Source of the DNA: Fluviispira vulneris
GTDB lineage: Bacteria > Bdellovibrionota_B > Oligoflexia > Silvanigrellales > Silvanigrellaceae
NCBI RefSeq assembly: GCF_014281055.1
Contig: NZ_JACRSE010000005.1
Coordinates: 372,001 to 436,000 of the forward strand
Length of the DNA: 64,000 bases
Direction: 5' to 3'
The notes beneath the pieces were generated by a model. It searched no databases. It was not told the DNA's origin and worked only from the letters and a program-made list of their open reading frames with translations. The translations under genes and the position numbers were made by a program. Below are positions 1 to 64,000 of this stretch, one piece after another. Each line of letters starts with the position of its first letter. The stretch's first letter is position 1.

Positions 1-482
1 TGAGTCCCATCTCTTTGAGGAAAAAATAGAATTATTTTATAAAAACTTTTAATAAAGCGAGAGACTTTTTCTTCCAAAATATTAACTGGGTCATTATCAT
101 CATCAATATTTATTTTTATGATCGGATAATCATTTCTATTAGAATAAACTTGCAAACTTGCCGATTGCCTACCTCTGATATCTGCTTTTGTAGAGTCTCC
201 CATTTTAAGAGCATGAAGTAATTTTAAATAGAGATTTTTTTCATTTGAATTTTCAAAAGCTTCCTTCATGATTTCTAAAGTATCAAGTGTTTCTAAGGTA
301 TTTCCGCATACTATAAAGTTTTTACCGATAATATGTCCCTTAACTCCATTACCTAGATTTTCTCCTGTAAACTGCTGAGCCATCTCCGAAAGCAAAATAT
401 TCACCAATACATGGAATAGCAGAACATGTGGCTATGCCAAATTCTTTATTTTCTTGGTCGTACCCCTAGGATTGAGAATGTC
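1..482 (-). pseudogene. Broken DUF1028 gene, copy A (runs off left edge)
   Basis: This stretch is a close nucleotide copy of the intact DUF1028 gene at 7349-8086. The stretch starting at 1 matches 7434 onward, and the 5' end with ATG at 482 matches the intact start at 8086. Two lesions are visible: one extra base near codon 7 (CCCCTAGG here against CCCTAAG in the intact copy) shifts the frame, and about 170 bp equivalent to roughly 7804-7973 is missing near position 370. Similarity continues past the start codon to about 535, into the end of the MFS transporter gene that precedes the intact copy. The whole transporter-DUF1028 junction was therefore duplicated and then decayed. Confidence 0.85.
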
Positions 483-576
483 ATATTAGCTCCTGTTTTT
501 TGTTTATTTTAGCTCTATGAAGAAGAAATATTAATTACAATTCATAATCCATTGGTTTTGTCTCAAAGTGAGTTCT

Positions 577-855
577 TTAACCAGCCTTATCTTTTTTCTT
601 TAATTCTTCAATTTTTTCTAGAAGCATCACTCTTGCTAATGTCTGGTAGCCAAGCCCCTTCTCTTTTCCTAGGGAAATAAGAGTTTTTATAAGATCTTCA
701 GGTAATACTATACTGATTCTTTTTCCGATTGCTTTTCTTCCTTTTTTAGGAGGAATCCATGCAGCGTCTTTTAATAGCTCATCTGTGATTTCTAGATTTT
801 CAAGCTCTTCATCTAAGTTGTAGTTTTTTTGCTTTTTCATATGCCCTCTTTTCAT
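577..855 (-). CDS. brnA: BrnA-like antitoxin
   Basis: A 92-residue protein resembling BrnA antitoxins: an acidic N-terminal half with the WIPPKKGRKAIGKRISI segment, followed by a ribbon-helix-helix-like region (VLPEDLIKTLISLGKEKGLGYQTL). BrnA neutralises the BrnT ribonuclease and usually represses its own operon. The start may be at 855 or, preferably, at 840, where an AGAGGG sits just upstream. It lies directly downstream of the toxin remnant, and the restored toxin frame would overlap its start by about 40 bases, as expected for a coupled pair. The antitoxin frame itself is undamaged. Family assignment is from recognisable motifs only. Confidence 0.75.
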   Translation of the reverse strand: MKRGHMKKQKNYNLDEELENLEITDELLKDAAWIPPKKGRKAIGKRISIVLPEDLIKTLISLGKEKGLGYQTLARVMLLEKIEELKKKDKAG

Positions 856-899
856 TGTCTCTCATGCGCCTACATGAAATTGGCCTTACTTTTTCAGTT

Positions 900-1169
900 C
901 TAATTGTGCAAATCAGAGTAAATCAGAGTAAATCCTCTTCCATCTAAAATGATACCTAATAAAATGTATCTATTTTCTCCAAAGTTGACACCGTCTGGTT
1001 CAACGATTCTACCTAAGAAAACCATTTCATTTTGAATGATAGTTTCAATTTGCTCAGGAGTTACGCCATGTTTTGAAGTCTTTTGTGAATTGCCCTCATC
1101 CCAATCAAACTCTCCATTCCAAACATTCGTAAGCCAAGTTTCAACTTCTTTATCTGAAGCAATTTGCAT
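900..1169 (-). pseudogene. brnT: BrnT-like toxin, frameshifted
   Basis: The first 83 or so residues fit the BrnT RNase toxin family: FDWDEGN at about 21-27, then KHGVTPEQIE and a glycine-rich GENRYILLG strand. The frame then ends abruptly at LIYSDLHN. Deleting one copy of a 10-bp tandem duplication at 910-929 restores a frame that continues ...TIRTEKVRPISCRRMR..., which is the conserved BrnT C-terminal pattern, and stops at 809 inside brnA. The present gene therefore lacks the C-terminal strand and Arg-rich helix and is probably inactive. The start at 1169 has a consensus Shine-Dalgarno. Confidence 0.8.
910..934. repeat. 10-bp tandem duplication inside brnT
   Basis: The unit AAATCAGAGT occurs twice in direct succession, followed by a further AAATC. 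Because 10 is not a multiple of three, the extra copy changes the reading frame of brnT. Removal of one unit gives a full-length BrnT-like frame, so this is most likely a slippage or recombination event that silenced the toxin. Confidence 0.85.
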
Positions 1170-1178
1170 CGAAAAGAA

Positions 1179-1239
1179 CCTCCTTTTTCACAGAATCAAT
1201 ATAGCATATATTTTATATATATACAATATATATAAAATA
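1179..1239 (-). promoter_or_regulatory. brnT ribosome binding site and upstream AT palindrome (likely operator)
   Basis: Read on the minus strand, AAGGAGG (1179-1185) lies 9 bases before the brnT start. Further upstream is a perfect inverted repeat of 13-bp arms, 1209-1221 and 1227-1239 (TATTTTATATATA and its complement), with a 5-base spacer. BrnTA operons are autoregulated through palindromes near the promoter, so this is a plausible BrnA operator. In such AT-rich DNA a chance palindrome is possible. Confidence 0.55.
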
Positions 1240-1289
1240 ATGAATTTATTAGTAATATTAAATGTTTAAAAACATGATTTATCTTTGAT

Positions 1290-2079
1290 TTTTAATGCAA
1301 ATACGCTGTCCATTAAGAATGTTCAACGCATCGTTTTTTTGATTTAGAAAATCCAATGGATTTGACAATTTCATCTGTTAATTTATTCAATGAATTTCTC
1401 CCAGCTTGAACAATATCATCTATTTTTTCATTTATTCTAAAAGACAAATGATTTCTCTTGAAATAACTCCACAATCTTTCTATATGATTTAATTGCGGAC
1501 TTTAGGGAGGAAAAAAGAGCAAAGTAATATTCTTCAGTAAACAATCTTGCAATTATTATGGGCACTTGAGCCATCCAATATCAAAAGTTCTTGTTTACAT
1601 CACTTTATTATTCTAGAAAATGCATTCAAAATATCAGCATATTCTTTCTTTTTAAAGCTGGCAGAAAAAGCCCCGAATCATTTTCCAGTATCAATATTTA
1701 TTGTTCCGTATATCCAAGAATTTAAAATGCAATGTTTAATCTTATACTCAGGGCGAACACCTTTTGGACTCCAAATTCCTGACGTGATTGTCTTTTGCCC
1801 ATAACTTGTTTCTTCTTGGTAATATTGAATAATTTTTTTATCTGGATGTTCTCTCTTGACCTTTTCTATTACTTTAGGAAAGTTTTTTCTGCATCCTGCA
1901 ATGACTTCTGGATCATTTTTAACGTGCACTGGTCTCAGTTTGACTTTTCTTAAACCTATTTTCTTACAAAACGAATAAATGCCAGATCTACTAAACTTCT
2001 TGCCATTATTCTTAAGTATAAGATTTTTAATAATTTCAACATGAACAACTTTTGCTTGAGATTCTTGAGAACTTTGCAA
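1290..2079 (-). pseudogene. IS630-type transposase remnant
   Basis: Translated fragments in order match an IS630/Tc1-like DDE transposase: a helix-turn-helix-like part (SRSGIYSFCKKIGLRKVK), the first catalytic block (YYQEETSYGQ, with Glu where the family usually has Asp) and WSPKGVRPEY. These are followed by TINIDTG, LLILDGSSAHNN (second Asp) and LNHIERLWSYFK (third acidic residue). A TGA at about 1678 replaces a codon after NIDTGK, and further stops break the C-terminal half. The N-terminal DNA-binding part is missing upstream of 2079. No terminal inverted repeats or target duplication could be recognised. Confidence 0.8.
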
Positions 2080-2128
2080 TGAACATTAATATATTTGACA
2101 AATGATTAACATGAATTTTTTTACCAAT

Positions 2129-2227
2129 GGAATTATTTTATAAAAACTTTTAATAAAACGAGTGACTTTTTCTTCCAAAACATTAACTGGGTCATTATCA
2201 ACAATATTTATTTTAAGGTGGCGGATA
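2129..2227 (-). pseudogene. Short DUF1028 gene fragment, copy C
   Basis: About 100 bp closely match positions 27-125 of broken copy A and the corresponding part of the intact gene near 7460-7560, including GAATTATTTTATAAAA and TCTTCCAAAA. Only this piece of the gene's 3' part is present, so it cannot be functional. It sits immediately beyond the truncated end of the IS630 transposase remnant, which suggests that the element inserted in or recombined through a former copy. Confidence 0.8.
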
Positions 2228-2273
2228 AAAAAAAAGATCAATTAAAGATAATGAATAATAAAAAAAATTGAAA

Positions 2274-3194
2274 CTATATAACGCTCACTTTGGTCGATAC
2301 AGAATTTTTGTTGGCATGCATAACATAATTTATAAGAGGGAAGAAAAAATGTTTTGATCTAATTTCAATTGAGTCAAGTGGGTTTAAAGAGCTAATAGAG
2401 TCTCGACTCGATTTTGTTGCTCCATAAAAGACATAGTGAACTTGATCCGGAACACATAGCTGGGGATTTGAAAAAAGCATTTCCTCATAATCGACAATTG
2501 ATTTACTTAAATAATTGCAGCCTGTCTTCATACTTTCCCACCAAAGCTTTTTGTTGGCTCGACTTATTTTAACTGAAATATCAATTTCAGATGCCGGGTT
2601 GCCCAAAATGATTTCTGTATGTACACAACTATCTCTTAACTTTGAGTATCCCAATAAAGACTTATTTTCGTGTGTCATTTTATGATCGGACACATCATTT
2701 CCTAAAGTATAGCCCAGACGTTTTATCTCCCCACTCGGAGTTACCCAATAAATGATCACCATTTCAGCTTCTTCAGAAAGACTTAATGCGTTTTGTGAAT
2801 TAATTATAGGTTCTAGATGTGTTTTTAGTGTCGTACCATTTCCTTTAAAAAACCACTCCACAGGCGATGTATGTTGCTGAACTTCAATTGTGCTGTCTTG
2901 TTTTTTCGTATTTCCAAATCCGCTGACCATCGCCTGGAGATAATTAGGTGGTCGAAAAGGCACTAAAAAGTCTTTTAGCGTCCAAAGTTCCTCATTACTA
3001 CAAGTGCTCTGAAGACACTGGGAAAAGAAATTACTTAAGGTAATTTTCCTATAATGAGCTTTTAATAAAGCTTCATGTAAAGTCATTGGCTCATTAATCC
3101 AATTAGGCTGCTTTACATTGCTTGCCCAAATAACAATGCGCGGCTGTCCCTTTACCAAAACATTAACACAGCGAGTTAATTCTTGCGTGAGCAT
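2274..3194 (-). CDS. GguC/AraD1-like protein of the fumarylacetoacetate hydrolase superfamily
   Basis: The 306 residues show a weak N-terminal part and a recognisable FAH-like core: an acidic EEAEMVI strand, where FAH enzymes bind a divalent metal, then LGYTLGNDVSDH and GYSKLRDSCVHTEIILG. This order matches the GguC/AraD1 branch, thought to act on sugar-acid or keto-acid type substrates; the substrate here is unknown. It is the last gene of a three-gene minus-strand cassette: its start overlaps the end of the EamA transporter by 19 bases and is preceded by GGGGA. Its neighbours suggest a role in making or trimming a small exported compound. Metal-dependent lyase or hydrolase activity is inference. 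Confidence 0.6.
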   Translation of the reverse strand: MLTQELTRCVNVLVKGQPRIVIWASNVKQPNWINEPMTLHEALLKAHYRKITLSNFFSQCLQSTCSNEELWTLKDFLVPFRPPNYLQAMVSGFGNTKKQDSTIEVQQHTSPVEWFFKGNGTTLKTHLEPIINSQNALSLSEEAEMVIIYWVTPSGEIKRLGYTLGNDVSDHKMTHENKSLLGYSKLRDSCVHTEIILGNPASEIDISVKISRANKKLWWESMKTGCNYLSKSIVDYEEMLFSNPQLCVPDQVHYVFYGATKSSRDSISSLNPLDSIEIRSKHFFFPLINYVMHANKNSVSTKVSVI

Positions 3195-4060
3195 AAAATT
3201 ATCCCCAACACAATAAATATTGCACTTATGTAATGATATGAGTGCATTTGTTGATTTAAAAACAAAATACTTAAAATTGCCGCAGATAAAGGTACTAAGT
3301 GAGTGAATATTTCACCTCGAGTTGCACCTATTGCTGCAATTCCTTTACTCCAGAAAAGATATGAAAGCCAGGATGGGAAAATGACCAGAAATAGTATCCC
3401 CATAATGTTTCCCAATGTTGGCAAAAAGGTCAATACAGTTGAACTTTTTGAAATCACTTCATAACCTGTGATAGGAACGAGTATAATTGCTGCTATAACT
3501 GCTGAGATCATGACAAAACTATTACCAGCAATCAGTTTATTTTTTATTCTTAAAAATGAGCAATAGAAAGCCCAACTGATTGCTGAACCCATTGCCCAAA
3601 TATCGCCTGAATTAATTTTTGAAAGCTGGGATAGTTCGGTAATTTTTCCGTTTAGAACAAGGTATAAAACACCAAACGAACTTAAAATGACTCCAACAAT
3701 ATTCAATCTTGAAATAAAGTCTTTAAAAACAAAACGATTAAGAAATAACACTAATGCAGGAGTTGCAGACAGATAAATAGCAGCATTAATTGGTTGTGTG
3801 GATTTAAGTCCTATGTATAAACATAACGGAAATAAAACTTGACCAAAGACTGCTAAAAAGAAGATATTTCGAAAATCTTTTTTTATTAATTTAAAATCAT
3901 TTCGAATTCTTTGAAAGTAAAGACCAAGAAGTAGAATTGCTGTTAATGTCCATCTTAATTGACTTAATATAATTGGGTTAATATTTTCAACTAAAATGTC
4001 TCCAACAACATAATTAGCTCCCCAAAATATAGCTGCAAGGCTTAAGAATGCGTAGCCCAT
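3176..4060 (-). CDS. EamA-family (DMT superfamily) transporter
   Basis: A 294-residue, very hydrophobic protein with about ten membrane segments in two EamA repeats. It opens with AAIFWGANYVVGDIL and ends with a short basic tail (CSRKN). EamA proteins export metabolites such as amino acids or their derivatives, or import sugars. The gene starts one base after the stop of the preceding beta-helix gene, with its Shine-Dalgarno (GAGGTAGG) inside that gene, so the two are translationally linked. An exporter for the product of the flanking enzymes is the simplest reading; no substrate can be read from the sequence. Confidence 0.85.
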   Translation of the reverse strand: MGYAFLSLAAIFWGANYVVGDILVENINPIILSQLRWTLTAILLLGLYFQRIRNDFKLIKKDFRNIFFLAVFGQVLFPLCLYIGLKSTQPINAAIYLSATPALVLFLNRFVFKDFISRLNIVGVILSSFGVLYLVLNGKITELSQLSKINSGDIWAMGSAISWAFYCSFLRIKNKLIAGNSFVMISAVIAAIILVPITGYEVISKSSTVLTFLPTLGNIMGILFLVIFPSWLSYLFWSKGIAAIGATRGEIFTHLVPLSAAILSILFLNQQMHSYHYISAIFIVLGIILCSRKN

Positions 4061-4061
4061 G

Positions 4062-5582
4062 TTAACCTACCTCACTTTCGTTGACCAGGTGATTTCGTGC
4101 AAAGCCTGATACGATCAATGAAGGTGGTACTGACATGTTAGTTACTTTCTTACTTTCAACTCGTTTCTTAAGTAAAAGAATCGTCTCTTGGCCACTGAAC
4201 TGATCATCAACAATATCAAAAGCACTTTCGCGTGAAACGGCCAGGATCGCATCGATCAGATTTGGATTGAGGCATCCTACAAAAATATGTCCTCCTGGAA
4301 TCAATACTCGGTCAGCTTCATCTATGCGCTTTTTTATTGATGTGATATTATTGTCAGCGTCTATTTTGCGATGAAAGACAAAATCGTAACCATTTGTCTT
4401 CTGGCTAAAAGGATTTCTATGTGCGTTTACAAATGGCAAGGTTATTCCATTATATTCTGAACGCAATCGTGCTTTTGTACTTCCTGTGTTTTTCACTTTT
4501 TGTAATATAAATGGGATTCTGTTTCGCCTATTTGAAAGAATATCAACAGAATGACCATACTTTAGGGCAAGCTCCGTTTCATTTCCTACAGTTGGATTTA
4601 TGTCCAGTATTTTGAGGTTCTTGGTAGATTGATTTCCTAAAAACATTTTAAAAATAGCTAATGATTCACTCTCTTGACTTAATTGCCATTTTCTATAGCA
4701 ATTAAGCCACCGTGACTGAACCTTTGTCCAATCAGAAATGGAAAGCACCTCTTCAAAAGAGGGTTTTAGAAGTTCTAAGAGTGCCGCTTTGTATGGTAAA
4801 TATTGAATTACTTTACCAAAATTACCTGTAATAGAATAATCGCTTACCCAGGTATTTACGAAACTTCTCGTTGCAACAATTGATGCTTTCCCGACGTAAT
4901 CTGCGTCCCAACCCATCATTGCCTCTCGCCCAATCCAAGAATATTCCGATAAATGAATAGATGGCATATGAGTCATGCCGACCGTTCTAGAGCCAACAGA
5001 AGGGCGACCATAAGGATTATGATCTTGCTTTAATAGGCTTGCACCTGGAGATAGCCATGCGTAATCATCAATTCGTAAATTACCACCAGCATTCATTGCA
5101 ACACCTTTGCCGAATCTGATATATTTTCCAATCTTAATTTTTGGCAATTCACTTGCAGCCATTGAAAGATGATGATCCGCATGAGGATGGCTAAAATAGG
5201 AACCATTTTCAAAGTGGGTGGGTAAAATTATATGCTCTCCCTTTCCCTCTTGTATTAAAAGAGGCGCACCGCTTGTATCAATTTGAAAATGATCGTCAGA
5301 CATCTTAAGATTTTGACTAAGTTTTGCAAACGAGTTTTTCACTTGATGCGCGAAATCGATTTCGTCAGAACAAGTGGAAATTTTTTTTGATTCTTTTCTA
5401 AGATTTTTTAATGTTTTTGAATATTGAAAAATTGGAATTGCAGAATGCTCCTGCGATTCTTCACTAAGAAGGCAACACTCTAGTTTTCCGATACCATTTT
5501 GAAATGTGCCGTCGAACACTGTGGTTATTCTCACATCCTGATCTTTTAAAGAATCGAATTCAAAATCTTCTACAATACTCAT
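4062..5582 (-). CDS. Left-handed beta-helix (LbH) acyltransferase-like / methyltransferase-like fusion
   Basis: The 506 residues split into an N-terminal region of unknown fold (about 1-150), hexapeptide-like turns typical of left-handed beta-helix acyltransferases (about 155-260) and an uncharacterised helical linker. The turns are visible around KIKIGKYIRFGKGVAMNAGG, IDDYAWLSPGASL, SEYSWIGREAMM and KASIVATRSFV. The C-terminal part (about 320-480) resembles a SAM-dependent methyltransferase: ILDINPTVGNETELALKYG as a motif-I-like loop and ADRVLIPGGHIFVGCL as the usual late strand. Histidines in HFENGSYFSHPHADHH are striking. The GxGxG loop is degenerate, so methyl transfer is uncertain. It is the first gene of the cassette. 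I do not recognise a characterised homologue. Confidence 0.5.
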   Translation of the reverse strand: MSIVEDFEFDSLKDQDVRITTVFDGTFQNGIGKLECCLLSEESQEHSAIPIFQYSKTLKNLRKESKKISTCSDEIDFAHQVKNSFAKLSQNLKMSDDHFQIDTSGAPLLIQEGKGEHIILPTHFENGSYFSHPHADHHLSMAASELPKIKIGKYIRFGKGVAMNAGGNLRIDDYAWLSPGASLLKQDHNPYGRPSVGSRTVGMTHMPSIHLSEYSWIGREAMMGWDADYVGKASIVATRSFVNTWVSDYSITGNFGKVIQYLPYKAALLELLKPSFEEVLSISDWTKVQSRWLNCYRKWQLSQESESLAIFKMFLGNQSTKNLKILDINPTVGNETELALKYGHSVDILSNRRNRIPFILQKVKNTGSTKARLRSEYNGITLPFVNAHRNPFSQKTNGYDFVFHRKIDADNNITSIKKRIDEADRVLIPGGHIFVGCLNPNLIDAILAVSRESAFDIVDDQFSGQETILLLKKRVESKKVTNMSVPPSLIVSGFARNHLVNESEVG

Positions 5583-6029
5583 ATATTCTTCCCAAGTGTA
5601 TAAATATTCTTAAGATATTTAATATTATCTTCTTTATTTGATAATAAATAATTATGTTAAATATTTTCATTATTTATTATTATAATTTTAAATATCAGTT
5701 ATATTTTTAGAGTTAAAATCTAATTTTTTTCTAAAAATGAAGTTTTTTATTTCTTTTCCAGCAGCTCTACACTCCTATAGTTAAAAATTACTTTAAGAAA
5801 TATAAGTGTTAAATATTTTTAAATATGTTCAAAATAATATAATAATATTTTAAAATAATTTTTTATAATTCATCTAATCTAAAATGTTAAAAATATCCTT
5901 ATTAATAATAAAAAAGAACATTTTCTATTATTAATAAAAAATATTAATTGCAAATATTTTAGGATACCAAAACCGTAAATTTACAAGAATTTTATAAATA
6001 ACTATAATAATTAAAAATATATTGTAAAA

Positions 6030-6125
6030 GCAATTTTCTTCAGTACAACAATCTTGCAATTTTTATGGGCATTAGAGCCATCCAATATAATTAGTATATT
6101 GTTTCTTCTTGGTAATTTTGCAATT
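6030..6125 (-). mobile_element. Second IS630-type remnant, internally deleted
   Basis: The stretch matches the first remnant in two blocks. One block resembles about 1530-1577 (the part encoding LDGSSAHNNCKI, with AATCTTGCAAT and GAGCCATCCAATAT). The second resembles about 1804-1825 (TGTTTCTTCTTGGTAAT). About 225 bp that separate these blocks in the first remnant are missing. It is too short to encode anything and is a fossil of the same element family. Confidence 0.75.
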
Positions 6126-6314
6126 TACTTCATCTCTTCAGTGTGTGCATTTTGTTTAAGATTTATAACATCATTATCTTTGTCGAAGAATAATATTCTG
6201 ATGATACTCTAATCTAAACCAGTATTGTTAAATATAAAATAATTTTTAATTTACTAAGTGATTTGCATTATAATTAAAAAAAATCTATACGTTTTCCTAA
6301 CTCAGTAACAACCT

Positions 6315-6331
6315 GATAACCACTGGTTATC
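6315..6331. promoter_or_regulatory. 17-bp palindrome overlapping a ribosome binding site (possible operator)
   Basis: GATAACCA-C-TGGTTATC is a perfect inverted repeat of 8-bp arms around one base. GGAGG at 6332-6336 follows immediately, with an ATG at 6340. It is more G+C rich than its surroundings and sits upstream of the EamA pseudogene. This is the shape of an operator for a dimeric repressor; no cognate regulator gene lies next to it. Confidence 0.45.
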
Positions 6332-6420
6332 GGAGGTAGCATGAAATTAGATTTTAACAGACAAACAAATAGGCGTGTCTGATGCAGAGAACGTTGCATA
6401 GGGAGAAATGATAAATAGAC

Positions 6421-7266
6421 GCGATATTTTATGCCTTTGTCTCAGCAATGGGAAACACTTCAAACTCTCTTATAAGCACGCAAGTTCTTAGATTCAAGAG
6501 TTTGTCTGCGGGGAGTGTTGCTTTGGTGAGCCTTGTTCCAGCTTTTTTTATTTCACTGGTATGGAGTATTCAATTTTGGAATTCTTTAACATTGGTCATT
6601 CTTAGCCTGATGGTTTTAAAGAACACGTTGTATGGTGTTGCGTTTTATTTGAGATTTCGTGGACTTTCGCACTTGGGAGGTTTCTAGGGATCGCTGTTGG
6701 CCGCAAGTCAGCCCGTTTTAGTGAGTGTTTTGTCGTTAGGTGTTTTAGGTGAACATCTTCTAATGAAACAATGGTTTGCAGTCGCGCTGATCACAGTCGC
6801 TTTATTAGCCCCTGCAAGGTTTGAAAAGGGCAAGCATACTGACATCCTAAATTTCGCCCTTGTTCCCGCTCTCTTGTTATCCATCGTCATAGTGATTGAC
6901 CGATGGATTTTGGTGAATTCTCTTAGCCCGCTAGAGTTCTTTGTTCTAGATAAAGCTATCTTGTTTCCAGTTGTCGTTCTCACGCTTGTTTTATCTGGTC
7001 AGCACCAACTCAAATGGACAGCTCCAGCAAAATTGAAAAGCTCAACCTGGTTTTGGATATGTGCTCTCGGACTGACTTGGGGATTGGCTTCATACACATA
7101 TGGGGTGTCGTTAGCGGGAGAAAAAACAGCATTGGTGACCATGATTCGCAACTTAGCTTACTCAGCGGCAGCTCTAGGAAGTGCTTTGCTATTTGGCGAG
7201 CAACTCAGTAAATCACGAATCTTGAGTTTAGTTTTAGTTGTTTCAGCTTGCGCTATAGCAATTTAG
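6421..7266 (+). pseudogene. EamA-family transporter with in-frame amber stop
   Basis: One continuous frame reads as a DMT/EamA permease from YAFVSAMGNTSNSLIST to VVSACAIAI, but TAG at 6685-6687 interrupts it after RFRGLSHLGGF. The frame resumes in phase with SLLAASQPVLVSVLSLGVLGE, a typical EamA stretch. The N-terminus also looks damaged: a good start (ATG at 6407 behind GGGAG, reading MINRRDI) is one frame out from the coding frame. G+C content is higher than in the flanking DNA. Unless the amber codon is suppressed, it is non-functional. The part from TTG at 6697 could still be translated as a half-transporter, but this is unlikely to be useful. Confidence 0.75.
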
Positions 7267-7348
7267 CTTCAACATAGCAGCTTTTGTTCTTTATCTTTTA
7301 ATGTGTTTAATAACCCCAATCGACTTAACGAATTGAAGTTAAAATTTT

Positions 7349-8086
7349 TCATATGTGGAAATTTCGAACACGAACATTTTTCTTAAATTCAGTAAATATT
7401 TTTTCTTCTATACTGTCGGGCTCTGGTATCGACTGAGTCCCATCTCTTTGAGGAAAAAATGGGATTATTTTATAAAAGCTTTTAATAAAATTCGAAACTT
7501 TCTCTTCCAAAATTCTGACTGGGTTTATATCATCATCAATATTTATCTTAATGATAGGATAATCATTTTTAAAAGAATAAACATGCAAACCTGCCGATTG
7601 TCTACCTCTAATATCTGCTTTTGTTGAGTCTCCCATTTTAAGGGCATGAAGTAGTTTTAAATAAAGGTGTTTTTCATTTGATTTTTCAAAAGCTTCCTTC
7701 ATTATTTCTAAAGTTTGGAGATCTTCTAAAGTATTTCCGCAAGCTATAAAATTTTTCCCAATAATATGACCCTTCACTCCATTACCTAGATTCTCTCCTG
7801 TATAACAAGCCATTAATCCACAATTTGAAATTATTGCAATTTGTCTTTTTTGTATGAGTTCATCCGATTGCTTTAATTTAGCGATAATTTCATTTGGAGT
7901 TACTCCGTCTTTTAAATAATGAATTGATTTTAATCCATTATAGGGATTGCATGATCCTTGCGCTGCTATAACGCCTGCTGAGCCATCACCAAATGCAAAA
8001 TATTCACCTATACATGGAATAGCAGAACATGTGGCTATGCCAAATTCTTTATTTTCTTGGTCGTACCCTAAGATTGAGAATGTCAT
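7349..8086 (-). CDS. DUF1028 family protein, putative Ntn-type hydrolase
   Basis: The 245 residues match the DUF1028 family: MTFSILGYDQENKEFGIATC at the N-terminus, GSAGVIAAQGSCNPYNG, GLMACYTGENLGNGVKGHI, and GRQSAGLHVYSF. DUF1028 is placed in the N-terminal-nucleophile hydrolase clan; Thr2 would be the nucleophile after Met removal (inference). The natural substrate of the family is not established. The start overlaps the stop of the upstream transporter gene as ATGA, so it is the last gene of a coupled operon. Two broken relatives lie at 1-482 and 2129-2227. Confidence 0.8.
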   Translation of the reverse strand: MTFSILGYDQENKEFGIATCSAIPCIGEYFAFGDGSAGVIAAQGSCNPYNGLKSIHYLKDGVTPNEIIAKLKQSDELIQKRQIAIISNCGLMACYTGENLGNGVKGHIIGKNFIACGNTLEDLQTLEIMKEAFEKSNEKHLYLKLLHALKMGDSTKADIRGRQSAGLHVYSFKNDYPIIKINIDDDINPVRILEEKVSNFIKSFYKIIPFFPQRDGTQSIPEPDSIEEKIFTEFKKNVRVRNFHI

Positions 8087-9318
8087 ATTAGCTCCTGTTT
8101 TTTGTTTATTTTAGATCTAAGAAGAAGAAATATTAGAAATACACCATAAGTGATAATAATTAAACTAGGTAATATATTAATTACATTATGATTAATAAGC
8201 AAAATAACTATAGCTGATGTAAGTGAGGGAAATATTGAAGTAGCAATATTACAAATTATACCAAAATTTGTGAGTCTATTTAAATCCTCTAATTGAGAAC
8301 AAATGAGCATATAAATATTTCCAAAGATTGGTGCGCAAACTAAACCTGCGCTTAACTGTGCAATGCAAAAATTTAGAATATTTCCAGATCCTATCATATA
8401 GAAATAGAATGGCGCAAATATAATACATAATAAAATACCAATATAATAATTCCGCTTAAAGCCAATCTTTAAAGATATTTTACCAGAAACGAATGACAGC
8501 GCTGCCATAATAAATAAACTAAGTGAAATTATATACTCGATATTATTATGATTTTTATATACTTTATTAATATATACATTTGGAGTTATAACGAAATAAT
8601 TCGCCATTAATGTATTACCGAAACCATATATTAGTATATAATTAGATAATTTTTTAAAATTATCTAAATTAAAAATCTTTACAAAATTGAAGTTATTATT
8701 TTTCTTTTTATGAATATAAATATATTTTTTTCTCATATAATAGGCAAGTAATGTTGAAAATCCTCCAATCATAAATGGAATTCTGAAGTAAATATTTTCT
8801 GGAAAAAAATATTTAAAATTAAGAAATAAAGAGGCAAATAACGACGCTACAGTTGAACCCATAGTAAAGCAAAAAAATAAAAATGATAAAGCAGATATTT
8901 TATCATCATTATTTTCAAAAATATAAACAACTGTAGTAGGCACATCTCCTCCGTTTGCAATGCCTTGGATTATTCTAATTAATACTAATAGAACTGTCGA
9001 TAAAAAACCTATATCTGAATATGTTGGTAAAAATGCAATTCCAAGAGTTGATATAGATATTAAAAACAATATAGATTTGAAGCTTTTATCAATTCCGTAT
9101 CTGTCACCAATAATTCCATATATAATCCCTCCAACCGGTTTTGCTATATATGAAAGTATAATTGTCATGATAGTAATTAACGTTGCTACAAATGAATTTG
9201 TAGTCTCAGGAAAAAATTTCTTGATTAAAACTGGATATAAATATATAAATATCATGAAATCAAAAAACTCTAGACTCCCACCAACAGATGAAATATATAT
9301 TGTTTTTTTATTAATCAT
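8083..9318 (-). CDS. MFS transporter, metabolite:H+ symporter (MHS) type
   Basis: A 411-residue permease with about twelve membrane helices. Family marks are SSVGGSLEFFDFMIF in helix 1, GDRYGIDKS in the loop between helices 2 and 3, and RIIQGIANGGDVPTTVVYI in helix 4, as in ProP- and ShiA-like MHS carriers of carboxylates, osmolytes or related solutes. Four-base overlaps join it to the HTH regulator upstream and to DUF1028 downstream. The neighbours imply uptake of a compound that the DUF1028 enzyme hydrolyses, under control of the regulator. Confidence 0.8.
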   Translation of the reverse strand: MINKKTIYISSVGGSLEFFDFMIFIYLYPVLIKKFFPETTNSFVATLITIMTIILSYIAKPVGGIIYGIIGDRYGIDKSFKSILFLISISTLGIAFLPTYSDIGFLSTVLLVLIRIIQGIANGGDVPTTVVYIFENNDDKISALSFLFFCFTMGSTVASLFASLFLNFKYFFPENIYFRIPFMIGGFSTLLAYYMRKKYIYIHKKKNNNFNFVKIFNLDNFKKLSNYILIYGFGNTLMANYFVITPNVYINKVYKNHNNIEYIISLSLFIMAALSFVSGKISLKIGFKRNYYIGILLCIIFAPFYFYMIGSGNILNFCIAQLSAGLVCAPIFGNIYMLICSQLEDLNRLTNFGIICNIATSIFPSLTSAIVILLINHNVINILPSLIIITYGVFLIFLLLRSKINKKQELI

Positions 9319-9968
9319 ATACTGAACCTATCAATTTTTCTCCTCCAAATAACAGGTGCTGCCCAAACTAGTTTTACATTAAAAATTATTGGAGGCTTTA
9401 TATCAGTGAATGGATTTAAAATATGCAAGTTTATTTCATTATTATCTGTGAAAATTAGACGTTTAAAAATAGGATTTTTCATTCCAAAAATTTGTACTAT
9501 ACAATCAAGCCCATTAAGTAATTCAATTTTATTCCGATCTTTTTTGATACCACCAATCCATTCATCTGGCTCATAATATGGAGACATTTCATTACCAATG
9601 TTTCTTATTAATACAGAGTTTTCATTATTTTTTAAGAAAAATTTTTTTTCTATATTAATCGCTTCAATCGGACTAATTGCTTGCTCAATTTCAATGAAGC
9701 TCTCTTTTTCAAACATTTTTTGAGCATAATCAATATTAGGATTGCTTCCAATACCAGTTAATAACCACTCCTTCGTAATTTTTAAACCTTCTTGTTTCAG
9801 AATATTTAAGCAAGTGTTTACAGCTTGATCAGAAATTTTCTTTTCTGATCGTTCCCATGAGCCAAAAGTATTGATTGATACGTCATATTTTTCACATAAA
9901 TATTCTCTATTCAGCCCTAATATTTTTCGTGACCATTTAATACGCTCTCCAATATTTTTTAAATTCAT
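9315..9968 (-). CDS. XRE-type HTH regulator with S24/LexA-like C-terminal domain
   Basis: The N-terminal 65 residues form a Cro/CI-type helix-turn-helix (NIGERIKWSRKILGLNREYL, SINTFGSWERSEKKIS). The C-terminal half resembles LexA/CI S24 domains: GNEMSPYYEPDEWIGG, then a strand with IVQIFG and FKRLIF. The usual Gly-x-Ser-Met box reads GNEM, with Glu at the catalytic Ser position, so self-cleavage is not expected and ligand sensing is more likely. I chose ATG at 9968 (AGGAT seven bases upstream). A start at 9998 is open but would overlap the preceding gene. Its stop overlaps the MFS start by four bases. Confidence 0.75.
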   Translation of the reverse strand: MNLKNIGERIKWSRKILGLNREYLCEKYDVSINTFGSWERSEKKISDQAVNTCLNILKQEGLKITKEWLLTGIGSNPNIDYAQKMFEKESFIEIEQAISPIEAINIEKKFFLKNNENSVLIRNIGNEMSPYYEPDEWIGGIKKDRNKIELLNGLDCIVQIFGMKNPIFKRLIFTDNNEINLHILNPFTDIKPPIIFNVKLVWAAPVIWRRKIDRFSI

Positions 9969-9981
9969 AAAATATCCTATT

Positions 9982-10482
9982 TTATTTAAGAGAATCAAAA
10001 ATTAATTTTAAATTATTAAAATATTTTCCAATTATTTCTCTATTTCTAAAATATATAATTCTACTATCAACTAAAGTCAAATTCGAAGTAATATTAAAAG
10101 AATATTTAATGTTGTCATTAGTTATATTTAGAGAAACTAAGCTCTTATATCCATTATTTTGGCGATGTATTATTTCAATTTCTTCTGATGGATCTGTAAT
10201 AGTAATGTCATCGTAAGTAATAATTTGATTAATTGAGCTTAATCTATTATTACGACAAACGGGCGATGATTTTAATTTTCCTCTGGCTTTTATTTCTTGT
10301 TTTAGCTCTTCACTTGAGCAAACAGAAGTGAAAACTTTTGATTGCTCATCATACTTACTAAATGATAAATAAAAAACACCTAATTCCGAAAAGTAAGAGT
10401 TTTTTACTAATTTATTTAAATGATTAATTACATTTTTATCTTTACACTCTAAATATTCAAAGTTCACATTTCTGCCTTTCAT
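9982..10482 (-). CDS. Uncharacterised small protein, possible sensor-domain protein
   Basis: A 166-residue soluble protein with no signal peptide or membrane segment. The alternation of strands and helices (SYFSELGVFYLSFSKYD, QIITYDDITITDP, YSFNITSNLTLVD) faintly resembles ligand-binding parts of LuxR-type or PAS-like regulators, but there is no DNA-binding domain and I do not claim that family. It ends 13 bases before the HTH regulator gene and is probably the first gene of the same operon. The ribosome binding site at 10482 is poor; GTG at 10467 is an alternative start. Confidence 0.5.
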   Translation of the reverse strand: MKGRNVNFEYLECKDKNVINHLNKLVKNSYFSELGVFYLSFSKYDEQSKVFTSVCSSEELKQEIKARGKLKSSPVCRNNRLSSINQIITYDDITITDPSEEIEIIHRQNNGYKSLVSLNITNDNIKYSFNITSNLTLVDSRIIYFRNREIIGKYFNNLKLIFDSLK

Positions 10483-11218
10483 TGAAATTAAGCATGTTTG
10501 TATAAATATCTGATAAAAGAATTATTATATAGAGTAAACTAAAAAAAAAATTCTAAATAATTCCAATAAGTTACGCAATATAAGTAAATACATATCAATG
10601 CATATTGACATGTATTTTTACATAAGCTATATTGCATTAATAAATAAATATTGATTAGTTAAATGTTATAATAATTACCTTTTATGTGACTGATTTTTTA
10701 TTTATTTATATGACATTTAGAAAGAAATTGATCGCACTCGTTTAAGACACGAGAAAAGCGGAACTTTCGAGTTATGAAGTATGCGCATGACGCAGAAAAA
10801 TAGCAATATTTGAAAACTATAAATTTTTATACATTAAAAATCAATATATAAAAGCATCATAATAAATATTAGAAAAATCTTTGTATTTTTTAAAATGTAA
10901 AAAAGCGGTACTCAATAGAAAAGAGTATTTATTTGACGATACTATAAAAATAGCAATTCTCTAAAATTTAGAAATTAAACCTGTTATAAATATTTTAGTT
11001 GAATTCTGATGTATTAAAAATAATTTTTTTAGATTTCTTAAAAAAAAATGATAAATAAAACTGTTTTAAAATGCAGTGTGATGAGTATCAAAAAATAAAA
11101 AAAACAAATCATATATTAAGTAGAATGAAAATTCCGTGAAATACGAACGTTAAATAACTTTAACATCGATTTTTTCTCCGAATATTTTAAATTTGAATAA
11201 CAGTAAAGCGGAGGTAAT
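10483..11218. other. Long AT-rich intergenic region
   Basis: About 735 bases with no convincing open frame. The only contrasting part is a richer pocket near 10730-10795. It contains CTCGT...ACGAG (10737-10753) and an alternative pairing of ACTCG (10736-10740) with CGAGT (10768-10772). One frame there reads KTREKRNFRVMKYAHDAEK before a stop, which may be a gene fossil. The 3' end carries the upstream region of the small secreted gene at 11219. Confidence 0.5.
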
Positions 11219-11530
11219 ATGAAAATCATTTTTAATAAAATTATACTTTTTACATATGCATCAATATTTTTAATTGAGTTCTCAGCGAACGCTGATGATC
11301 TAGATATTAAGAAAATATTAATGTCAAATTCAATGAATGAGTTAGTGATATTAGCTAATATAAATAAATCCATTTTAGAAATGAAATATACAGATGATTT
11401 AAAAAATAAATTAAATAGAGATTTATATGATAAAATAATTGAACAAAATGAGATTTTAAAGGAAATTTCTATTACACTATTAAGATTAGAGAGGCTTAAG
11501 AGAGAGATTAAGACATCCAATATTAAGTGA
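11219..11530 (+). CDS. Small secreted or periplasmic protein of unknown function
   Basis: Start ATG follows CGGAGGTAAT, a good ribosome binding site. The 103-residue product begins with a Sec-type signal: basic MKIIFNK, hydrophobic ILFTYASIFLIEF, and SANA before DD as the likely cleavage site. The mature part is about 75 residues, helical and charged, with Leu/Ile heptad spacing (IIEQNEILKEISITLLRLER) suggesting a coiled coil. No family is recognised. A frame on the opposite strand covers the same DNA but lacks a comparable start. A perfect 22-bp inverted repeat follows 51 bases downstream. Confidence 0.65.
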   Translation: MKIIFNKIILFTYASIFLIEFSANADDLDIKKILMSNSMNELVILANINKSILEMKYTDDLKNKLNRDLYDKIIEQNEILKEISITLLRLERLKREIKTSNIK

Positions 11531-11581
11531 TTTAGTAGACAAGTCTATTATTATTTTCTAAATTAAGATTCATTAAATAAT

Positions 11582-11628
11582 TCACCTCCCATAGAAATAA
11601 AATCATATTTTATTTCTATGGGAGGTGA
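11582..11628. repeat. Perfect 22-bp inverted repeat (hairpin)
   Basis: Arms 11582-11603 (TCACCTCCCATAGAAATAAAAT) and 11607-11628 are exact complements around a CAT loop. It follows the small secreted gene and precedes the convergent end of truB. It could end transcription from both sides, but neither flank has a T-run, so a classical intrinsic terminator is not assured. The right arm also contains GGGAGGTGA, a ribosome-binding-like sequence. Confidence 0.7.
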
Positions 11629-11759
11629 GAAAAGCAATTCTTTTAAGAACAAAATTTTTTACTTTTATAAACTTATTTTCAAAAGATACAGAATAAAAAA
11701 TAGATTTTAAATTTATCTCTTATTCAAAGGTAAAAATAACTTCATCGTCATAGCTTGAA

Positions 11760-12755
11760 TTAACGAATTTTCTTTTTAGGTTTTATTTTATAAATACTTT
11801 CTGCAGCAATATGTTCTACATCTGCAAGAAACATGAAATCGTGATTAAGAATACTAACAAAAACTTTCGAGCCGTGGACTAAAGACTTTATGGATTTTTC
11901 AGAGGTCTTTTCAACAATTTGATTTTCACCCAAAACAATCACGTTGCCAGAAGAAAGCAATTTTAGGAATTCTTCGCTTAATTCAACTTTTGCAACTGTC
12001 GTAAGCATTTGTTCAGGTAAAATCAATCTGTCTAATAATGCCTGCTCACTCGGTTTTTCTGCAAAAGAAAAATAAATGGCATTTTCGACTGACCAAGGTT
12101 CAACATACTCTCTGCGCAGCTGCGTACAATGACCTACGGTGCCAATCGCTTTCGCAATATCGCGGGCAAGGCTTCGAACATAAGTGCCTTTGCCACACAA
12201 AACACGCAAAGTTACGGATTGACTTTCTAAGTCACATTTCACGAGTTCTAAGTTTTCGATACAAACCGAACGTTTTTTCGTTTCGATAGAGTCAGGAAGT
12301 TTTCCTGTCGCCCGCATATATTCATAAAGAGGTCTGCCGTTCATTTTCAGCGCACTGTAAACAGGGGGAACCTGTTCAATATTTCCAGTGAATTCTCTTA
12401 GAACGCCAAGGATTTTTCTATCAAAATCTTGAGGCACTGCAGCTTCAGCAACAACTTGGCCAGAATAGTCCAGCGTGTCAGTTTCTTTGCCCAATGAAAT
12501 TGTAAAAAGATATTGTTTTTTTCCATCCATTATTTCGTCGGATAGGCGTGTAGACCCTCCCACTAAAATAGGAAGCAAACCTGTGGCAAAGGGATCAAGT
12601 GTCCCCAAATGCCCTACTTTATCCATCTTTAATATTTTTCGCACAGAAGAAACAACTGCATGGCTAGTTAAGCCAGCTGCTTTATCGACAAGTATAAGTC
12701 CGCTCAGACTGCTACTTATCGATAAGGCCTCTTCCGCTAATTGTTTAGAGCTCAT
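11760..12755 (-). CDS. truB: tRNA pseudouridine(55) synthase TruB
   Basis: TruB converts U55 in the T-loop of tRNAs to pseudouridine. The catalytic motif GHLGTLDPFATGLLP (with the nucleophilic Asp) is at about residue 51, preceded by LVDKAAGLTSHAVV. The later VPPVYSALKMNGRPLYEYMR and GTYVRSLARDIAKAIG motifs are also typical. At 331 residues it is slightly longer than usual, ending in a basic KIKPKKKIR tail. It is the last gene of the rimP-nusA-ylxQ-infB-rbfA-truB operon, 15 bases after rbfA. Confidence 0.95.
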   Translation of the reverse strand: MSSKQLAEEALSISSSLSGLILVDKAAGLTSHAVVSSVRKILKMDKVGHLGTLDPFATGLLPILVGGSTRLSDEIMDGKKQYLFTISLGKETDTLDYSGQVVAEAAVPQDFDRKILGVLREFTGNIEQVPPVYSALKMNGRPLYEYMRATGKLPDSIETKKRSVCIENLELVKCDLESQSVTLRVLCGKGTYVRSLARDIAKAIGTVGHCTQLRREYVEPWSVENAIYFSFAEKPSEQALLDRLILPEQMLTTVAKVELSEEFLKLLSSGNVIVLGENQIVEKTSEKSIKSLVHGSKVFVSILNHDFMFLADVEHIAAESIYKIKPKKKIR

Positions 12756-12770
12756 ATTTTTTTTTACTTA

Positions 12771-13193
12771 TTATTTGGAAGAATTGTCTTTTTCTGAACT
12801 TAGATCAGCGAGGTTTTCTGCGTTCCGATTTGACTCGTCTTCACGTCTTTCATCACTGATTTTGTTAATAAGTGCGCCCATTTTAACAGCATGCTCCACA
12901 CTGTCATCATAGAGAAAGACGATATGGGGGGTGTAGCGAATTTGGAGCACTTTACCAATCTCGCGTCGTATATAACCAGATGCTTGTTTCAATCCCGCTT
13001 CTGCAGACTTACGCTGATTTTTATCACCAAGAATGGAATAATAAACACGCGCTATCTGCAGATCGGGTGTGAGTTTAACGGAATTTAAAGTGATGCCACG
13101 CACTCGGGGATCAGCAATTTCACCCTTCACGAACATCATAGCAATGTGTTCGCGAATCTGTTCACCAATTTGTAGCATTCTTTTCGTAGCCAT
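12771..13193 (-). CDS. rbfA: Ribosome-binding factor A
   Basis: RbfA binds the immature 30S subunit and helps process the 5' end of 16S rRNA. The 140-residue protein shows the compact KH-like fold signature: MLQIGEQIREHIAMMFVKGEI, DPRVRGITLNSVKLTPDLQIARVYYS, and GYIRREIGKVLQIRYTPHIVFLYDDSVEHA. A charged, probably disordered C-terminal tail follows. It lies 14 bases after infB in the usual operon order. Confidence 0.93.
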   Translation of the reverse strand: MATKRMLQIGEQIREHIAMMFVKGEIADPRVRGITLNSVKLTPDLQIARVYYSILGDKNQRKSAEAGLKQASGYIRREIGKVLQIRYTPHIVFLYDDSVEHAVKMGALINKISDERREDESNRNAENLADLSSEKDNSSK

Positions 13194-13207
13194 GATCTTC
13201 TCTTACC

Positions 13208-16200
13208 TCACATTAATGTTGCTGCAATTTCTTCAACAACAAAGGCTTCGAGAATATCGCCGACCTTAATATCGTTATAGTTTTCTACACCAATACCGCA
13301 TTCAAAGCCTTGTGCAACCTCTTTTGCATCGTCCTTGAATCTCTTAAGAGAACCAATACGACCGGTGTAGATAACAACGCCATCACGGACAATACGTACG
13401 TGAGAGTTGCGCACAACTTTACCGTCGGAAATCATACTACCAGCAATAACACCAACTTTTGGCACAGAGAACGTGTTGCGCACTTCTGCATGACCGATGA
13501 TTTTATCGAGCTTAATAGGTGAAAGAGTTCCAACCATAGCAGCCTGAACAGCAGCAATTAATTCATAAATAATGCTGAAACATTGGATTTTGATCCCAGC
13601 TTGTTCTGCAACTTGCGCTGCAACCCGGTCTGGACGAACGTTAAACCCAACAATGAGAGCATTGGAAGCTTTTGCAAGAATGACATCTGTTTCTGTGATT
13701 CCACCGACAGCTGAGTGAAGAATTTTGGTCTTTACTTTCGCAGTGTCGAGTTTTTGCACAGAGTTACGGATTGCTTCTGCAGAACCATGCATGTCAGCCT
13801 TAATAATAATTGAGACTTCTTTTGCTTTTTCTTCTGCTCCGCCCATCATAGCCAAGAGCTCTTCCATAGAAGAACCACGTTGGTTTGCGAGTTCTTTTTG
13901 TCTTTGTTTTTCAATTCTGTAGGCAACAGCTTCTTTTGCAATAGCGTCATTGACAACACAGTTGAATTGATCACCCGCAGCAGGGACCTCACTCAAACCA
14001 ATAATTTCGACTGGCATAGAAGGATCGGCGGAAGTGATTTTTGCTCCGAGGTCATTGCTCATGGCACGAACACGTCCCATAGAGGTTCCAACCACGATGT
14101 AATCTTGTTGTTTGAGAGTTCCTTTTGTGACAATAACGGTCGCAACAGGGCCTCTGGCTTTGTCGAGTTTTGCTTCAATAACAATACCTTCAGCAAGGCA
14201 ATCTCTTGTCGCTTTTAGCTCAAGAACTTCTGCTTGGAGCAGAATGCCTTCGATAAGGTCATTGAGACCTTGACCTGTTTTTGCTGAAACTTGAATGAAC
14301 ATGGAATCTCCACCCCATTCTTCAGGCATAACACCTTGGTCAGACAATTCGCGGTTGATGCGCTCAAGGTTGGCACCAGGTTTATCAATCTTGTTTATTG
14401 CAACAATGATTGGCACTTCAGCAGCCTTTGCATGGGCAATCGCTTCGATTGTCTGTGGCATAACGCCGTCGTCGGCAGCAACAACCAACACAACTATGTC
14501 AGTGACTTGAGCTCCACGCGCACGCATGGAAGTGAAAGCCTCGTGACCAGGAGTGTCAAGGAATGTTAGCTTATGACCTTTGTGCTCAATTTGATAAGCA
14601 CCAATATGTTGCGTGATGCCACCTGCTTCTTTTGCTGCCACATTCGCAGAGCGAAGAGCATCGAGAAGGGAGGTTTTACCATGGTCAACATGCCCCATAA
14701 TTGTTATAATGGGCGGTCTCGCAAGAAGGTTATCTTCTTCGTTTTTATCTGTTTTACGGGATAAAATATCGCCGATGGATACACTTGAACTTTGAATTTC
14801 ATAACCAAATTCTTGTGCAACAAATGTAGCTGTATCAATATCAAGTTGCTGATTGATTGTAGCCATCATTCCGAGCTTCATTAAGGTTTTAATGATAGCG
14901 CTTGCTTTCTGGCTCAATTCCCCAGCAAGGTCATTGACGCTAATAGATTCATCTACGCGCACAATCTTTTTGGATGCTTTTGTTGGGTTTGCAACTTCAG
15001 CTTTTTTAACTTCTTTTTTACGGATAGCAGAAGAACTTTTTCTACGGTTTGGAATCATAGTGCGCACAGTGGTTTTTTGCTCACCACCTTCGCCCTCATT
15101 TTCAGCGTAGATATCAAATTCTTCTTCAACTTCGTCTACACGGCGAGCGCCTTTTGCACGCAAAAGACCATTCCTACGTGCATCTTCTTCATCAGAAATT
15201 CTACGTTTTTCACGATCTTTATCTTTGTCACGATCTTTAAGACGTGATGGCATATCTTTTGTAGGAGCAGCCGGAGCTGCATCAGGCAATCCAAATGGAG
15301 GACGGCCTGTTGAAGAAGGAGCTCCTCCTGGTCTTGGAGAAAAACCTCCTCTGTCGCTACCAAAGCCTGTTCCTTGTGGTCTTGCACCACCAGGTCCAGT
15401 TCTAAAGCCAGATTGTCCTTGCGCTCCGTCTCTTTGACCGAAGCCTCCGCCTTGCGGACGCGCTCCGCCAGTTTGACCACCAGCGCCATTACCACCTGCA
15501 CGTGGTTGAAAATCACGCCCACCTGTTTGTGGTCTGTTTGAATCACGTTGGCCGAATGGTTGGCCACCCTGACCAGGTCTGCCAGCACCATCACGTGGGG
15601 CATAGTTTCCGCGTGGGGCATTGTTGTCATCTCTGCGGTATGAATTTTGAGTACTATAACTCGCAGTAGTATAACTTTGTGGTTTTACCTGTGGTTGAGG
15701 TGGAGTTGGCTCTGCTTTTCTAACAATAACTGCGCCACCTTCATTGGTGCGTGTTGTTGATGGAGAAGTTCGAGGCGCACTGGCTGCAGGTGCTTGCGCA
15801 GCAGGACGTACGATTTGAGCTGAATTAGAAGATGCTGGATTTACAGGATTTGTGGTTTGCACAGGATTTTTCTCGTCACTCTCTTGAGAGCGCACAGCTG
15901 ATGCACTGACTTCGGAACTTTTAGATGCCTTATTTTGTACATCTGCAGTTTTACCGGCACTTGCTTCTTGAGCTTCAGTGGAAGCGGCTTTTGTCTCTCG
16001 ATTTTCTAAGGTTATTGATTGATTTTCCACATTTTCAGAGGAAGCTTTTGAAACTTTTACAATAGGTTGAGAAGCAACAGTTTTTTCTACAGATTGAGTT
16101 TCAGTCTGTTCAACTTTTGCCTGTTCGTGTATTTTCTCTTTTTGAGACACTTCGTCTTGTGCTTTTTCTACCGTTGCTGCTTTTTTAACAACCGTAGTCT

Positions 16201-16528
16201 TTGTAGCAAGCGTTTTTTTTGTCGCTTGGGTATCGGCAGGGCGGCTTGCAGAAATAGCTTCTGTTTTTTGTGCAGATTCTTCGCTCGGATCCTGTGGAGC
16301 CTCCACTTTCCTACGAATAATAAGTTTATTTGCCGCCGCTTTTTGAGCAGCTTCCTTTTCTGGATTTTTGCCCGAACGATGAAATGCACGCAACTTAGCA
16401 GCCTCTGTTTCAGAGATGGCATTAAAATGGTTTTTTACCTGGATTCCGAGTTCTTGGAGCTTAATAATGGCTGCTTTGGTCTCAATCCCCAATTCTTTCG
16501 CCAAATCAAGTACTCTAATGCGACTCAT
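13208..16528 (-). CDS. infB: Translation initiation factor IF-2
   Basis: IF-2 is the GTPase that brings initiator tRNA to the ribosome. The N-terminal IF2_N-type helix ([20 protein letters not shown]) is followed by a long low-complexity region: Ala/Lys/Thr/Glu-rich to about 230, then Gly/Arg/Gln/Pro-rich at about 290-420. A second IF2_N-like unit begins near [16 protein letters not shown]. The G domain starts around residue 610 with GHVDHGKTS, then DTPGHEAF and NKIDKPGA; the usual beta-barrel and C-terminal domains follow. At about 1106 residues it is longer than most IF-2 because of the linker. I prefer ATG at 16528 over TTG at 16531; GGGAG lies upstream. Confidence 0.95.
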
Positions 16529-16603
16529 CAAATGCAGCTCCCGATTATAATCACGCCATCATAGATGGCATAGTAGTAACAAAAATTAACTAGGCCATTA
16601 TGA

Positions 16604-17101
16604 CTATGACTCAGACATAACAGCGGACAATACTTTAATAACCGCATCTTTGCGATTGACTAGCAATGCTTTCACTGATTTTTCTTTACCGAAAAAAGTT
16701 GAACCAAGCAAAGCTGAATGCGCATTGACTTTAATACCTAAAACTCGACCTCCATATTTATGGAGCAAAGCTTCGCAGTGACGGTAAAATCGTTCACTTC
16801 CATCGTTGGAAAAGATGAGCACCCTCGAAATACGATTTGGTTCTTTCAATTTTTTACGTGTGCGCAAAGATGCTAAACCAGCTTCTTCAGTTTGCAACAC
16901 AGTTTCAATATTTTCCAAACCACCACGGAGAGTACCGCAGCGCCGAGCAAAGGCAAGTGCTTGTATCAAATTATCACTCAATTCCACATGTGGAACTTTT
17001 ACACTTCCCTCAGGAGAAAATGTACGAAATGACTTTTGCAATGCATGAAATAATATTTCATTTTCAGAATCAGTTTCCAATAATCTTGGTAGTTTCAGCA
17101 T
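16604..17101 (-). CDS. YlxQ/L7Ae-like RNA-binding protein
   Basis: The position between nusA and infB is where many bacteria keep ylxR and ylxQ. The C-terminal two thirds read like an L7Ae/YlxQ fold: ALAFARRCGTLRGGLENI, RVLIFSNDGSERFYRHCEALL, then LGIKVNAHSALLGSTFFGKE and KALLVNRKDAVIKVL. The first 50 residues do not show a clear YlxR zinc-less motif. L7Ae-type proteins bind kink-turn RNA, which is plausible but unproven here. The start overlaps the end of nusA by 32 bases, with GGAAAG upstream. Confidence 0.65.
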   Translation of the reverse strand: MLKLPRLLETDSENEILFHALQKSFRTFSPEGSVKVPHVELSDNLIQALAFARRCGTLRGGLENIETVLQTEEAGLASLRTRKKLKEPNRISRVLIFSNDGSERFYRHCEALLHKYGGRVLGIKVNAHSALLGSTFFGKEKSVKALLVNRKDAVIKVLSAVMSES

Positions 17102-18683
17102 GTAGCTTTCCAGAAAGTTTTACAGGTAGACCTGTTTTATAAGCAATTTCGTCTGCATTTGAAGTCGCAACTGAGCTGAAATCAGAAAAACCAGCAGTAT
17201 GGATAACTGCGGCAATGTGCTCAGCAACACCTTTCAATTGCATCCAATAGCGAAGACGTTCAACAGGTACCGATTTCACATCAACCTTTTCTGGGTCAAG
17301 AAGTGGTTGAGGACGTGTTTTAGCAACGATATCGTCAATGGCAGCTTCAGCTTCTTCAGTTTCGCCAATTTCATCATCGATAATAGGTTCACCTAAGTGG
17401 AAACCTTCAAGATCTTCATCCGAAGCAAGATCGACTTGTTCATCTGACTGAGCAGCAAGTTCAGAAGCTCCTTGAATAACTTGTTCAGCTTCTTCAGGTG
17501 TTAAACGCAATAATTTTACCAGACTTCTTGGATCCATGCGAGAAATATCTGCAGGATCTTTATATCCTTCGTTTACAAGAATTTCCGCACGCATTTCACC
17601 CAATGCTGGAATTTGAGCGATAACATTCTTATATTCTTGTACAAGTTCTCTCATTTTCGTTTCAGAACGGATGTCAACTTTCCAACCTGTTAATTGGGCA
17701 GCTAAACGCACATTCTGTCCTCTCTTACCAATTGCAAGAGAAAGATGCTCATCAGGCACAACCACTTCCATGATATGGAGGCGTTCATTCACAATCACTT
17801 TGGATGGCTCAGAAGGAGCCAATGCATTGCAAACAAAGCGAGCTGGGTCACGATCATAAGGAATGATATCTATTTTTTCGCCACGGAGTTCTTGCACAAT
17901 AGCTTGAACACGAGCTCCCTTAATACCAACACAGGCCCCAACAGGATCGATGGAAGGCTCAGTGCTATAAACCGCAATTTTAGAGCGGCTTCCTGGGTCA
18001 CGGGCAGCACTTTGAATAACGACAACGCCTTCAGAAATCTCAGTAACTTCTTGTTCAAAAAGACGAATGAGAAGTTCTGGGTGTGCGCGACTGAGCATAA
18101 CCTGTGGTCCGCGGGTCGATTTTTTGACATCGATAACAAAGGCAATCACCTTGTCTCTAATTTTGTATTTCTCACCTGGGATTTGTTCACGTACAGGAAG
18201 AACGCCTTCTGTAGGACCAAGATCGACAATTATGTCGGCTTTGTCGAAGCGACGCACCTGGCCAATGACAATCTGATGTTTTTTATCACGAAATTCACGG
18301 ACAATTTTTTCTTTTTCCGCTTCCATGACTTTTTGCACGATGGATTGTTTTGCAGCTTGCGCAGCTATTCGACCCAGCTGGTCAGTTGGAAGAGGCTCAC
18401 CTATCTCGTCACCGATTTGCAATGAATCATCCATTTGTAGAGCTTCTGAAGCAGGGATTTGTTTGCTTACGTTTGTAAGTTCTTCATCTGCCACAACAGT
18501 TCTATAACGAATAAGTTCTATTTCTTCGGTTTCTTCATTGAAGCGTGTTTCAAAAACGCAATCACCAAAATGCTTGCGTGCCGCAGTCAGAACCGCTTCT
18601 CTCAATGCGCCAATAAGAAGTTGACGATCAATATTTTTTTCTTTGCCAACAGTTTCGATAACACGCTTCAAATCTATTTGCAT
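17070..18683 (-). CDS. nusA: Transcription termination/antitermination factor NusA
   Basis: NusA binds RNA polymerase and nascent RNA. Domains in order: N-terminal polymerase-binding domain (to about 130), S1 domain (VIGQVRRFDKADIIVDLGPTEGVLP), KH1 (DPVGACVGIKGARVQAIVQE), KH2 (LAIGKRGQNVRLAAQLTGWK), then an acidic C-terminal extension. Helix-hairpin-helix-like units in the extension (LVNEGYKDPADISRMDPRSL; IAAVIHTAGFSDFSSVAT) recall the acidic repeats of gammaproteobacterial NusA. The 537 residues are near the length of the long NusA form. Confidence 0.95.
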   Translation of the reverse strand: MQIDLKRVIETVGKEKNIDRQLLIGALREAVLTAARKHFGDCVFETRFNEETEEIELIRYRTVVADEELTNVSKQIPASEALQMDDSLQIGDEIGEPLPTDQLGRIAAQAAKQSIVQKVMEAEKEKIVREFRDKKHQIVIGQVRRFDKADIIVDLGPTEGVLPVREQIPGEKYKIRDKVIAFVIDVKKSTRGPQVMLSRAHPELLIRLFEQEVTEISEGVVVIQSAARDPGSRSKIAVYSTEPSIDPVGACVGIKGARVQAIVQELRGEKIDIIPYDRDPARFVCNALAPSEPSKVIVNERLHIMEVVVPDEHLSLAIGKRGQNVRLAAQLTGWKVDIRSETKMRELVQEYKNVIAQIPALGEMRAEILVNEGYKDPADISRMDPRSLVKLLRLTPEEAEQVIQGASELAAQSDEQVDLASDEDLEGFHLGEPIIDDEIGETEEAEAAIDDIVAKTRPQPLLDPEKVDVKSVPVERLRYWMQLKGVAEHIAAVIHTAGFSDFSSVATSNADEIAYKTGLPVKLSGKLHAETTKIIGN

Positions 18684-18741
18684 TCAATGCACCTCAGAAA
18701 ACAAGTCAAGAATTCAATGAACCACTAGTAAAAGGCTCATA

Positions 18742-19413
18742 CTATTTATATTTTTTAGTAGCACCTTGCCGCGCTTTTTTTCGCGCTGCCTCTTTTGCCA
18801 ATTTGACAGATTTAGAAGCAGGATGAAATGGCAACACAAATGCAGTTTTAATATTCTCAAGAGGAATTTCAAACCTATGAGCACCTTCAGCAAGAACAAT
18901 AATTTTCATTCCATCTTTATCATAAATATCATTTAAAATCATTGTAAATTTGCTTCTGCCTTCAATCAGGTTCCAAGCTTCAACTTTAAGCATATCACCT
19001 ATAGATGCCTGATAATCCTCATGATCATATAGAGTTGGCTCGGAGCCAGGAGAACCCACGCGAATTTGCACATCATCCGCAATGAGATCGAGGGCGTCGG
19101 TTGTCATAAGAAACTCATGAAACTCGGCACACTCATCGAATGAAAGGCTTGATTCAGCAAGCCTTGGTACAACAAAAGCTTCTACATCCGCCAAAGAGTA
19201 GCCCTTATCTAGAATGATATCAACAACAGCTTCACCTTCTTCATAAAGGAAGAGCCAATTGCGCACTCGTAAATTCATAACCCCTGGATTTACCACTGGT
19301 TGTGACTTCAGCATATGCAAAGCGGCTCTCAGTGCCAGAAGGATATTCGTATGAATCTGCTTAGTTAGAAGCTTTGGACTGTTTATTTTAATAGTATCAT
19401 CGACTGGATACAA
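18742..19413 (-). CDS. rimP: RimP-like ribosome maturation factor
   Basis: RimP helps assemble the 30S subunit. Support comes mainly from position (first gene before nusA) and from weak motifs: SLADVEAFVVPRLAESSLSF, VQIRVGSPGSEPTLYDHEDY (RimP usually has S-S-P-G-x-x-R-P-L), and the strand pattern MLKVEAW...EGRSKFTMIL. At 223 residues it is longer than most RimP, with a 30-residue N-terminal extension and a very basic C-terminal tail (KEAARKKARQGATKKYK). It is the likely first gene of the operon. Confidence 0.75.
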   Translation of the reverse strand: MYPVDDTIKINSPKLLTKQIHTNILLALRAALHMLKSQPVVNPGVMNLRVRNWLFLYEEGEAVVDIILDKGYSLADVEAFVVPRLAESSLSFDECAEFHEFLMTTDALDLIADDVQIRVGSPGSEPTLYDHEDYQASIGDMLKVEAWNLIEGRSKFTMILNDIYDKDGMKIIVLAEGAHRFEIPLENIKTAFVLPFHPASKSVKLAKEAARKKARQGATKKYK

Positions 19414-19632
19414 GACTTCTCCAAAAATTCAATTGGTTTTTGCAATCCCAAACTTTCAAACAAAAAGTTCAAAAGCATGAGCAAAAAACGTTAATCAGAT
19501 TGGGTATAACGTAATACGTCCAAAATCAAATCAAATTTTTAAAGAAGTGCTCAAATATTTTATAAAACTCCTCTCACGATAAAAATAGACTATTAAAAGC
19601 TTAGGGTGAAGCTCTGCTATGAGGGAATGCTG

Positions 19633-20133
19633 ATGAAAGATACGAAATACCGAAAAAGGCTCGGAGATTGGGGAGAAACCCAGGTTGATATATGGCTCGA
19701 AAAACACCAATGGATCCCTATACGGAAAAACCTAAAATTAAAAAGAGGAGAAATTGATCGCATATATTCCTCATATAGTGAAGGTGAAGATAACCATTTA
19801 TGTATTGCAGAAATAAAAACAAATATAATCACATCACAGAAAAGACTATTTGAAATATTCTCCGAAATAGGTATTAAAAAATATATCAAATATCATCAAA
19901 TAAGGAATTTAAGATATATTGCCGATTATTTTATTTTAAGATATCATGCAAAAATACACATAAGAATATTTATTGTACTTAAAATTAAATATAATTTTAA
20001 CAAAAGTTGTTTGTCAAATCTAAATTATTCCATAAAAATATGCTTTATATGCGATGAATTTATAATTATCTCTATTGAGCCTGAATATACCAATCTAAAT
20101 TTTAAAAAAAACTTACTCGAAGTTTTAATTTAA
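19633..20133 (+). CDS. YraN/UPF0102-like nuclease-fold protein
   Basis: The N-terminal 80 residues carry the UPF0102 pattern within the restriction-endonuclease-like fold: RLGDWGETQVDIWLEKHQWIP, KRGEIDRIY (Glu-x-Asp pair) and CIAEIKT (Glu-x-Lys). Together they form a D-ExK type active site. The second half (Ile/Lys/Asn-rich) is less typical, and the 166-175 residues exceed the usual 120. GAGGGA six bases upstream supports ATG at 19633; GTG at 19606 is also open. UPF0102 proteins may process branched or recombining DNA; the role is not settled. Confidence 0.6.
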   Translation: MKDTKYRKRLGDWGETQVDIWLEKHQWIPIRKNLKLKRGEIDRIYSSYSEGEDNHLCIAEIKTNIITSQKRLFEIFSEIGIKKYIKYHQIRNLRYIADYFILRYHAKIHIRIFIVLKIKYNFNKSCLSNLNYSIKICFICDEFIIISIEPEYTNLNFKKNLLEVLI

Positions 20134-20307
20134 AAAAAACTTTTCTTATTTAGCCAACAAAAAATTTAATTTATTATTTTATAAAAAATTAATTTGAAAA
20201 AAAATCAAAAAGACTTCCAATAAAATAAACAAATAAGTACTTGTAATTAATTGAATATGTTGATACTTTAATCATGCCCTGACAATCTATATATAAGAGG
20301 AACAAAA

Positions 20308-20802
20308 ATGAAAATGAAATATATTCTATCTTCTCTAGCAATTTTGTCATCAACTGCATTTGCAAATTCAACACATAACTTGAATACAGTAATACACAGC
20401 GGGAATATCGACAAAATTGTAACATCATTAATCGAACTTTTTAATGTTGGAGTTATAGATGAATCATATCCCATTCGTCTTACAGGTTCTTATGAATTAG
20501 ATTCTAATAATAAACTTGTATCTTTGAACGTTCAAGAAAACTCTTTTAAAATAAAAAATATTCCACTTTTAGGAACCTATCAAACAACATATTCTTTAAC
20601 TGGAAATATTCCAAATGGAAATTGCAAAGAAGCTTATGTAACAAGTCATAATATTATTGATGGCAGCCCATCAGTTATAAACCCTATTTTTTATTCGTTA
20701 ATGAAATCTAAAGGTAATAAGGCAGTTCGTTTAGCAATAAAGAATTCTGGCTTAATTGCTTATTGCAACAATACAACAAGATATATTTTGCAAATAAATT
20801 AA
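20308..20802 (+). CDS. Secreted protein of unknown function
   Basis: AGAGGAAC precedes ATG. The 164-residue product has a clear Sec signal (MKMKYILSSLAILSSTAFA, cut before NST). The mature part is rich in beta-strand patterns (YPIRLTGSYELDSNNKLVSL; TYQTTYSLTGNIPNGNCKEAY) and has two cysteines that could pair. It shows no lipobox or known family. A strong terminator follows, so it is probably transcribed alone. Confidence 0.65.
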   Translation: MKMKYILSSLAILSSTAFANSTHNLNTVIHSGNIDKIVTSLIELFNVGVIDESYPIRLTGSYELDSNNKLVSLNVQENSFKIKNIPLLGTYQTTYSLTGNIPNGNCKEAYVTSHNIIDGSPSVINPIFYSLMKSKGNKAVRLAIKNSGLIAYCNNTTRYILQIN

Positions 20803-20861
20803 TTTAAAACCAGATATATTTAAATTATGATTCCATAAAATTTAATATGAATCGCAGGGCA

Positions 20862-20892
20862 GAGTAAGGAGTTTTCCTTACTCTTTTTCTTT
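20862..20892 (+). terminator. Intrinsic terminator after the secreted-protein gene
   Basis: A 9-bp stem GAGTAAGGA / TCCTTACTC (20862-20870 and 20875-20883) around GTTT is followed by TTTTTCTTT. The T-run reaches the stop of the convergent trxB gene. This is the clearest classical terminator in the window. Confidence 0.85.
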
Positions 20893-21814
20893 AATGCTGA
20901 ATACCTTCAATATATTTTTCTGCCTGGAGAGCTGCTTGGCAGCCTCTGCCTGCAGCAGTAATTGCTTGACGATAGAGTTTGTCTTCAACGTCACCAGCGG
21001 CAAAAATTCCTGGGACATTTGTATGAGTTCCATTTTGGGTTAAAATATAACCTTTTTCATCCATATGCACTAAATCTTTTACAAATGTTGTATTTGGATG
21101 ATGACCAATCGCCATGAACAATCCATCCACAGTTATGTTATCTGTTTTTCCACCATTTTCTTTTACGACAATTCCTGTTAATCCTTGTTCATTGGCAAGT
21201 GTATCAACAACTTCAGTGTTATAAATGATTTTTATTTTTGGATTTGCGACAACGCGCTCTTGCATAGCTTTACTTGCACGGAATTTATCGCTGCGGTGAA
21301 TCAAAATAACTTCGCTCGCGAGTTTGGATAAATAAGTTGCTTCTTCCATAGCACTGTCACCACCACCGACAACAGCCACTATTTTATTGCGATAGAAAAA
21401 CCCATCACACACCGCACAAGTTGATAAACCATAACCCATTAGTTTATCTTTATTTGGCAAAGGAAGAGTGATTGCAGAAGCACCTGTCGCAATAATAACA
21501 ACTTTTGCATGAATATCTTCTTCGTATTCACGTTTGATTACAAAAGTACCATCCTTTGTTCTTTCAACCGCTTTAACTTCACCCGTTTCAAAACGCGCGC
21601 CAACTTTTTCGGCTTGCCCACGCATATCGCTCATGAGCTTATTGCCATCAATTCCGTCCACAAAGCCCGGCCAGTTTTCAATCACACTTGTCGTAGTCAA
21701 TTGACCGCCCGGTTGCATACCACTGATAACAACAGGAGAGAGCGCAGCGCGAGCCGAATAAATAGCTGCTGTTAGGCCAGATGGACCTGAACCAATTATG
21801 ACGATTTTTTCCAT
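20891..21814 (-). CDS. trxB: Thioredoxin-disulfide reductase
   Basis: TrxB passes electrons from NADPH through FAD to thioredoxin. It has the FAD-binding GSGPSGLTAAIYSARA at the N-terminus, the redox centre CAVC in STCAVCDGFFYRN near residue 134, the NADPH-binding VVGGGDSAMEEA and the C-terminal GIFAAGDVEDKLYRQAITAAG. The 307 residues match low-molecular-weight TrxB. It is a single gene, convergent with the secreted-protein gene. Confidence 0.95.
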   Translation of the reverse strand: MEKIVIIGSGPSGLTAAIYSARAALSPVVISGMQPGGQLTTTSVIENWPGFVDGIDGNKLMSDMRGQAEKVGARFETGEVKAVERTKDGTFVIKREYEEDIHAKVVIIATGASAITLPLPNKDKLMGYGLSTCAVCDGFFYRNKIVAVVGGGDSAMEEATYLSKLASEVILIHRSDKFRASKAMQERVVANPKIKIIYNTEVVDTLANEQGLTGIVVKENGGKTDNITVDGLFMAIGHHPNTTFVKDLVHMDEKGYILTQNGTHTNVPGIFAAGDVEDKLYRQAITAAGRGCQAALQAEKYIEGIQH

Positions 21815-21922
21815 TTTATCTCCATTTTTTTAAGATTGATGCCACAATGGGCATCTCGACTGTATTCGTTATACAATCTAGACAGAGTCTAAACAAGGGG
21901 AGAGGCAAACAGCTCGGTTTTA

Positions 21923-22960
21923 TCATTCAACAGCAGATTCTAATATTTTTATTTTCACATCAGACGTTGATGCATCCAATTTTATAGGAATCATTTGTGC
22001 CATAGTGTGCATAGGATGTGTATGACCACAATCAAAATGACTTATAATTGGGTATTTTCTGAGTCCAACAACTTCCATAATTAAGCCTTCATAACCAAAA
22101 GGTGCTCCTTGGCTATTTAATAACTCAGCTTTCCCAATTATGAGGCCTTTAATCATATCAAAAACACCCATTATTTTTAACTGGGTGAGAGAACGTTCTT
22201 CTTCAGCAAAGGGAGCATCTTGTTCTTCAATTAATAAAATTTTATTTTTTAGATCGGGAAAATATTTTGTTCCTGCAAGTGCACAAAGGGTATTTAAATT
22301 CGCGATAACAACAGATCCTTCGACAACTCCAGGAGACAGCACTTTGTAACCTGTATTTGGAAAATATTCTCTTTCAGCGTTTTTCCACTCATTTGTTGTC
22401 GCATCGCGGAAATGATTGCTCCATTTTTCAAAAATAGGGAGCGTGTAATTTATCATACTGCTATCTGAACCCATCAATAAAAAAGATTCTAAACTTTCTT
22501 TTAAAACATGTGGCCATTCACCAAAGGTTGGCACAACAGCTGGGCCATAAAAAGTCGATAATTGGGCTTGGGTTAAAATAGCCATATGCAAAGCAGTCAC
22601 ATCACTGTAGCCTACAATAATTTTTCTTTGTGTTCTTATTTCTTCAAAGTCTAAATATTCCAGCATAGATGATGAATTATACCCACCTATTGTCGACATT
22701 AAAAAATCAACATTGTCATTTTTTATTAACGCCATAAACTCTTGCGCTCTTTCTCGAGGAGTGCCAGAGCGATACCCTTGTTTAACACATTTTTTAGTTA
22801 ATTCTCCTTCAATCACATTAAATCCCAATCTTTTTAATTCAGAAATACCATGCAAATATTTTTCTTTAAAAGTAACATTTCCTGGAAATGAAGGGGTAAA
22901 AATTCCAACAGTGTCTCCCAATTTAATTTTTTTAGGTTTTATAATTTTTATTGTAAGCAT
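21923..22960 (-). CDS. S66-family serine carboxypeptidase (LD-carboxypeptidase/MccF-like)
   Basis: S66 peptidases use a Ser-His-Glu triad to cut LD-peptide bonds in cell-wall peptides or, in MccF, to detoxify microcin C-type peptides. The nucleophile box is IVGYSDVTALHMAI (residue about 118), the Glu lies in ILLIEEQDAPF, and the His in DCGHTHPM. The 345 residues and the insertion before ILLIEEQ fit the MccF-like branch rather than short LdcA. There is no signal peptide, so it is cytoplasmic. AAGGA precedes the start. Whether it recycles murein or confers peptide resistance is not decidable here. Confidence 0.8.
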   Translation of the reverse strand: MLTIKIIKPKKIKLGDTVGIFTPSFPGNVTFKEKYLHGISELKRLGFNVIEGELTKKCVKQGYRSGTPRERAQEFMALIKNDNVDFLMSTIGGYNSSSMLEYLDFEEIRTQRKIIVGYSDVTALHMAILTQAQLSTFYGPAVVPTFGEWPHVLKESLESFLLMGSDSSMINYTLPIFEKWSNHFRDATTNEWKNAEREYFPNTGYKVLSPGVVEGSVVIANLNTLCALAGTKYFPDLKNKILLIEEQDAPFAEEERSLTQLKIMGVFDMIKGLIIGKAELLNSQGAPFGYEGLIMEVVGLRKYPIISHFDCGHTHPMHTMAQMIPIKLDASTSDVKIKILESAVE

Positions 22961-23065
22961 TATTATTTCCTTTATAATGAATTAAAGCATTATTTTTATC
23001 TATGCTAACTTGCTTTGTCAATTTTGTATATTATATTATATAAAACATTTCTATTGGAGACTCCT

Positions 23066-23845
23066 ATGAAATCTTTATCAAATGCTCTTTTCTGGTTAAC
23101 AGGCGCCTCTTCAGGCATAGGTTATGCAGTTGCAAAAGAACTTGCTGAACAAAATGCAGGAATTATTATCTCGTCACGCAACGCAGATAAAATCGATGAT
23201 AAAATTAGCGAATTAAAAGATTTGGGGGCAACGAGTGTTGAAACAGTGGCACTCGATTTAAGCGAAGGTAAATTCGAAAAAAAGATAAAAGATATCATGC
23301 AGACACGTAAATTAAATGGGGTATTATTAAATGGAGGCGGTTTTCCTGGTAAGAAAACTTCAGAACACGCTTTTCAAGATTTTATTGAAGGTAACAAAAT
23401 TATGCTGGCTGGTCCCGCACAATTTTTATTAAATATTCTTCCCTATATGAAACACCATAAATCGAGCGTAGTTGCAATAACTAGCACATCTGTAAAAGAA
23501 CCTATTGCCACTCTCGATTTATCTGCAATTTATCGCTCTGGTCTCGTTATTTTTCTAAAAAATCTTGCGCATGAGATTGGGCATACAGGTATTCGCATTA
23601 ATAATGTTGCTCCAGGTGCAACATCGACAGAGCATTTGGAAAAAATAATAGAAAAAACCGCACAAAATAACAAAACTTCGGTGAAGGAAGTTCGTTCACA
23701 GTGGGAAAATAGAGCCGCATTGAAAAGAATGGCCAAACCAGAAGAAATTGCCAAAGTGGTTTGTTTCCTTATGTCAAAGGATGCTTCCTTTATAAATGGC
23801 CAAACAATTGTTGTCGATGGATGTTCGACAAAGTCGTATTTATAA
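23066..23845 (+). CDS. SDR-family oxidoreductase with atypical active site
   Basis: A short-chain dehydrogenase fold: WLTGASSGIGYAVAKELA for cofactor binding, LNGGGFPG where classical members have NNAG, and RINNVAPGATSTEH after the active site. The catalytic stretch reads SAIYRSGLVIFLKNLA, so the Lys of the classical Y-x-x-x-K is Leu. This resembles an SDR branch in which that position is changed, and its catalysis is uncertain. ATG at 23066 (TTGGAGA upstream) is preferred to the longer frame from 23015. It diverges from the S66 peptidase gene. Confidence 0.75.
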   Translation: MKSLSNALFWLTGASSGIGYAVAKELAEQNAGIIISSRNADKIDDKISELKDLGATSVETVALDLSEGKFEKKIKDIMQTRKLNGVLLNGGGFPGKKTSEHAFQDFIEGNKIMLAGPAQFLLNILPYMKHHKSSVVAITSTSVKEPIATLDLSAIYRSGLVIFLKNLAHEIGHTGIRINNVAPGATSTEHLEKIIEKTAQNNKTSVKEVRSQWENRAALKRMAKPEEIAKVVCFLMSKDASFINGQTIVVDGCSTKSYL

Positions 23846-23851
23846 TAATTT

Positions 23852-24616
23852 TCACTTAATAAAGTTATCTGCTGCTTGAACAATAAGATCGGAGCTCAAG
23901 TCACACTGTGTTTGAATAAATTCTGACACTCCGCCTTGCTCAACCATTTCTTTTAAAAAGTTTTCCATTCTTCCTTTTTTAAAACTTTCAAGCGCGGTGG
24001 TTTTTTCGTAGTCACATTCAATAGACTCAATAACATTTTCATTGGCAATATTTTTTTTCTCAGATAACATCATCGCAATCATAGCAGCAAAAGTTCCTGT
24101 TCTATCTCGGCCTACATCGCAGTGAAAAAGGAAACTTTTATTTTGCGTAATATCATCAAGTGCACTTTTAAAAAGTTGGCACATTGAATTTTTAAATTCT
24201 GGTTTTTTCCAATTCTCAAGGTTTTCAATATCGCTTATGACAAAATCAGTGTTTGGGTGGGAGCCAAAGAGTCGAGTTCCATCTTCTTTTTCACAGTAAT
24301 ACGCATGCGGATCCGAAGGACTAAAATTCAAGGAGTAAATTTTATCAGGATTTTTGATCCTATCGCAGCTCCAGCCTGAAAAATATTTATTCGAACGATA
24401 AACAAGACCTGTTTTGTATATATCTTTTTTAAGACATTTATTAAGACTCTCGCCAAGATCCCTAAAGTTCAATCTATAATCTAATAAACCTACCCAAAGT
24501 TTCGGTTCGTATTTGTTTTTGTCACGCTTATAAATATAGCCAATGAATGATGCAAGGACTGCAGCAATCACAAGAACAGAACTAAAAGCAATTAATATTT
24601 TTTTCTTTTTTGACAT
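23852..24616 (-). CDS. Membrane-anchored tyrosine phosphatase-like protein
   Basis: After MSKKKK comes one hydrophobic helix (ILIAFSSVLVIAAVLASFIGYIY), so the 254-residue protein is inner-membrane anchored with its catalytic part outside the cytoplasm, or it may be a lipid-free secreted form. The phosphatase loop HCDVGRDRTGTFAAM is a complete C-x5-R-T/S signature, and LNFRDLGES is typical of DSP/PTP-like bacterial members. The substrate could be a phosphoinositide, phosphoprotein or sugar phosphate. Four cysteines beside the catalytic one lie in the outer domain. Confidence 0.75.
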   Translation of the reverse strand: MSKKKKILIAFSSVLVIAAVLASFIGYIYKRDKNKYEPKLWVGLLDYRLNFRDLGESLNKCLKKDIYKTGLVYRSNKYFSGWSCDRIKNPDKIYSLNFSPSDPHAYYCEKEDGTRLFGSHPNTDFVISDIENLENWKKPEFKNSMCQLFKSALDDITQNKSFLFHCDVGRDRTGTFAAMIAMMLSEKKNIANENVIESIECDYEKTTALESFKKGRMENFLKEMVEQGGVSEFIQTQCDLSSDLIVQAADNFIK

Positions 24617-24774
24617 AGTTTTCTCTGATTTTGTTAAATTATAAAAAATAAAACATTAAAAAAATCATTCAATGAAGACCCTAAGAATGCTCTACATAAA
24701 AGCAATTTATACATCTGAATTTTAATTTAACAAATGAAATGAATAAAGAAAAGAGTCGAGAAACTTAAAGAGGT

Positions 24775-24861
24775 TGGTGCTCATGACCAGAATCGAACTG
24801 GTACACCCTTGCGGATACAGGATTTTAAGTCCTGTGCGTCTACCTATTCCGCCACATGAGC
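24775..24861 (-). tRNA. tRNA-Leu (anticodon TAA)
   Basis: Read on the minus strand, the acceptor stem GCTCATG pairs with CATGAGC and an encoded CCA follows. The D-arm begins TGGCGGAATAGGTAGACGC, typical of class II leucine tRNA. The anticodon stem CAGGA/TCCTG encloses CTTAAAA with anticodon TAA. A long variable arm and a TTCGATT T-loop complete the gene. It is isolated between the phosphatase and fabG. Confidence 0.95.
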
Positions 24862-24993
24862 ACGAAACACTACATATAGCATGAATTCGCAGATGACAAG
24901 TCTCAAAGAACTATTTGCTGTTTTTTTTTTTCATGGTAGCGTCTCTTCGTAAGTTTTGGAAATCTATATGACTGATTTTATAGAGGCAATAAT

Positions 24994-25812
24994 ATGGAAA
25001 ATAGTGATAAGAAGTCTACAGAATTAGCAGATGTAGCAACTGTAATGAAACAAATATATTCTCCCACTTTGCTAGCTGGAAAAGTTGCATTGGTCACTGG
25101 AGGATCCCGAGGAATAGGAAAGGCGATTGCTATTGCTTTTGGAGCATTGGGGGCAAAGGTCATCATAAACTATGCTGGAAATGCTCAGGCAGCAGAAGCA
25201 ACAGTCGAAGAAATCGTCCGTAACGGCGGAATGGCAACCTGTGTCAAGTTTGACGTTTCTGATTTTACTCTCGTTCAAGACACTGTAAAAGCCCTTGAAA
25301 AAGAACATGGTACGATAGAAATCCTTGTAAATAATGCAGGAGTCTCTCGTGATAATCTTTTTGTTAAGTTCAAAGAAGAAGAATGGGACAATACTCTCGA
25401 TACAAACTTAAAAGGCGCATTTAACTGCTCCAGAGCACTTGCCATGAGCATGATGCGCAAACGTGCAGGTAAAATTATAAATATATCATCTGTTGTGGGC
25501 TTAACAGGCAATGCAGGGCAATCGGCTTATGCTGCTAGTAAAGCAGGAGTGATAGGCTTCACCAAAGCTCTTGCTTTGGAATTGGCAGGCAGAAATGTGC
25601 AAATCAATGCCATTGCGCCAGGATATATTTCAACTGACATGACAGGTGCTTTAAGCGAAGATGTTTTAACAAAAATTATCGAAAAAATCCCAGTGCAGAA
25701 GGTGGGCGACCCTATTGAAGTGGCGAAAGCTGCTGTCTTTTTAGCAAGTCCTTCTTCAAGTTATATAACAGGCCAGACACTTGCTGTGGATGGCGGCATG
25801 ACTATGCATTGA
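24994..25812 (+). CDS. fabG: 3-oxoacyl-[acyl-carrier-protein] reductase FabG
   Basis: FabG reduces beta-ketoacyl-ACP with NADPH in fatty-acid elongation. It has the cofactor motif VTGGSRGIGKAIA, NNAG in ILVNNAGVSRDNL, the catalytic ISSV...YAASKAG and the end motif SYITGQTLAVDGGM. The 272 residues include an extra 25-residue N-terminal segment before the fold, which is not usual for FabG. It stands apart from the fabZ-lpxA cluster at 56-58 kb. Function in fatty-acid synthesis is very likely but other ketoacyl substrates are possible. Confidence 0.88.
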   Translation: MENSDKKSTELADVATVMKQIYSPTLLAGKVALVTGGSRGIGKAIAIAFGALGAKVIINYAGNAQAAEATVEEIVRNGGMATCVKFDVSDFTLVQDTVKALEKEHGTIEILVNNAGVSRDNLFVKFKEEEWDNTLDTNLKGAFNCSRALAMSMMRKRAGKIINISSVVGLTGNAGQSAYAASKAGVIGFTKALALELAGRNVQINAIAPGYISTDMTGALSEDVLTKIIEKIPVQKVGDPIEVAKAAVFLASPSSSYITGQTLAVDGGMTMH

Positions 25813-25838
25813 GATTAAACTGAAGGAGAGTGTGGTCA

Positions 25839-26297
25839 TCAATTTATTTTTGGTTTTTTAGTCCAATAACCAAACTCTCCGCCACAAAATCCCTGTGGTT
25901 TAATCCCTTGCAGAGTTGTCCAAGAAAGAGCCCCTGTATAAGTCACTAAGCGACTTGATCCATTTACTTTTACAATACCTGTGTACCAACTTAATAAAAT
26001 TTCTTTTGACAGTTTTTTTAAATCCTTACGAAAATCGGGAATTTTTAAATTTAAATATGAATGCAATTCAAATATTTTTGCCCTATTATTTTTATCTATC
26101 ATAAAATATTCTAAATATTTTTTACCTAACTCAGTATCTAATTCTGAATTACCTGTGAGTTTTTCTGAAATCTTCATAAATTTATTCATGAGTTCTGTAT
26201 CATCTTCAGCAAATGTTGAAAAATGTATTCCAAATGAAGTAACAGAAAAAGTCATTACTAAATTTGATAAGAACTCTCGCCTTTTTAAACAATTCAT
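25839..26297 (-). CDS. Small subunit of sorbitol/fructose-type dehydrogenase (Tat signal)
   Basis: The 152-residue protein begins with a twin-arginine type leader (KRREFLSNLVMTFSVTSFG). It ends with the conserved pattern of sorbitol dehydrogenase small subunits: LLSWYTGIVKVNG, YTGALSW, and GFCGGEFGYWTKKP. In such enzymes this subunit carries the export signal and takes the folded FAD subunit across the membrane. It starts three bases after the stop of the GMC subunit gene, with AAGGTG as ribosome binding site, so the two are co-translated. Confidence 0.8.
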   Translation of the reverse strand: MNCLKRREFLSNLVMTFSVTSFGIHFSTFAEDDTELMNKFMKISEKLTGNSELDTELGKKYLEYFMIDKNNRAKIFELHSYLNLKIPDFRKDLKKLSKEILLSWYTGIVKVNGSSRLVTYTGALSWTTLQGIKPQGFCGGEFGYWTKKPKIN

Positions 26298-26300
26298 AAT

Positions 26301-27917
26301 TCACACCTTATAATGTTGTTTGAGAATATAGTGACTGCATTTAAGTGACAAAGCAGCAATAGTAAGCGTGGGATTGGCGGTACCAGTTGTTGGCATTGTT
26401 CCCGCCCCAAGAATAAAAAGATTGGGATGGTCATGACTTTTTAAATTTTCATCTACGACAGATTTCTTGGGGTCTTTACCCATTCTATGCGTGCCCATCA
26501 CATGTCCTGCACCAAAAAAATTATCGATAGTTTGTATATTTGTACAATTTGTAATTTTTAATATTTCAATCATTTTCTTTTTTGAGTCTATAAAAGAATT
26601 ATGTGTGTAGTTATCGAGTGAATAAAATATCTCTGGCCGAGGAATTCCAATTGCATCTAAGTTTTCATAGGAAGGAAGTATACGATTCTCTGGATCTGGC
26701 AACTGCTCTGTCATAGCTGAAATCGCTACCTGACGATAGACGCTTTCTTTGTAAGTCTTTTCTAAATCTTTGCCTGTAAAGCCTTTTTCTATTAAAGATT
26801 CAATAAAAGGATTCAATCCGCCAATTGGAAATGTCCAACCATCATTGCCTAATTGCAATCTATAAGATGCAAAACTTTTTCTAAAGGCACCATCACGAGT
26901 TTCATCAATTCCAGACGTAGATTGTGGTGCACGATAAGGAAACACAGTTTCAGGGGTCAATGCGTAAGCTATCACGATTGGATGATCCATAAGGTTACGA
27001 CCAACCTGATCACTAGAATTTGCTATGCCATTTTTGTATTTTTCACTCTTAGACATCAATAATATTTTTGCATTTTCAATCGCATTTGCTGCTAAAATAA
27101 AAGTTTTACCTTTTACAAAAAATTTTTTTCCATCTTTTGTTTTAAATTTAATTTCTGAGATTTCCCCTGAAGAGTCGGCGATAACTTCATAAGCAACAGA
27201 ATTCGTAATGAGTCTTGCCCCATTTTTTTTTGCTTTATTTAAATGAACAGTAGCATCATACTTAGCTTGGACTGGGCATATTGGTATACAACTTGCACTG
27301 CCGCAGCAGACAGAACGTGAATCATATGTTATAGAATTGCGTGCTTGGGGAGTATGGACAATTCTATATTCAGATTTTTGGAGCGATTTTTGCATAAATT
27401 GATCTAGGTTTGAAAACGGAATCTCTGGCAGTGGATATTTATTTTTTCGCGGTGAACCTAAATCCTCACCATTAAAACCTGCCGTACCAAGTGCAATTTC
27501 AGCTTCTTCATACCATTTCTCTAAATTCTCATATTCAATTGGCCAATCAAGCGCTACGTTGAATTTGCTTTTCATTTTAAAATCATTTGGGAGGAGTCGT
27601 AGAGTAGCACCTTGCCAGTGCCAGGTTGTTCCGCCTGCAACCCTTAAGTAAGTACTTTTAAATCTTTCGTTTCCTTTTTGAATAAAATAGGTATCGTTTA
27701 ATGTTGCGGGGAACCTCGCATGCGCTTGCTCTAAATAAGCTGATTCTGGCATCTTTAGAGCTGCATTAGTATATCTTTTGAAAGCTTCTCCTCTATCTAC
27801 ATTATCACCTGCTTCCAATATGAGTACTTTTATACCTCTCTGAGTCAATCGTTCAGCCATGACTGAGCCAGCTATTCCAGAACCAACAATAACAACTTCA
27901 GAACTCAAATTTTCCAT
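26301..27917 (-). CDS. GMC oxidoreductase, FAD large subunit
   Basis: The FAD-binding VIVGSGIAGSVMAERL at the N-terminus, the cysteine-rich SVCCGSASCIPICPVQAKYD in the middle, and HVMGTHRMGKDPKKSVVDE near the C-terminus identify a membrane-bound GMC dehydrogenase of the fructose/gluconate type. The cysteines would hold an iron-sulfur cluster (inference from relatives). It has no export signal of its own; the Tat signal is on the small subunit just downstream. A cytochrome c subunit normally completes such complexes but none lies beside it. The substrate is probably a sugar or polyol. Confidence 0.85.
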   Translation of the reverse strand: MENLSSEVVIVGSGIAGSVMAERLTQRGIKVLILEAGDNVDRGEAFKRYTNAALKMPESAYLEQAHARFPATLNDTYFIQKGNERFKSTYLRVAGGTTWHWQGATLRLLPNDFKMKSKFNVALDWPIEYENLEKWYEEAEIALGTAGFNGEDLGSPRKNKYPLPEIPFSNLDQFMQKSLQKSEYRIVHTPQARNSITYDSRSVCCGSASCIPICPVQAKYDATVHLNKAKKNGARLITNSVAYEVIADSSGEISEIKFKTKDGKKFFVKGKTFILAANAIENAKILLMSKSEKYKNGIANSSDQVGRNLMDHPIVIAYALTPETVFPYRAPQSTSGIDETRDGAFRKSFASYRLQLGNDGWTFPIGGLNPFIESLIEKGFTGKDLEKTYKESVYRQVAISAMTEQLPDPENRILPSYENLDAIGIPRPEIFYSLDNYTHNSFIDSKKKMIEILKITNCTNIQTIDNFFGAGHVMGTHRMGKDPKKSVVDENLKSHDHPNLFILGAGTMPTTGTANPTLTIAALSLKCSHYILKQHYKV

Positions 27918-28102
27918 ATTTCTCCTTCGAGTTTTTAAAATATGTAAAAATCATAATTTATTTGTTTCGAATAATTTTTATTTACGATTTTCTGAACAAA
28001 AAAAATATCTAAATATATATGCATGAATATAAACATTAAGTATAATATTTAATTTAATGAAAACTTCAAGGGTTATTTAAATAAATTTATTTTTTGTAAT
28101 TT

Positions 28103-30607
28103 TTAATTTATTTGTAAATTGCAAAATTCGCGCGGAGCTTCAAGGGATATACCGGTAGGATAACCACGATATTTGATATTATATACATTAGATATAAAAG
28201 CTAAAAATCCTTTATCGCCACACCCCAAACGATGAACTAAACTTTGCCAATTTGTCTTTAAATTATCTTCTGTGGTAAAAGATTCAGATGCCCAACTGGC
28301 TTCAGATAGTCCAGCCATTTTTGGCAGAGCCATATAGCTTAATTGTGTATAAGTTGGAAGATTTTCAGACCAAAGAGTACCTTCAATACCAAGGATTTTT
28401 TCTGGATAAAATGTCTGTTCCTGCGTTAGCTTAGAACTCAAACTCGATCTTAATGCGCTTTCAGTATCTGAAAATTGTGTCGCCCAACTAAAGCCAGGTT
28501 CATTTCTATCAGGATTATAAGCTAAATCAAAATAAGTTTGATTGGCAAAAGCAAGAACAACTGGATATGAATTATTTGCTAAGTTCACAGCTTGTAAAAT
28601 ACCATTTTCAGTCGTATTCCACAGCCACACGCGCCCAGTTCTGTTTGCATGAACTCTTTCATTTCCTAAAGATTGATCGTCATTTTGAATAAACTGTTGC
28701 CAACCCGATATTTTTAAATCAGTTAATTTATTGGATATCTCTCTAAAGAATTTATGTGACTTTCCGAGTGAATTTAATTGCAACCAATCATTTTGACATG
28801 TACTTGACTTGCTCCAAGCATCCTCACTAACCTCATCTCCGCCAAGACTCACTTCATTTTTTACAAAATAAAGGGTAGTTTGATTTGAAAATATTTCAGC
28901 AATTTCGTAAATTATTTTATTTAATGTATTTGTGAAATTTAAACCAAATTCACTTTTGTCTCCATAGGCACAAACTGGAATTACATTATCGGTATACCCC
29001 TGTACTGACATAAATTCTGATTTATCGTTTCTATCATAAAATATATTTGGCATTGCTTTAATAAGAGCTCTTGCGTGTCCAGGCAAGTCAATCTCAGGAA
29101 TCACAGTTATTTGGTGAATATTTGCAAATTGAATTATATCAAATATTTCACTTTTAGTGTATGTTTTTGTATATTGAGTACTTGCAGTTGGGTATTTATA
29201 TCTTTTAGAATTCGTTTTAAGTAAATTTCCTTGCACAAACATTGAAGGACCAATGTCTTTCCCATACCCTCGACTATCTGCAATTCGATTAAAATTATTA
29301 AATTCTGTTAATTGAATTCTAAATCCTTCATCATCTGCAAAATGCAAATGAAGACTATTTAATTTATGCACTGACATTATTTCTATAAAATTTTTAATTT
29401 CTTCTACTGAAAAATAATGTCGAGCGAGATCCAAAGCTATCCCTCTATATTTAAATCTTGGATAATCAATTATGGTAGTCGTTTTTAATCCTGTTTGATT
29501 AAAACTCTTTATATCTGCATGAAACCAAAGTTGGCGCAAAGTTTGAACGGCATAATAAAAGCCCGCATTATGTAAAGCCTCTATCAATATAAGATTTTCA
29601 GAAATTGAAATTTTATAGCCTTCAGGATTGTTTAAAATTTCATTCGGATTATTGATTCTTTTAAATAAAATTCCAGACTTTAAATTATTTACTTTTCTTC
29701 CCACTCCTGCAATTTTCATGTCTGATGCTAAAATATGACTAAAATAATTCTCAATTCTTGGATCAAGACCAGCAAATTCATTTTCAAAATTTAACTCATC
29801 TGTAAAAAAAAAATATTTTCCATCATTTTTGTTAATAAAACTTACTGGAGAAGGAATTATAGGATTATTTGACAATGTTTGGATTGAAGAATTCCAGTTT
29901 TGAATATTATGATCACTTATTAATGCATCTACTTTTTTTTGATTGTAACCTTGTATATGATAAGAAGATTTATTTGTAGATAAATTATAAATTTTATTTG
30001 CATTATTTTCTTGAACAACTAAAAACAAATTTTGTGGTACTGCTGAAATATTATTTGGCCGCCATTGATTATTTCTTATCAATCTTATTTCATATTGACT
30101 TCCTGGTTTTAGCTCAAAATCCCCTTCTGGCTCTAGTACAGTAGTATAGCCCGCACTCTCATCTTTTCGATAAATCGACGTTTCCTTCGAATATTTTAAT
30201 TTTTGGCATTTATGTGTAGCATCACAAATATCCATAGTTAAATTATTATTTATTTTACCATGCCGGTTAAAACTTCGAGGCATATAAAAACCAAATTTCC
30301 AGTTTTGGATTAGGGAACCTGTATTTGTTAATTTAATAAGTGCAAAAAATTCGCTTGCTTGAGCATTCTCAAAGCACGGACTGTTTTTATTTGTACAAGA
30401 ACCAATTAAAACAGATTCAATTATCAAAGTTTCATTTATCTTATTTTTATTTGCATAATTAAAATCCGAGACTTCAACAAAATCAAAAAGTGAAGGTATA
30501 TGCTCTGTTTTTTCATCGTATGCAGATTGATTACTCCCATGCGCTAGAGCAAAAACGCACAATGATATAAAAAAAACTACAAAGTGTAAAAGATTTAACA
30601 CTCTCAT
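28103..30607 (-). CDS. Secreted beta-N-acetylhexosaminidase, GH20 family
   Basis: An 834-residue protein with a Sec signal (LLHFVVFFISLCVFALAHG). It has an N-terminal carbohydrate-binding/CHB_HEX-like beta domain (to about 250), a GH20b-type domain and a TIM-barrel from about 380 (PRFKYRGIALDLARHYFSVE). The catalytic Asp-Glu pair lies in SLGGDEVSEDAW, and typical later residues appear in WLWNTT and GIEGTLWSENL. It removes terminal GlcNAc/GalNAc from chitin- or glycan-derived oligosaccharides. It stands alone, without chitinase neighbours. It is probably periplasmic, outer-membrane exposed or secreted. Confidence 0.92.
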   Translation of the reverse strand: MRVLNLLHFVVFFISLCVFALAHGSNQSAYDEKTEHIPSLFDFVEVSDFNYANKNKINETLIIESVLIGSCTNKNSPCFENAQASEFFALIKLTNTGSLIQNWKFGFYMPRSFNRHGKINNNLTMDICDATHKCQKLKYSKETSIYRKDESAGYTTVLEPEGDFELKPGSQYEIRLIRNNQWRPNNISAVPQNLFLVVQENNANKIYNLSTNKSSYHIQGYNQKKVDALISDHNIQNWNSSIQTLSNNPIIPSPVSFINKNDGKYFFFTDELNFENEFAGLDPRIENYFSHILASDMKIAGVGRKVNNLKSGILFKRINNPNEILNNPEGYKISISENLILIEALHNAGFYYAVQTLRQLWFHADIKSFNQTGLKTTTIIDYPRFKYRGIALDLARHYFSVEEIKNFIEIMSVHKLNSLHLHFADDEGFRIQLTEFNNFNRIADSRGYGKDIGPSMFVQGNLLKTNSKRYKYPTASTQYTKTYTKSEIFDIIQFANIHQITVIPEIDLPGHARALIKAMPNIFYDRNDKSEFMSVQGYTDNVIPVCAYGDKSEFGLNFTNTLNKIIYEIAEIFSNQTTLYFVKNEVSLGGDEVSEDAWSKSSTCQNDWLQLNSLGKSHKFFREISNKLTDLKISGWQQFIQNDDQSLGNERVHANRTGRVWLWNTTENGILQAVNLANNSYPVVLAFANQTYFDLAYNPDRNEPGFSWATQFSDTESALRSSLSSKLTQEQTFYPEKILGIEGTLWSENLPTYTQLSYMALPKMAGLSEASWASESFTTEDNLKTNWQSLVHRLGCGDKGFLAFISNVYNIKYRGYPTGISLEAPREFCNLQIN

Positions 30608-30719
30608 GGCAAATACTCCATATTAAATGGATACCAATCCAAAGATACAAAAATAAATTTTCTTATTTAGCTATATTAATAGATTTAAAATAAATTGCAA
30701 TTAAACTTCGAGAAAGGTG

Positions 30720-32111
30720 TTAACTTTCTCGTTTCAGGACTGCTGCAAACATTGTGTCAGCATTTTCGTTTGGAGAACCCAATAAATTTTGCTTAACTAA
30801 AGTGTAGGAAGGATTTTTTTTAAGAAAATCTAAAATGATTCCTTCATTTTCATCATAAATCCAACTGCAAGTTGAATATACCAAATGTCCACCCACTCGT
30901 ACACCACGACTGGCATTTTCTAATATGTTCAATTGAAGATGACTCAAGCTATCAATATTTGTATAACTCACTCGGTATTTTGCATCTGGGTTTCTTCTCC
31001 ATGTACCTGATGAAGTACAAGGAGCATCAACTAAAACCCAATCAAATCCATTTCTATTTTCAACTTCTTTTTGAAACTTTGGGAGCTTTTCTCCATTCCA
31101 AGGTAGACAACGGATATTAAAAAAACCTGATTTACGAGCACGTTTTTTTACTTCTTCCAATTTATATTCACGAATATCAGATGCATAAATGACACCTTTA
31201 TTTTTTAATAAACTAGCAATTTGCTGAGTTTTACCTCCACCGCCTGCACAACAATCCCAAACGAATTGTCCATTTTTTACTTGAATATTTTGTCCTATTC
31301 TTTGGCTAGCTAAATCCTGAATTTCAAATAAACCAGATCTATAAGCTTGCAAAGCAAAAACACCTTTTGCACCAGTAACTTTTAGGGCTGAATCAAATTG
31401 TTCAAATTCAAAACCTTCTTTAATGAGTTCTGATTTTACAATATCTATTTTTTCTAAATCATTGATTCTAATCCACAGTGGAGGGCGAATTTCGAGTTCA
31501 GAGAAAAATTGTTTTATTTTTTCTTTTTCCCAAGCTGATTCTTGTATTCTTTTCTCTAACGCTTCTTTAAACCAAATTGGTATGCTAGAAATTAATAACT
31601 GATATACAATATTTTCTGAGTTTTCAAAAAATTTAATTAAATCAATAAAAAATTGAATTTCATTTTGAAATTTTTCAACACCAAATTCAAGAGAAAGCGT
31701 ATCCGGTTTATTTTTATTTGCCAACTCATAGCGCAAACGAATCCAGACAAAAAAACGTTCTGGAGCTATTTCATTCCATTTAGAAAGAACTTGATTCCCA
31801 CTTTGATATTTTTTGCTGAAATCTATTAAAAACTCATCCAGAGATAATTTATCTATTTTTTTTGTATTATTTATTTTAAAAAACTCTTCACAAAACAATG
31901 CAAAATATCCAAAACGGATTCCAGCAAATAAGCATTCACTGTACCAACGTCTATCGCGACTGCCATATTTTGAATTTTTAGCAAACTCTTGAGATAACCA
32001 TCTATCAAACTGTGGTAAAGGTTCTTGCTTAAGAGCAGAACACCATAATTTATACAAATGTGACCATCTGCCATCATAATGTTTTACACTTTTATTTTTT
32101 TGTTCAAACAT
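30720..32111 (-). CDS. RsmB-like rRNA/tRNA cytosine-C5 methyltransferase
   Basis: The C-terminal half shows the NOL1/NOP2/Sun fold: VWDCCAGGGGKTQQIA for SAM binding, the motif IV cysteine in DAPCTSSGTWRRNPD and the motif VI nucleophile in YSTCSWIYDENEG. The 463 residues include a variable N-terminal domain of about 230 residues, as in RsmB, but without a clear NusB-like signature. RsmB methylates C967 of 16S rRNA; the specific target here is unproven. It starts two bases after der ends and is likely transcribed with it. Confidence 0.82.
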   Translation of the reverse strand: MFEQKNKSVKHYDGRWSHLYKLWCSALKQEPLPQFDRWLSQEFAKNSKYGSRDRRWYSECLFAGIRFGYFALFCEEFFKINNTKKIDKLSLDEFLIDFSKKYQSGNQVLSKWNEIAPERFFVWIRLRYELANKNKPDTLSLEFGVEKFQNEIQFFIDLIKFFENSENIVYQLLISSIPIWFKEALEKRIQESAWEKEKIKQFFSELEIRPPLWIRINDLEKIDIVKSELIKEGFEFEQFDSALKVTGAKGVFALQAYRSGLFEIQDLASQRIGQNIQVKNGQFVWDCCAGGGGKTQQIASLLKNKGVIYASDIREYKLEEVKKRARKSGFFNIRCLPWNGEKLPKFQKEVENRNGFDWVLVDAPCTSSGTWRRNPDAKYRVSYTNIDSLSHLQLNILENASRGVRVGGHLVYSTCSWIYDENEGIILDFLKKNPSYTLVKQNLLGSPNENADTMFAAVLKRES

Positions 32112-32113
32112 TT

Positions 32114-33619
32114 TTATTCCTCGGAATCATCATCGAAAAATTCGATATCTGCTCCGTCTAAAGCCTTAATGTCATCAAAGACCATGCTACGAATGTCATC
32201 ATCATAGTTCCGATCTCTTTGAAAACGAGCAGTTCCTTTAGATTTAATTCTATCCCCATTATCATCTAATGGTGACCTTGTTCTTTCACGGAAGATGATA
32301 GAAATTGGAATATCCTTATAATTAAATGCTTCACGGAATTCATTTTCTACAAATCTTTTATAGCTAAAATGTAAATCTTTTGGATGTGAGCAGAAAATAA
32401 CAAACCGTGGAGGAAGAGCCCCCACTTGTGTTGCATAAAGAAACTTAATACGTTTTGACTTATTTTTAACCATTGGCGGAGTGTGCTTTAAAAGAATCTC
32501 TTTTAAAGTATTATTCACTTGAGAAGTGGAGTTTCTTTTACTTCCTTGATCGAATAAATCAAGACACATTGGAATAAGACGACTGACTCTTAAGTTTTCA
32601 AGCGCACTAACAAATACAATTGGTGCATAACGAATATAGCGTAAATCAAGGTGTAATTTTTCCGTAAACTCTTTAACTGTTTTTGAAGTTTTATCTTTTA
32701 CAAGATCCCACTTATTAACAACAATTAAAATAGGTTTTCTGAGTTCAAATGCATATCCTGCAACACGTGCGTCACCATCGGTTGCACCATCCTCAGCATT
32801 GATGACCAAAATAGCAACATCGCAATCTTCGAGACAAGAAACACTGCGAAAAGCAGAAAACTTCTCGAGTTTATCAACCATTCGACTTTTCCGGCGTATA
32901 CCAGCTGTGTCGATCACTTTAACTTCACGCCCATGGTACTTTAATGAAACATCAACTGAGTCACGTGTTGTCCCGGGGCGATTGTCTACGATGGAGCGAG
33001 CTTCTCCTACGAGCCTATTTAGAATAGAAGATTTACCGACATTGGGACGACCAATGATAGCAAGTTTAACAGGTGGATTCTCTGGATCCTCTTGTTTTGC
33101 TTTTGGAGCACTGGCAAATATTTCTGTAGCTGCATCGAGTAAATCGGAAATACCGCGATTGTGTTCCGCACTCACCGGATACACATTTGGCACACCAAGT
33201 TTTCGGAATTCCTCAATAAATATATCATCTTTAGGTAAATCGCATTTATTCACACAAACAACAAAATTCTTTTCTGACTTGCGTAAACGCCGAATAAGAT
33301 CGCTGTCAACAGGATGCAAGCCTTCACGCCCATCTACCACAAAAATCACAGTTTCCGCTTCTTCTATGGCCATTTCAGCCTGTTCAACTAACTGAATTTT
33401 AATGTTATCTTTTGATGTTGGCTCAAAACCACCGGTATCGCACAAGTAAAAAGCTTCACCATTGTGCTCAGCACGGCCAAAAATTCGATCTCTTGTCACG
33501 CCAGGTTCGTCATGGACGAGGCTCTTACGTTCACGAATAATACGGTTAAATAGAGAGCTTTTGCCGACATTGGGTCGACCAACGAGGGCAACAAGGCGAG
33601 TGTAGGTTCTTAAAGTCAT
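32114..33619 (-). CDS. der: Ribosome biogenesis GTPase Der
   Basis: Two GTPase domains in tandem: the first with VGRPNVGKSSLFNRI and DTGGFEP, the second with IGRPNVGKSSILNRL and DTAGIRRKSR, then a KH-like C-terminal domain. Der matures the 50S ribosomal subunit. At 501 residues it is longer than usual, with an acidic tail (DGADIEFFDDDSEE). Der and the methyltransferase gene downstream form a minus-strand pair. Confidence 0.95.
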   Translation of the reverse strand: MTLRTYTRLVALVGRPNVGKSSLFNRIIRERKSLVHDEPGVTRDRIFGRAEHNGEAFYLCDTGGFEPTSKDNIKIQLVEQAEMAIEEAETVIFVVDGREGLHPVDSDLIRRLRKSEKNFVVCVNKCDLPKDDIFIEEFRKLGVPNVYPVSAEHNRGISDLLDAATEIFASAPKAKQEDPENPPVKLAIIGRPNVGKSSILNRLVGEARSIVDNRPGTTRDSVDVSLKYHGREVKVIDTAGIRRKSRMVDKLEKFSAFRSVSCLEDCDVAILVINAEDGATDGDARVAGYAFELRKPILIVVNKWDLVKDKTSKTVKEFTEKLHLDLRYIRYAPIVFVSALENLRVSRLIPMCLDLFDQGSKRNSTSQVNNTLKEILLKHTPPMVKNKSKRIKFLYATQVGALPPRFVIFCSHPKDLHFSYKRFVENEFREAFNYKDIPISIIFRERTRSPLDDNGDRIKSKGTARFQRDRNYDDDIRSMVFDDIKALDGADIEFFDDDSEE

Positions 33620-33757
33620 TATAGCGAAATCCTGTGTCTGTACTGTAAAGTATGCTAGAAGCTTTTCAAGATGCCATGATCTTCAAATCATCACTGCGGC
33701 GAAAAATAGGGCAAACAGAAGGCATCATAGCCAATCCATCTGCATAACGGAATTTTT

Positions 33758-35116
33758 GTGAAACATAAAGTGATTTTTAAAAATAAGAAGTTTAGACCCT
33801 ACTCCAATGTGAGAAAAGACCCGCTTTTCCTTGCGGCTAAACAGGTCTGCTTACTGCTACAAAAGAGCAAACATGATGCTTATATTGTTGGTGGAGCCGT
33901 TAGAGATCTTCTGCTTAATCCCAACAAAATCCCCAAAGATTTTGACATAGCTACTTCGGCAAAACCTGAAGAAGTCAGAAACTTATTTAAAAACTCAATC
34001 TTTGTTGGACAGGCATTTGGAGTGTGTCTCGTTAATTTACAGGGGCAACATTTTGAAGTTACAAGTTTTCGTAAAGAAGGTAGATACTTAGACAAAAGAA
34101 GACCAGAAAATATTCAAATAGGCACTTTCAAGGATGACTGCAATCGACGCGATTTTACGATAAACAGCATATATTATGATCCCGTGCAGAAACACATAAT
34201 TGACCCTCATTTAGGTATAAACGATATCAAACAAAAGCTCATCCGCTGTGTTGGTTCAGCTGAAAATAGACTGCAAGAAGATGCATTAAGAATACTTAGA
34301 ATGATTCGCTTTGCTGCAAATTTAAGTTTTACTCTCGATAATGAAAGCTTAAATGCAGCGAGAAATCATTCTACAGGTCTCCAAGATCTGAGTAAAGAAA
34401 GGATTATTCTTGAGTTTCAAAAAGTAAAAAGAGGAAAATTCTATATTTTTTGTGAACACTTAGAAAATATTTTAGATCTAAAAGAATTAATTTTCCCAAA
34501 TGGATCCTACCAATTTACTAAATATAATATACACAGTAAAAATCAATTGGCTAGAAGTAAAATAAAATTGGATACTCATTTACCATTTTTTAATTTATTA
34601 AAATATTTTTTATATAAAAACAAAGTAAAAAAAGAGTCATTCTCAATTATTTTAAAAACAATTGATCAATGGCCAATCACAGCGGAAGATAAAAAAATTT
34701 GCACACTTTTTCTAAAATGTATTTTCTTTAAAGAGCTTTTTACAAAAGATATGGATATAGAGCTCTTTGATTTTCTCTTTTATGAATTGATTGCTCAAAT
34801 TGATTTCATATCAAAACAATCATCACGAATTATATTAATTACTCTTTCAGTATTCATAAATGATAATTTATTAAAAGAAACGCTTTATAAAATGATCGAT
34901 AAAATCTCGAAGAATGAAATTCCGAGTATAAAGTCAAATGATATCGTTATGCTCATTGAAAACAATCAATTAGATAAAAAATACATATCTTTAATTATGA
35001 AATATTTGCAGTATATTTATTTAAAAAAAGGGCTAGCTCCAAAACTTGAAAATCTACTTCAATTTAAAGGGGACTTATTCAAAGAATACTTTGCTATCGG
35101 AAACTTAAATGTCTAA
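33758..35116 (+). CDS. Poly(A) polymerase / CCA-adding enzyme family protein
   Basis: A class II nucleotidyltransferase: YIVGGAVRDLLLNPNKIPKDFD carries the DxD metal site, RRDFTINSIYYDP is the next motif and RLQEDALRILRMIRFAANL follows. The 452 residues suit PcnB-like poly(A) polymerases or the related CCA-adding enzymes; the sequence does not decide between them. The C-terminal half is AT-biased and less conserved. The end overlaps the start of the TrmJ-like gene by eight bases. Confidence 0.85.
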   Translation: MKHKVIFKNKKFRPYSNVRKDPLFLAAKQVCLLLQKSKHDAYIVGGAVRDLLLNPNKIPKDFDIATSAKPEEVRNLFKNSIFVGQAFGVCLVNLQGQHFEVTSFRKEGRYLDKRRPENIQIGTFKDDCNRRDFTINSIYYDPVQKHIIDPHLGINDIKQKLIRCVGSAENRLQEDALRILRMIRFAANLSFTLDNESLNAARNHSTGLQDLSKERIILEFQKVKRGKFYIFCEHLENILDLKELIFPNGSYQFTKYNIHSKNQLARSKIKLDTHLPFFNLLKYFLYKNKVKKESFSIILKTIDQWPITAEDKKICTLFLKCIFFKELFTKDMDIELFDFLFYELIAQIDFISKQSSRIILITLSVFINDNLLKETLYKMIDKISKNEIPSIKSNDIVMLIENNQLDKKYISLIMKYLQYIYLKKGLAPKLENLLQFKGDLFKEYFAIGNLNV

Positions 35117-35873
35117 AGCTATCAATGCCAATAAAAAAACTCCTATGAACCTAAGCAAGCATATAAGCATTGTCCTAGTAGAACCTGAGCACCCAAATAA
35201 TGTTGGTGCAGTTGCCCGTGCAATGAATAATATGGGTTTTACAAATCTAATTTTAGTTAACCCTTGCGACTATTTAAGTGGCGGAAGCGATGGAGCAAGA
35301 ACATTGGCTATGCATTCGCAAAATATCTTACAGACAGCAAAAGTTTACTCAAATCTACACAGTGCTCTCAGTGAACAAAATTTTGCTATTGCCCTAACCA
35401 ATCGAGTGCGCGGGCAGCATAAAACACTTGAAAATAGCTGGAATTTAGAAAATATATTTCAGCAAATTCAAGGGGAGAGCCATATAGCTCTCGTATTTGG
35501 TAGAGAATCATCTGGTCTAACAAATTCAGAGGTAGATCTTTGCAATTTACTAATGACTATTCCAACCTTTGGACAAAATACTTCATTAAATTTAGCACAA
35601 GCTGTAATGGTTATTTTATATGAAGTCAGCAAATCTTTAAATCAAAAAGAATCAACACAAACCCAAAAAATGATTTTAGCTACATCCCAACATCTTGAGA
35701 GTTTAAAACATAATTTATTTTCAGTGCTCAATAGAATTGGCTACATAAAAATTGGCAATGAATCTAAAAGATGGAGTGTCTTTTCAAAATTAATTTCTGA
35801 AAAGTTTCTAAGTGAAAAAGAAGTCAATATCTTGCAAGGGATACTTAACAAAATCAAAGAAAACCTAAAATAA
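35109..35873 (+). CDS. trmJ: TrmJ-like SPOUT RNA methyltransferase
   Basis: TrmJ methylates the ribose of tRNA position 32. The 254 residues contain the SpoU/TrmH-group pattern: IVLVEPEHPNNVGAVARAMN, MGFTNLILVNPCD, and the knot segment LVFGRESSGLTNSEVDLCN with TFGQNTSLNLAQAVMVILYE. A short helical C-terminal extension follows. Its start lies inside the end of the upstream polymerase gene, so they are coupled. Confidence 0.85.
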   Translation: MSKAINANKKTPMNLSKHISIVLVEPEHPNNVGAVARAMNNMGFTNLILVNPCDYLSGGSDGARTLAMHSQNILQTAKVYSNLHSALSEQNFAIALTNRVRGQHKTLENSWNLENIFQQIQGESHIALVFGRESSGLTNSEVDLCNLLMTIPTFGQNTSLNLAQAVMVILYEVSKSLNQKESTQTQKMILATSQHLESLKHNLFSVLNRIGYIKIGNESKRWSVFSKLISEKFLSEKEVNILQGILNKIKENLK

Positions 35874-35878
35874 GAATC

Positions 35879-36658
35879 TTACATTTTATCCCTCAAATAC
35901 TCAACAATACAACAATAAGCTTCTGAGCTATTATTTTCACACATATTAAAATCATTACTTGCAACAATATTAAATGAATAATAACTATTATATGAATTCT
36001 CGTTAATAAAACTCAAATTATAATTCAATGAATCATTCAAATGTCGTTCATTGCCAAAATACTGAGTGAATTCAATATGACAATCTAACAGTTCGTTTGG
36101 ACTTAACATTATACCATCAAAATTATCATGATTTGTAAAGAAAGATATTTTATTCATTCCAAATCGATTTATAAACATATCTTTAACATGCTCAATGGAA
36201 TGAGTTGGCATAGCTATACGAGCATTATAAACTATATCATAAGCCAAACTTTTAAATTTTTTCCGACAGAATACAATTCTAAAATTTTCGTCTTCTGATA
36301 TAAGAAAGGTTTTTCCGTTTTCATCCCAATAGGGATTAAAAGACTTGACGGTCGGCACCCCATTTTTTAATAATACAGAACAAATATTACTATAAATCAT
36401 TTCATTTTCTAAATAAAACACTAATACATTGTCATCGTCTAGCTTAACAACATCATTCCTGAAATCACTATTTTCAACAATAGTAATAAAAAGATCTTTG
36501 CTCAATTTATTATTGTGAAAAACAATAATTCTTGAATTTTCATAAATAATATCAAAATCTAAAACTTGACAAAGTATATTTTTATACAAATTCATATTTT
36601 TTACAATTATATCCAATGATAATGCTGAGATATTTTTTAAATTATATTTATCATACAT
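35879..36658 (-). CDS. Protein with two VOC (glyoxalase-like) units
   Basis: The 259 residues divide into two similar halves, each with a helix and beta strands in VOC order. The first half ends with PYWDENGKTFLISEDENFRIVF, close to the YycE-type ending of VOC proteins. The second carries AMPTHSIEHVKDMFINRFG and LLDCHIEFTQYFG. VOC proteins can bind metals for isomerase, dioxygenase or resistance reactions, but the usual metal His/Glu set is not obvious. AAGGA precedes the start. The function is open. Confidence 0.55.
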   Translation of the reverse strand: MYDKYNLKNISALSLDIIVKNMNLYKNILCQVLDFDIIYENSRIIVFHNNKLSKDLFITIVENSDFRNDVVKLDDDNVLVFYLENEMIYSNICSVLLKNGVPTVKSFNPYWDENGKTFLISEDENFRIVFCRKKFKSLAYDIVYNARIAMPTHSIEHVKDMFINRFGMNKISFFTNHDNFDGIMLSPNELLDCHIEFTQYFGNERHLNDSLNYNLSFINENSYNSYYSFNIVASNDFNMCENNSSEAYCCIVEYLRDKM

Positions 36659-36834
36659 TGTTAATTCCTTTATAATAGGACGTTTTATTTATAATAATTC
36701 ATTAAAATTATTTATTTCTAAAATATTTTTTATAAACAATTTTATAATACCTATTATTTATAAATTATTTCATAAAAAAACTCAATATACAAAAATTGCG
36801 TCCGAAATTGATCTTGGTGAATAGAACACTAAAA

Positions 36835-38310
36835 ATGACGAGAAAATTGATGATCTTTAAAATCTCAGCTATTAATAAGTTTTTTATCATTTTAATCTCT
36901 ATGAATATTTTTTTCCAAATGCCAAATTTAGCAATTGCAAAAGAAGTAAAATTAAAATTTAGCAATATTACAAATAAATCACTCGGTGATTTCGACAGCA
37001 TGAAAGAAAGGCGTATGATCCGAATATTTATGCCTTATAGTAAAACCTTATATTATATTGATAAAGGAAAAGAAAGAGGCTTGAGTATAGAATTAGCAAG
37101 AGATTTTGAAACATATATAAATAAAAAATATAAAAAAGAACTTGGCAATAGACCCATCACTGTTTTCGTAATCCCTACTTCAATCGAATATCTTATTGAT
37201 AATATTTTAACTGGCAAGGGAGATATTGCTGCAGGAAACCTAACATTTACAAGGGATAGAGCGAAGCTAATAGACTTTGTAGGTCCAAAGGTGCAAAGAG
37301 GAAATACGGAATATGTCATCACAAATAAAAATGACCCACCCATATCATCTATTGAAGATCTATCGGGCAAAACAGTCAGTATCAGAAAACATACCAGCTA
37401 CTATGATAGTCTTATAAAATTAAATAAAAGCTTTCAAGAAGCTGGTAAACCGCTTATGAAATTTCAGTATCTGCATGAAGATCTTGCAGATGAAGACAAA
37501 TTAGAAATGCTAAATGCTCGGATATTAAAAATCGTAATTGTTGATGATATTATTGCAAAAACATGGGAAAAAATACTACCTAATATTAGAGTAAATTACA
37601 ATGCTTTTGTGCGTGACAAAGGAAAAAGTGGATGGATGATTCGAAAAAATAGTCCTTTACTTGATGCAGAGCTCGAAGATTTTTTCTTACATTATGTAGA
37701 GAAAACTAATGTAAATGATGTAAGATATTTACAGACAATAGAAAAATGGAGCCAATTTAAAAATAATATGCAAGATGCAGAAACTGAAAAATTTCAAAAT
37801 ATTCTGCAAATTTTTAAAAAATATGGAGCAAAATATCGATTTGATCCTCTTATGCTATCTGCGCAAGGTTACCAAGAATCAAAACTTAATCAGAATGCGA
37901 GAAGCCCTGTCGGAGCGATTGGAGTTATGCAAGTTATGCCTGATACAGGCAAGCAAATGAAAGTTGGAGATATTACGAATATCGAAGCAAATATTCATGC
38001 AGGCACCAAATACATGAACTTTTTAATGAAAACATATTTTAAAAATGCAAAATTTAACGATTATAACAGAATGTTATTTGCACTTGCAAGTTATAATGCA
38101 GGAGCAGGAAAAATATTAAAAATGCGAGAACTCACTGCTGCATGCATGTGTGGATTAGATGAAAACAAATGGTTTAATAACGTCGAAATGGTCACTGGCG
38201 AGTTAATAGGGCTCGAGACTACCACCTATGTCAGAAATATTTTAAAATATTACGTTTCATATCAATTAATCAATGATAAGAAGAGTAATAAAAGAAAAGA
38301 CATAAAATAA
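36835..38310 (+). CDS. MltF-like lytic murein transglycosylase with solute-binding domain
   Basis: A membrane or periplasmic protein with a hydrophobic leader (FFIILISMNIFFQMPNLAIA). It has an amino-acid-binding-protein type domain (about residues 60-300; RIFMPYSKTLYYIDKGKERG, NLTFTRDRAKLIDFVGP) and a C-terminal SLT domain (from about 330: LMLSAQGYQESKLNQNARS with the catalytic Glu, GVMQVMPDTGKQ, ALASYNAGAGK). MltF enzymes cleave the murein glycan strand. I take ATG at 36835; TTG at 36796 is also open. Confidence 0.85.
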   Translation: MTRKLMIFKISAINKFFIILISMNIFFQMPNLAIAKEVKLKFSNITNKSLGDFDSMKERRMIRIFMPYSKTLYYIDKGKERGLSIELARDFETYINKKYKKELGNRPITVFVIPTSIEYLIDNILTGKGDIAAGNLTFTRDRAKLIDFVGPKVQRGNTEYVITNKNDPPISSIEDLSGKTVSIRKHTSYYDSLIKLNKSFQEAGKPLMKFQYLHEDLADEDKLEMLNARILKIVIVDDIIAKTWEKILPNIRVNYNAFVRDKGKSGWMIRKNSPLLDAELEDFFLHYVEKTNVNDVRYLQTIEKWSQFKNNMQDAETEKFQNILQIFKKYGAKYRFDPLMLSAQGYQESKLNQNARSPVGAIGVMQVMPDTGKQMKVGDITNIEANIHAGTKYMNFLMKTYFKNAKFNDYNRMLFALASYNAGAGKILKMRELTAACMCGLDENKWFNNVEMVTGELIGLETTTYVRNILKYYVSYQLINDKKSNKRKDIK

Positions 38311-38529
38311 ACTTCTTTTGCATTAAAAACAATATTAAAAATTAATTATATATTTATATTTTATGTAAATAATTATGATAATCTCAATACAATAATTGTT
38401 CATTTAGGTTAAATTCCAAAACAGAGACTGATAATTTATAACCACTTGCGCACATTTAATTTTTATACTACTAAATTTTATATATACATTCTAATATTAT
38501 TTTAAAATTTATTAATTCTGGAGTTATAA

Positions 38530-41500
38530 ATGCAAAAATTTAAACTTACACCATATCAAAAAACATTTTATATTGAATGGAAATTAAATCCGAATCGTTC
38601 AGATTACCATATGATAAATGATCATAATTTAATTGGTAATATAAGTATTGATAGACTTAATAATGCTTTAAAAAAAATGGTTAATGAACTTCTCATATTT
38701 AATTCACATATTGAAGAAATTGAAAATGAATACTTTTGGATAAAAAATGAAAAGACAATTGAGTTAATATATTTTGATAATTCTTACAACATAGACGAGA
38801 TAAAAAACTTTATCGAAAAACCTTTTAACCTTGAAAATGGGCCATTATTTAGATATGGCCTATTTAAAATAAATTCATCTACACATAGATTCATTTTCGT
38901 TATACATCATGCAATAGTCGATGGCATGTCAGGACCACAAATATACAACAGCACATCAAAATACTATAATGACTTGACCTACTGCAACTGCATGAGCCTA
39001 TTTGATCAAGAAAATCGATTAAATGATGTACGTTCAAAATTAGAAGATGAGCTCGCCGCAAATAATCAATCTAATAAAATGTTCTGGGATAATATCATAA
39101 ATAATTATACGCATGTTGATACATCATTTTTAAAAGATCCTTTTTTACTTAATAATAATAGGGAAACTATAAATTCGCATGATATAAATAACATCACAAA
39201 TCAGGACATAATTGGCATTAAAGAGTTTAATTTAACAATTAAAGATGACTTATATTTCAAAATAATGTCTGCAAAGAAAAAATATATTATTACCCCATAT
39301 TTACTGTCAAAAATAATTTTTGCAATTACAATTTACAAATTTACTCGACACGAAAAATTCTTTCTTGCATACCCTGTTGCCATTAAAGAGATTCATGGAC
39401 TTGAGTATGGAGCAAATGTAAATGTAAGTTTATTTCCATTTTATATTCATGACAAAATATCTATCGAAGAGATTATTAAAAATGCAAAAGAATTTATTAA
39501 AGATCTTAAGAAAGATAATAAAAAAAACAACTATTTTCCTCTATATATGATTGATTATCCTGAAAAATATAAGCTTACTTCCGTTGGATTTACAAACGCG
39601 TTTTTACAGAAATTAAATTATTCTTTTAATGAGTTAATCAGCTTACCGAATAATCGATCAAACATTGCATTAACCCATGATTTTATATTTGAATTTGAGC
39701 ATATTAATCAGACAATTAATATAAGAGTTAATTTTAAAGAAAATATTATTTCAGAAAAATTAATTCATATTTTTTGCGAATCTTATCTTAAAATATATAA
39801 CGATGTAATAAATACAATTACAAATAAAGAACTACTAATAAAGGATAGATCTTTAAAAAAAGATACCTATTATTCCACTTCAAAAACCATTAAAGAATAT
39901 GATATTTTAACTGAAAAAGAGAGTCTAGACCTAATCCGTATTTGCAAAACTGAAAAATTTTGCACTGAACATATTATTGATATATTTGAAAGACAAGTTG
40001 ATCTAACACCTGATAATACAGCCCTAGTTATAGGCAATAAATACTTAACTTTTTCAGACCTCAATCAAATGGCTAATAAATTGGCACATTTTTTAGTTAA
40101 TAATTTCAAAATTGAAAATGAGCAAATTATTCCGATCTTTTTAGATAGAAATGATCAAATGATCATTTCTATTCTTTCTATCTTAAAAATAGGAGCAGCT
40201 TTTGTCCCCATTGATCCTGAAATTCCAAGAGAAAGGCTTTCTTTTATTTTGAAAGATCTTGAAGCAAAATTAATTTTAATTAATCATAAATACAATAATA
40301 TTTTCAATAATAAAGAAGCTATCAATGAATTTAATAATACAAAGATATTAAGTATTGATACTCTCTCTCTCCAGACTCTTCTGAGCAAGGAAAAGAAATC
40401 TAATTTATTTTATGCGTTAAAAAATGATAATTTAGCATATGTCATTTATACCTCTGGTACGACAGGAACTCCAAAAGGAGTTTTGATTGAAGCTAAAGGT
40501 GTTACAAATCTTGCAATTATACAGAAAGAATTTATTAAGAAAAATTATCAGAAAAAAATAGTTCAAGTTTTAGGATTCTCAAATTATGTGTTTGATGCCT
40601 TCATCTGGGAATTATGCTCAAGTATTTTTATAGGAAACAGTTTGCACTTAATAAATAATAACATAAGAAAAGATTTAAAGCTATTATCAGAATATATTAG
40701 CAATAAAGATATTAACTTAGCACTCCTAACGCCAGCAATATTGAACAAAGAAAATATAATTAGAATAGATTATTTATTTATTGGTGGAGATAAAATAAAT
40801 AAAAATATCCTAAAAGAATATTTAAATAATAATATTAAAGTTGTTAATGCTTATGGTCCTACCGAAAGCACTGTAATTTGCTCAACCCACTTATACAAAT
40901 ATGACAAAGAAGCAAACTGCATTGGCAGTCCAGTTGCAAATTTTAAATTTTATGTACTGGATAAAAATAAAAATTTACTTCCTATTGGTGCAATTGGTGA
41001 ACTTTTTGTAAGCGGAATTGGATTAAGCCGAGGGTATTTAAAACAAAGAGAGTTGACAGTGAACAGATTTACGCCAAATCCATTTCAAACTTATGAAGAA
41101 AAAAATCAAAATATATTCTCAAGCATATATAAAACTGGCGACCTTGTAAGAATTCTTCCAAACAATAAATTTGAATTTATTGGACGTAATGACTCACAAG
41201 TTAAAATTCGTGGCTATCGCATAGAATTAGAAGAAATAGAAAATGTTCTTTTACAATTTAAAAGAATAAAACAAGTATATATCATTGCAAAAATTAATGA
41301 AAATCTATCTCAAAAATTAATTTGCTATTATATTTCTGAAATACCATTATGCTCAGAGGAAATAATTAGTTTTCTATCCGATAAATTACCTGATTATATG
41401 ATACCATCCTACTTTGTACATCTTAATAGTTTTCCACTAAATGCAAATGGAAAATTAGATCAGAAAATGCTACCAGAATATAAAATAAAAGACATAAATA

Positions 41501-44500
41501 GTTATATTGAACCCAAAAATCCTCTTGAAAAAAAGTTGTGTGATATCTGGAGCAAAATTCTCGATTATCCTAGTGAAAATTTAGGGATTAAAGATAACTT
41601 CTTAAGTTTGGGAGGAAACAGTATTATAGCAATTAAACTCGTCAATAAAATGAACAGCGAATTGGATTTAAATATAACAATACAAGATTTATTTAAATAT
41701 AAAAACATTCATAATCTGACAAATAATTTAAATAATTTTAAAAATTACACAAAAATTAAAAAAATAAACTTTTTAAATCCTGAAGAATATTGCCTGTCTT
41801 TTGCTCAAGAAAGACTTTGGTTTATTGATAAATTAAGTGAAGGGCAGAGCAGCTATAATATTCCAATGTTTTATCGTCTACCTCAAAATTTAAATCAAGA
41901 ATCATTGAAAAAATCAATTCTTCAGATTATTGTTCGACATGAAATTTTACATACTATAATACTTGAATCAAATACAAAAATCATCTACCAAAAACCCTTG
42001 TCAATTAAAGATATAGAATTAAAAATAAATAATTATGATTGCCTAACAATGAATGAATTAGAAAATTCACTTCAGGATGAAGTAAATTATATTTTTAATT
42101 TAAGTAAAGAAATTCCTATTAGAATATCAATATTTAAATTAAAATTAAATCCAGAAATTTATGACTGCTTTATTTGTATCTGCATTCATCATATTGCATT
42201 TGATGGATGGTCGATCGGAGTCTTTTTAAAAGAATTATCTATTCATTATGATTATTTTGAAAAAATAATCTCTGAAAATGAAAAGAATAAGCTTATTCCA
42301 TCATTAGCACTACAATACAAAGATTATGCCTATTGGCAAAAAGAGTTTATAAAAAGTGAAGAAATTCAACGGCAAAAGATTTTTTGGAGAAATAAACTCG
42401 AAAATTTTGAATTACTAAATCTACATGTTGATAAAAATAGACCATTAAAGTTTGATTATAAAGGCAAAAATATATATTTTAAAATTGCCCCCGACCTTGC
42501 GAATAGTTTAATTAAACTTGCAAAAAATTTAGAAGTTTCACTTTTTAGCCTTTTCATTTCTGCATTTCATCTCTTACTCAGTTGCCTCAGCGGACAAAGA
42601 GATATCACAATCGGCTCGCCCATTTCAAATAGACACCTTCAGGAGTCTTCAGAATTAATCGGATTTTTTTCAAATCTAATTGCAATCCGAACAAAAATTG
42701 ACCCCAATATGAAGATAAGTGATTTTATAAAATCATTGGCCAGAGATGTTATAGAAATGCAGAAATATCAAGATCTACCTTTCGAAAAAATTGTTGATGA
42801 ATTGGTTTTAACGCGTGATCAGAGCAAGCATCCGATATTTCAAGTATTATTTAGTATGCAAGAATTCAATGCGAATCAAAATGAAATAGATAATTTATTT
42901 TTAGTTCCTCAAACTCAAGAGTATTTTAAAAAATTTAATCATCTCTTTTCTCCTGCCCGCTTTGATTTGAGTTTAATTATTGAACATAGCAACAATGAAT
43001 TTTTAGTGTGCTTAAATTATGCAACAAGTCTATTTCACGAAGAGACAATAAATAATTATATTAATATCTACAAGAAAATACTTCAGGAATATTCCTCTTT
43101 AAACAATAATAATCTACGTGAAAATTTCATAATTAATAATATAAACTATGCAACAATATTTCAAAATAAAATTTCAAATAAAAATTATGATTATACTCTT
43201 TCACTGGAGTATAATCATAAAACTATTCATAAAATATTTGAAGATATTGTTGAAAAATATTCTGACAATATTGCATTAGTCTGCGAACGAAACAAGCTCA
43301 CATTCTCTGAACTCAATCAAAGGGCAAACCAATTAGCGCATTATTTGCAAAAATATTTCGACATAAAACCAGAATCCTTAATAGCTCTCTGTCTAGAACG
43401 AGATGAAAATATGCTTATCAGCATTCTTGCTGTTTTAAAAGCTGGGGGAGCTTATGTGCCCATTGATCCAGATTTTCCTATAGAAAGGATAAACTTTATT
43501 TTAACCGATACAAAAGCAAATATTTTAATTACAAATATTCTTCATGAAAATATTTTTGCAAATAGAATTGATAAAAATTTGTCTAATTTTTTAAACATCA
43601 TTTATATTGATTTAGAAAAGACAGAAAAAATTTTATATACTCAAAGAAAAAACAATTTGAAAACGATCACGAAAGGCAATAATTTAGCATATGTCATCTA
43701 TACTTCAGGAACGACAGGTATTCCTAAAGGAGTGCTTATCGAGCATATTGGAGTAATAAATTTAGTAAAAACATGCTATAATATTTTTGAGCAAGAGTGC
43801 ATAGAAAAAAGACTGAATTGCCTCTGGTTTTCAAATTATGTCTTTGACATGCATATTCTCGAAATCGCATCAAGTATTTTTCAAGGACATTGCTTACATA
43901 TTGTAACAAATAAAATTCGCAAAGATTATATATTAATTTCTGAATATATTACGGATAATAAAATAAATTTAGCTATGTTGCCTTCTTCATTTCTCCAAGC
44001 AGAGCCTATTTTAAGTCTAGAAATATTATTTATAGGTGCAGAAAAAGTAAATGGTTTTATTCTTGAAAAGTACTGCAAAAGTAATATTAAAGTTATTAAC
44101 TTCTACGGTCCTACGGAAATTACTGTATGTAGCCATTTTCATAAATATAATTCATCTCTTGAAGTAAATTGGATCGGAGATACGATTGATAACTACCGAG
44201 GATATGTATTGAGCGATGATTTAAGAGTTTTACCTTTAGGTGCAATTGGTGAATTATATGTTGGTGGAATTGGTGTTGCTCGTGGATATTTAAATAGAGA
44301 TGAATTAAATGCTGTGCATTTTATTGAGAATCCATTTCAAACTGCATATGAAAAATCAATTAATTTCAACGCTCGAATTTATAAAACAGGCGATCTCGTA
44401 AGAGTCATGACAAATGGACTATATGAATTTATTGGCCGTAATGACTCACAGAAGAAAGTGAGAGGATTCCGGATTGAATTGAGTGAAATAGAGAATGCAA

Positions 44501-45729
44501 TATTAACTTTTAAAAATATTTTTCAAGTTATAGTTTTAATTAAAAGCATAAATGAAAATAATGCTATTGTCTGCTATTATGTCGCAAAAGATAAAATAAA
44601 TGAAAATAATTTATTAACATATTTAAGTCAGAAACTACCTTCATATATGATTCCTGATCTATTTTTTCAACTCGAGACACTTCCACTCCTTCCTAGCGGG
44701 AAAGTGGATAAAAATAATCTATTAAAATTAAATATTTCTCTTAAAATGGAAAAATCTCCACCACGCAATGCGATTGAATTGCAGATTTGCAAAATATTCT
44801 CAGAAATGTTTCAAATTCCAATTGCATGCATTGGCATCTACGATAACTTTTTTCAATTTGGTGGAAACAGCATACTTTCGCTTAAATTTGTCAATAATTT
44901 AAATCAAACATTTTCTGTAAAAATCAAACTTATAGATGTTTTTCTTAGCAAAAATATTGCTGAAATCGCCAAGAAAGTCTTACAATATAAACCAAGTTAC
45001 AAAGCAATTATTGAATTGAATACTGCCATTGAAATGCCATCTCTATTTATGGTTCATCCTGCACGCACTGGTTGTGAAGTCTATGTAAAATTAGCTCAAG
45101 CATTCGATAATAATTGTCATTGTTTCGGCTTAGATTCTTATAATTTATATAATGAGGAAAAAATTTCTAGTTTAAAAACATTGGCCTCATTTTACCTTGA
45201 ACATATTCTAAGAAAAATCGAACAAAAAAAAGAACAGAGTGTTAATTTATTTGGCTGGTCATTGGGAGGATATATCTGTTTAGAAATAGCGAGTCTCTTA
45301 GAAAGACAAAATGTTAAGAATATAAAAATTTTTCTTTTAGATACTTTTTATCAAGATGAGTATATGAAAAGCTTTAAACCTGACTTTGCTACATTTAAAA
45401 CGTTATATCTAAAAGAAGCTTTTAAACAAGGGCTTTACGAAAGCGATTGTCACAATGTTTTAAATATATTTTCTTTAGAAAATGAATTAATTGAACAGAA
45501 ATTAAGTACGAAATTGCATTATTCTAAAATATTCTTACTAAAGGCTATGAAAGAAAATGAATACAATCCTTCGGAACTCAATTCCTACATTCATGAATTG
45601 AAAGATAATAATATTTCTTATCTATTGACCAGTAAAGAACAATTGACCATTATTAATTCTGAAAATTATTCTCATTTAACCATTATAAATGATGAAGAAA
45701 CGATATTAAAAACGATAAATAACCTCTAA
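38530..45729 (+). CDS. Dimodular nonribosomal peptide synthetase (C-A-T-C-A-T-TE)
   Basis: The 2399-residue enzyme reads: condensation domain (HHAIVDG at 126-132), adenylation domain 1 (YTSGTTGTPKG at 640-650, NAYGPTE at 773-779), carrier (GGNS, Ser1031), condensation domain 2 (HHIAFDG at 1220-1226), adenylation domain 2 (YTSGTTG from 1724, FYGPTE at 1858-1863), carrier (Ser2114) and thioesterase (GWSLGG, Ser2244). Aligned by eye to GrsA, the pocket codes are D-A-W-L-F-G-A-V-I-K (close to a leucine code) and D-M-L-M-F-G-F-V-C-K (no match known to me). A leading condensation domain in a stand-alone enzyme suggests N-acylation of the first residue. The likely product is an acylated dipeptide (inference). 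There is no epimerisation domain, and no MbtH, phosphopantetheinyl transferase or exporter gene beside it. It is very AT-rich, like its neighbours. Confidence 0.92.
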   Translation: MQKFKLTPYQKTFYIEWKLNPNRSDYHMINDHNLIGNISIDRLNNALKKMVNELLIFNSHIEEIENEYFWIKNEKTIELIYFDNSYNIDEIKNFIEKPFNLENGPLFRYGLFKINSSTHRFIFVIHHAIVDGMSGPQIYNSTSKYYNDLTYCNCMSLFDQENRLNDVRSKLEDELAANNQSNKMFWDNIINNYTHVDTSFLKDPFLLNNNRETINSHDINNITNQDIIGIKEFNLTIKDDLYFKIMSAKKKYIITPYLLSKIIFAITIYKFTRHEKFFLAYPVAIKEIHGLEYGANVNVSLFPFYIHDKISIEEIIKNAKEFIKDLKKDNKKNNYFPLYMIDYPEKYKLTSVGFTNAFLQKLNYSFNELISLPNNRSNIALTHDFIFEFEHINQTINIRVNFKENIISEKLIHIFCESYLKIYNDVINTITNKELLIKDRSLKKDTYYSTSKTIKEYDILTEKESLDLIRICKTEKFCTEHIIDIFERQVDLTPDNTALVIGNKYLTFSDLNQMANKLAHFLVNNFKIENEQIIPIFLDRNDQMIISILSILKIGAAFVPIDPEIPRERLSFILKDLEAKLILINHKYNNIFNNKEAINEFNNTKILSIDTLSLQTLLSKEKKSNLFYALKNDNLAYVIYTSGTTGTPKGVLIEAKGVTNLAIIQKEFIKKNYQKKIVQVLGFSNYVFDAFIWELCSSIFIGNSLHLINNNIRKDLKLLSEYISNKDINLALLTPAILNKENIIRIDYLFIGGDKINKNILKEYLNNNIKVVNAYGPTESTVICSTHLYKYDKEANCIGSPVANFKFYVLDKNKNLLPIGAIGELFVSGIGLSRGYLKQRELTVNRFTPNPFQTYEEKNQNIFSSIYKTGDLVRILPNNKFEFIGRNDSQVKIRGYRIELEEIENVLLQFKRIKQVYIIAKINENLSQKLICYYISEIPLCSEEIISFLSDKLPDYMIPSYFVHLNSFPLNANGKLDQKMLPEYKIKDINSYIEPKNPLEKKLCDIWSKILDYPSENLGIKDNFLSLGGNSIIAIKLVNKMNSELDLNITIQDLFKYKNIHNLTNNLNNFKNYTKIKKINFLNPEEYCLSFAQERLWFIDKLSEGQSSYNIPMFYRLPQNLNQESLKKSILQIIVRHEILHTIILESNTKIIYQKPLSIKDIELKINNYDCLTMNELENSLQDEVNYIFNLSKEIPIRISIFKLKLNPEIYDCFICICIHHIAFDGWSIGVFLKELSIHYDYFEKIISENEKNKLIPSLALQYKDYAYWQKEFIKSEEIQRQKIFWRNKLENFELLNLHVDKNRPLKFDYKGKNIYFKIAPDLANSLIKLAKNLEVSLFSLFISAFHLLLSCLSGQRDITIGSPISNRHLQESSELIGFFSNLIAIRTKIDPNMKISDFIKSLARDVIEMQKYQDLPFEKIVDELVLTRDQSKHPIFQVLFSMQEFNANQNEIDNLFLVPQTQEYFKKFNHLFSPARFDLSLIIEHSNNEFLVCLNYATSLFHEETINNYINIYKKILQEYSSLNNNNLRENFIINNINYATIFQNKISNKNYDYTLSLEYNHKTIHKIFEDIVEKYSDNIALVCERNKLTFSELNQRANQLAHYLQKYFDIKPESLIALCLERDENMLISILAVLKAGGAYVPIDPDFPIERINFILTDTKANILITNILHENIFANRIDKNLSNFLNIIYIDLEKTEKILYTQRKNNLKTITKGNNLAYVIYTSGTTGIPKGVLIEHIGVINLVKTCYNIFEQECIEKRLNCLWFSNYVFDMHILEIASSIFQGHCLHIVTNKIRKDYILISEYITDNKINLAMLPSSFLQAEPILSLEILFIGAEKVNGFILEKYCKSNIKVINFYGPTEITVCSHFHKYNSSLEVNWIGDTIDNYRGYVLSDDLRVLPLGAIGELYVGGIGVARGYLNRDELNAVHFIENPFQTAYEKSINFNARIYKTGDLVRVMTNGLYEFIGRNDSQKKVRGFRIELSEIENAILTFKNIFQVIVLIKSINENNAIVCYYVAKDKINENNLLTYLSQKLPSYMIPDLFFQLETLPLLPSGKVDKNNLLKLNISLKMEKSPPRNAIELQICKIFSEMFQIPIACIGIYDNFFQFGGNSILSLKFVNNLNQTFSVKIKLIDVFLSKNIAEIAKKVLQYKPSYKAIIELNTAIEMPSLFMVHPARTGCEVYVKLAQAFDNNCHCFGLDSYNLYNEEKISSLKTLASFYLEHILRKIEQKKEQSVNLFGWSLGGYICLEIASLLERQNVKNIKIFLLDTFYQDEYMKSFKPDFATFKTLYLKEAFKQGLYESDCHNVLNIFSLENELIEQKLSTKLHYSKIFLLKAMKENEYNPSELNSYIHELKDNNISYLLTSKEQLTIINSENYSHLTIINDEETILKTINNL

Positions 45730-45749
45730 TTAATATTTACCTACAGCCA

Positions 45750-45789
45750 TTATTTTGAAATAAATAACTTATTATTTATTTCAAAATAA
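45750..45789. repeat. Perfect 18-bp inverted repeat after the peptide synthetase gene
   Basis: Arms 45750-45767 and 45772-45789 pair completely around CTTA; the core is TTATTTTGAAATAAATAA. It lies 21 bases after the synthetase stop and could end its transcript, but no T-run follows. Its architecture resembles the 22-bp hairpin at 11582-11628, although the sequence differs. Confidence 0.6.
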
Positions 45790-45825
45790 ACGATTATATA
45801 AAAAGTATAATTTGAATAAGAGGCC

Positions 45826-45902
45826 ATGCGAGATTTTACAAAAAAAATATTAAATTATTCATAATTTCAAGATATCTTGCTGCCCTCATAATTATTGCCA
45901 TA
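45826..45902 (+). other. Out-of-frame N-terminal segment of the SpoIIE-type gene, with A8 tract
   Basis: The reading frame of the gene beginning at 45903 stays open upstream to a stop at 45813 and encodes FYKKNIKLFIISRYLAALII, a plausible first membrane helix. It contains no ATG, GTG or TTG. An ATG at 45826 lies just after AAGAGG but is in another frame and stops after 12 codons. Eight consecutive A residues (45840-45847) separate the two: nine would join them into one frame starting MRDFTKKNIKL. This could be slippage, a recent mutation or a base-count error. Confidence 0.65.
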
Positions 45903-47264
45903 ATGTCCGTTGTTTCTAATCTGATAACGGATCGTATGATCACAGAACAAGATAAATTTTCTGAGATAATTAATATATCAGGTCGGCAAAGGATGCTCAG
46001 TCAAAGAATCACACTGCTTTGCTATTGTAATTTCAATAACATAGAAAAAAATAAGTTTGAGATTAAAAAAGAAATCATAAAATTGTCTAATCTTATGCGT
46101 GAGTCAAATATTTATTTAGAGCAAAAAGAAACTGAACTTGGATTGCAAAAAGCAACTCAAAATGGTTTTCATGATAAAATCAATTATTTTATCAACTCAG
46201 CAATCGATTGTGCTACAAATGATAATTGTAAAAAATTCTCCCAAAATTTTAGCTATAATTATATTTCAAATTTATTATCTAATTTAAACAAAAATGTTGA
46301 AAATTTTTCCCAAAAGAGCAAGGATGATATACAACGAATAATAAAATTCTCTCGCGCTATTCTCATTATAACTCTTTTGACACTGCTAGTAGAATCTCTT
46401 TTTATTTTTAGACCATTAGTTAATCAAATTGTAAAACAATTCAATGAACTTGAAATTAAAAATAAACTCATATTTGAAACAAATAAAAAACTTGAATTCG
46501 AAATGAATGCTGCAAAAATGGTTATGGGGAATCTTTTACCAAAAGTAGAACTTATAAAGAGTTTTGACGACAAATTGGATCTTGCCTATTACTATCAGAG
46601 CGCAGTGAGCGTTGGAGGTGATCTTTGGGGAATATATAAATTTGGTAATAAAAAAATGATCTTAATTGGCGATGTCACAGGTCATGGAGCTGGCAGTGCT
46701 GTTATAGCTTCAGCCGTGTCAGGCTTTATGGAATCGGTTTCTACTTCTAAATTAGATGATATAGATTCTCTTAAAAAAATTTATATAGACCTAAGTAATT
46801 TTATAAATAAAATTGAAAATGATAAATTTTTTATGACAATGGGTCTTGTAATTTTTGATGAGGATTTAAAAAGTTTTAGTTTTATCAATGCTGCTCATAA
46901 TTTTCCATTCTTAGTGGATTACACTGAATCGGAAAGTTGGACAGTGAAGAGGCTCGTTCTAGGAGGATATCGCCTAGGCAATAAGATTGATTACAGCGAT
47001 ATTGATAACATTAAAATAAATACTTATGAATTTACAGATAAGACGATACTCATTCTTTTCACAGATGGACTGGTTGAAAATATGAATGATAAAGAAATTC
47101 CATATGGGGAAAATAATATTAAGAAGATCATAAAAAATAAGAATTATATCAATTTTGCAAGTTCAATTTTAATGCAAGATATTATTGAGAATGCTTATAT
47201 TCACTACAATGGCAAATTAATTGAAGATGATGTTACTCTTGTAGTTATAAAAAAGAATATTTAA
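45903..47264 (+). CDS. Membrane sensor with SpoIIE-type PP2C phosphatase domain
   Basis: From ATG at 45903 the product has 453 residues: a nitrate/PilJ-type sensor motif (SEIINISGRQRMLSQRI), a predicted extracytoplasmic helical part (about 25-145), a membrane helix (AILIITLLTLLVESLFIF, about 155-172) and a cytoplasmic PP2C domain. The PP2C part shows SAVSVGGDLWG and LIGDVTGHGAGSAVIASAV near 235-265, then FTDGLVENMN. Such proteins dephosphorylate anti-sigma antagonists or similar partners. The true protein probably begins about 26 residues earlier with another membrane helix, but the frame does not connect to an ATG. It ends nine bases before the convergent pruA gene. Confidence 0.85.
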   Translation: MSVVSNLITDRMITEQDKFSEIINISGRQRMLSQRITLLCYCNFNNIEKNKFEIKKEIIKLSNLMRESNIYLEQKETELGLQKATQNGFHDKINYFINSAIDCATNDNCKKFSQNFSYNYISNLLSNLNKNVENFSQKSKDDIQRIIKFSRAILIITLLTLLVESLFIFRPLVNQIVKQFNELEIKNKLIFETNKKLEFEMNAAKMVMGNLLPKVELIKSFDDKLDLAYYYQSAVSVGGDLWGIYKFGNKKMILIGDVTGHGAGSAVIASAVSGFMESVSTSKLDDIDSLKKIYIDLSNFINKIENDKFFMTMGLVIFDEDLKSFSFINAAHNFPFLVDYTESESWTVKRLVLGGYRLGNKIDYSDIDNIKINTYEFTDKTILILFTDGLVENMNDKEIPYGENNIKKIIKNKNYINFASSILMQDIIENAYIHYNGKLIEDDVTLVVIKKNI

Positions 47265-47273
47265 TTCCCCTTA

Positions 47274-48884
47274 TTAAAACTGGACTATCTTCTCCATTGC
47301 TGTTGGCGTTGTAGAGCGCATATGTCTACGAGTTATTAATCCTTGTGAGACAAAGTTTAATAAATACCATTTGCCACCCGCTTTGCCATTCGTTCCACTG
47401 GCGCCATCGCCACCAAAAGGCTGCATGTTTACGATCGCCCCTGTTGTTTTTCTATTTACATAAAAGTTACCAGCATATTGACTTAAAATTGGGATTGCCT
47501 TTTCAAGGAAAGTCTCATTACGACTGATTACACTGCCTGTTAAACGATAATTGTGCTGTTCAATAATAGGAACAATTTCTTCGAATTTCTTGTAAGTTTT
47601 AATTGCAATGACTGGACCAAATATTTCTTCGGATAAAAGTTCATGTTTATCAGCATTAACTTCTATAATGGTTGGTGACACATAAAATCCATTTTTCTTA
47701 TCGCAATTGCCTCCGACAATAACTTTACAATTTTTATCATTTTTAGCGCGCTCAATAAATGATGCAATTTTATCGAATTGACGCTCATTGATAACTGGTC
47801 CTACATCGCATTTTTTTTCTACAGCATTGCATACATTTAATGCATTTGTTTCTTTAATAAGGATTTCTTTTAACTCAGGCCAGATATGTTCATCAATAAT
47901 TCCAACACTGTTTGCAGAACATTTTTGTCCGCTACGACCAAAAGCTCCTTGCACAATACAACGCGCTGTATCGAGAGTATCTATATCTTTATCAGCAACT
48001 AAAAAATCTTTCCCGCCTGTTTCTGCAACGTAACGAGGAAAGTTTTTTCTAGGATATTCAGAACTGTATAAATAATTAGAAAATGCTTTGGCCGTTGCAA
48101 AACTTCCAGTAAAATTGACAGCAGTTAATTCAGGGTGTGTCAATACAGTAGGAAGACAAGGCTTACCATCACCCGTAATCATATTGATAACCCCAGGAGG
48201 AAAGCCTGCTTCATCCAAAGCTAACATTAAAAGATATCCACTTAAAACAGAATCATCAGATGGTTTCCAAACCACTGTATTTCCAGTTAATGCCATTGAC
48301 AATGGCAAATTATAACCAATTGCTTGTGGAAAATTAAAGGGAGAAACAGCACAGGTAAAGCCTTTTAAAGGTCTAAGTTGCAATTGATTTGTTTCTCCCC
48401 AACCATCACCCATTTGTTCCGTTAATAATTCAGCATAATAATAATTATTAAAACGGACAAAATCCAAAAGTTCTGCCCATTCAACATATGTTTCAAAAGA
48501 ATTATACCCACACTCTACACTTGAAGTTGCACACAATTCGTATTTCCATTTTACAAGAATGACTTCAAGATCACGAAATTTTTGAATACGCGCTGAGGGT
48601 GATAAAGCAGCCCAACTCATTTTAGCATTTAATGCTGCTTCAATTGCTTGTTGAGCATGGGAAGAGTCTGCTTGTTGATATGTGCCAATAGCTTCTCCAT
48701 TCGAAGGATTTAAATTTTTGACTTTTTTTGTAGAATAAATTTTTTTCCCATTTATGATCATTGGAATATCTAAATTTTTTGGAACTTTCTGAACTGCTTC
48801 AGAATATTTTTCCCATTCAGAAGCAATATCTTTAGGATTGATTATAATTTCATTATTTGGAACTTTAATTGATAATTTATGCAT
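47274..48884 (-). CDS. pruA: L-glutamate gamma-semialdehyde dehydrogenase (P5C dehydrogenase)
   Basis: An aldehyde dehydrogenase of the PruA type: FTCAVSPFNFPQAIGYNLPL, VVWKPSDDSVLSGYLLMLAL, NFTGSFATAK, the active-site stretch AFGRSGQKCSANSVG with catalytic Cys, and EEIFGPVIAIKTY. It oxidises glutamate semialdehyde from proline catabolism with NAD+. ATG at 48884 with GGGGG ten bases upstream is preferred to the frame from 48932. The PutA proline-oxidase part is absent. Downstream of kamA on the same strand, it may be cotranscribed with it. Confidence 0.88.
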   Translation of the reverse strand: MHKLSIKVPNNEIIINPKDIASEWEKYSEAVQKVPKNLDIPMIINGKKIYSTKKVKNLNPSNGEAIGTYQQADSSHAQQAIEAALNAKMSWAALSPSARIQKFRDLEVILVKWKYELCATSSVECGYNSFETYVEWAELLDFVRFNNYYYAELLTEQMGDGWGETNQLQLRPLKGFTCAVSPFNFPQAIGYNLPLSMALTGNTVVWKPSDDSVLSGYLLMLALDEAGFPPGVINMITGDGKPCLPTVLTHPELTAVNFTGSFATAKAFSNYLYSSEYPRKNFPRYVAETGGKDFLVADKDIDTLDTARCIVQGAFGRSGQKCSANSVGIIDEHIWPELKEILIKETNALNVCNAVEKKCDVGPVINERQFDKIASFIERAKNDKNCKVIVGGNCDKKNGFYVSPTIIEVNADKHELLSEEIFGPVIAIKTYKKFEEIVPIIEQHNYRLTGSVISRNETFLEKAIPILSQYAGNFYVNRKTTGAIVNMQPFGGDGASGTNGKAGGKWYLLNFVSQGLITRRHMRSTTPTAMEKIVQF

Positions 48885-49011
48885 ACTAGAATAACCCCCT
48901 GAACAAAACAGAAGTGAAAAAAGATTTCTCATCAGTTTACATATTACAGGACAAGGGAATTAACAAGGAGGATGAAATGCTCTTGAATTTACAATAATAA
49001 TATTTAGTTTT

Positions 49012-50241
49012 TTAATTATTTTTTGCAAAAATTCTTTCTGCATTGGGAAAGCTCAATTCAGGGAGAGGTCTTTCTGAAATATATCCATTTAATGGACTTG
49101 GTTCAGCCCAAGGTATTTTATTCAACTGTTCCACAATAACGTTTTCACCTTCTCTAGCTAAGACATGATTTGGTGAAAGAGGAATTTTGCCTGTTGGAGT
49201 GTCTAAAACATATTGTGGATTAGCAAAACCAGTGGTGGATCCTCTTAAGCCTCTCATAATATCAAGACCTTTTTCTATTGGTATACGGAGATGTTCTGAT
49301 CCTTCAACGATTTGTGGATGATAAATATAATAAGGCCTTGCTCGCAAACGGACGAGTCCATTGACTAGCGCACGCATTTTATCAACCGAATCATTGATAT
49401 CTTTTAAAAATACAGATTGATTACCAACGGGAATACCTCTCCTGAGCAGTGTATCTATGGCGCTAGCTGCTTCTGGCGTGAGTTCTTGCACAGAATTAAA
49501 GTGAGTATTTATCCAAATAGGATGATATTTTGCAAGCATATCTGCAAATTCTTCAGTGATTCGATAAGGTAACGAAACAGGTGTCCTTGTTCCAAATCTT
49601 ATAATTTCAACATGCGGTATTTCACGTAACCTTTTTAATAAATTTTCAATCGTTGTATCGTGCCCAATAAATGGATCTCCACCAGTTATTAACACATCTC
49701 GAATATTTTTATTCGATGAAATATATTCTATACCTTTATCAATTATTTTGGGATTAAAATGTAAACCTTCTTCGCCATCACGACGTTTTCTAAAACAATA
49801 ACGGCAATAAACAGGACATAGTTGAGCAACGCACCAAGCAATTCGATCTTTATAAACATGCACAACTTCTTTTACTGGAGAATTCAACACCTCATTGAGT
49901 GGATCTGGAACTCCATATTTATCTTTTAACTCTTCCATTCTTGGCATCAACTGCAATCGAACAGGATCAAATTCATTAGAAAAATCCATAAGTGCAATAG
50001 CATATGGACTGATTCCCGCATGAAATTTATCTTTTAATTCTAGAAAGGCTATTTTTTCATTTTCGGATATTTTAAGAATATTGATAAGATCTTCAGCAGA
50101 TTGAACTTGATTCTTCATCTGCCAACGCCAATTTGTAAAGTTTTCTTCGGAAACTCCAAAAAGTTTAGCTCCAGCTAGTGTAATATTCTTTTTATTTGAT
50201 GCGGTATTGTTGTGAAGTTCATTCGGAGTTACAAAAGGCAT
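49012..50241 (-). CDS. kamA: Lysine 2,3-aminomutase (radical SAM)
   Basis: KamA converts L-lysine to beta-lysine with an iron-sulfur cluster, SAM and PLP. The cluster motif C-x3-C-x2-C is in CPVYCRYCFRKRR; VLITGGDPFIG and RFGTRTPVSLPYRITEE follow, and TPTGKIPLSPNH carries the probable PLP lysine. The 409 residues suit true aminomutases better than the shorter EpmB. Beta-lysine could serve as osmolyte or be degraded; no beta-lysine acetyltransferase or mutase is next to it, and pruA follows. Confidence 0.88.
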   Translation of the reverse strand: MPFVTPNELHNNTASNKKNITLAGAKLFGVSEENFTNWRWQMKNQVQSAEDLINILKISENEKIAFLELKDKFHAGISPYAIALMDFSNEFDPVRLQLMPRMEELKDKYGVPDPLNEVLNSPVKEVVHVYKDRIAWCVAQLCPVYCRYCFRKRRDGEEGLHFNPKIIDKGIEYISSNKNIRDVLITGGDPFIGHDTTIENLLKRLREIPHVEIIRFGTRTPVSLPYRITEEFADMLAKYHPIWINTHFNSVQELTPEAASAIDTLLRRGIPVGNQSVFLKDINDSVDKMRALVNGLVRLRARPYYIYHPQIVEGSEHLRIPIEKGLDIMRGLRGSTTGFANPQYVLDTPTGKIPLSPNHVLAREGENVIVEQLNKIPWAEPSPLNGYISERPLPELSFPNAERIFAKNN

Positions 50242-50428
50242 ACTTAATTTCTTTCCTATATATCTAAAATAGAAGCCTTATCAGTGTTTATTTGAAACAA
50301 AAAATAAGAAGATAAAATTTATTTCATCTCCTTTTTAGTGCTTCCATCTTGTACACTATTGCCGAACCTTGTAAACACATATTGATGTTCATTCGCGATC
50401 CTCTTAGCACTTTTTTTAGGGAAATAGA

Positions 50429-51718
50429 ATGGCTGCAAATTCAAAAGCAATACGTTTTTTACTCCATCGCTATCTCATATCATCTTGGGCAAGCAAATCG
50501 CGCAGAAGCGCTTCAGCCATAGGAGTACTATTGCCAGTTCTTGGTGTTGCCATCGGTGTTTTTGCCTTTACAGTCGTCTTAAGTGTTATGGGAGGATTTG
50601 TAACAAACATAAAATCTCACCTCCTTAACATGCAAGCACACATTGAAGTTGTTTCAACTGAAAGAGCGAAACAGATTCCAGAAAATACTGAACTTATGGA
50701 CCAAATTCTTTCGCTCTCCGATGAAGTAATTGCCATTTCACCTTATCAAAGCGGAGATGTAATTCTGCAGTCAGGCTCTCGAGGTGCAATGGCACGATTA
50801 GAAGGAATAGACCCGACACAAGCAGAAGGAACTCTCAACTTACAAAAATATATTTCTGATGATATTACTTTAAATATTTTAAATAGAAAATTACCTGCTG
50901 AAAATATTACAAAATCGGATCTATTTCCAACTGTAATCTTGACTTTTGATCTTATGAATCAATTAGGCCTCCATGTTGGCGACAGTTTAACTTTAGTTTC
51001 CACTGTGCCAGATGATGGCATTGGCGGATTTGCTCCGACTCAATTTCCTGTTGTCATTGCTGGTTATATCAATTCAGGTAATTTTTCTTTTAATCAAAAA
51101 AGAGTTTTCACTTCACTTAAAACAGCAAATCTTTTTTTTCAAAATGAAAAATCTTGGCTTGGCCTTCAATTAAAATTAAAGAAACCACTAGAGGCCGATC
51201 GAATTGCAAAAGTTCTAGATAAAACTTTATTGCCACAAGGTCTCCGCAGTAAACCTTGGACTGAATCTAATAGTGCTTTACTTAAAGTGCTCACATTAGA
51301 AAGATTTGGAATGAGTTTTGTCATGCTTATGATCATTCTTGTCAGTTGCTTCAGCATATCCATATCTCTACTGCTTACGATTCGGAGAAAATCAAATGAA
51401 ATGGCAATTTTAAGAAGTTTAGGCTTTGAACAATCTGATTTAAGCAAACTTTTTCTTTGGCAAGGATTCCTTATTGGATTTGCGGGGGTCCTGCTTGGGC
51501 TCTTAATAGGTGGCGTTGCTCTTTATTTCATTCATAATTATCAAATTCCTTTTATTACAACATCTTATTCTAGCAAACCTTTACCCGTTCTCATTGATAT
51601 TTATGAGATCATTTTCATTTCATTAGGGAGTATTCTTTTGGCTATGCTTGCCGCAGTTTGGCCCGCAATTGAAGTGAGAAATCTTGATGTAATCGAAGTT
51701 CTTTCAGTGAGAAATTAA
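50429..51718 (+). CDS. lolC: Lipoprotein-releasing system permease (LolC/LolE-type)
   Basis: A 429-residue protein of the LolC/E family: a first membrane helix (LLPVLGVAIGVFAFTVVLSVMG), a large periplasmic domain of about 210 residues, and three helices at the C-terminus (MSFVMLMIILVSCFSISISLLLTI, FLIGFAGVLLGLLIGGVALYF, IIFISLGSILLAMLAAVWPA). The RRKSNEMAILRSLGFEQSDLSKLF segment contacts the ATPase. A single LolC/E-like gene is seen, so a homodimer is likely. It is followed by lolD. Confidence 0.9.
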   Translation: MAANSKAIRFLLHRYLISSWASKSRRSASAIGVLLPVLGVAIGVFAFTVVLSVMGGFVTNIKSHLLNMQAHIEVVSTERAKQIPENTELMDQILSLSDEVIAISPYQSGDVILQSGSRGAMARLEGIDPTQAEGTLNLQKYISDDITLNILNRKLPAENITKSDLFPTVILTFDLMNQLGLHVGDSLTLVSTVPDDGIGGFAPTQFPVVIAGYINSGNFSFNQKRVFTSLKTANLFFQNEKSWLGLQLKLKKPLEADRIAKVLDKTLLPQGLRSKPWTESNSALLKVLTLERFGMSFVMLMIILVSCFSISISLLLTIRRKSNEMAILRSLGFEQSDLSKLFLWQGFLIGFAGVLLGLLIGGVALYFIHNYQIPFITTSYSSKPLPVLIDIYEIIFISLGSILLAMLAAVWPAIEVRNLDVIEVLSVRN

Positions 51719-51735
51719 TTTTTATTGGAGCAAAA

Positions 51736-52422
51736 GTGATAGCAGTTCAAGTTGAAAGCTTACGTAAAAGCTACCAAGTAGGCGAGGGTGTTCTCAACGC
51801 ACTTGCAGGCATTTCCTTTAAAATTAATAAAGGAGAAGCAGTTGCTGTTGTTGGTGAAAGCGGCTCTGGCAAAAGCACACTCTTACATATTTTAGGAACT
51901 TTAGATTCACCTACTTCTGGGAAAATATTAATAGATGGAAAAAATCCATTTGAGAAAAAAGATAAATCAGTAAGCACTTTCCGTAATTTACATATAGGTT
52001 TTGTCTTTCAGCACAACAATTTATTACCTGAATTTAATGCACTTGAAAACACAATGATGCCTGGTTTAATTGCTGGCTTCTCAGAGAAAAAAGTCAGAGA
52101 AAAAGCCAAAATTCTCCTTGAAAAAGTCGGTTTAGCAAAAAGAGAAACACATTTTCCAAGTCAATTGAGTGGTGGAGAGCAGCAGAGAGTAGCTATAGCA
52201 CGCTCACTTATTAATGACCCTATTCTTTTACTTGCAGATGAACCTTCTGGAAACTTAGATTCGAAAAATGCTTCACATATTCATGCACTTTTTAAAGAAA
52301 TAAATCTAAGTTTAAAATCGACTGTGTTAGTCGTAACACATAATAAAGAATTTGCTGCTTCTTTGCCACGTCGAATTAGCTTACGCGATGGCCTCATCCT
52401 TTCTGATGAACAAAGTAGCTAA
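51736..52422 (+). CDS. lolD: Lipoprotein-releasing ABC transporter ATPase LolD
   Basis: The 228-residue ATPase has Walker A GESGSGKSTLLHIL, LSGGEQQRVAIARSL as ABC signature and LLADEPSGNLDS as Walker B. FQHNNLLPEFNALENTMMPGL is characteristic of LolD and its relatives. GTG at 51736 lies 17 bases after lolC, with TTGGAG upstream. With LolC/E it extracts lipoproteins from the inner membrane. Confidence 0.93.
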   Translation: MIAVQVESLRKSYQVGEGVLNALAGISFKINKGEAVAVVGESGSGKSTLLHILGTLDSPTSGKILIDGKNPFEKKDKSVSTFRNLHIGFVFQHNNLLPEFNALENTMMPGLIAGFSEKKVREKAKILLEKVGLAKRETHFPSQLSGGEQQRVAIARSLINDPILLLADEPSGNLDSKNASHIHALFKEINLSLKSTVLVVTHNKEFAASLPRRISLRDGLILSDEQSS

Positions 52423-52546
52423 CCCAGCTTATTGCCTTCATCTGAACTTCTCTGCAGGAAGTCACAGTTTGCAAAATAAACCTAGATGGTGAATAGTGCA
52501 GCTTCGTTGATCTCTTTTCCGTCTTGTTGATGCGAGTATTATAGAA

Positions 52547-54970
52547 ATGTTTGGCTTAAAAAAATACCGGTTCTTAGATAAAACGTTCATTTTTGGTACA
52601 TCAAGCCTGGTTCTTGCGCTTGCTGGTCAAGTCATCGCACAAACACCTCTCCAGCAACCCACCGCACAGGCTCTGCATGGTGTGGTTTCTAAAATTACCA
52701 TAATTGGTAATAAAACTGTAACAAATGAAGCTATTTTAAATTTAATGTCTATTAAGCAGGGAACAAACTTAACTGCGAATGCTGTTGCAAAAGATATAAA
52801 AAGCATATTTTCGAGCAGCTATTTCCAAGATGTTAAATTTGACTTAGGTGAAAATGGTGAGCTCATAATTTCAGTCATTGAAAAGCCTACGGTACATGAT
52901 ATTTTGTACGAAGGTTTTGATATTGTAAGCTCATCTTCGCTAAAAGATAAAATTGTTACCAAAAAGTATACAATCGTTGATGAAAAAAAACTGTCGCAAG
53001 ATTTAAGATCTATCGAGCAAGCGTATATTGAAAAAGGATATTATTTAGCAAAAGCTTCATATACTTTAGAATCTACACAATCTGGCTCTGTAGATATTAT
53101 TTTTAAAATAAAAGAAAATACACCCATTGAAGTCAGAAAAGTAAATCTTCTAGGGAACGATTATTTTAGTGATTCAGAATTGCAGTCCTTTATGGTAACA
53201 AAGCCTTATTCATGGAACTCAATACTAACATCATCAGGCTTATTTAGAGATGAATATGTAGCAGCCGATCAGCAAAATATTACTTATTATTATCGCGACA
53301 ATGGCTATGCAGAAAGCACTGTCATCGCACCAATTTCACGTCTCACAAGAAATAAAAAAGATATTAATGTGTCATTTTTTATTGAAGAAGGCGAAAGATT
53401 TAATATAGGTAACATTAAAATACTTGGAGATCTAATTGAGAATGAAGAGGAAATAAAAAACAAACTTCTTCTCAAAGAAAAAGAAATTTATCGTATTTCA
53501 AAATTTAATTACGATATGAAGAATTTAAAAATCATATATGGTGACCAAGGGTATGCATTTGCTTATATTTACCCAACATTTAATATTGATAGAGCAAAAA
53601 AATTATATAATATAAATTATACAATAACAAAAGGTGAAAAAACTTATATACGCAAAATCTCTATCGAAGGTAACGTAAAAACACGTGATAATGTCATTCG
53701 AAGAGCAATTAAAATAACCGAAGGACAATTATTTAATGCAACAAAAATCGAAAAAAGTAAAAGTTTAATAGAAAAACTTGGTTACTTTGAATCTGTGCAA
53801 CTTGTCCAAGAGCCTGACCAAGCACATAATGCAGTTGATATTAAAGTGCTTGTTAAAGAAAAATCAACGGGCTCACTTTCAGCATCTTTAGGGGCCTCAC
53901 CAGACACAAATGGTTCCTCTGGGCTGTCCTTTTTTGGCCAATTACAATATCAAGAACGCAATCTTATTGGAAAAGCTTATGGTATTGGCGCTAATGTACA
54001 AATCAGTCCCAGCCCTCGCAGCAACGGATCTGTTAACTACACTTTGAGTCTTAATTTTGGCAATCCGAGCATATATGATGGTCCATGGAGCTTTGGCACC
54101 AGCTTATCAACATCGTTAAATGAACAGTCAGTAACGACTTCATCTTCAATAGAACAAGTATACATAACGCAAACAACCAATACATTCGGTTTAAATATAG
54201 GTAGAGAAATTCTTGAAAATCTTCGCTTTAGTTTAGGTTATAACATTTCAGAAACAAATACGGACCCAAGTGTTCCATTGACCCAAAAATTCTATGCCTC
54301 AGGTAGAACAGAAAAAATTTCTCAAACTCTGACATATGACATCACAGACAACTATGTGAGTCCAACCTCAGGTCTCTTTTTATCAGGTTCAAATGCTTTT
54401 GGTTTTGATCTCTTCGGTGGCCAATATAAATTTGGTACAATGTCTGCTCTTGGAGCCTTGTATATTCCTCTTGATTTTAGCGATAATTATAGAACAAATT
54501 TTAGAATTGCATTTCAACCAAAATTTGTTTACCAAACGAGCAAGAGTAAATCTGTTCCCTATTGGGAACGCCTTACACTAGGAAACTCTTATTATATGAA
54601 AGGTTATTCAGGCCCGGGAGAAGCTCTTACAACCACTGCCAATGTTGCGATTTCACCAATAACAGGTCAAACAACAACCTTTACTATCGGTGGTAACAGA
54701 AGTTTCTATGGAGTTATTGAATATTTTGTACCTATCATTCCACAAGCAGGTTTACGTTTAGTTACATTTGGAGAAGCAGGTACTGTATTGGATGACTATG
54801 ATACTTTTTCATTTGATAAAATTAAATACGATATCGGATTTGGTTTCAGATGGACGACACCAATTGCACCCTTTCGCTTTGAATGGGCATTCCCTATTGA
54901 ACAAGGAAATATTGGCAAAGCTCATTTTATCTTCTCAATTGGAACTGATAGTTTTAACAACAACATGTGA
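52547..54970 (+). CDS. bamA: Outer membrane protein assembly factor BamA
   Basis: BamA inserts beta-barrel proteins into the outer membrane. It has a signal peptide (SSLVLALAGQVIA, then QTPLQQP), five POTRA repeats (about residues 45-425; for example VSKITIIGNKTVTNEAILNLM and YIRKISIEGNVKTRDNVIRRA), then a barrel (from about 440). The loop-6-like YMKGYSGPGEALTT may correspond to the usual VRGF/Y motif. It ends in the typical aromatic-rich strand (KAHFIFSIGTDSFNNNM). The 807 residues match the family, and skp follows directly. Confidence 0.93.
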   Translation: MFGLKKYRFLDKTFIFGTSSLVLALAGQVIAQTPLQQPTAQALHGVVSKITIIGNKTVTNEAILNLMSIKQGTNLTANAVAKDIKSIFSSSYFQDVKFDLGENGELIISVIEKPTVHDILYEGFDIVSSSSLKDKIVTKKYTIVDEKKLSQDLRSIEQAYIEKGYYLAKASYTLESTQSGSVDIIFKIKENTPIEVRKVNLLGNDYFSDSELQSFMVTKPYSWNSILTSSGLFRDEYVAADQQNITYYYRDNGYAESTVIAPISRLTRNKKDINVSFFIEEGERFNIGNIKILGDLIENEEEIKNKLLLKEKEIYRISKFNYDMKNLKIIYGDQGYAFAYIYPTFNIDRAKKLYNINYTITKGEKTYIRKISIEGNVKTRDNVIRRAIKITEGQLFNATKIEKSKSLIEKLGYFESVQLVQEPDQAHNAVDIKVLVKEKSTGSLSASLGASPDTNGSSGLSFFGQLQYQERNLIGKAYGIGANVQISPSPRSNGSVNYTLSLNFGNPSIYDGPWSFGTSLSTSLNEQSVTTSSSIEQVYITQTTNTFGLNIGREILENLRFSLGYNISETNTDPSVPLTQKFYASGRTEKISQTLTYDITDNYVSPTSGLFLSGSNAFGFDLFGGQYKFGTMSALGALYIPLDFSDNYRTNFRIAFQPKFVYQTSKSKSVPYWERLTLGNSYYMKGYSGPGEALTTTANVAISPITGQTTTFTIGGNRSFYGVIEYFVPIIPQAGLRLVTFGEAGTVLDDYDTFSFDKIKYDIGFGFRWTTPIAPFRFEWAFPIEQGNIGKAHFIFSIGTDSFNNNM

Positions 54971-55011
54971 TAGAATTAAAAATCGATTCGCAAAATCCGG
55001 AGGTATTTATT

Positions 55012-55587
55012 ATGTTTAGCAAAAAGAAAAACTTTTCTCTTATTTCATTCGCAATATTAACACTATCAAATGCAATTAGCATTCATTCCTATGCTGCAGA
55101 TAAATCTCCTAAACTTAAAATTGGTGTCGTCGATGTCCAAGCTGCTATTCTTCAAACAGATGAAGGCAAAGCAGAAAAAGCTGTTATGGAAAAAGATTTT
55201 GAAGAAAAAAGAAAAAATATTCTTGCTCAACAAAACGATCTTAAAAAACTTGAAGAAGAATTCCAGGCTCAACAATCCATTCTTTCTGACTCAGACAAGC
55301 AAGCTAAGCAAAAAGAATTTCAAGCAAAACTTCAAAAAATGCAAAGTTCACAAATTAGCTTTGAACAAGAAATTCGCCAAAAAGAACTTAAAGCAAGCCA
55401 GCAAATATTTCAAAATATGATTGGTATAATCAGAGAGATATCAGAACCTGAAGATTACGATGCTGTTTTTGATAGAGGTGCTGGAGTTGTTTTATATGCT
55501 AAAAATGCTGTGGATCTCACTCCAAAAGTAGTAGCTTCTTATAACAAAAAATTCAAAGTAAAAGCCAAAGCAAAAGGTACAAATTAA
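55012..55587 (+). CDS. skp: Periplasmic chaperone Skp/OmpH family
   Basis: The start at 55012 has GGAGG 8 bases upstream; a frame from 54967 overlaps bamA. The product of about 191 residues has a Sec signal (FSLISFAILTLSNAISIHSYA), then KIGVVDVQAAILQTDEGKAE, and a long charged coiled coil (about 50-125) typical of Skp tentacles. Skp holds unfolded outer-membrane proteins in the periplasm for BamA. It is co-transcribed with bamA and lpxD. Confidence 0.88.
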   Translation: MFSKKKNFSLISFAILTLSNAISIHSYAADKSPKLKIGVVDVQAAILQTDEGKAEKAVMEKDFEEKRKNILAQQNDLKKLEEEFQAQQSILSDSDKQAKQKEFQAKLQKMQSSQISFEQEIRQKELKASQQIFQNMIGIIREISEPEDYDAVFDRGAGVVLYAKNAVDLTPKVVASYNKKFKVKAKAKGTN

Positions 55588-56598
55588 ATGAACAACTTAT
55601 CAATAAATGATATTATTCAAATATCAAATTGTGAAGTTATCAATTTTCATTCCAAAGAAGTTAAATTTTCAGGTATTGCTCCATTAAATAGAGCCAATAA
55701 AGAACAAATTTCATTTCTAATTAATGATAAATATATTGATGAAATTTATAGCTCACAAGCAGGAGCAATTATTTGCTCTAGAAAAACAGCAGAATTATTA
55801 GGAGAAAAGACTTCTACTGGACTGATTGTAAGTGATAATCCTCATGTCACTTTAGCAAAAATCTCACAAAAATTCTTTAAACCTTTACACCCATTCCAAG
55901 GTATATCTGAACAAGCAATAATAGATAAATCAGCAGAAATTCACCCTACAGCAACAATTTTTCCTTTTGTTTTTATTGCTCCTGGTGTACGCATTGGTGC
56001 TAATTCAGTTATTTATTCTAATTGTTTTGTTGGCGCTGCAAGTACTATAGGTGATGATTGTATTTTATATCCCAATGTTGTAATCCGTGAAGGGTGTCGT
56101 GTTGGTGACAGATGTATTTTAAATCCCGGCGCTGTAGTAGGCGGAGATGGTTTTGGTTTTGCTGCTGATACGAATGAAAATGTTAAAATTCCTCAGATAG
56201 GTGGTGTTTTAATTGAAGATGATGTTGAAATTGGCGCAAATTCAACTATAGATAGAGGCGCTCTGTTTGATACTAAAATTGGTCGTCAAACAAAAATCGA
56301 TAATTTAGTTATGATTGCACATAATGTTGTAGTAGGTGAACTTTGTTTTATAGCAGCACAAGTTGGAATTGCCGGCTCTACAATTGTTGGAAATAAAGTT
56401 GTAATGGCAGGACAAGTTGGTGTCGCAGGACATGTCAAAATAGGCGATAAAGTAACCATCTCCGCTCAAAGTGGAGTTTCAAAAAATATTCCTCCTGAGC
56501 AATTTTGGGGAGGATCACCTGCACGCCCTTACAAAGAATGGGCTATTTATGCCGCAACTCTCAATAAAATCGTAAAGCAAACAAATAAAAAATCATAA
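55588..56598 (+). CDS. lpxD: UDP-3-O-acylglucosamine N-acyltransferase LpxD
   Basis: LpxD adds the second, amide-linked acyl chain in lipid A synthesis. The N-terminal uridine-binding part (about 1-100) is followed by hexapeptide repeats of a left-handed beta-helix (PFVFIAPGVRIGANSVIYSN, VVGGDGFGFA), the catalytic-type His in NLVMIAHNVVVGE and the GGSPARP end. The 336 residues are normal. It begins at the base after the skp stop codon. Confidence 0.93.
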   Translation: MNNLSINDIIQISNCEVINFHSKEVKFSGIAPLNRANKEQISFLINDKYIDEIYSSQAGAIICSRKTAELLGEKTSTGLIVSDNPHVTLAKISQKFFKPLHPFQGISEQAIIDKSAEIHPTATIFPFVFIAPGVRIGANSVIYSNCFVGAASTIGDDCILYPNVVIREGCRVGDRCILNPGAVVGGDGFGFAADTNENVKIPQIGGVLIEDDVEIGANSTIDRGALFDTKIGRQTKIDNLVMIAHNVVVGELCFIAAQVGIAGSTIVGNKVVMAGQVGVAGHVKIGDKVTISAQSGVSKNIPPEQFWGGSPARPYKEWAIYAATLNKIVKQTNKKS

Positions 56599-56620
56599 AA
56601 TGATTAGAGGAGAAAATTTT

Positions 56621-57094
56621 ATGAAAGAATCTCAGCCCAAAGTATTTATGGATCTTGAAAAAATTAAAAAATATATTCCCCACCGAGATCCTTTGCTTTT
56701 AATTGACACTGTAAATGAGATTCCGAATAGAGATAAAATTATCTCCAGTAAAACTCATCGCGTCACGGACCCCGTTTTTGCGGGCCACTTTCCTAAAAAT
56801 CCAATTTTCCCTGGGGTGTACTATATTGAAGCAATGGCTCAAACTGGAGCTGTTTTAATTGCTTACATCCGCGAAGAGGATAAAATTTTCGAAGAAAAAT
56901 TAGGCGTTCTTGCCACAATAGATGAAGTACGCTTTCGTAAACCAACTGGTCCAAATGACACTGTTCGCTTCGAAGTCACAATTGAGAAAAGAAGAGGGCC
57001 TTTTATTTGGTTTAAAGGCACAGCATTCGTTCAAGATGAAATTGCTGTTGAAGGCAAATTTTCAATCGCTTTAGGCGCTCTTAAAAGGAATTAA
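56621..57094 (+). CDS. fabZ: 3-hydroxyacyl-ACP dehydratase FabZ
   Basis: FabZ dehydrates 3-hydroxyacyl-ACP and shares substrate with LpxA/LpxD. IKKYIPHRDPLLLIDTV and AGHFPKNPIFPGVYYIEAMAQ hold the catalytic His and Glu. ATG at 56621 follows AGAGGAG with good spacing; a frame from 56600 is also open. Its place between lpxD and lpxA is typical. Confidence 0.93.
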   Translation: MKESQPKVFMDLEKIKKYIPHRDPLLLIDTVNEIPNRDKIISSKTHRVTDPVFAGHFPKNPIFPGVYYIEAMAQTGAVLIAYIREEDKIFEEKLGVLATIDEVRFRKPTGPNDTVRFEVTIEKRRGPFIWFKGTAFVQDEIAVEGKFSIALGALKRN

Positions 57095-57096
57095 AA

Positions 57097-57921
57097 ATGA
57101 ATCATTCATCAACGCAAATTCACCCAACCGCGGTGATAGAAGACGGAGCTGAACTTGACTATGGAGTTGTCGTCGGTCCTTACGCAATTATTGGCAAAAG
57201 CGTAAAAATCGCAAAAGGCACTCAAGTTCATGGACATGCTCTTGTCACTGGCAAAACCACGATTGGCGAAGATAATATTATTTTTAGTTATGCGTCAGTA
57301 GGAAATATTCCTCAAGATTTAAAATATAAAAATGAAGATACAGAATTAATTATTGGAAATCGCAATCGCATTCGCGAGTTTACAACTTTGCAAACGGGAA
57401 CTGTGCAAGGAGGAGGCATAACTCGGATTGGCAATGATAATCTTTTAATGAACTATGTACACGTGGCTCATGACTGTACTATTGGTGATCAAAATATATT
57501 GGCTAACGGAACTCAACTTGCAGGTCATGTGACTATTTATGACAAAGTAACGCTTGGTGGTTTGAGTGCTGTGCACCAGTTTGTCCATGTTGGTGATATG
57601 GCAATGCTCGCAGCCGGTGCCGTCACTGTTAAAGATATTCCTCCTTATTGCACTGCAGAAGGAGGCCGAGCTGTTTTGCGTGGTTTAAATATGGAAGGTC
57701 TCCGCCGTAGAAATGTATCAACCGACGCTAGAAATGCTCTTAAAGCTGCATATAAAGTATTTTTCTATCACGGGCATCCAACCATTGAAGAGTCTATTTC
57801 ATCTTTAGCAGATTTACTTCATTTTCCTGAAGTGCAAAAGTTTGCTGAATTTATTAAATCTTCAAAAAGAGGCGTAGCACACCCACAGAATATTCACAGA
57901 GAACCTTCCTTTGAAGGATAA
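57097..57921 (+). CDS. lpxA: UDP-N-acetylglucosamine acyltransferase LpxA
   Basis: LpxA is the first enzyme of lipid A synthesis. The 274 residues show the beta-helix repeats (IHPTAVIEDGAELDYGVVVG, IIFSYASVGNIPQDLKY) and the catalytic His in MNYVHVAHDCTIGD, then GLSAVHQFVHVGDMAM and GLNMEGLRRR. It begins three bases after fabZ. Confidence 0.95.
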   Translation: MNHSSTQIHPTAVIEDGAELDYGVVVGPYAIIGKSVKIAKGTQVHGHALVTGKTTIGEDNIIFSYASVGNIPQDLKYKNEDTELIIGNRNRIREFTTLQTGTVQGGGITRIGNDNLLMNYVHVAHDCTIGDQNILANGTQLAGHVTIYDKVTLGGLSAVHQFVHVGDMAMLAAGAVTVKDIPPYCTAEGGRAVLRGLNMEGLRRRNVSTDARNALKAAYKVFFYHGHPTIEESISSLADLLHFPEVQKFAEFIKSSKRGVAHPQNIHREPSFEG

Positions 57922-57924
57922 AAA

Positions 57925-59157
57925 ATGGAACAGATTTTACCCGGTGGAATTTGCATAATTGCAGGAGAAGCAAGTGGAGATGCCCAGGCTGCTCTCCTTA
58001 TTAAAGCTCTAAAAGCAGAGATAAAGGAACGAGGCCTTCCTGACAAAAATTTTTTTGGTTGCGCTGGCCCTCTCATGCGCAATGAAGGGGTAGAATGTGT
58101 TGTCACTGTAGAAGATTTAGCGGTATTTGGCTTAACTGAAATAATTTCACACTATGATAAAATATCAAAACTGTACAAAAAAATATTGCATGAAATTAAA
58201 ATTCGCTGCCCTGAAGCAGTTATTTTTGTAGACTATCCTGGTTTTAATTTAAGACTAATCCAAGAAGTGTATGCATTAGGTATAACAACTATTTACCATA
58301 TTCCTCCAAAGGTATGGGCACATGGAAGCAAAAGAACTAAAATTTTACAAGAAAACTCCTATTTAGTTACAAGTATTCTACCATTTGAAATCCAGTATTT
58401 TAAAGAAAGAGGAGTGAATGCAAAGTTTATTGGTAACCCTTTAAAAGATGCTGTTGATGATTTTTTAAAAATCAATTCTAAAGATAAAGTACCAAATAAA
58501 ATTGCAATTCTACCAGGCAGTAGGAAAAATGAAATAAAAAATCTTTTGCCTCTGTTAATTGAATCATTTATAAATTTACATGAACGACTCGATAAAGTAA
58601 CGGGTGCAATACCTATAGCAAAAACCCTTGATCCGAATTTCGTTAAAAAAATTGCTTATCAAACAGCAGAAAAATTTGGTCGAACAAAAGAATGGATTGA
58701 TGATAAAATTTCCTTTGGCATTGGTAATGCCTATGAAGTGATGAATTCATCAAGCTATGCATGGGTTTGTTCAGGAACCGCTACACTTGAAACCGCATTT
58801 TTTAGCACTCCAATGTCTGTGTTTTATAAAGTTTCAACTATTACAGGTTTAATTCTTAAAAAAATACTTAAAGTTAAATATATTTCTCTTGTGAATCTAG
58901 CTACAAATCGCGAAACAATTCCAGAATACATACAAGAAAATGCATTAGCAGTTAATCTTGTTAATCATGCATTAAAACTTTTAAATGACTCTGAAATTAG
59001 AACTGATATGATAAATGAACTTGTAGAAATACAAAAAATGTTTCCTAAAAATTCAGCTAAAAATGCGGCTCAAGCCATGCTAAATACTATCGAACAATAT
59101 AATATACCTTATGAGCATAAGTTCAAACTTCATAAGGAAACTTGGAATCAATTATGA
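57925..59157 (+). CDS. lpxB: Lipid-A-disaccharide synthase LpxB
   Basis: LpxB (glycosyltransferase family 19) joins lipid X and UDP-diacylglucosamine. IAGEASGDAQAALLIKALK near the N-terminus, VDYPGFNLRL, IYHIPPKVWAHGSKR, and AILPGSRKNEIKNLLPLL followed by CSGTATLETAF are the usual motifs. The 410 residues are slightly longer than normal. The stop shares ATGA with the next gene start. Confidence 0.93.
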   Translation: MEQILPGGICIIAGEASGDAQAALLIKALKAEIKERGLPDKNFFGCAGPLMRNEGVECVVTVEDLAVFGLTEIISHYDKISKLYKKILHEIKIRCPEAVIFVDYPGFNLRLIQEVYALGITTIYHIPPKVWAHGSKRTKILQENSYLVTSILPFEIQYFKERGVNAKFIGNPLKDAVDDFLKINSKDKVPNKIAILPGSRKNEIKNLLPLLIESFINLHERLDKVTGAIPIAKTLDPNFVKKIAYQTAEKFGRTKEWIDDKISFGIGNAYEVMNSSSYAWVCSGTATLETAFFSTPMSVFYKVSTITGLILKKILKVKYISLVNLATNRETIPEYIQENALAVNLVNHALKLLNDSEIRTDMINELVEIQKMFPKNSAKNAAQAMLNTIEQYNIPYEHKFKLHKETWNQL

Positions 59158-60890
59158 AGCAAGAGAATTCTTTCTTAAAAATAATATGGAAAGCAGGAAA
59201 GAAAGATATTCTCTTTAGTATTCCATGGCTCCCAATCTATTCACTCTCTGAAATTATCCTTGCTTTATCTGCTGGGACCATTTTACAACTTGTCTTCGTA
59301 ACCACTCCACGTATACAAGTTTCTGAACTGATTCCTGGAAATTTTAAAGACTATATTCATTTTCACCAAGTAATAGATAGACGCGACCTTATTTTTATTA
59401 TTCCAATATTTATAATAATTGCAGCTCTTATTAAGCTTATTTCTGGATTTATGAGTTCATATTTAACAGAAAGAGCTGGGCATAAGGTAGCACACTCTCT
59501 GAGAGAGGAAATGCTGAAAGGTTTTTTATCATCTCCTGGCAATATTCTCGATCAAAAAAATCCTGACGCTACAGCCAATCAACTTATGCAAGACACTGCC
59601 CTTTTGCAAGGTGCTGTTAGCAAAGGAACTATAAGCGCTGCAAGAGATTTTATTGTTCTCGTTGGCATCATAATTTCTATGTTGATCATATCTTGGAAAA
59701 CATTTTTTATTGGTATAGCTATCGTAATTCCTATGGCTTATTCCCTTAGAAAAATTTCACAAAAACTTAATTTTTACACTCGAGAAGGGCAAAAAAAGCA
59801 AATTGGTATTTCTACCAGGATTTTATCAACACACAATGGTCTTTTAACAATCAATGCATTAAGAAGTCATAATAGAGAAAAAAGTGATTTTGAAAATTTA
59901 AATATTAAAAATTATTATTTTATGAAAAAAAGTCTGTTTGTACGAACTTTTTTCTCTCCTGGCATGGAATTCTTTGCAACTTTTATTCTTGCAGCAATTT
60001 TTTCTTGGAGACTTTCGTTTACAGAAAACTTTCAATCTGGCACTTATTCTTCCATGCTCATATTGCTTGCTTTTTCATTTAAGTATATTAAAAATATTGC
60101 TGGAACTATAACATTTTTTAGTGAAATCAAAGTTGTTTTACATAGAGTTAAAAACTTCATTGGAGACTTCTCAAAAACTGGTCATTACAAACGCCCATCT
60201 CCTTTACCAAATCAATCTAAAGAAGCTGTTATAGCTAAAAATGTTACCTATAAAACAGAAGGCGGCAAAATAATATTAGAAAATTGTTCCCTTAAAATTG
60301 AGAAAGGCAAAAAAATTGCTTTTATTGGTGAAAGTGGTGCAGGTAAAACAACCTTTTTAAGATCGCTTGCAGGACTTATTATTCCTAGCGAAGGTGAAAT
60401 ATTTTTAACAGCAGACTTTTTATTAGCATCTCAATCTCCTTATATTTTCCGTGGAACTGTTAAAGAAAATATTATTTATGCAGAGCAAGGGATCCCAGAA
60501 CATATTTCAGATGATAAAGCTAAAGAACTTGTTCTTGCTCTCATGCTTTCTTTTTCGGATAGTGGATCTCAATTGATTCTTGATAAGAAATTGGGATTTC
60601 TTGGAGACGGTTTATCTGGTGGTGAAAAAGCACGGGTAGCATTGGCAAGAACTTTATTTGCTTCGCCAAAATTAATTTTGTTAGATGAACCCACTGCAAA
60701 TTTAGATTCAGTATCTGCAAATCTTTTTTGGCAAGCTATCCACAAATGGAAGGCAAAAGACTCAGAGCATACAGTTATTGCTGTCTCACACTCATTAAAT
60801 GAAGTAAAAGATTTTGATTTCTGCTATGTCTTTGAGAATGGATCAATTACAAAACAGGGAACTCCTCAGGAGATATTAAATTATGTCTGA
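59154..60890 (+). CDS. msbA: MsbA-like lipid A flippase (ABC exporter)
   Basis: A half-size ABC exporter: six membrane helices (about 1-320), then an ATPase with GESGAGKTTFLRSLA (about 400), LSGGEKARVALARTLF and LILLDEPTANLDS. The position between lpxB and lpxK, with a four-base ATGA overlap with lpxB, supports MsbA, which flips core-lipid A across the inner membrane. Sequence alone would allow another lipid or drug exporter. ATG at 59154 is preferred to 59142. Confidence 0.8.
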   Translation: MKQENSFLKIIWKAGKKDILFSIPWLPIYSLSEIILALSAGTILQLVFVTTPRIQVSELIPGNFKDYIHFHQVIDRRDLIFIIPIFIIIAALIKLISGFMSSYLTERAGHKVAHSLREEMLKGFLSSPGNILDQKNPDATANQLMQDTALLQGAVSKGTISAARDFIVLVGIIISMLIISWKTFFIGIAIVIPMAYSLRKISQKLNFYTREGQKKQIGISTRILSTHNGLLTINALRSHNREKSDFENLNIKNYYFMKKSLFVRTFFSPGMEFFATFILAAIFSWRLSFTENFQSGTYSSMLILLAFSFKYIKNIAGTITFFSEIKVVLHRVKNFIGDFSKTGHYKRPSPLPNQSKEAVIAKNVTYKTEGGKIILENCSLKIEKGKKIAFIGESGAGKTTFLRSLAGLIIPSEGEIFLTADFLLASQSPYIFRGTVKENIIYAEQGIPEHISDDKAKELVLALMLSFSDSGSQLILDKKLGFLGDGLSGGEKARVALARTLFASPKLILLDEPTANLDSVSANLFWQAIHKWKAKDSEHTVIAVSHSLNEVKDFDFCYVFENGSITKQGTPQEILNYV

Positions 60891-62109
60891 ATCCTTCGGA
60901 CAAAAAATAAGAAATTTTCTTGATAAATCCCTGCAAGAAAAGGGACTCTTTTTTTTATATTTATCTCCAATTTTCTTTCTGTTATCTTATTTCATTTTTT
61001 TAATTGCTAATAAAAGACGCAAGAATGGTTATAATCGACTAGATAAATTCGATTTAGATACAGCTAAGATTAAAATTATATGTGTTGGAAATATTTTAAT
61101 CGGTGGAAGTGGAAAGTCACCCGTAGTACAAAAGATTGCGCTTGATTACTTAGAAAAAGGCTGGAATGTTGCAATTGCTGCGAGAGGTATTGGCAGAAAC
61201 ATTAAGAACGTTTATATAAACAGTGCATCTCCGAGCGAAATCAACCAACTATCAGATGAGAATCGAGAACATTTCGAGATTTTAATTAATTTAAAAAAAA
61301 ATAATTCAAATGTATTGTATATTTTGCAGAATAAAGAAAGATCAGATTCTCTCTATTATTTGCTTAATGATTTAAAAAATAATAAATGGAAAGAAAACAG
61401 CACTCTTTTGCTTTTAGACGACGGACTTCAACATTTTGCTTGTCCTAGAAATACAAACCTTTGCTTATGGTCTCCATATTTATTACTCAATAGCCCATCA
61501 TTTGCAATGCCTATTGGTCCATATAGAGAAGGATTTGGCAACAATTCTTTTACCACCTTACTTGAAAGTTTTGATTTTAGGCTTTGGTCACGTACTCGTG
61601 AAGAACAAAATAATGAATTTAAAAATACTATACATAACTCATTAATGAAACATAACGTTTTGCCCAATGAAAAAGATATCATACTTAATTATCAAACTCT
61701 TTTCTGGGAAGTTTCTTTAATCAATAAAAATCTTCAATTAAAATCACAGATCTTAGAAAAAGATGTATTACATAAATATGCAAATTTTACTCAAGTTCTT
61801 TTGATTACAGGTATAGCTCATCCCAAGAAATTTTTATCTGATTTGTCCATAATTTTAAATAATAAAAATGTAAATTACATTTTTCTAAACGACCATGGAA
61901 ACTTATCAGAATCCTACTATAAAACTATTCAAAAATATGATTTTATAATTATGACACTCAAAGATTTATTTCGATGGGACAATGATGCTCGTTTTATTGA
62001 ATCAATTAAAGATAAAAATATTTTGACTTGTTCCGTAGGTATAAATTTCTTAAAATACGATTCATTGCAAACCATATCAACAACTCAACTCCTTAGTTTG
62101 AAGGATTAA
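60883..62109 (+). CDS. lpxK: Tetraacyldisaccharide 4'-kinase LpxK
   Basis: LpxK phosphorylates lipid A at the 4' position in the inner membrane. An N-terminal hydrophobic part (FFLYLSPIFFLLSYFIFLIA) is followed by the P-loop ILIGGSGKSPVVQKIA, LLLDDGLQHFACPR, and LLITGIAHPKKFLSDL. The 408 residues are longer than the usual 320-350. It overlaps the msbA-like gene by eight bases. Confidence 0.88.
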   Translation: MSESFGQKIRNFLDKSLQEKGLFFLYLSPIFFLLSYFIFLIANKRRKNGYNRLDKFDLDTAKIKIICVGNILIGGSGKSPVVQKIALDYLEKGWNVAIAARGIGRNIKNVYINSASPSEINQLSDENREHFEILINLKKNNSNVLYILQNKERSDSLYYLLNDLKNNKWKENSTLLLLDDGLQHFACPRNTNLCLWSPYLLLNSPSFAMPIGPYREGFGNNSFTTLLESFDFRLWSRTREEQNNEFKNTIHNSLMKHNVLPNEKDIILNYQTLFWEVSLINKNLQLKSQILEKDVLHKYANFTQVLLITGIAHPKKFLSDLSIILNNKNVNYIFLNDHGNLSESYYKTIQKYDFIIMTLKDLFRWDNDARFIESIKDKNILTCSVGINFLKYDSLQTISTTQLLSLKD

Positions 62110-62111
62110 TT

Positions 62112-62561
62112 ATGTTTAGAGAAAATGTTGCTGCTCTTATAAAATGCAATAATAAGTTTTTAGCATGCAACAGAACTGACCACAATATGTGGCAAAATGT
62201 ACAAGGTGGAGTTGAAAAATTCGATAAGTCTTTACGACATGCTATCATACGTGAAACAATAGAAGAGCTTGGAGTGAAAGAAGAGGATTTTAAAATTATC
62301 TATCAATCAAAGTTTTGGCGACGCTATTATTTTCCAAAAGAGATATTAAAACGTGATCGTTTTAAGGGTAATTTAGGGCAAGAGCAAATGTGGTTTTTAA
62401 TTGAACTAAATGATATTAAAAGTATTCATTTAGAAAAATCTTCTGGCGAATTCCAAAAAGTAAAACTCCTAAATATTGGAGAATTTCTTAATATTTACTC
62501 AGAATGGAAACTCGCATCATTTTATGATTTCTGTCGTGAAATCAATTTAATTAAAGAATAA
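62112..62561 (+). CDS. Nudix hydrolase, RppH-like
   Basis: A 149-residue Nudix protein. The box reads GGVEKFDKSL...RETIEELGV; it keeps RE-x-x-x-EE-x-G, but the first conserved Glu is Lys. MWQNVQGGV and WRRYYFPKE, plus GQEQMWFLIEL, resemble RppH, which removes pyrophosphate from mRNA 5' ends. It starts two bases after lpxK, so it belongs to the end of that operon. RppH or a close relative is likely; the target is unproven. Confidence 0.7.
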   Translation: MFRENVAALIKCNNKFLACNRTDHNMWQNVQGGVEKFDKSLRHAIIRETIEELGVKEEDFKIIYQSKFWRRYYFPKEILKRDRFKGNLGQEQMWFLIELNDIKSIHLEKSSGEFQKVKLLNIGEFLNIYSEWKLASFYDFCREINLIKE

Positions 62562-62572
62562 CATATCTATTT

Positions 62573-63187
62573 TTAAATATTCTCTTCTATTCTCAACATG
62601 AGATCTCTTAAAATATTGCCAGTTGCTCCCCAAATATCAAACTGACCGAGTTCTTTTATATCTATCGGATAATGCCAAACTTCACGTTTAAAAGTAGCTA
62701 AAGTTCGAGTTTCGCTCCAAGATTTTAAATTTAATATTTCTTGAATGGTTAAACTAAAAACTTCATTCACTTCATTTTTATTTATTTTTAATTTGAAATC
62801 ATTAGAAATAAGAGCACAATAAGGTATGATATGATAGCCAGAGCGGGCAAAAGAATTATTGAGTTGAAAATAGGATATGATTTGGTCTTGCCCAAGACCA
62901 ATCTCTTCTTCTGCTTCCCTTAATGCTGTCTGCCAAGGAGCTTCGTTTTCTTCTATTCTTCCGCCTGGAAATGCTATCTCTCCCGCATGCTCTTTTAATT
63001 TTTCTGAGCGGATTGTAAAAAGTAAACTCCAATTTTTAATATCTGTTGTCCCTTTTTTCCAATCGGCATCAGAGCAAAACATAGGGATCAGAATCGAAGA
63101 ACGTCTATGCATATCAGGAATATCTTCAACTAAGCCTGTTGATTTGCCTATTTTCTGAAATATTTTTAAAATATTCTCTTGATTCAT
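62573..63187 (-). CDS. CoA pyrophosphatase-like Nudix hydrolase
   Basis: The 204 residues fit the NudL/YeaB branch (CoA diphosphatase): RRSSILIPMFC, LLFTIRSEKLKEHAGEIAFPG and a complete Nudix box (GGRIEEN...REAEEEIGL). It may hydrolyse CoA or related nucleotides. Its ATG shares one base with the stop of the Rsm22-like gene (TAATG), so it is coupled to it. Confidence 0.8.
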   Translation of the reverse strand: MNQENILKIFQKIGKSTGLVEDIPDMHRRSSILIPMFCSDADWKKGTTDIKNWSLLFTIRSEKLKEHAGEIAFPGGRIEENEAPWQTALREAEEEIGLGQDQIISYFQLNNSFARSGYHIIPYCALISNDFKLKINKNEVNEVFSLTIQEILNLKSWSETRTLATFKREVWHYPIDIKELGQFDIWGATGNILRDLMLRIEENI

Positions 63188-64000
63188 TAAATCCGTTCTT
63201 TGGCACGCATGTATAATTCATCACTCTCTTTTATTCTACGTCCCCTACGATACTCTTTTTGTTCAGGATCTGCAATCATAAATGCAGATTCAAGTGCTCC
63301 GATCTGTGTACACAATAATATTTTTTGTAAACCACCTTCGTATTGAGTCATTTCAATAAATTCTTCTTTATCACCAGAAGATAAATTATTCGTAAAATAA
63401 TCAAATTGTGCTTTGTTTCCTTTTAAATCCAAAGCAAATTCATCACTCACACACCGAGCAAAATAATTTTCTGCGGATCGAATTTTATTTTTTTGCAAAA
63501 ATAAATATGAAAAATTTAACTCATGGTGATCAATTTTGGAGAATTTATCTATTAATTTTAATGATGCTGGAGGATTCCATGAGTGCCTAAACCAACACCA
63601 ATCCTTTCGTCCAGTTTTTTGCGAAAGCGGGCAAGGTTTATTATGTGCACAGGGTGAGATTATTTCGCAATTTTCAGAATTTTCTATAAATTGATCCCGC
63701 AATGCACCTAACGCTTTTGCATGTTCTTCTTGCCCTGGTTCCATAATAAGCAATAGTGCACCTTCGTGGGAATTATCGTAAATTGATTTCAGTGTTTTAA
63801 ATCTGTGCTTTTCTGGAATTTCGTTAAAGACATTTATACACAATGCTATATCGATTTTTTTATTTAATTTAGCAGGAGATGTTAATCTTTCAATGCTTAT
63901 GGAATTTTCTGTTATTATAGAATTTTTAATAAATTTCGCCCCAAGTTCTACAACTTTTTCTGATCTATCTATAGCATAAATACTTATCTTTTTTGGGGCA
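63187..64000 (-). CDS. Rsm22-like SAM methyltransferase family protein (5' end outside window)
   Basis: The open frame continues to the right edge, so the N-terminus is missing. The visible part begins ISIYAIDRSEKVVELG (a methyltransferase motif), then LCINVFNEIPEKHRF. The cysteine-rich CAHNKPCPLSQKTGRKDWCW and FRHSW segments are typical of Rsm22/METTL17, whose mitochondrial members bind an iron-sulfur cluster and help assemble the small ribosomal subunit. The bacterial role is less clear. It is followed by the CoA pyrophosphatase-like gene with one shared base. Confidence 0.7.
   Translation of the reverse strand, partial: APKKISIYAIDRSEKVVELGAKFIKNSIITENSISIERLTSPAKLNKKIDIALCINVFNEIPEKHRFKTLKSIYDNSHEGALLLIMEPGQEEHAKALGALRDQFIENSENCEIISPCAHNKPCPLSQKTGRKDWCWFRHSWNPPASLKLIDKFSKIDHHELNFSYLFLQKNKIRSAENYFARCVSDEFALDLKGNKAQFDYFTNNLSSGDKEEFIEMTQYEGGLQKILLCTQIGALESAFMIADPEQKEYRRGRRIKESDELYMRAKERI

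Follow-up and report, generated by a model that had tools for sequence, protein, structure and literature searches.

A stand-alone dimodular peptide synthetase with a divergent N-terminal condensation domain and a predicted acyl dipeptide product

The described systems closest to the synthetase reported here are those that begin with an initiating C-A-T module, namely RzmA (rhizomide), HolA (holrhizin) and CDA PS1, together with AusA, the aureusimine synthetase. In RzmA, position 148 (R148) is a gate for acyl length, and a small residue there lets longer acyl chains in (PMC7804268). The NRPS encoded in the window—the whole stretch of 64,000 nucleotides analyzed here—resembles RzmA, HolA and CDA PS1 in having a C-A-T module in initiating position, headed by an N-terminal C domain with HHxxxDG and an identifiable gate residue, which is Gly where RzmA has R148. 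It differs from them in that its first condensation domain (C1) lies outside the starter clade of RzmA, CDA, Caballeronia and Paenibacillus, in having two modules only, and in the absence of tailoring, export and MbtH genes. With AusA, it shares a stand-alone, dimodular organization with few accessory genes, and among NCBIfam models it is AusA that scored highest, over the A-T-C-A-T core common to both. AusA is A-T-C-A-T-R, with no leading C and with a reductase where the window NRPS has a thioesterase (TE). Identification of the window NRPS as AusA was rejected on these grounds, a TE instead of R and a score of 1006.8 against a cutoff of 2500.

Outside the genus, the closest relative of C1 that was found (24.6% identity over 90%) heads a 3360-aa NRPS on a Providencia rettgeri plasmid (L057, NZ_CP082352). 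This is likewise a single gene, C-A-T-C-A-T-C-A-T-TE, but unlike the window gene it has three modules, is plasmid borne, carries other pocket codes and is followed directly downstream by an Sfp-type PPTase. An N-terminal C domain of the same clade is also found in a stand-alone C-A-T-reductase with the Leu-like code DAWLLGAVSK, encoded on plasmid pQT6929 of a Cysteiniphilum isolate from human pus (L058:9001-13515). A contig scan gave a weak Clostridium hit as its sole match (L009, 23%).

On balance, we consider it probable from its sequence that the window gene encodes a self-contained dimodular NRPS making a small N-acyl dipeptide, which would be new chemistry of modest size. No product of a Silvanigrellaceae synthetase was found in the open literature searched (under the family and related names), and a search for a known cluster with an assigned product to which the gene might belong returned none. 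This is ordinary machinery in an unusual family, and the point of general interest is the clade of N-terminal C domains outside the canonical starters.

Gene, domains and predicted product

The gene has an ATG start with GGAG 7 nt upstream and encodes a protein in which Pfam recognizes two Condensation, two AMP-binding and two PP-binding domains and one Thioesterase domain. Its features, with amino acid bounds from custom profiles, are as follows.

38530..45729, + strand: NRPS gene, C-A-T-C-A-T-TE, 2399 aa (ORF, Pfam, custom profiles)
38542..39813, + strand: C1 (aa 5-428), divergent N-terminal-only clade, HHAIVDG (aa 126) at 38905-38925 (profiles, trees)
38563..38565, + strand: Thr12 of C1, at the position occupied by Arg in LCL and by Gly in DCL domains (alignment)
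38932..38934, + strand: Gly135 of C1, aligned with the RzmA R148 acyl-length gate of PMC7804268 (alignment)
39988..41454, + strand: A1 (aa 487-975), code DAWLFGAVIK, probably Leu-like hydrophobic (profiles, column extraction)
41281..41331, + strand: putative recombination breakpoint region (aa 918-934), module-1-like before and module-2-like after (segment homology, site counts)
41536..41718, + strand: T1 carrier domain (aa 1003-1063), LGGNS (profiles, motif)
41794..43098, + strand: C2 (aa 1089-1523), LCL, HHIAFDG (aa 1220) at 42187-42207, Arg1095; equivalent to the C of module 3 in the 4413-aa and 3934-aa paralogues (tree, marker)
43240..44703, + strand: A2 (aa 1571-2058), code DMLMFGFVCK, predicted hydrophobic, without a near equivalent among the codes compared (profiles, column extraction)
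44785..44967, + strand: T2 carrier domain (aa 2086-2146), FGGNS (profiles, motif)
44995..45723, + strand: type I thioesterase (aa 2156-2398), Ser in GWSLGG at 45253-45270, candidate Asp2271 and His2382 (Pfam, profiles, motif)

The catalytic motifs are intact in both condensation domains, in both A domains (YTSGTTGxPKG, YGPTE, RGY/FRIE and the K of GKLD/GKVD, each twice) and in both carriers (GGNS), and the candidate triad of the TE is complete. A 2399-codon frame holding all these motifs at about 27% GC is no product of chance, and the repeated C, A, T order, intact motifs and terminal TE are those of a type I modular NRPS. The original prediction of a stand-alone dimodular C-A-T-C-A-T-TE synthetase is thus confirmed by ORF, Pfam, profiles and motifs alike, and column extraction returned the same two pocket codes.

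The A1 code is identical in eight of ten positions to DAWLYGAVMK, the Leu code of the Stachelhaus/Challis tables; the match is a lead rather than a test. The Leu-like first pocket that had been proposed is upheld to that extent, and the A1 pocket is probably hydrophobic and Leu-like. The A2 pocket also appears hydrophobic, its substrate being unrecognizable from the code. Papers reporting either code or near variants were not found in the literature searched. A1 is nearest to the first-module A of the synthetases of congeners G007 and G004 (support 95). C2 is LCL by clade and by marker and groups at 100/100 with the C domains of module 3 in the 4413-aa and 3934-aa synthetases of the same genome; A2 groups with the third-module A of the same two proteins (support 86), as does the TE with their TE.

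The product is best read as an acid, acyl-L-(Leu-like)-X, that the TE sets free. A genome-encoded Sfp-type PPTase would prime T1 and T2, and A1 would load an L-Leu-like amino acid onto T1, as its re-extracted code suggests. C1 would then acylate the amino group of this residue with an acyl group supplied from outside, the simplest source being a medium- or long-chain fatty acyl-CoA, since nothing encoded upstream can feed C1. A2 would load a second hydrophobic residue onto T2, and C2, LCL by sequence in a protein with no epimerization domain, would join the acyl-L-aminoacyl unit to this second L-residue. The TE would release the chain as acyl-L-aa1-L-aa2-OH, most likely by hydrolysis, a choice over other release routes that we only infer because its similarity to solved TEs is weak. 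Of the small lipopeptide or acyl dipeptide first proposed, the acyl dipeptide stands as the most economical product, its lipid character and second residue being putative.

The first condensation domain and its donor

We placed C1 in three trees, one of 99 rows, one of 44 rows under a mixture model and one of 48 rows with a Paenibacillus lipopeptide-type starter added, using typed reference C domains from plasmid NRPSs and PDB alignments (SrfA-C and TycC C6 alone are poor references). Starters were represented by lipopeptide synthetases rather than by the E. coli colibactin island. In all three, its clade consists of protein-N-terminal C domains only: the genus heads, the head of a PKS-containing cluster of the host genome (L043), a 1013-aa C-A-T protein of congener G002, and the Providencia rettgeri and Cysteiniphilum plasmid NRPSs. 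The 44-row tree joins ten N-terminal-only domains in one clade at 97/93, with a core of seven at 100/98, and puts C1 nearest to the first module of the G007 and G004 synthetases (99/94). The canonical starters (RzmA, CDA, Caballeronia, Skermanella and Paenibacillus) form another clade, from which C1 is separated with a support of 97/93 in the 44-row tree and 96 in the 48-row tree. The AU test allows the C1 clade as sister to the canonical starters (p 0.28) or to LCL domains (p 0.29) evenly, its deep placement being uncertain because the branches are long; the exclusively N-terminal make-up of the clade is the firm part.

Residue markers add to this picture. In one column, Arg is found in 15 of 16 LCL and Gly in all six DCL domains of the reference set, and the six C domains of the family that have an E in front of them likewise all carry Gly. 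C2 has Arg1095 in this column, whereas C1 has Thr12 and so neither elongation marker. A selectivity arginine of C domains is described in a review (PMC11546977), and, judging by its behavior, our column may correspond to it. The catalytic His127 and Asp131 of C1 are invariant in nine heads, including the Providencia plasmid protein. The residue aligned with RzmA R148 is Gly135 in C1 and Thr, Leu or Ala in its relatives, which is suggestive of room for a long chain.

C1 is the first domain of its initiation module, with no module upstream, and is N-terminal in all its clade relatives. In G004, a genome 96% complete, all C domains found belong to the C1-headed synthetase, so there C1 cannot depend on an upstream NRPS. 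The clade also includes single-module C-A-T-reductase proteins (L052 and that of Cysteiniphilum), whose architecture would fit an acyl donor for C1. The N-terminal-only clade, the marker column, the invariant catalytic pair, Gly135, G004 and these single-module relatives are together best explained by initiation with an acyl group from an external donor: the initiating role of C1 is well supported, and an acyl donor is most likely judging by its sequence. The leading C domain had in effect been taken for a starter, and this holds as regards initiation, which the N-terminal-only clade and G004 make very likely, but not as regards membership of the canonical starter (lipoinitiation) clade; two points tell against acyl-CoA as the donor, namely that C1, falling outside that clade, has no characterized relative that shows its use, and that genes for acyl activation do not adjoin the window NRPS. 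Should initiation with an acyl donor be borne out for a C domain outside the canonical clade, a lineage of lipo-initiating synthetases would escape current starter-C profiles.

The main rival, which we regard as unlikely, is that C1 initiates with something other than a free fatty acyl-CoA, be it a polyketide, some other acid or a group delivered by an acyl- or aryl-carrier protein, giving an N-capped dipeptide and no lipopeptide. It draws on the position of C1 outside the canonical acyl-CoA starters, with closest relatives that are uncharacterized, and on a gene resembling type III PKSs that precedes the 4413-aa paralogue in this genome; but that gene was not seen in the shorter stretch compared upstream of the G005 orthologue, the window NRPS has neither a PKS nor a FAAL nor a free carrier gene beside it, and the Gly at the gate agrees with a long chain. 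Quite improbable is a vestigial C1 in an enzyme making a free dipeptide or diketopiperazine. Such decay might be read from the divergence of C1 (87 bits against about 299 for C2 with Pfam Condensation) and from the lack of the usual RHExLRT core motif, yet we mark it down because the catalytic residues are invariant, and the domain is kept whole at the N terminus of eight genus synthetases. AlphaFold modeling of C1 alone gave no usable fold (pLDDT of 32.5, pTM of 0.21). Least probable of all is a dispersed assembly line in which another NRPS hands a peptidyl or aminoacyl chain to C1 in trans, for although no TE was found at the end of the last protein of the L043 cluster (N-terminal C-A-T, PKS, C-A-T-C-A-T), this cluster is also present in G005, where the window gene has no orthologue, neither marker of elongation domains is found in C1, and the G004 synthetase holds the only C domains found there.

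A genus family and the probable origin of the gene

The window NRPS is one of a genus-specific family of single-gene synthetases that had not been described before. In six of eight genus genomes, single-gene NRPSs are headed by this divergent C domain, eight proteins with our own included, each continuing directly with A-T and ending in a TE or a reductase; in a search of 58 genomes of one class, none of the other 29 genera yielded a head of this kind (E 1e-20). Relatives that bear on the window gene are listed here.

L042, same genome: 3934-aa paralogue, C-A-T-E-C-A-T-C-A-T-TE
L041, same genome: 4413-aa paralogue, C-A-T-E-C-A-T-C-A-T, then E before TE
L050 and L049: congener synthetases of 2829 aa and 2787 aa, C-A-T-E-C-A-T-TE
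L052: 1481-aa congener synthetase, C-A-T-reductase
L047: 3406-aa synthetase of congener G006

Like the window NRPS, these have a head of the N-terminal C clade, a single-gene locus and a TE or reductase end, and the neighbors of those examined are mostly housekeeping genes. The C2 and A2 of the window protein match their third module. Unlike the TE-ending members, it is without the E-DCL-A-T block after module 1, and its pocket codes differ. The family thus forms a natural series of one, two and three modules under one head.

Segment homology points to a trimodular C-A-T-E-C-A-T-C-A-T-TE relative as the ancestor of the gene, E-C-A having been lost through a deletion running from one A domain to another. 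From aa ~925 through T1 the protein is nearer to module 2 of the trimodular relatives, and its T1-C2 junction matches their module 2-3 junction. Site counts put the best switch from module 1 to module 2 at aa 918-925, with a modest excess over aa 931-1075 (26 module-2-only against 12 module-1-only sites). A breakpoint permutation test gave 0/5000, an inflated result because much of the signal comes from the divergent module-2 A core. On moderate evidence, in-frame unequal recombination between the A of module 1 and the A of module 2, removing T1-E-C-A2core, would be the simplest account. It would be functionally coherent because the C2 that was kept is LCL and, with E gone, its donor is an L-residue. 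An apparent natural deletion near the A8 region bears directly on the choice of points at which NRPSs may be split and fused. The window NRPS goes beyond what was first noted of it, being one member of a genus-wide family and apparently a shortened trimodular synthetase. A more ambitious proposal, which we put forward only tentatively and rather doubt, is twofold: that the C1 clade (genus plus Providencia/Cysteiniphilum plasmids) represents a separate and so far undescribed class of initiating C domains, which use a donor, or a way of binding it, of their own, and that in the window gene nature has deleted modules from a trimodular synthetase in one step, by A-to-A recombination, and left it functional.

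Several details of the relatives may be recorded. Upstream of the 4413-aa synthetase lie a methyltransferase gene and the type III PKS (chalcone synthase-like) gene (L041:1215-3472). The third module of the 3406-aa synthetase (L047:3250-13470) has C and T without A; the next gene (L047:13460-16285) encodes a 941-aa C-A protein whose C has lost HHxxxDG (NNLILD) and whose A may act in trans. The L043 cluster (L043:2726-17676; conserved in G005 as L045) comprises C-A-T, a KS-AT-KR-ACP PKS and C-A-T-C-A-T, the last protein having about 250 extra residues inside its second A domain. In G007, a 714-aa ORF (L068:6086-8227, minus strand) adjoining a leucyl aminopeptidase gene has a partial C, T and C without A and looks like a decaying NRPS.

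Genomic setting

The genes around the window NRPS are housekeeping or regulatory by Pfam, its neighbors encoding a glyoxalase-like YycE protein, an SLT lytic transglycosylase with SBP_bac_3, a SpoIIE/PilJ phosphatase and an aldehyde dehydrogenase. In agreement with what had been noted, Pfam analysis of the adjoining genes revealed no tailoring, export, MbtH or PPTase gene. The 3.60-Mb host genome encodes other NRPSs of 4413, 3934 and 2442 aa and, elsewhere, one Sfp-sized (262 aa) and one AcpS-sized (135 aa) PPTase. A GC-rich stretch at 12-18 kb, considered as a foreign island, was rejected, as infB, nusA and truB lie inside it.

The seven other genus genomes have no orthologue of the window NRPS. 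In G005, pcnB-spoU-SLT is separated from aldehyde dehydrogenase-kamA by ~1 kb, in which lie a cold-shock gene and part of a transporter; the NRPS, SpoIIE/PilJ and YycE-like genes are absent, and tblastn found no remnant. G006 and G003 have the conserved flanks with no NRPS between them. The NRPS site is a variable spacer between conserved blocks, and either the host genome gained the gene or the others lost it. For the SpoIIE/PilJ gene, listed from 45903, a start further upstream is probable, an ATG at 45826 giving MRDFTKK; the in-frame continuation with a membrane segment (NIKLFIISRYLAALIIIAI) is one frame off after an A-run near 45839-45847, where the break is either a sequencing indel or a real frameshift.
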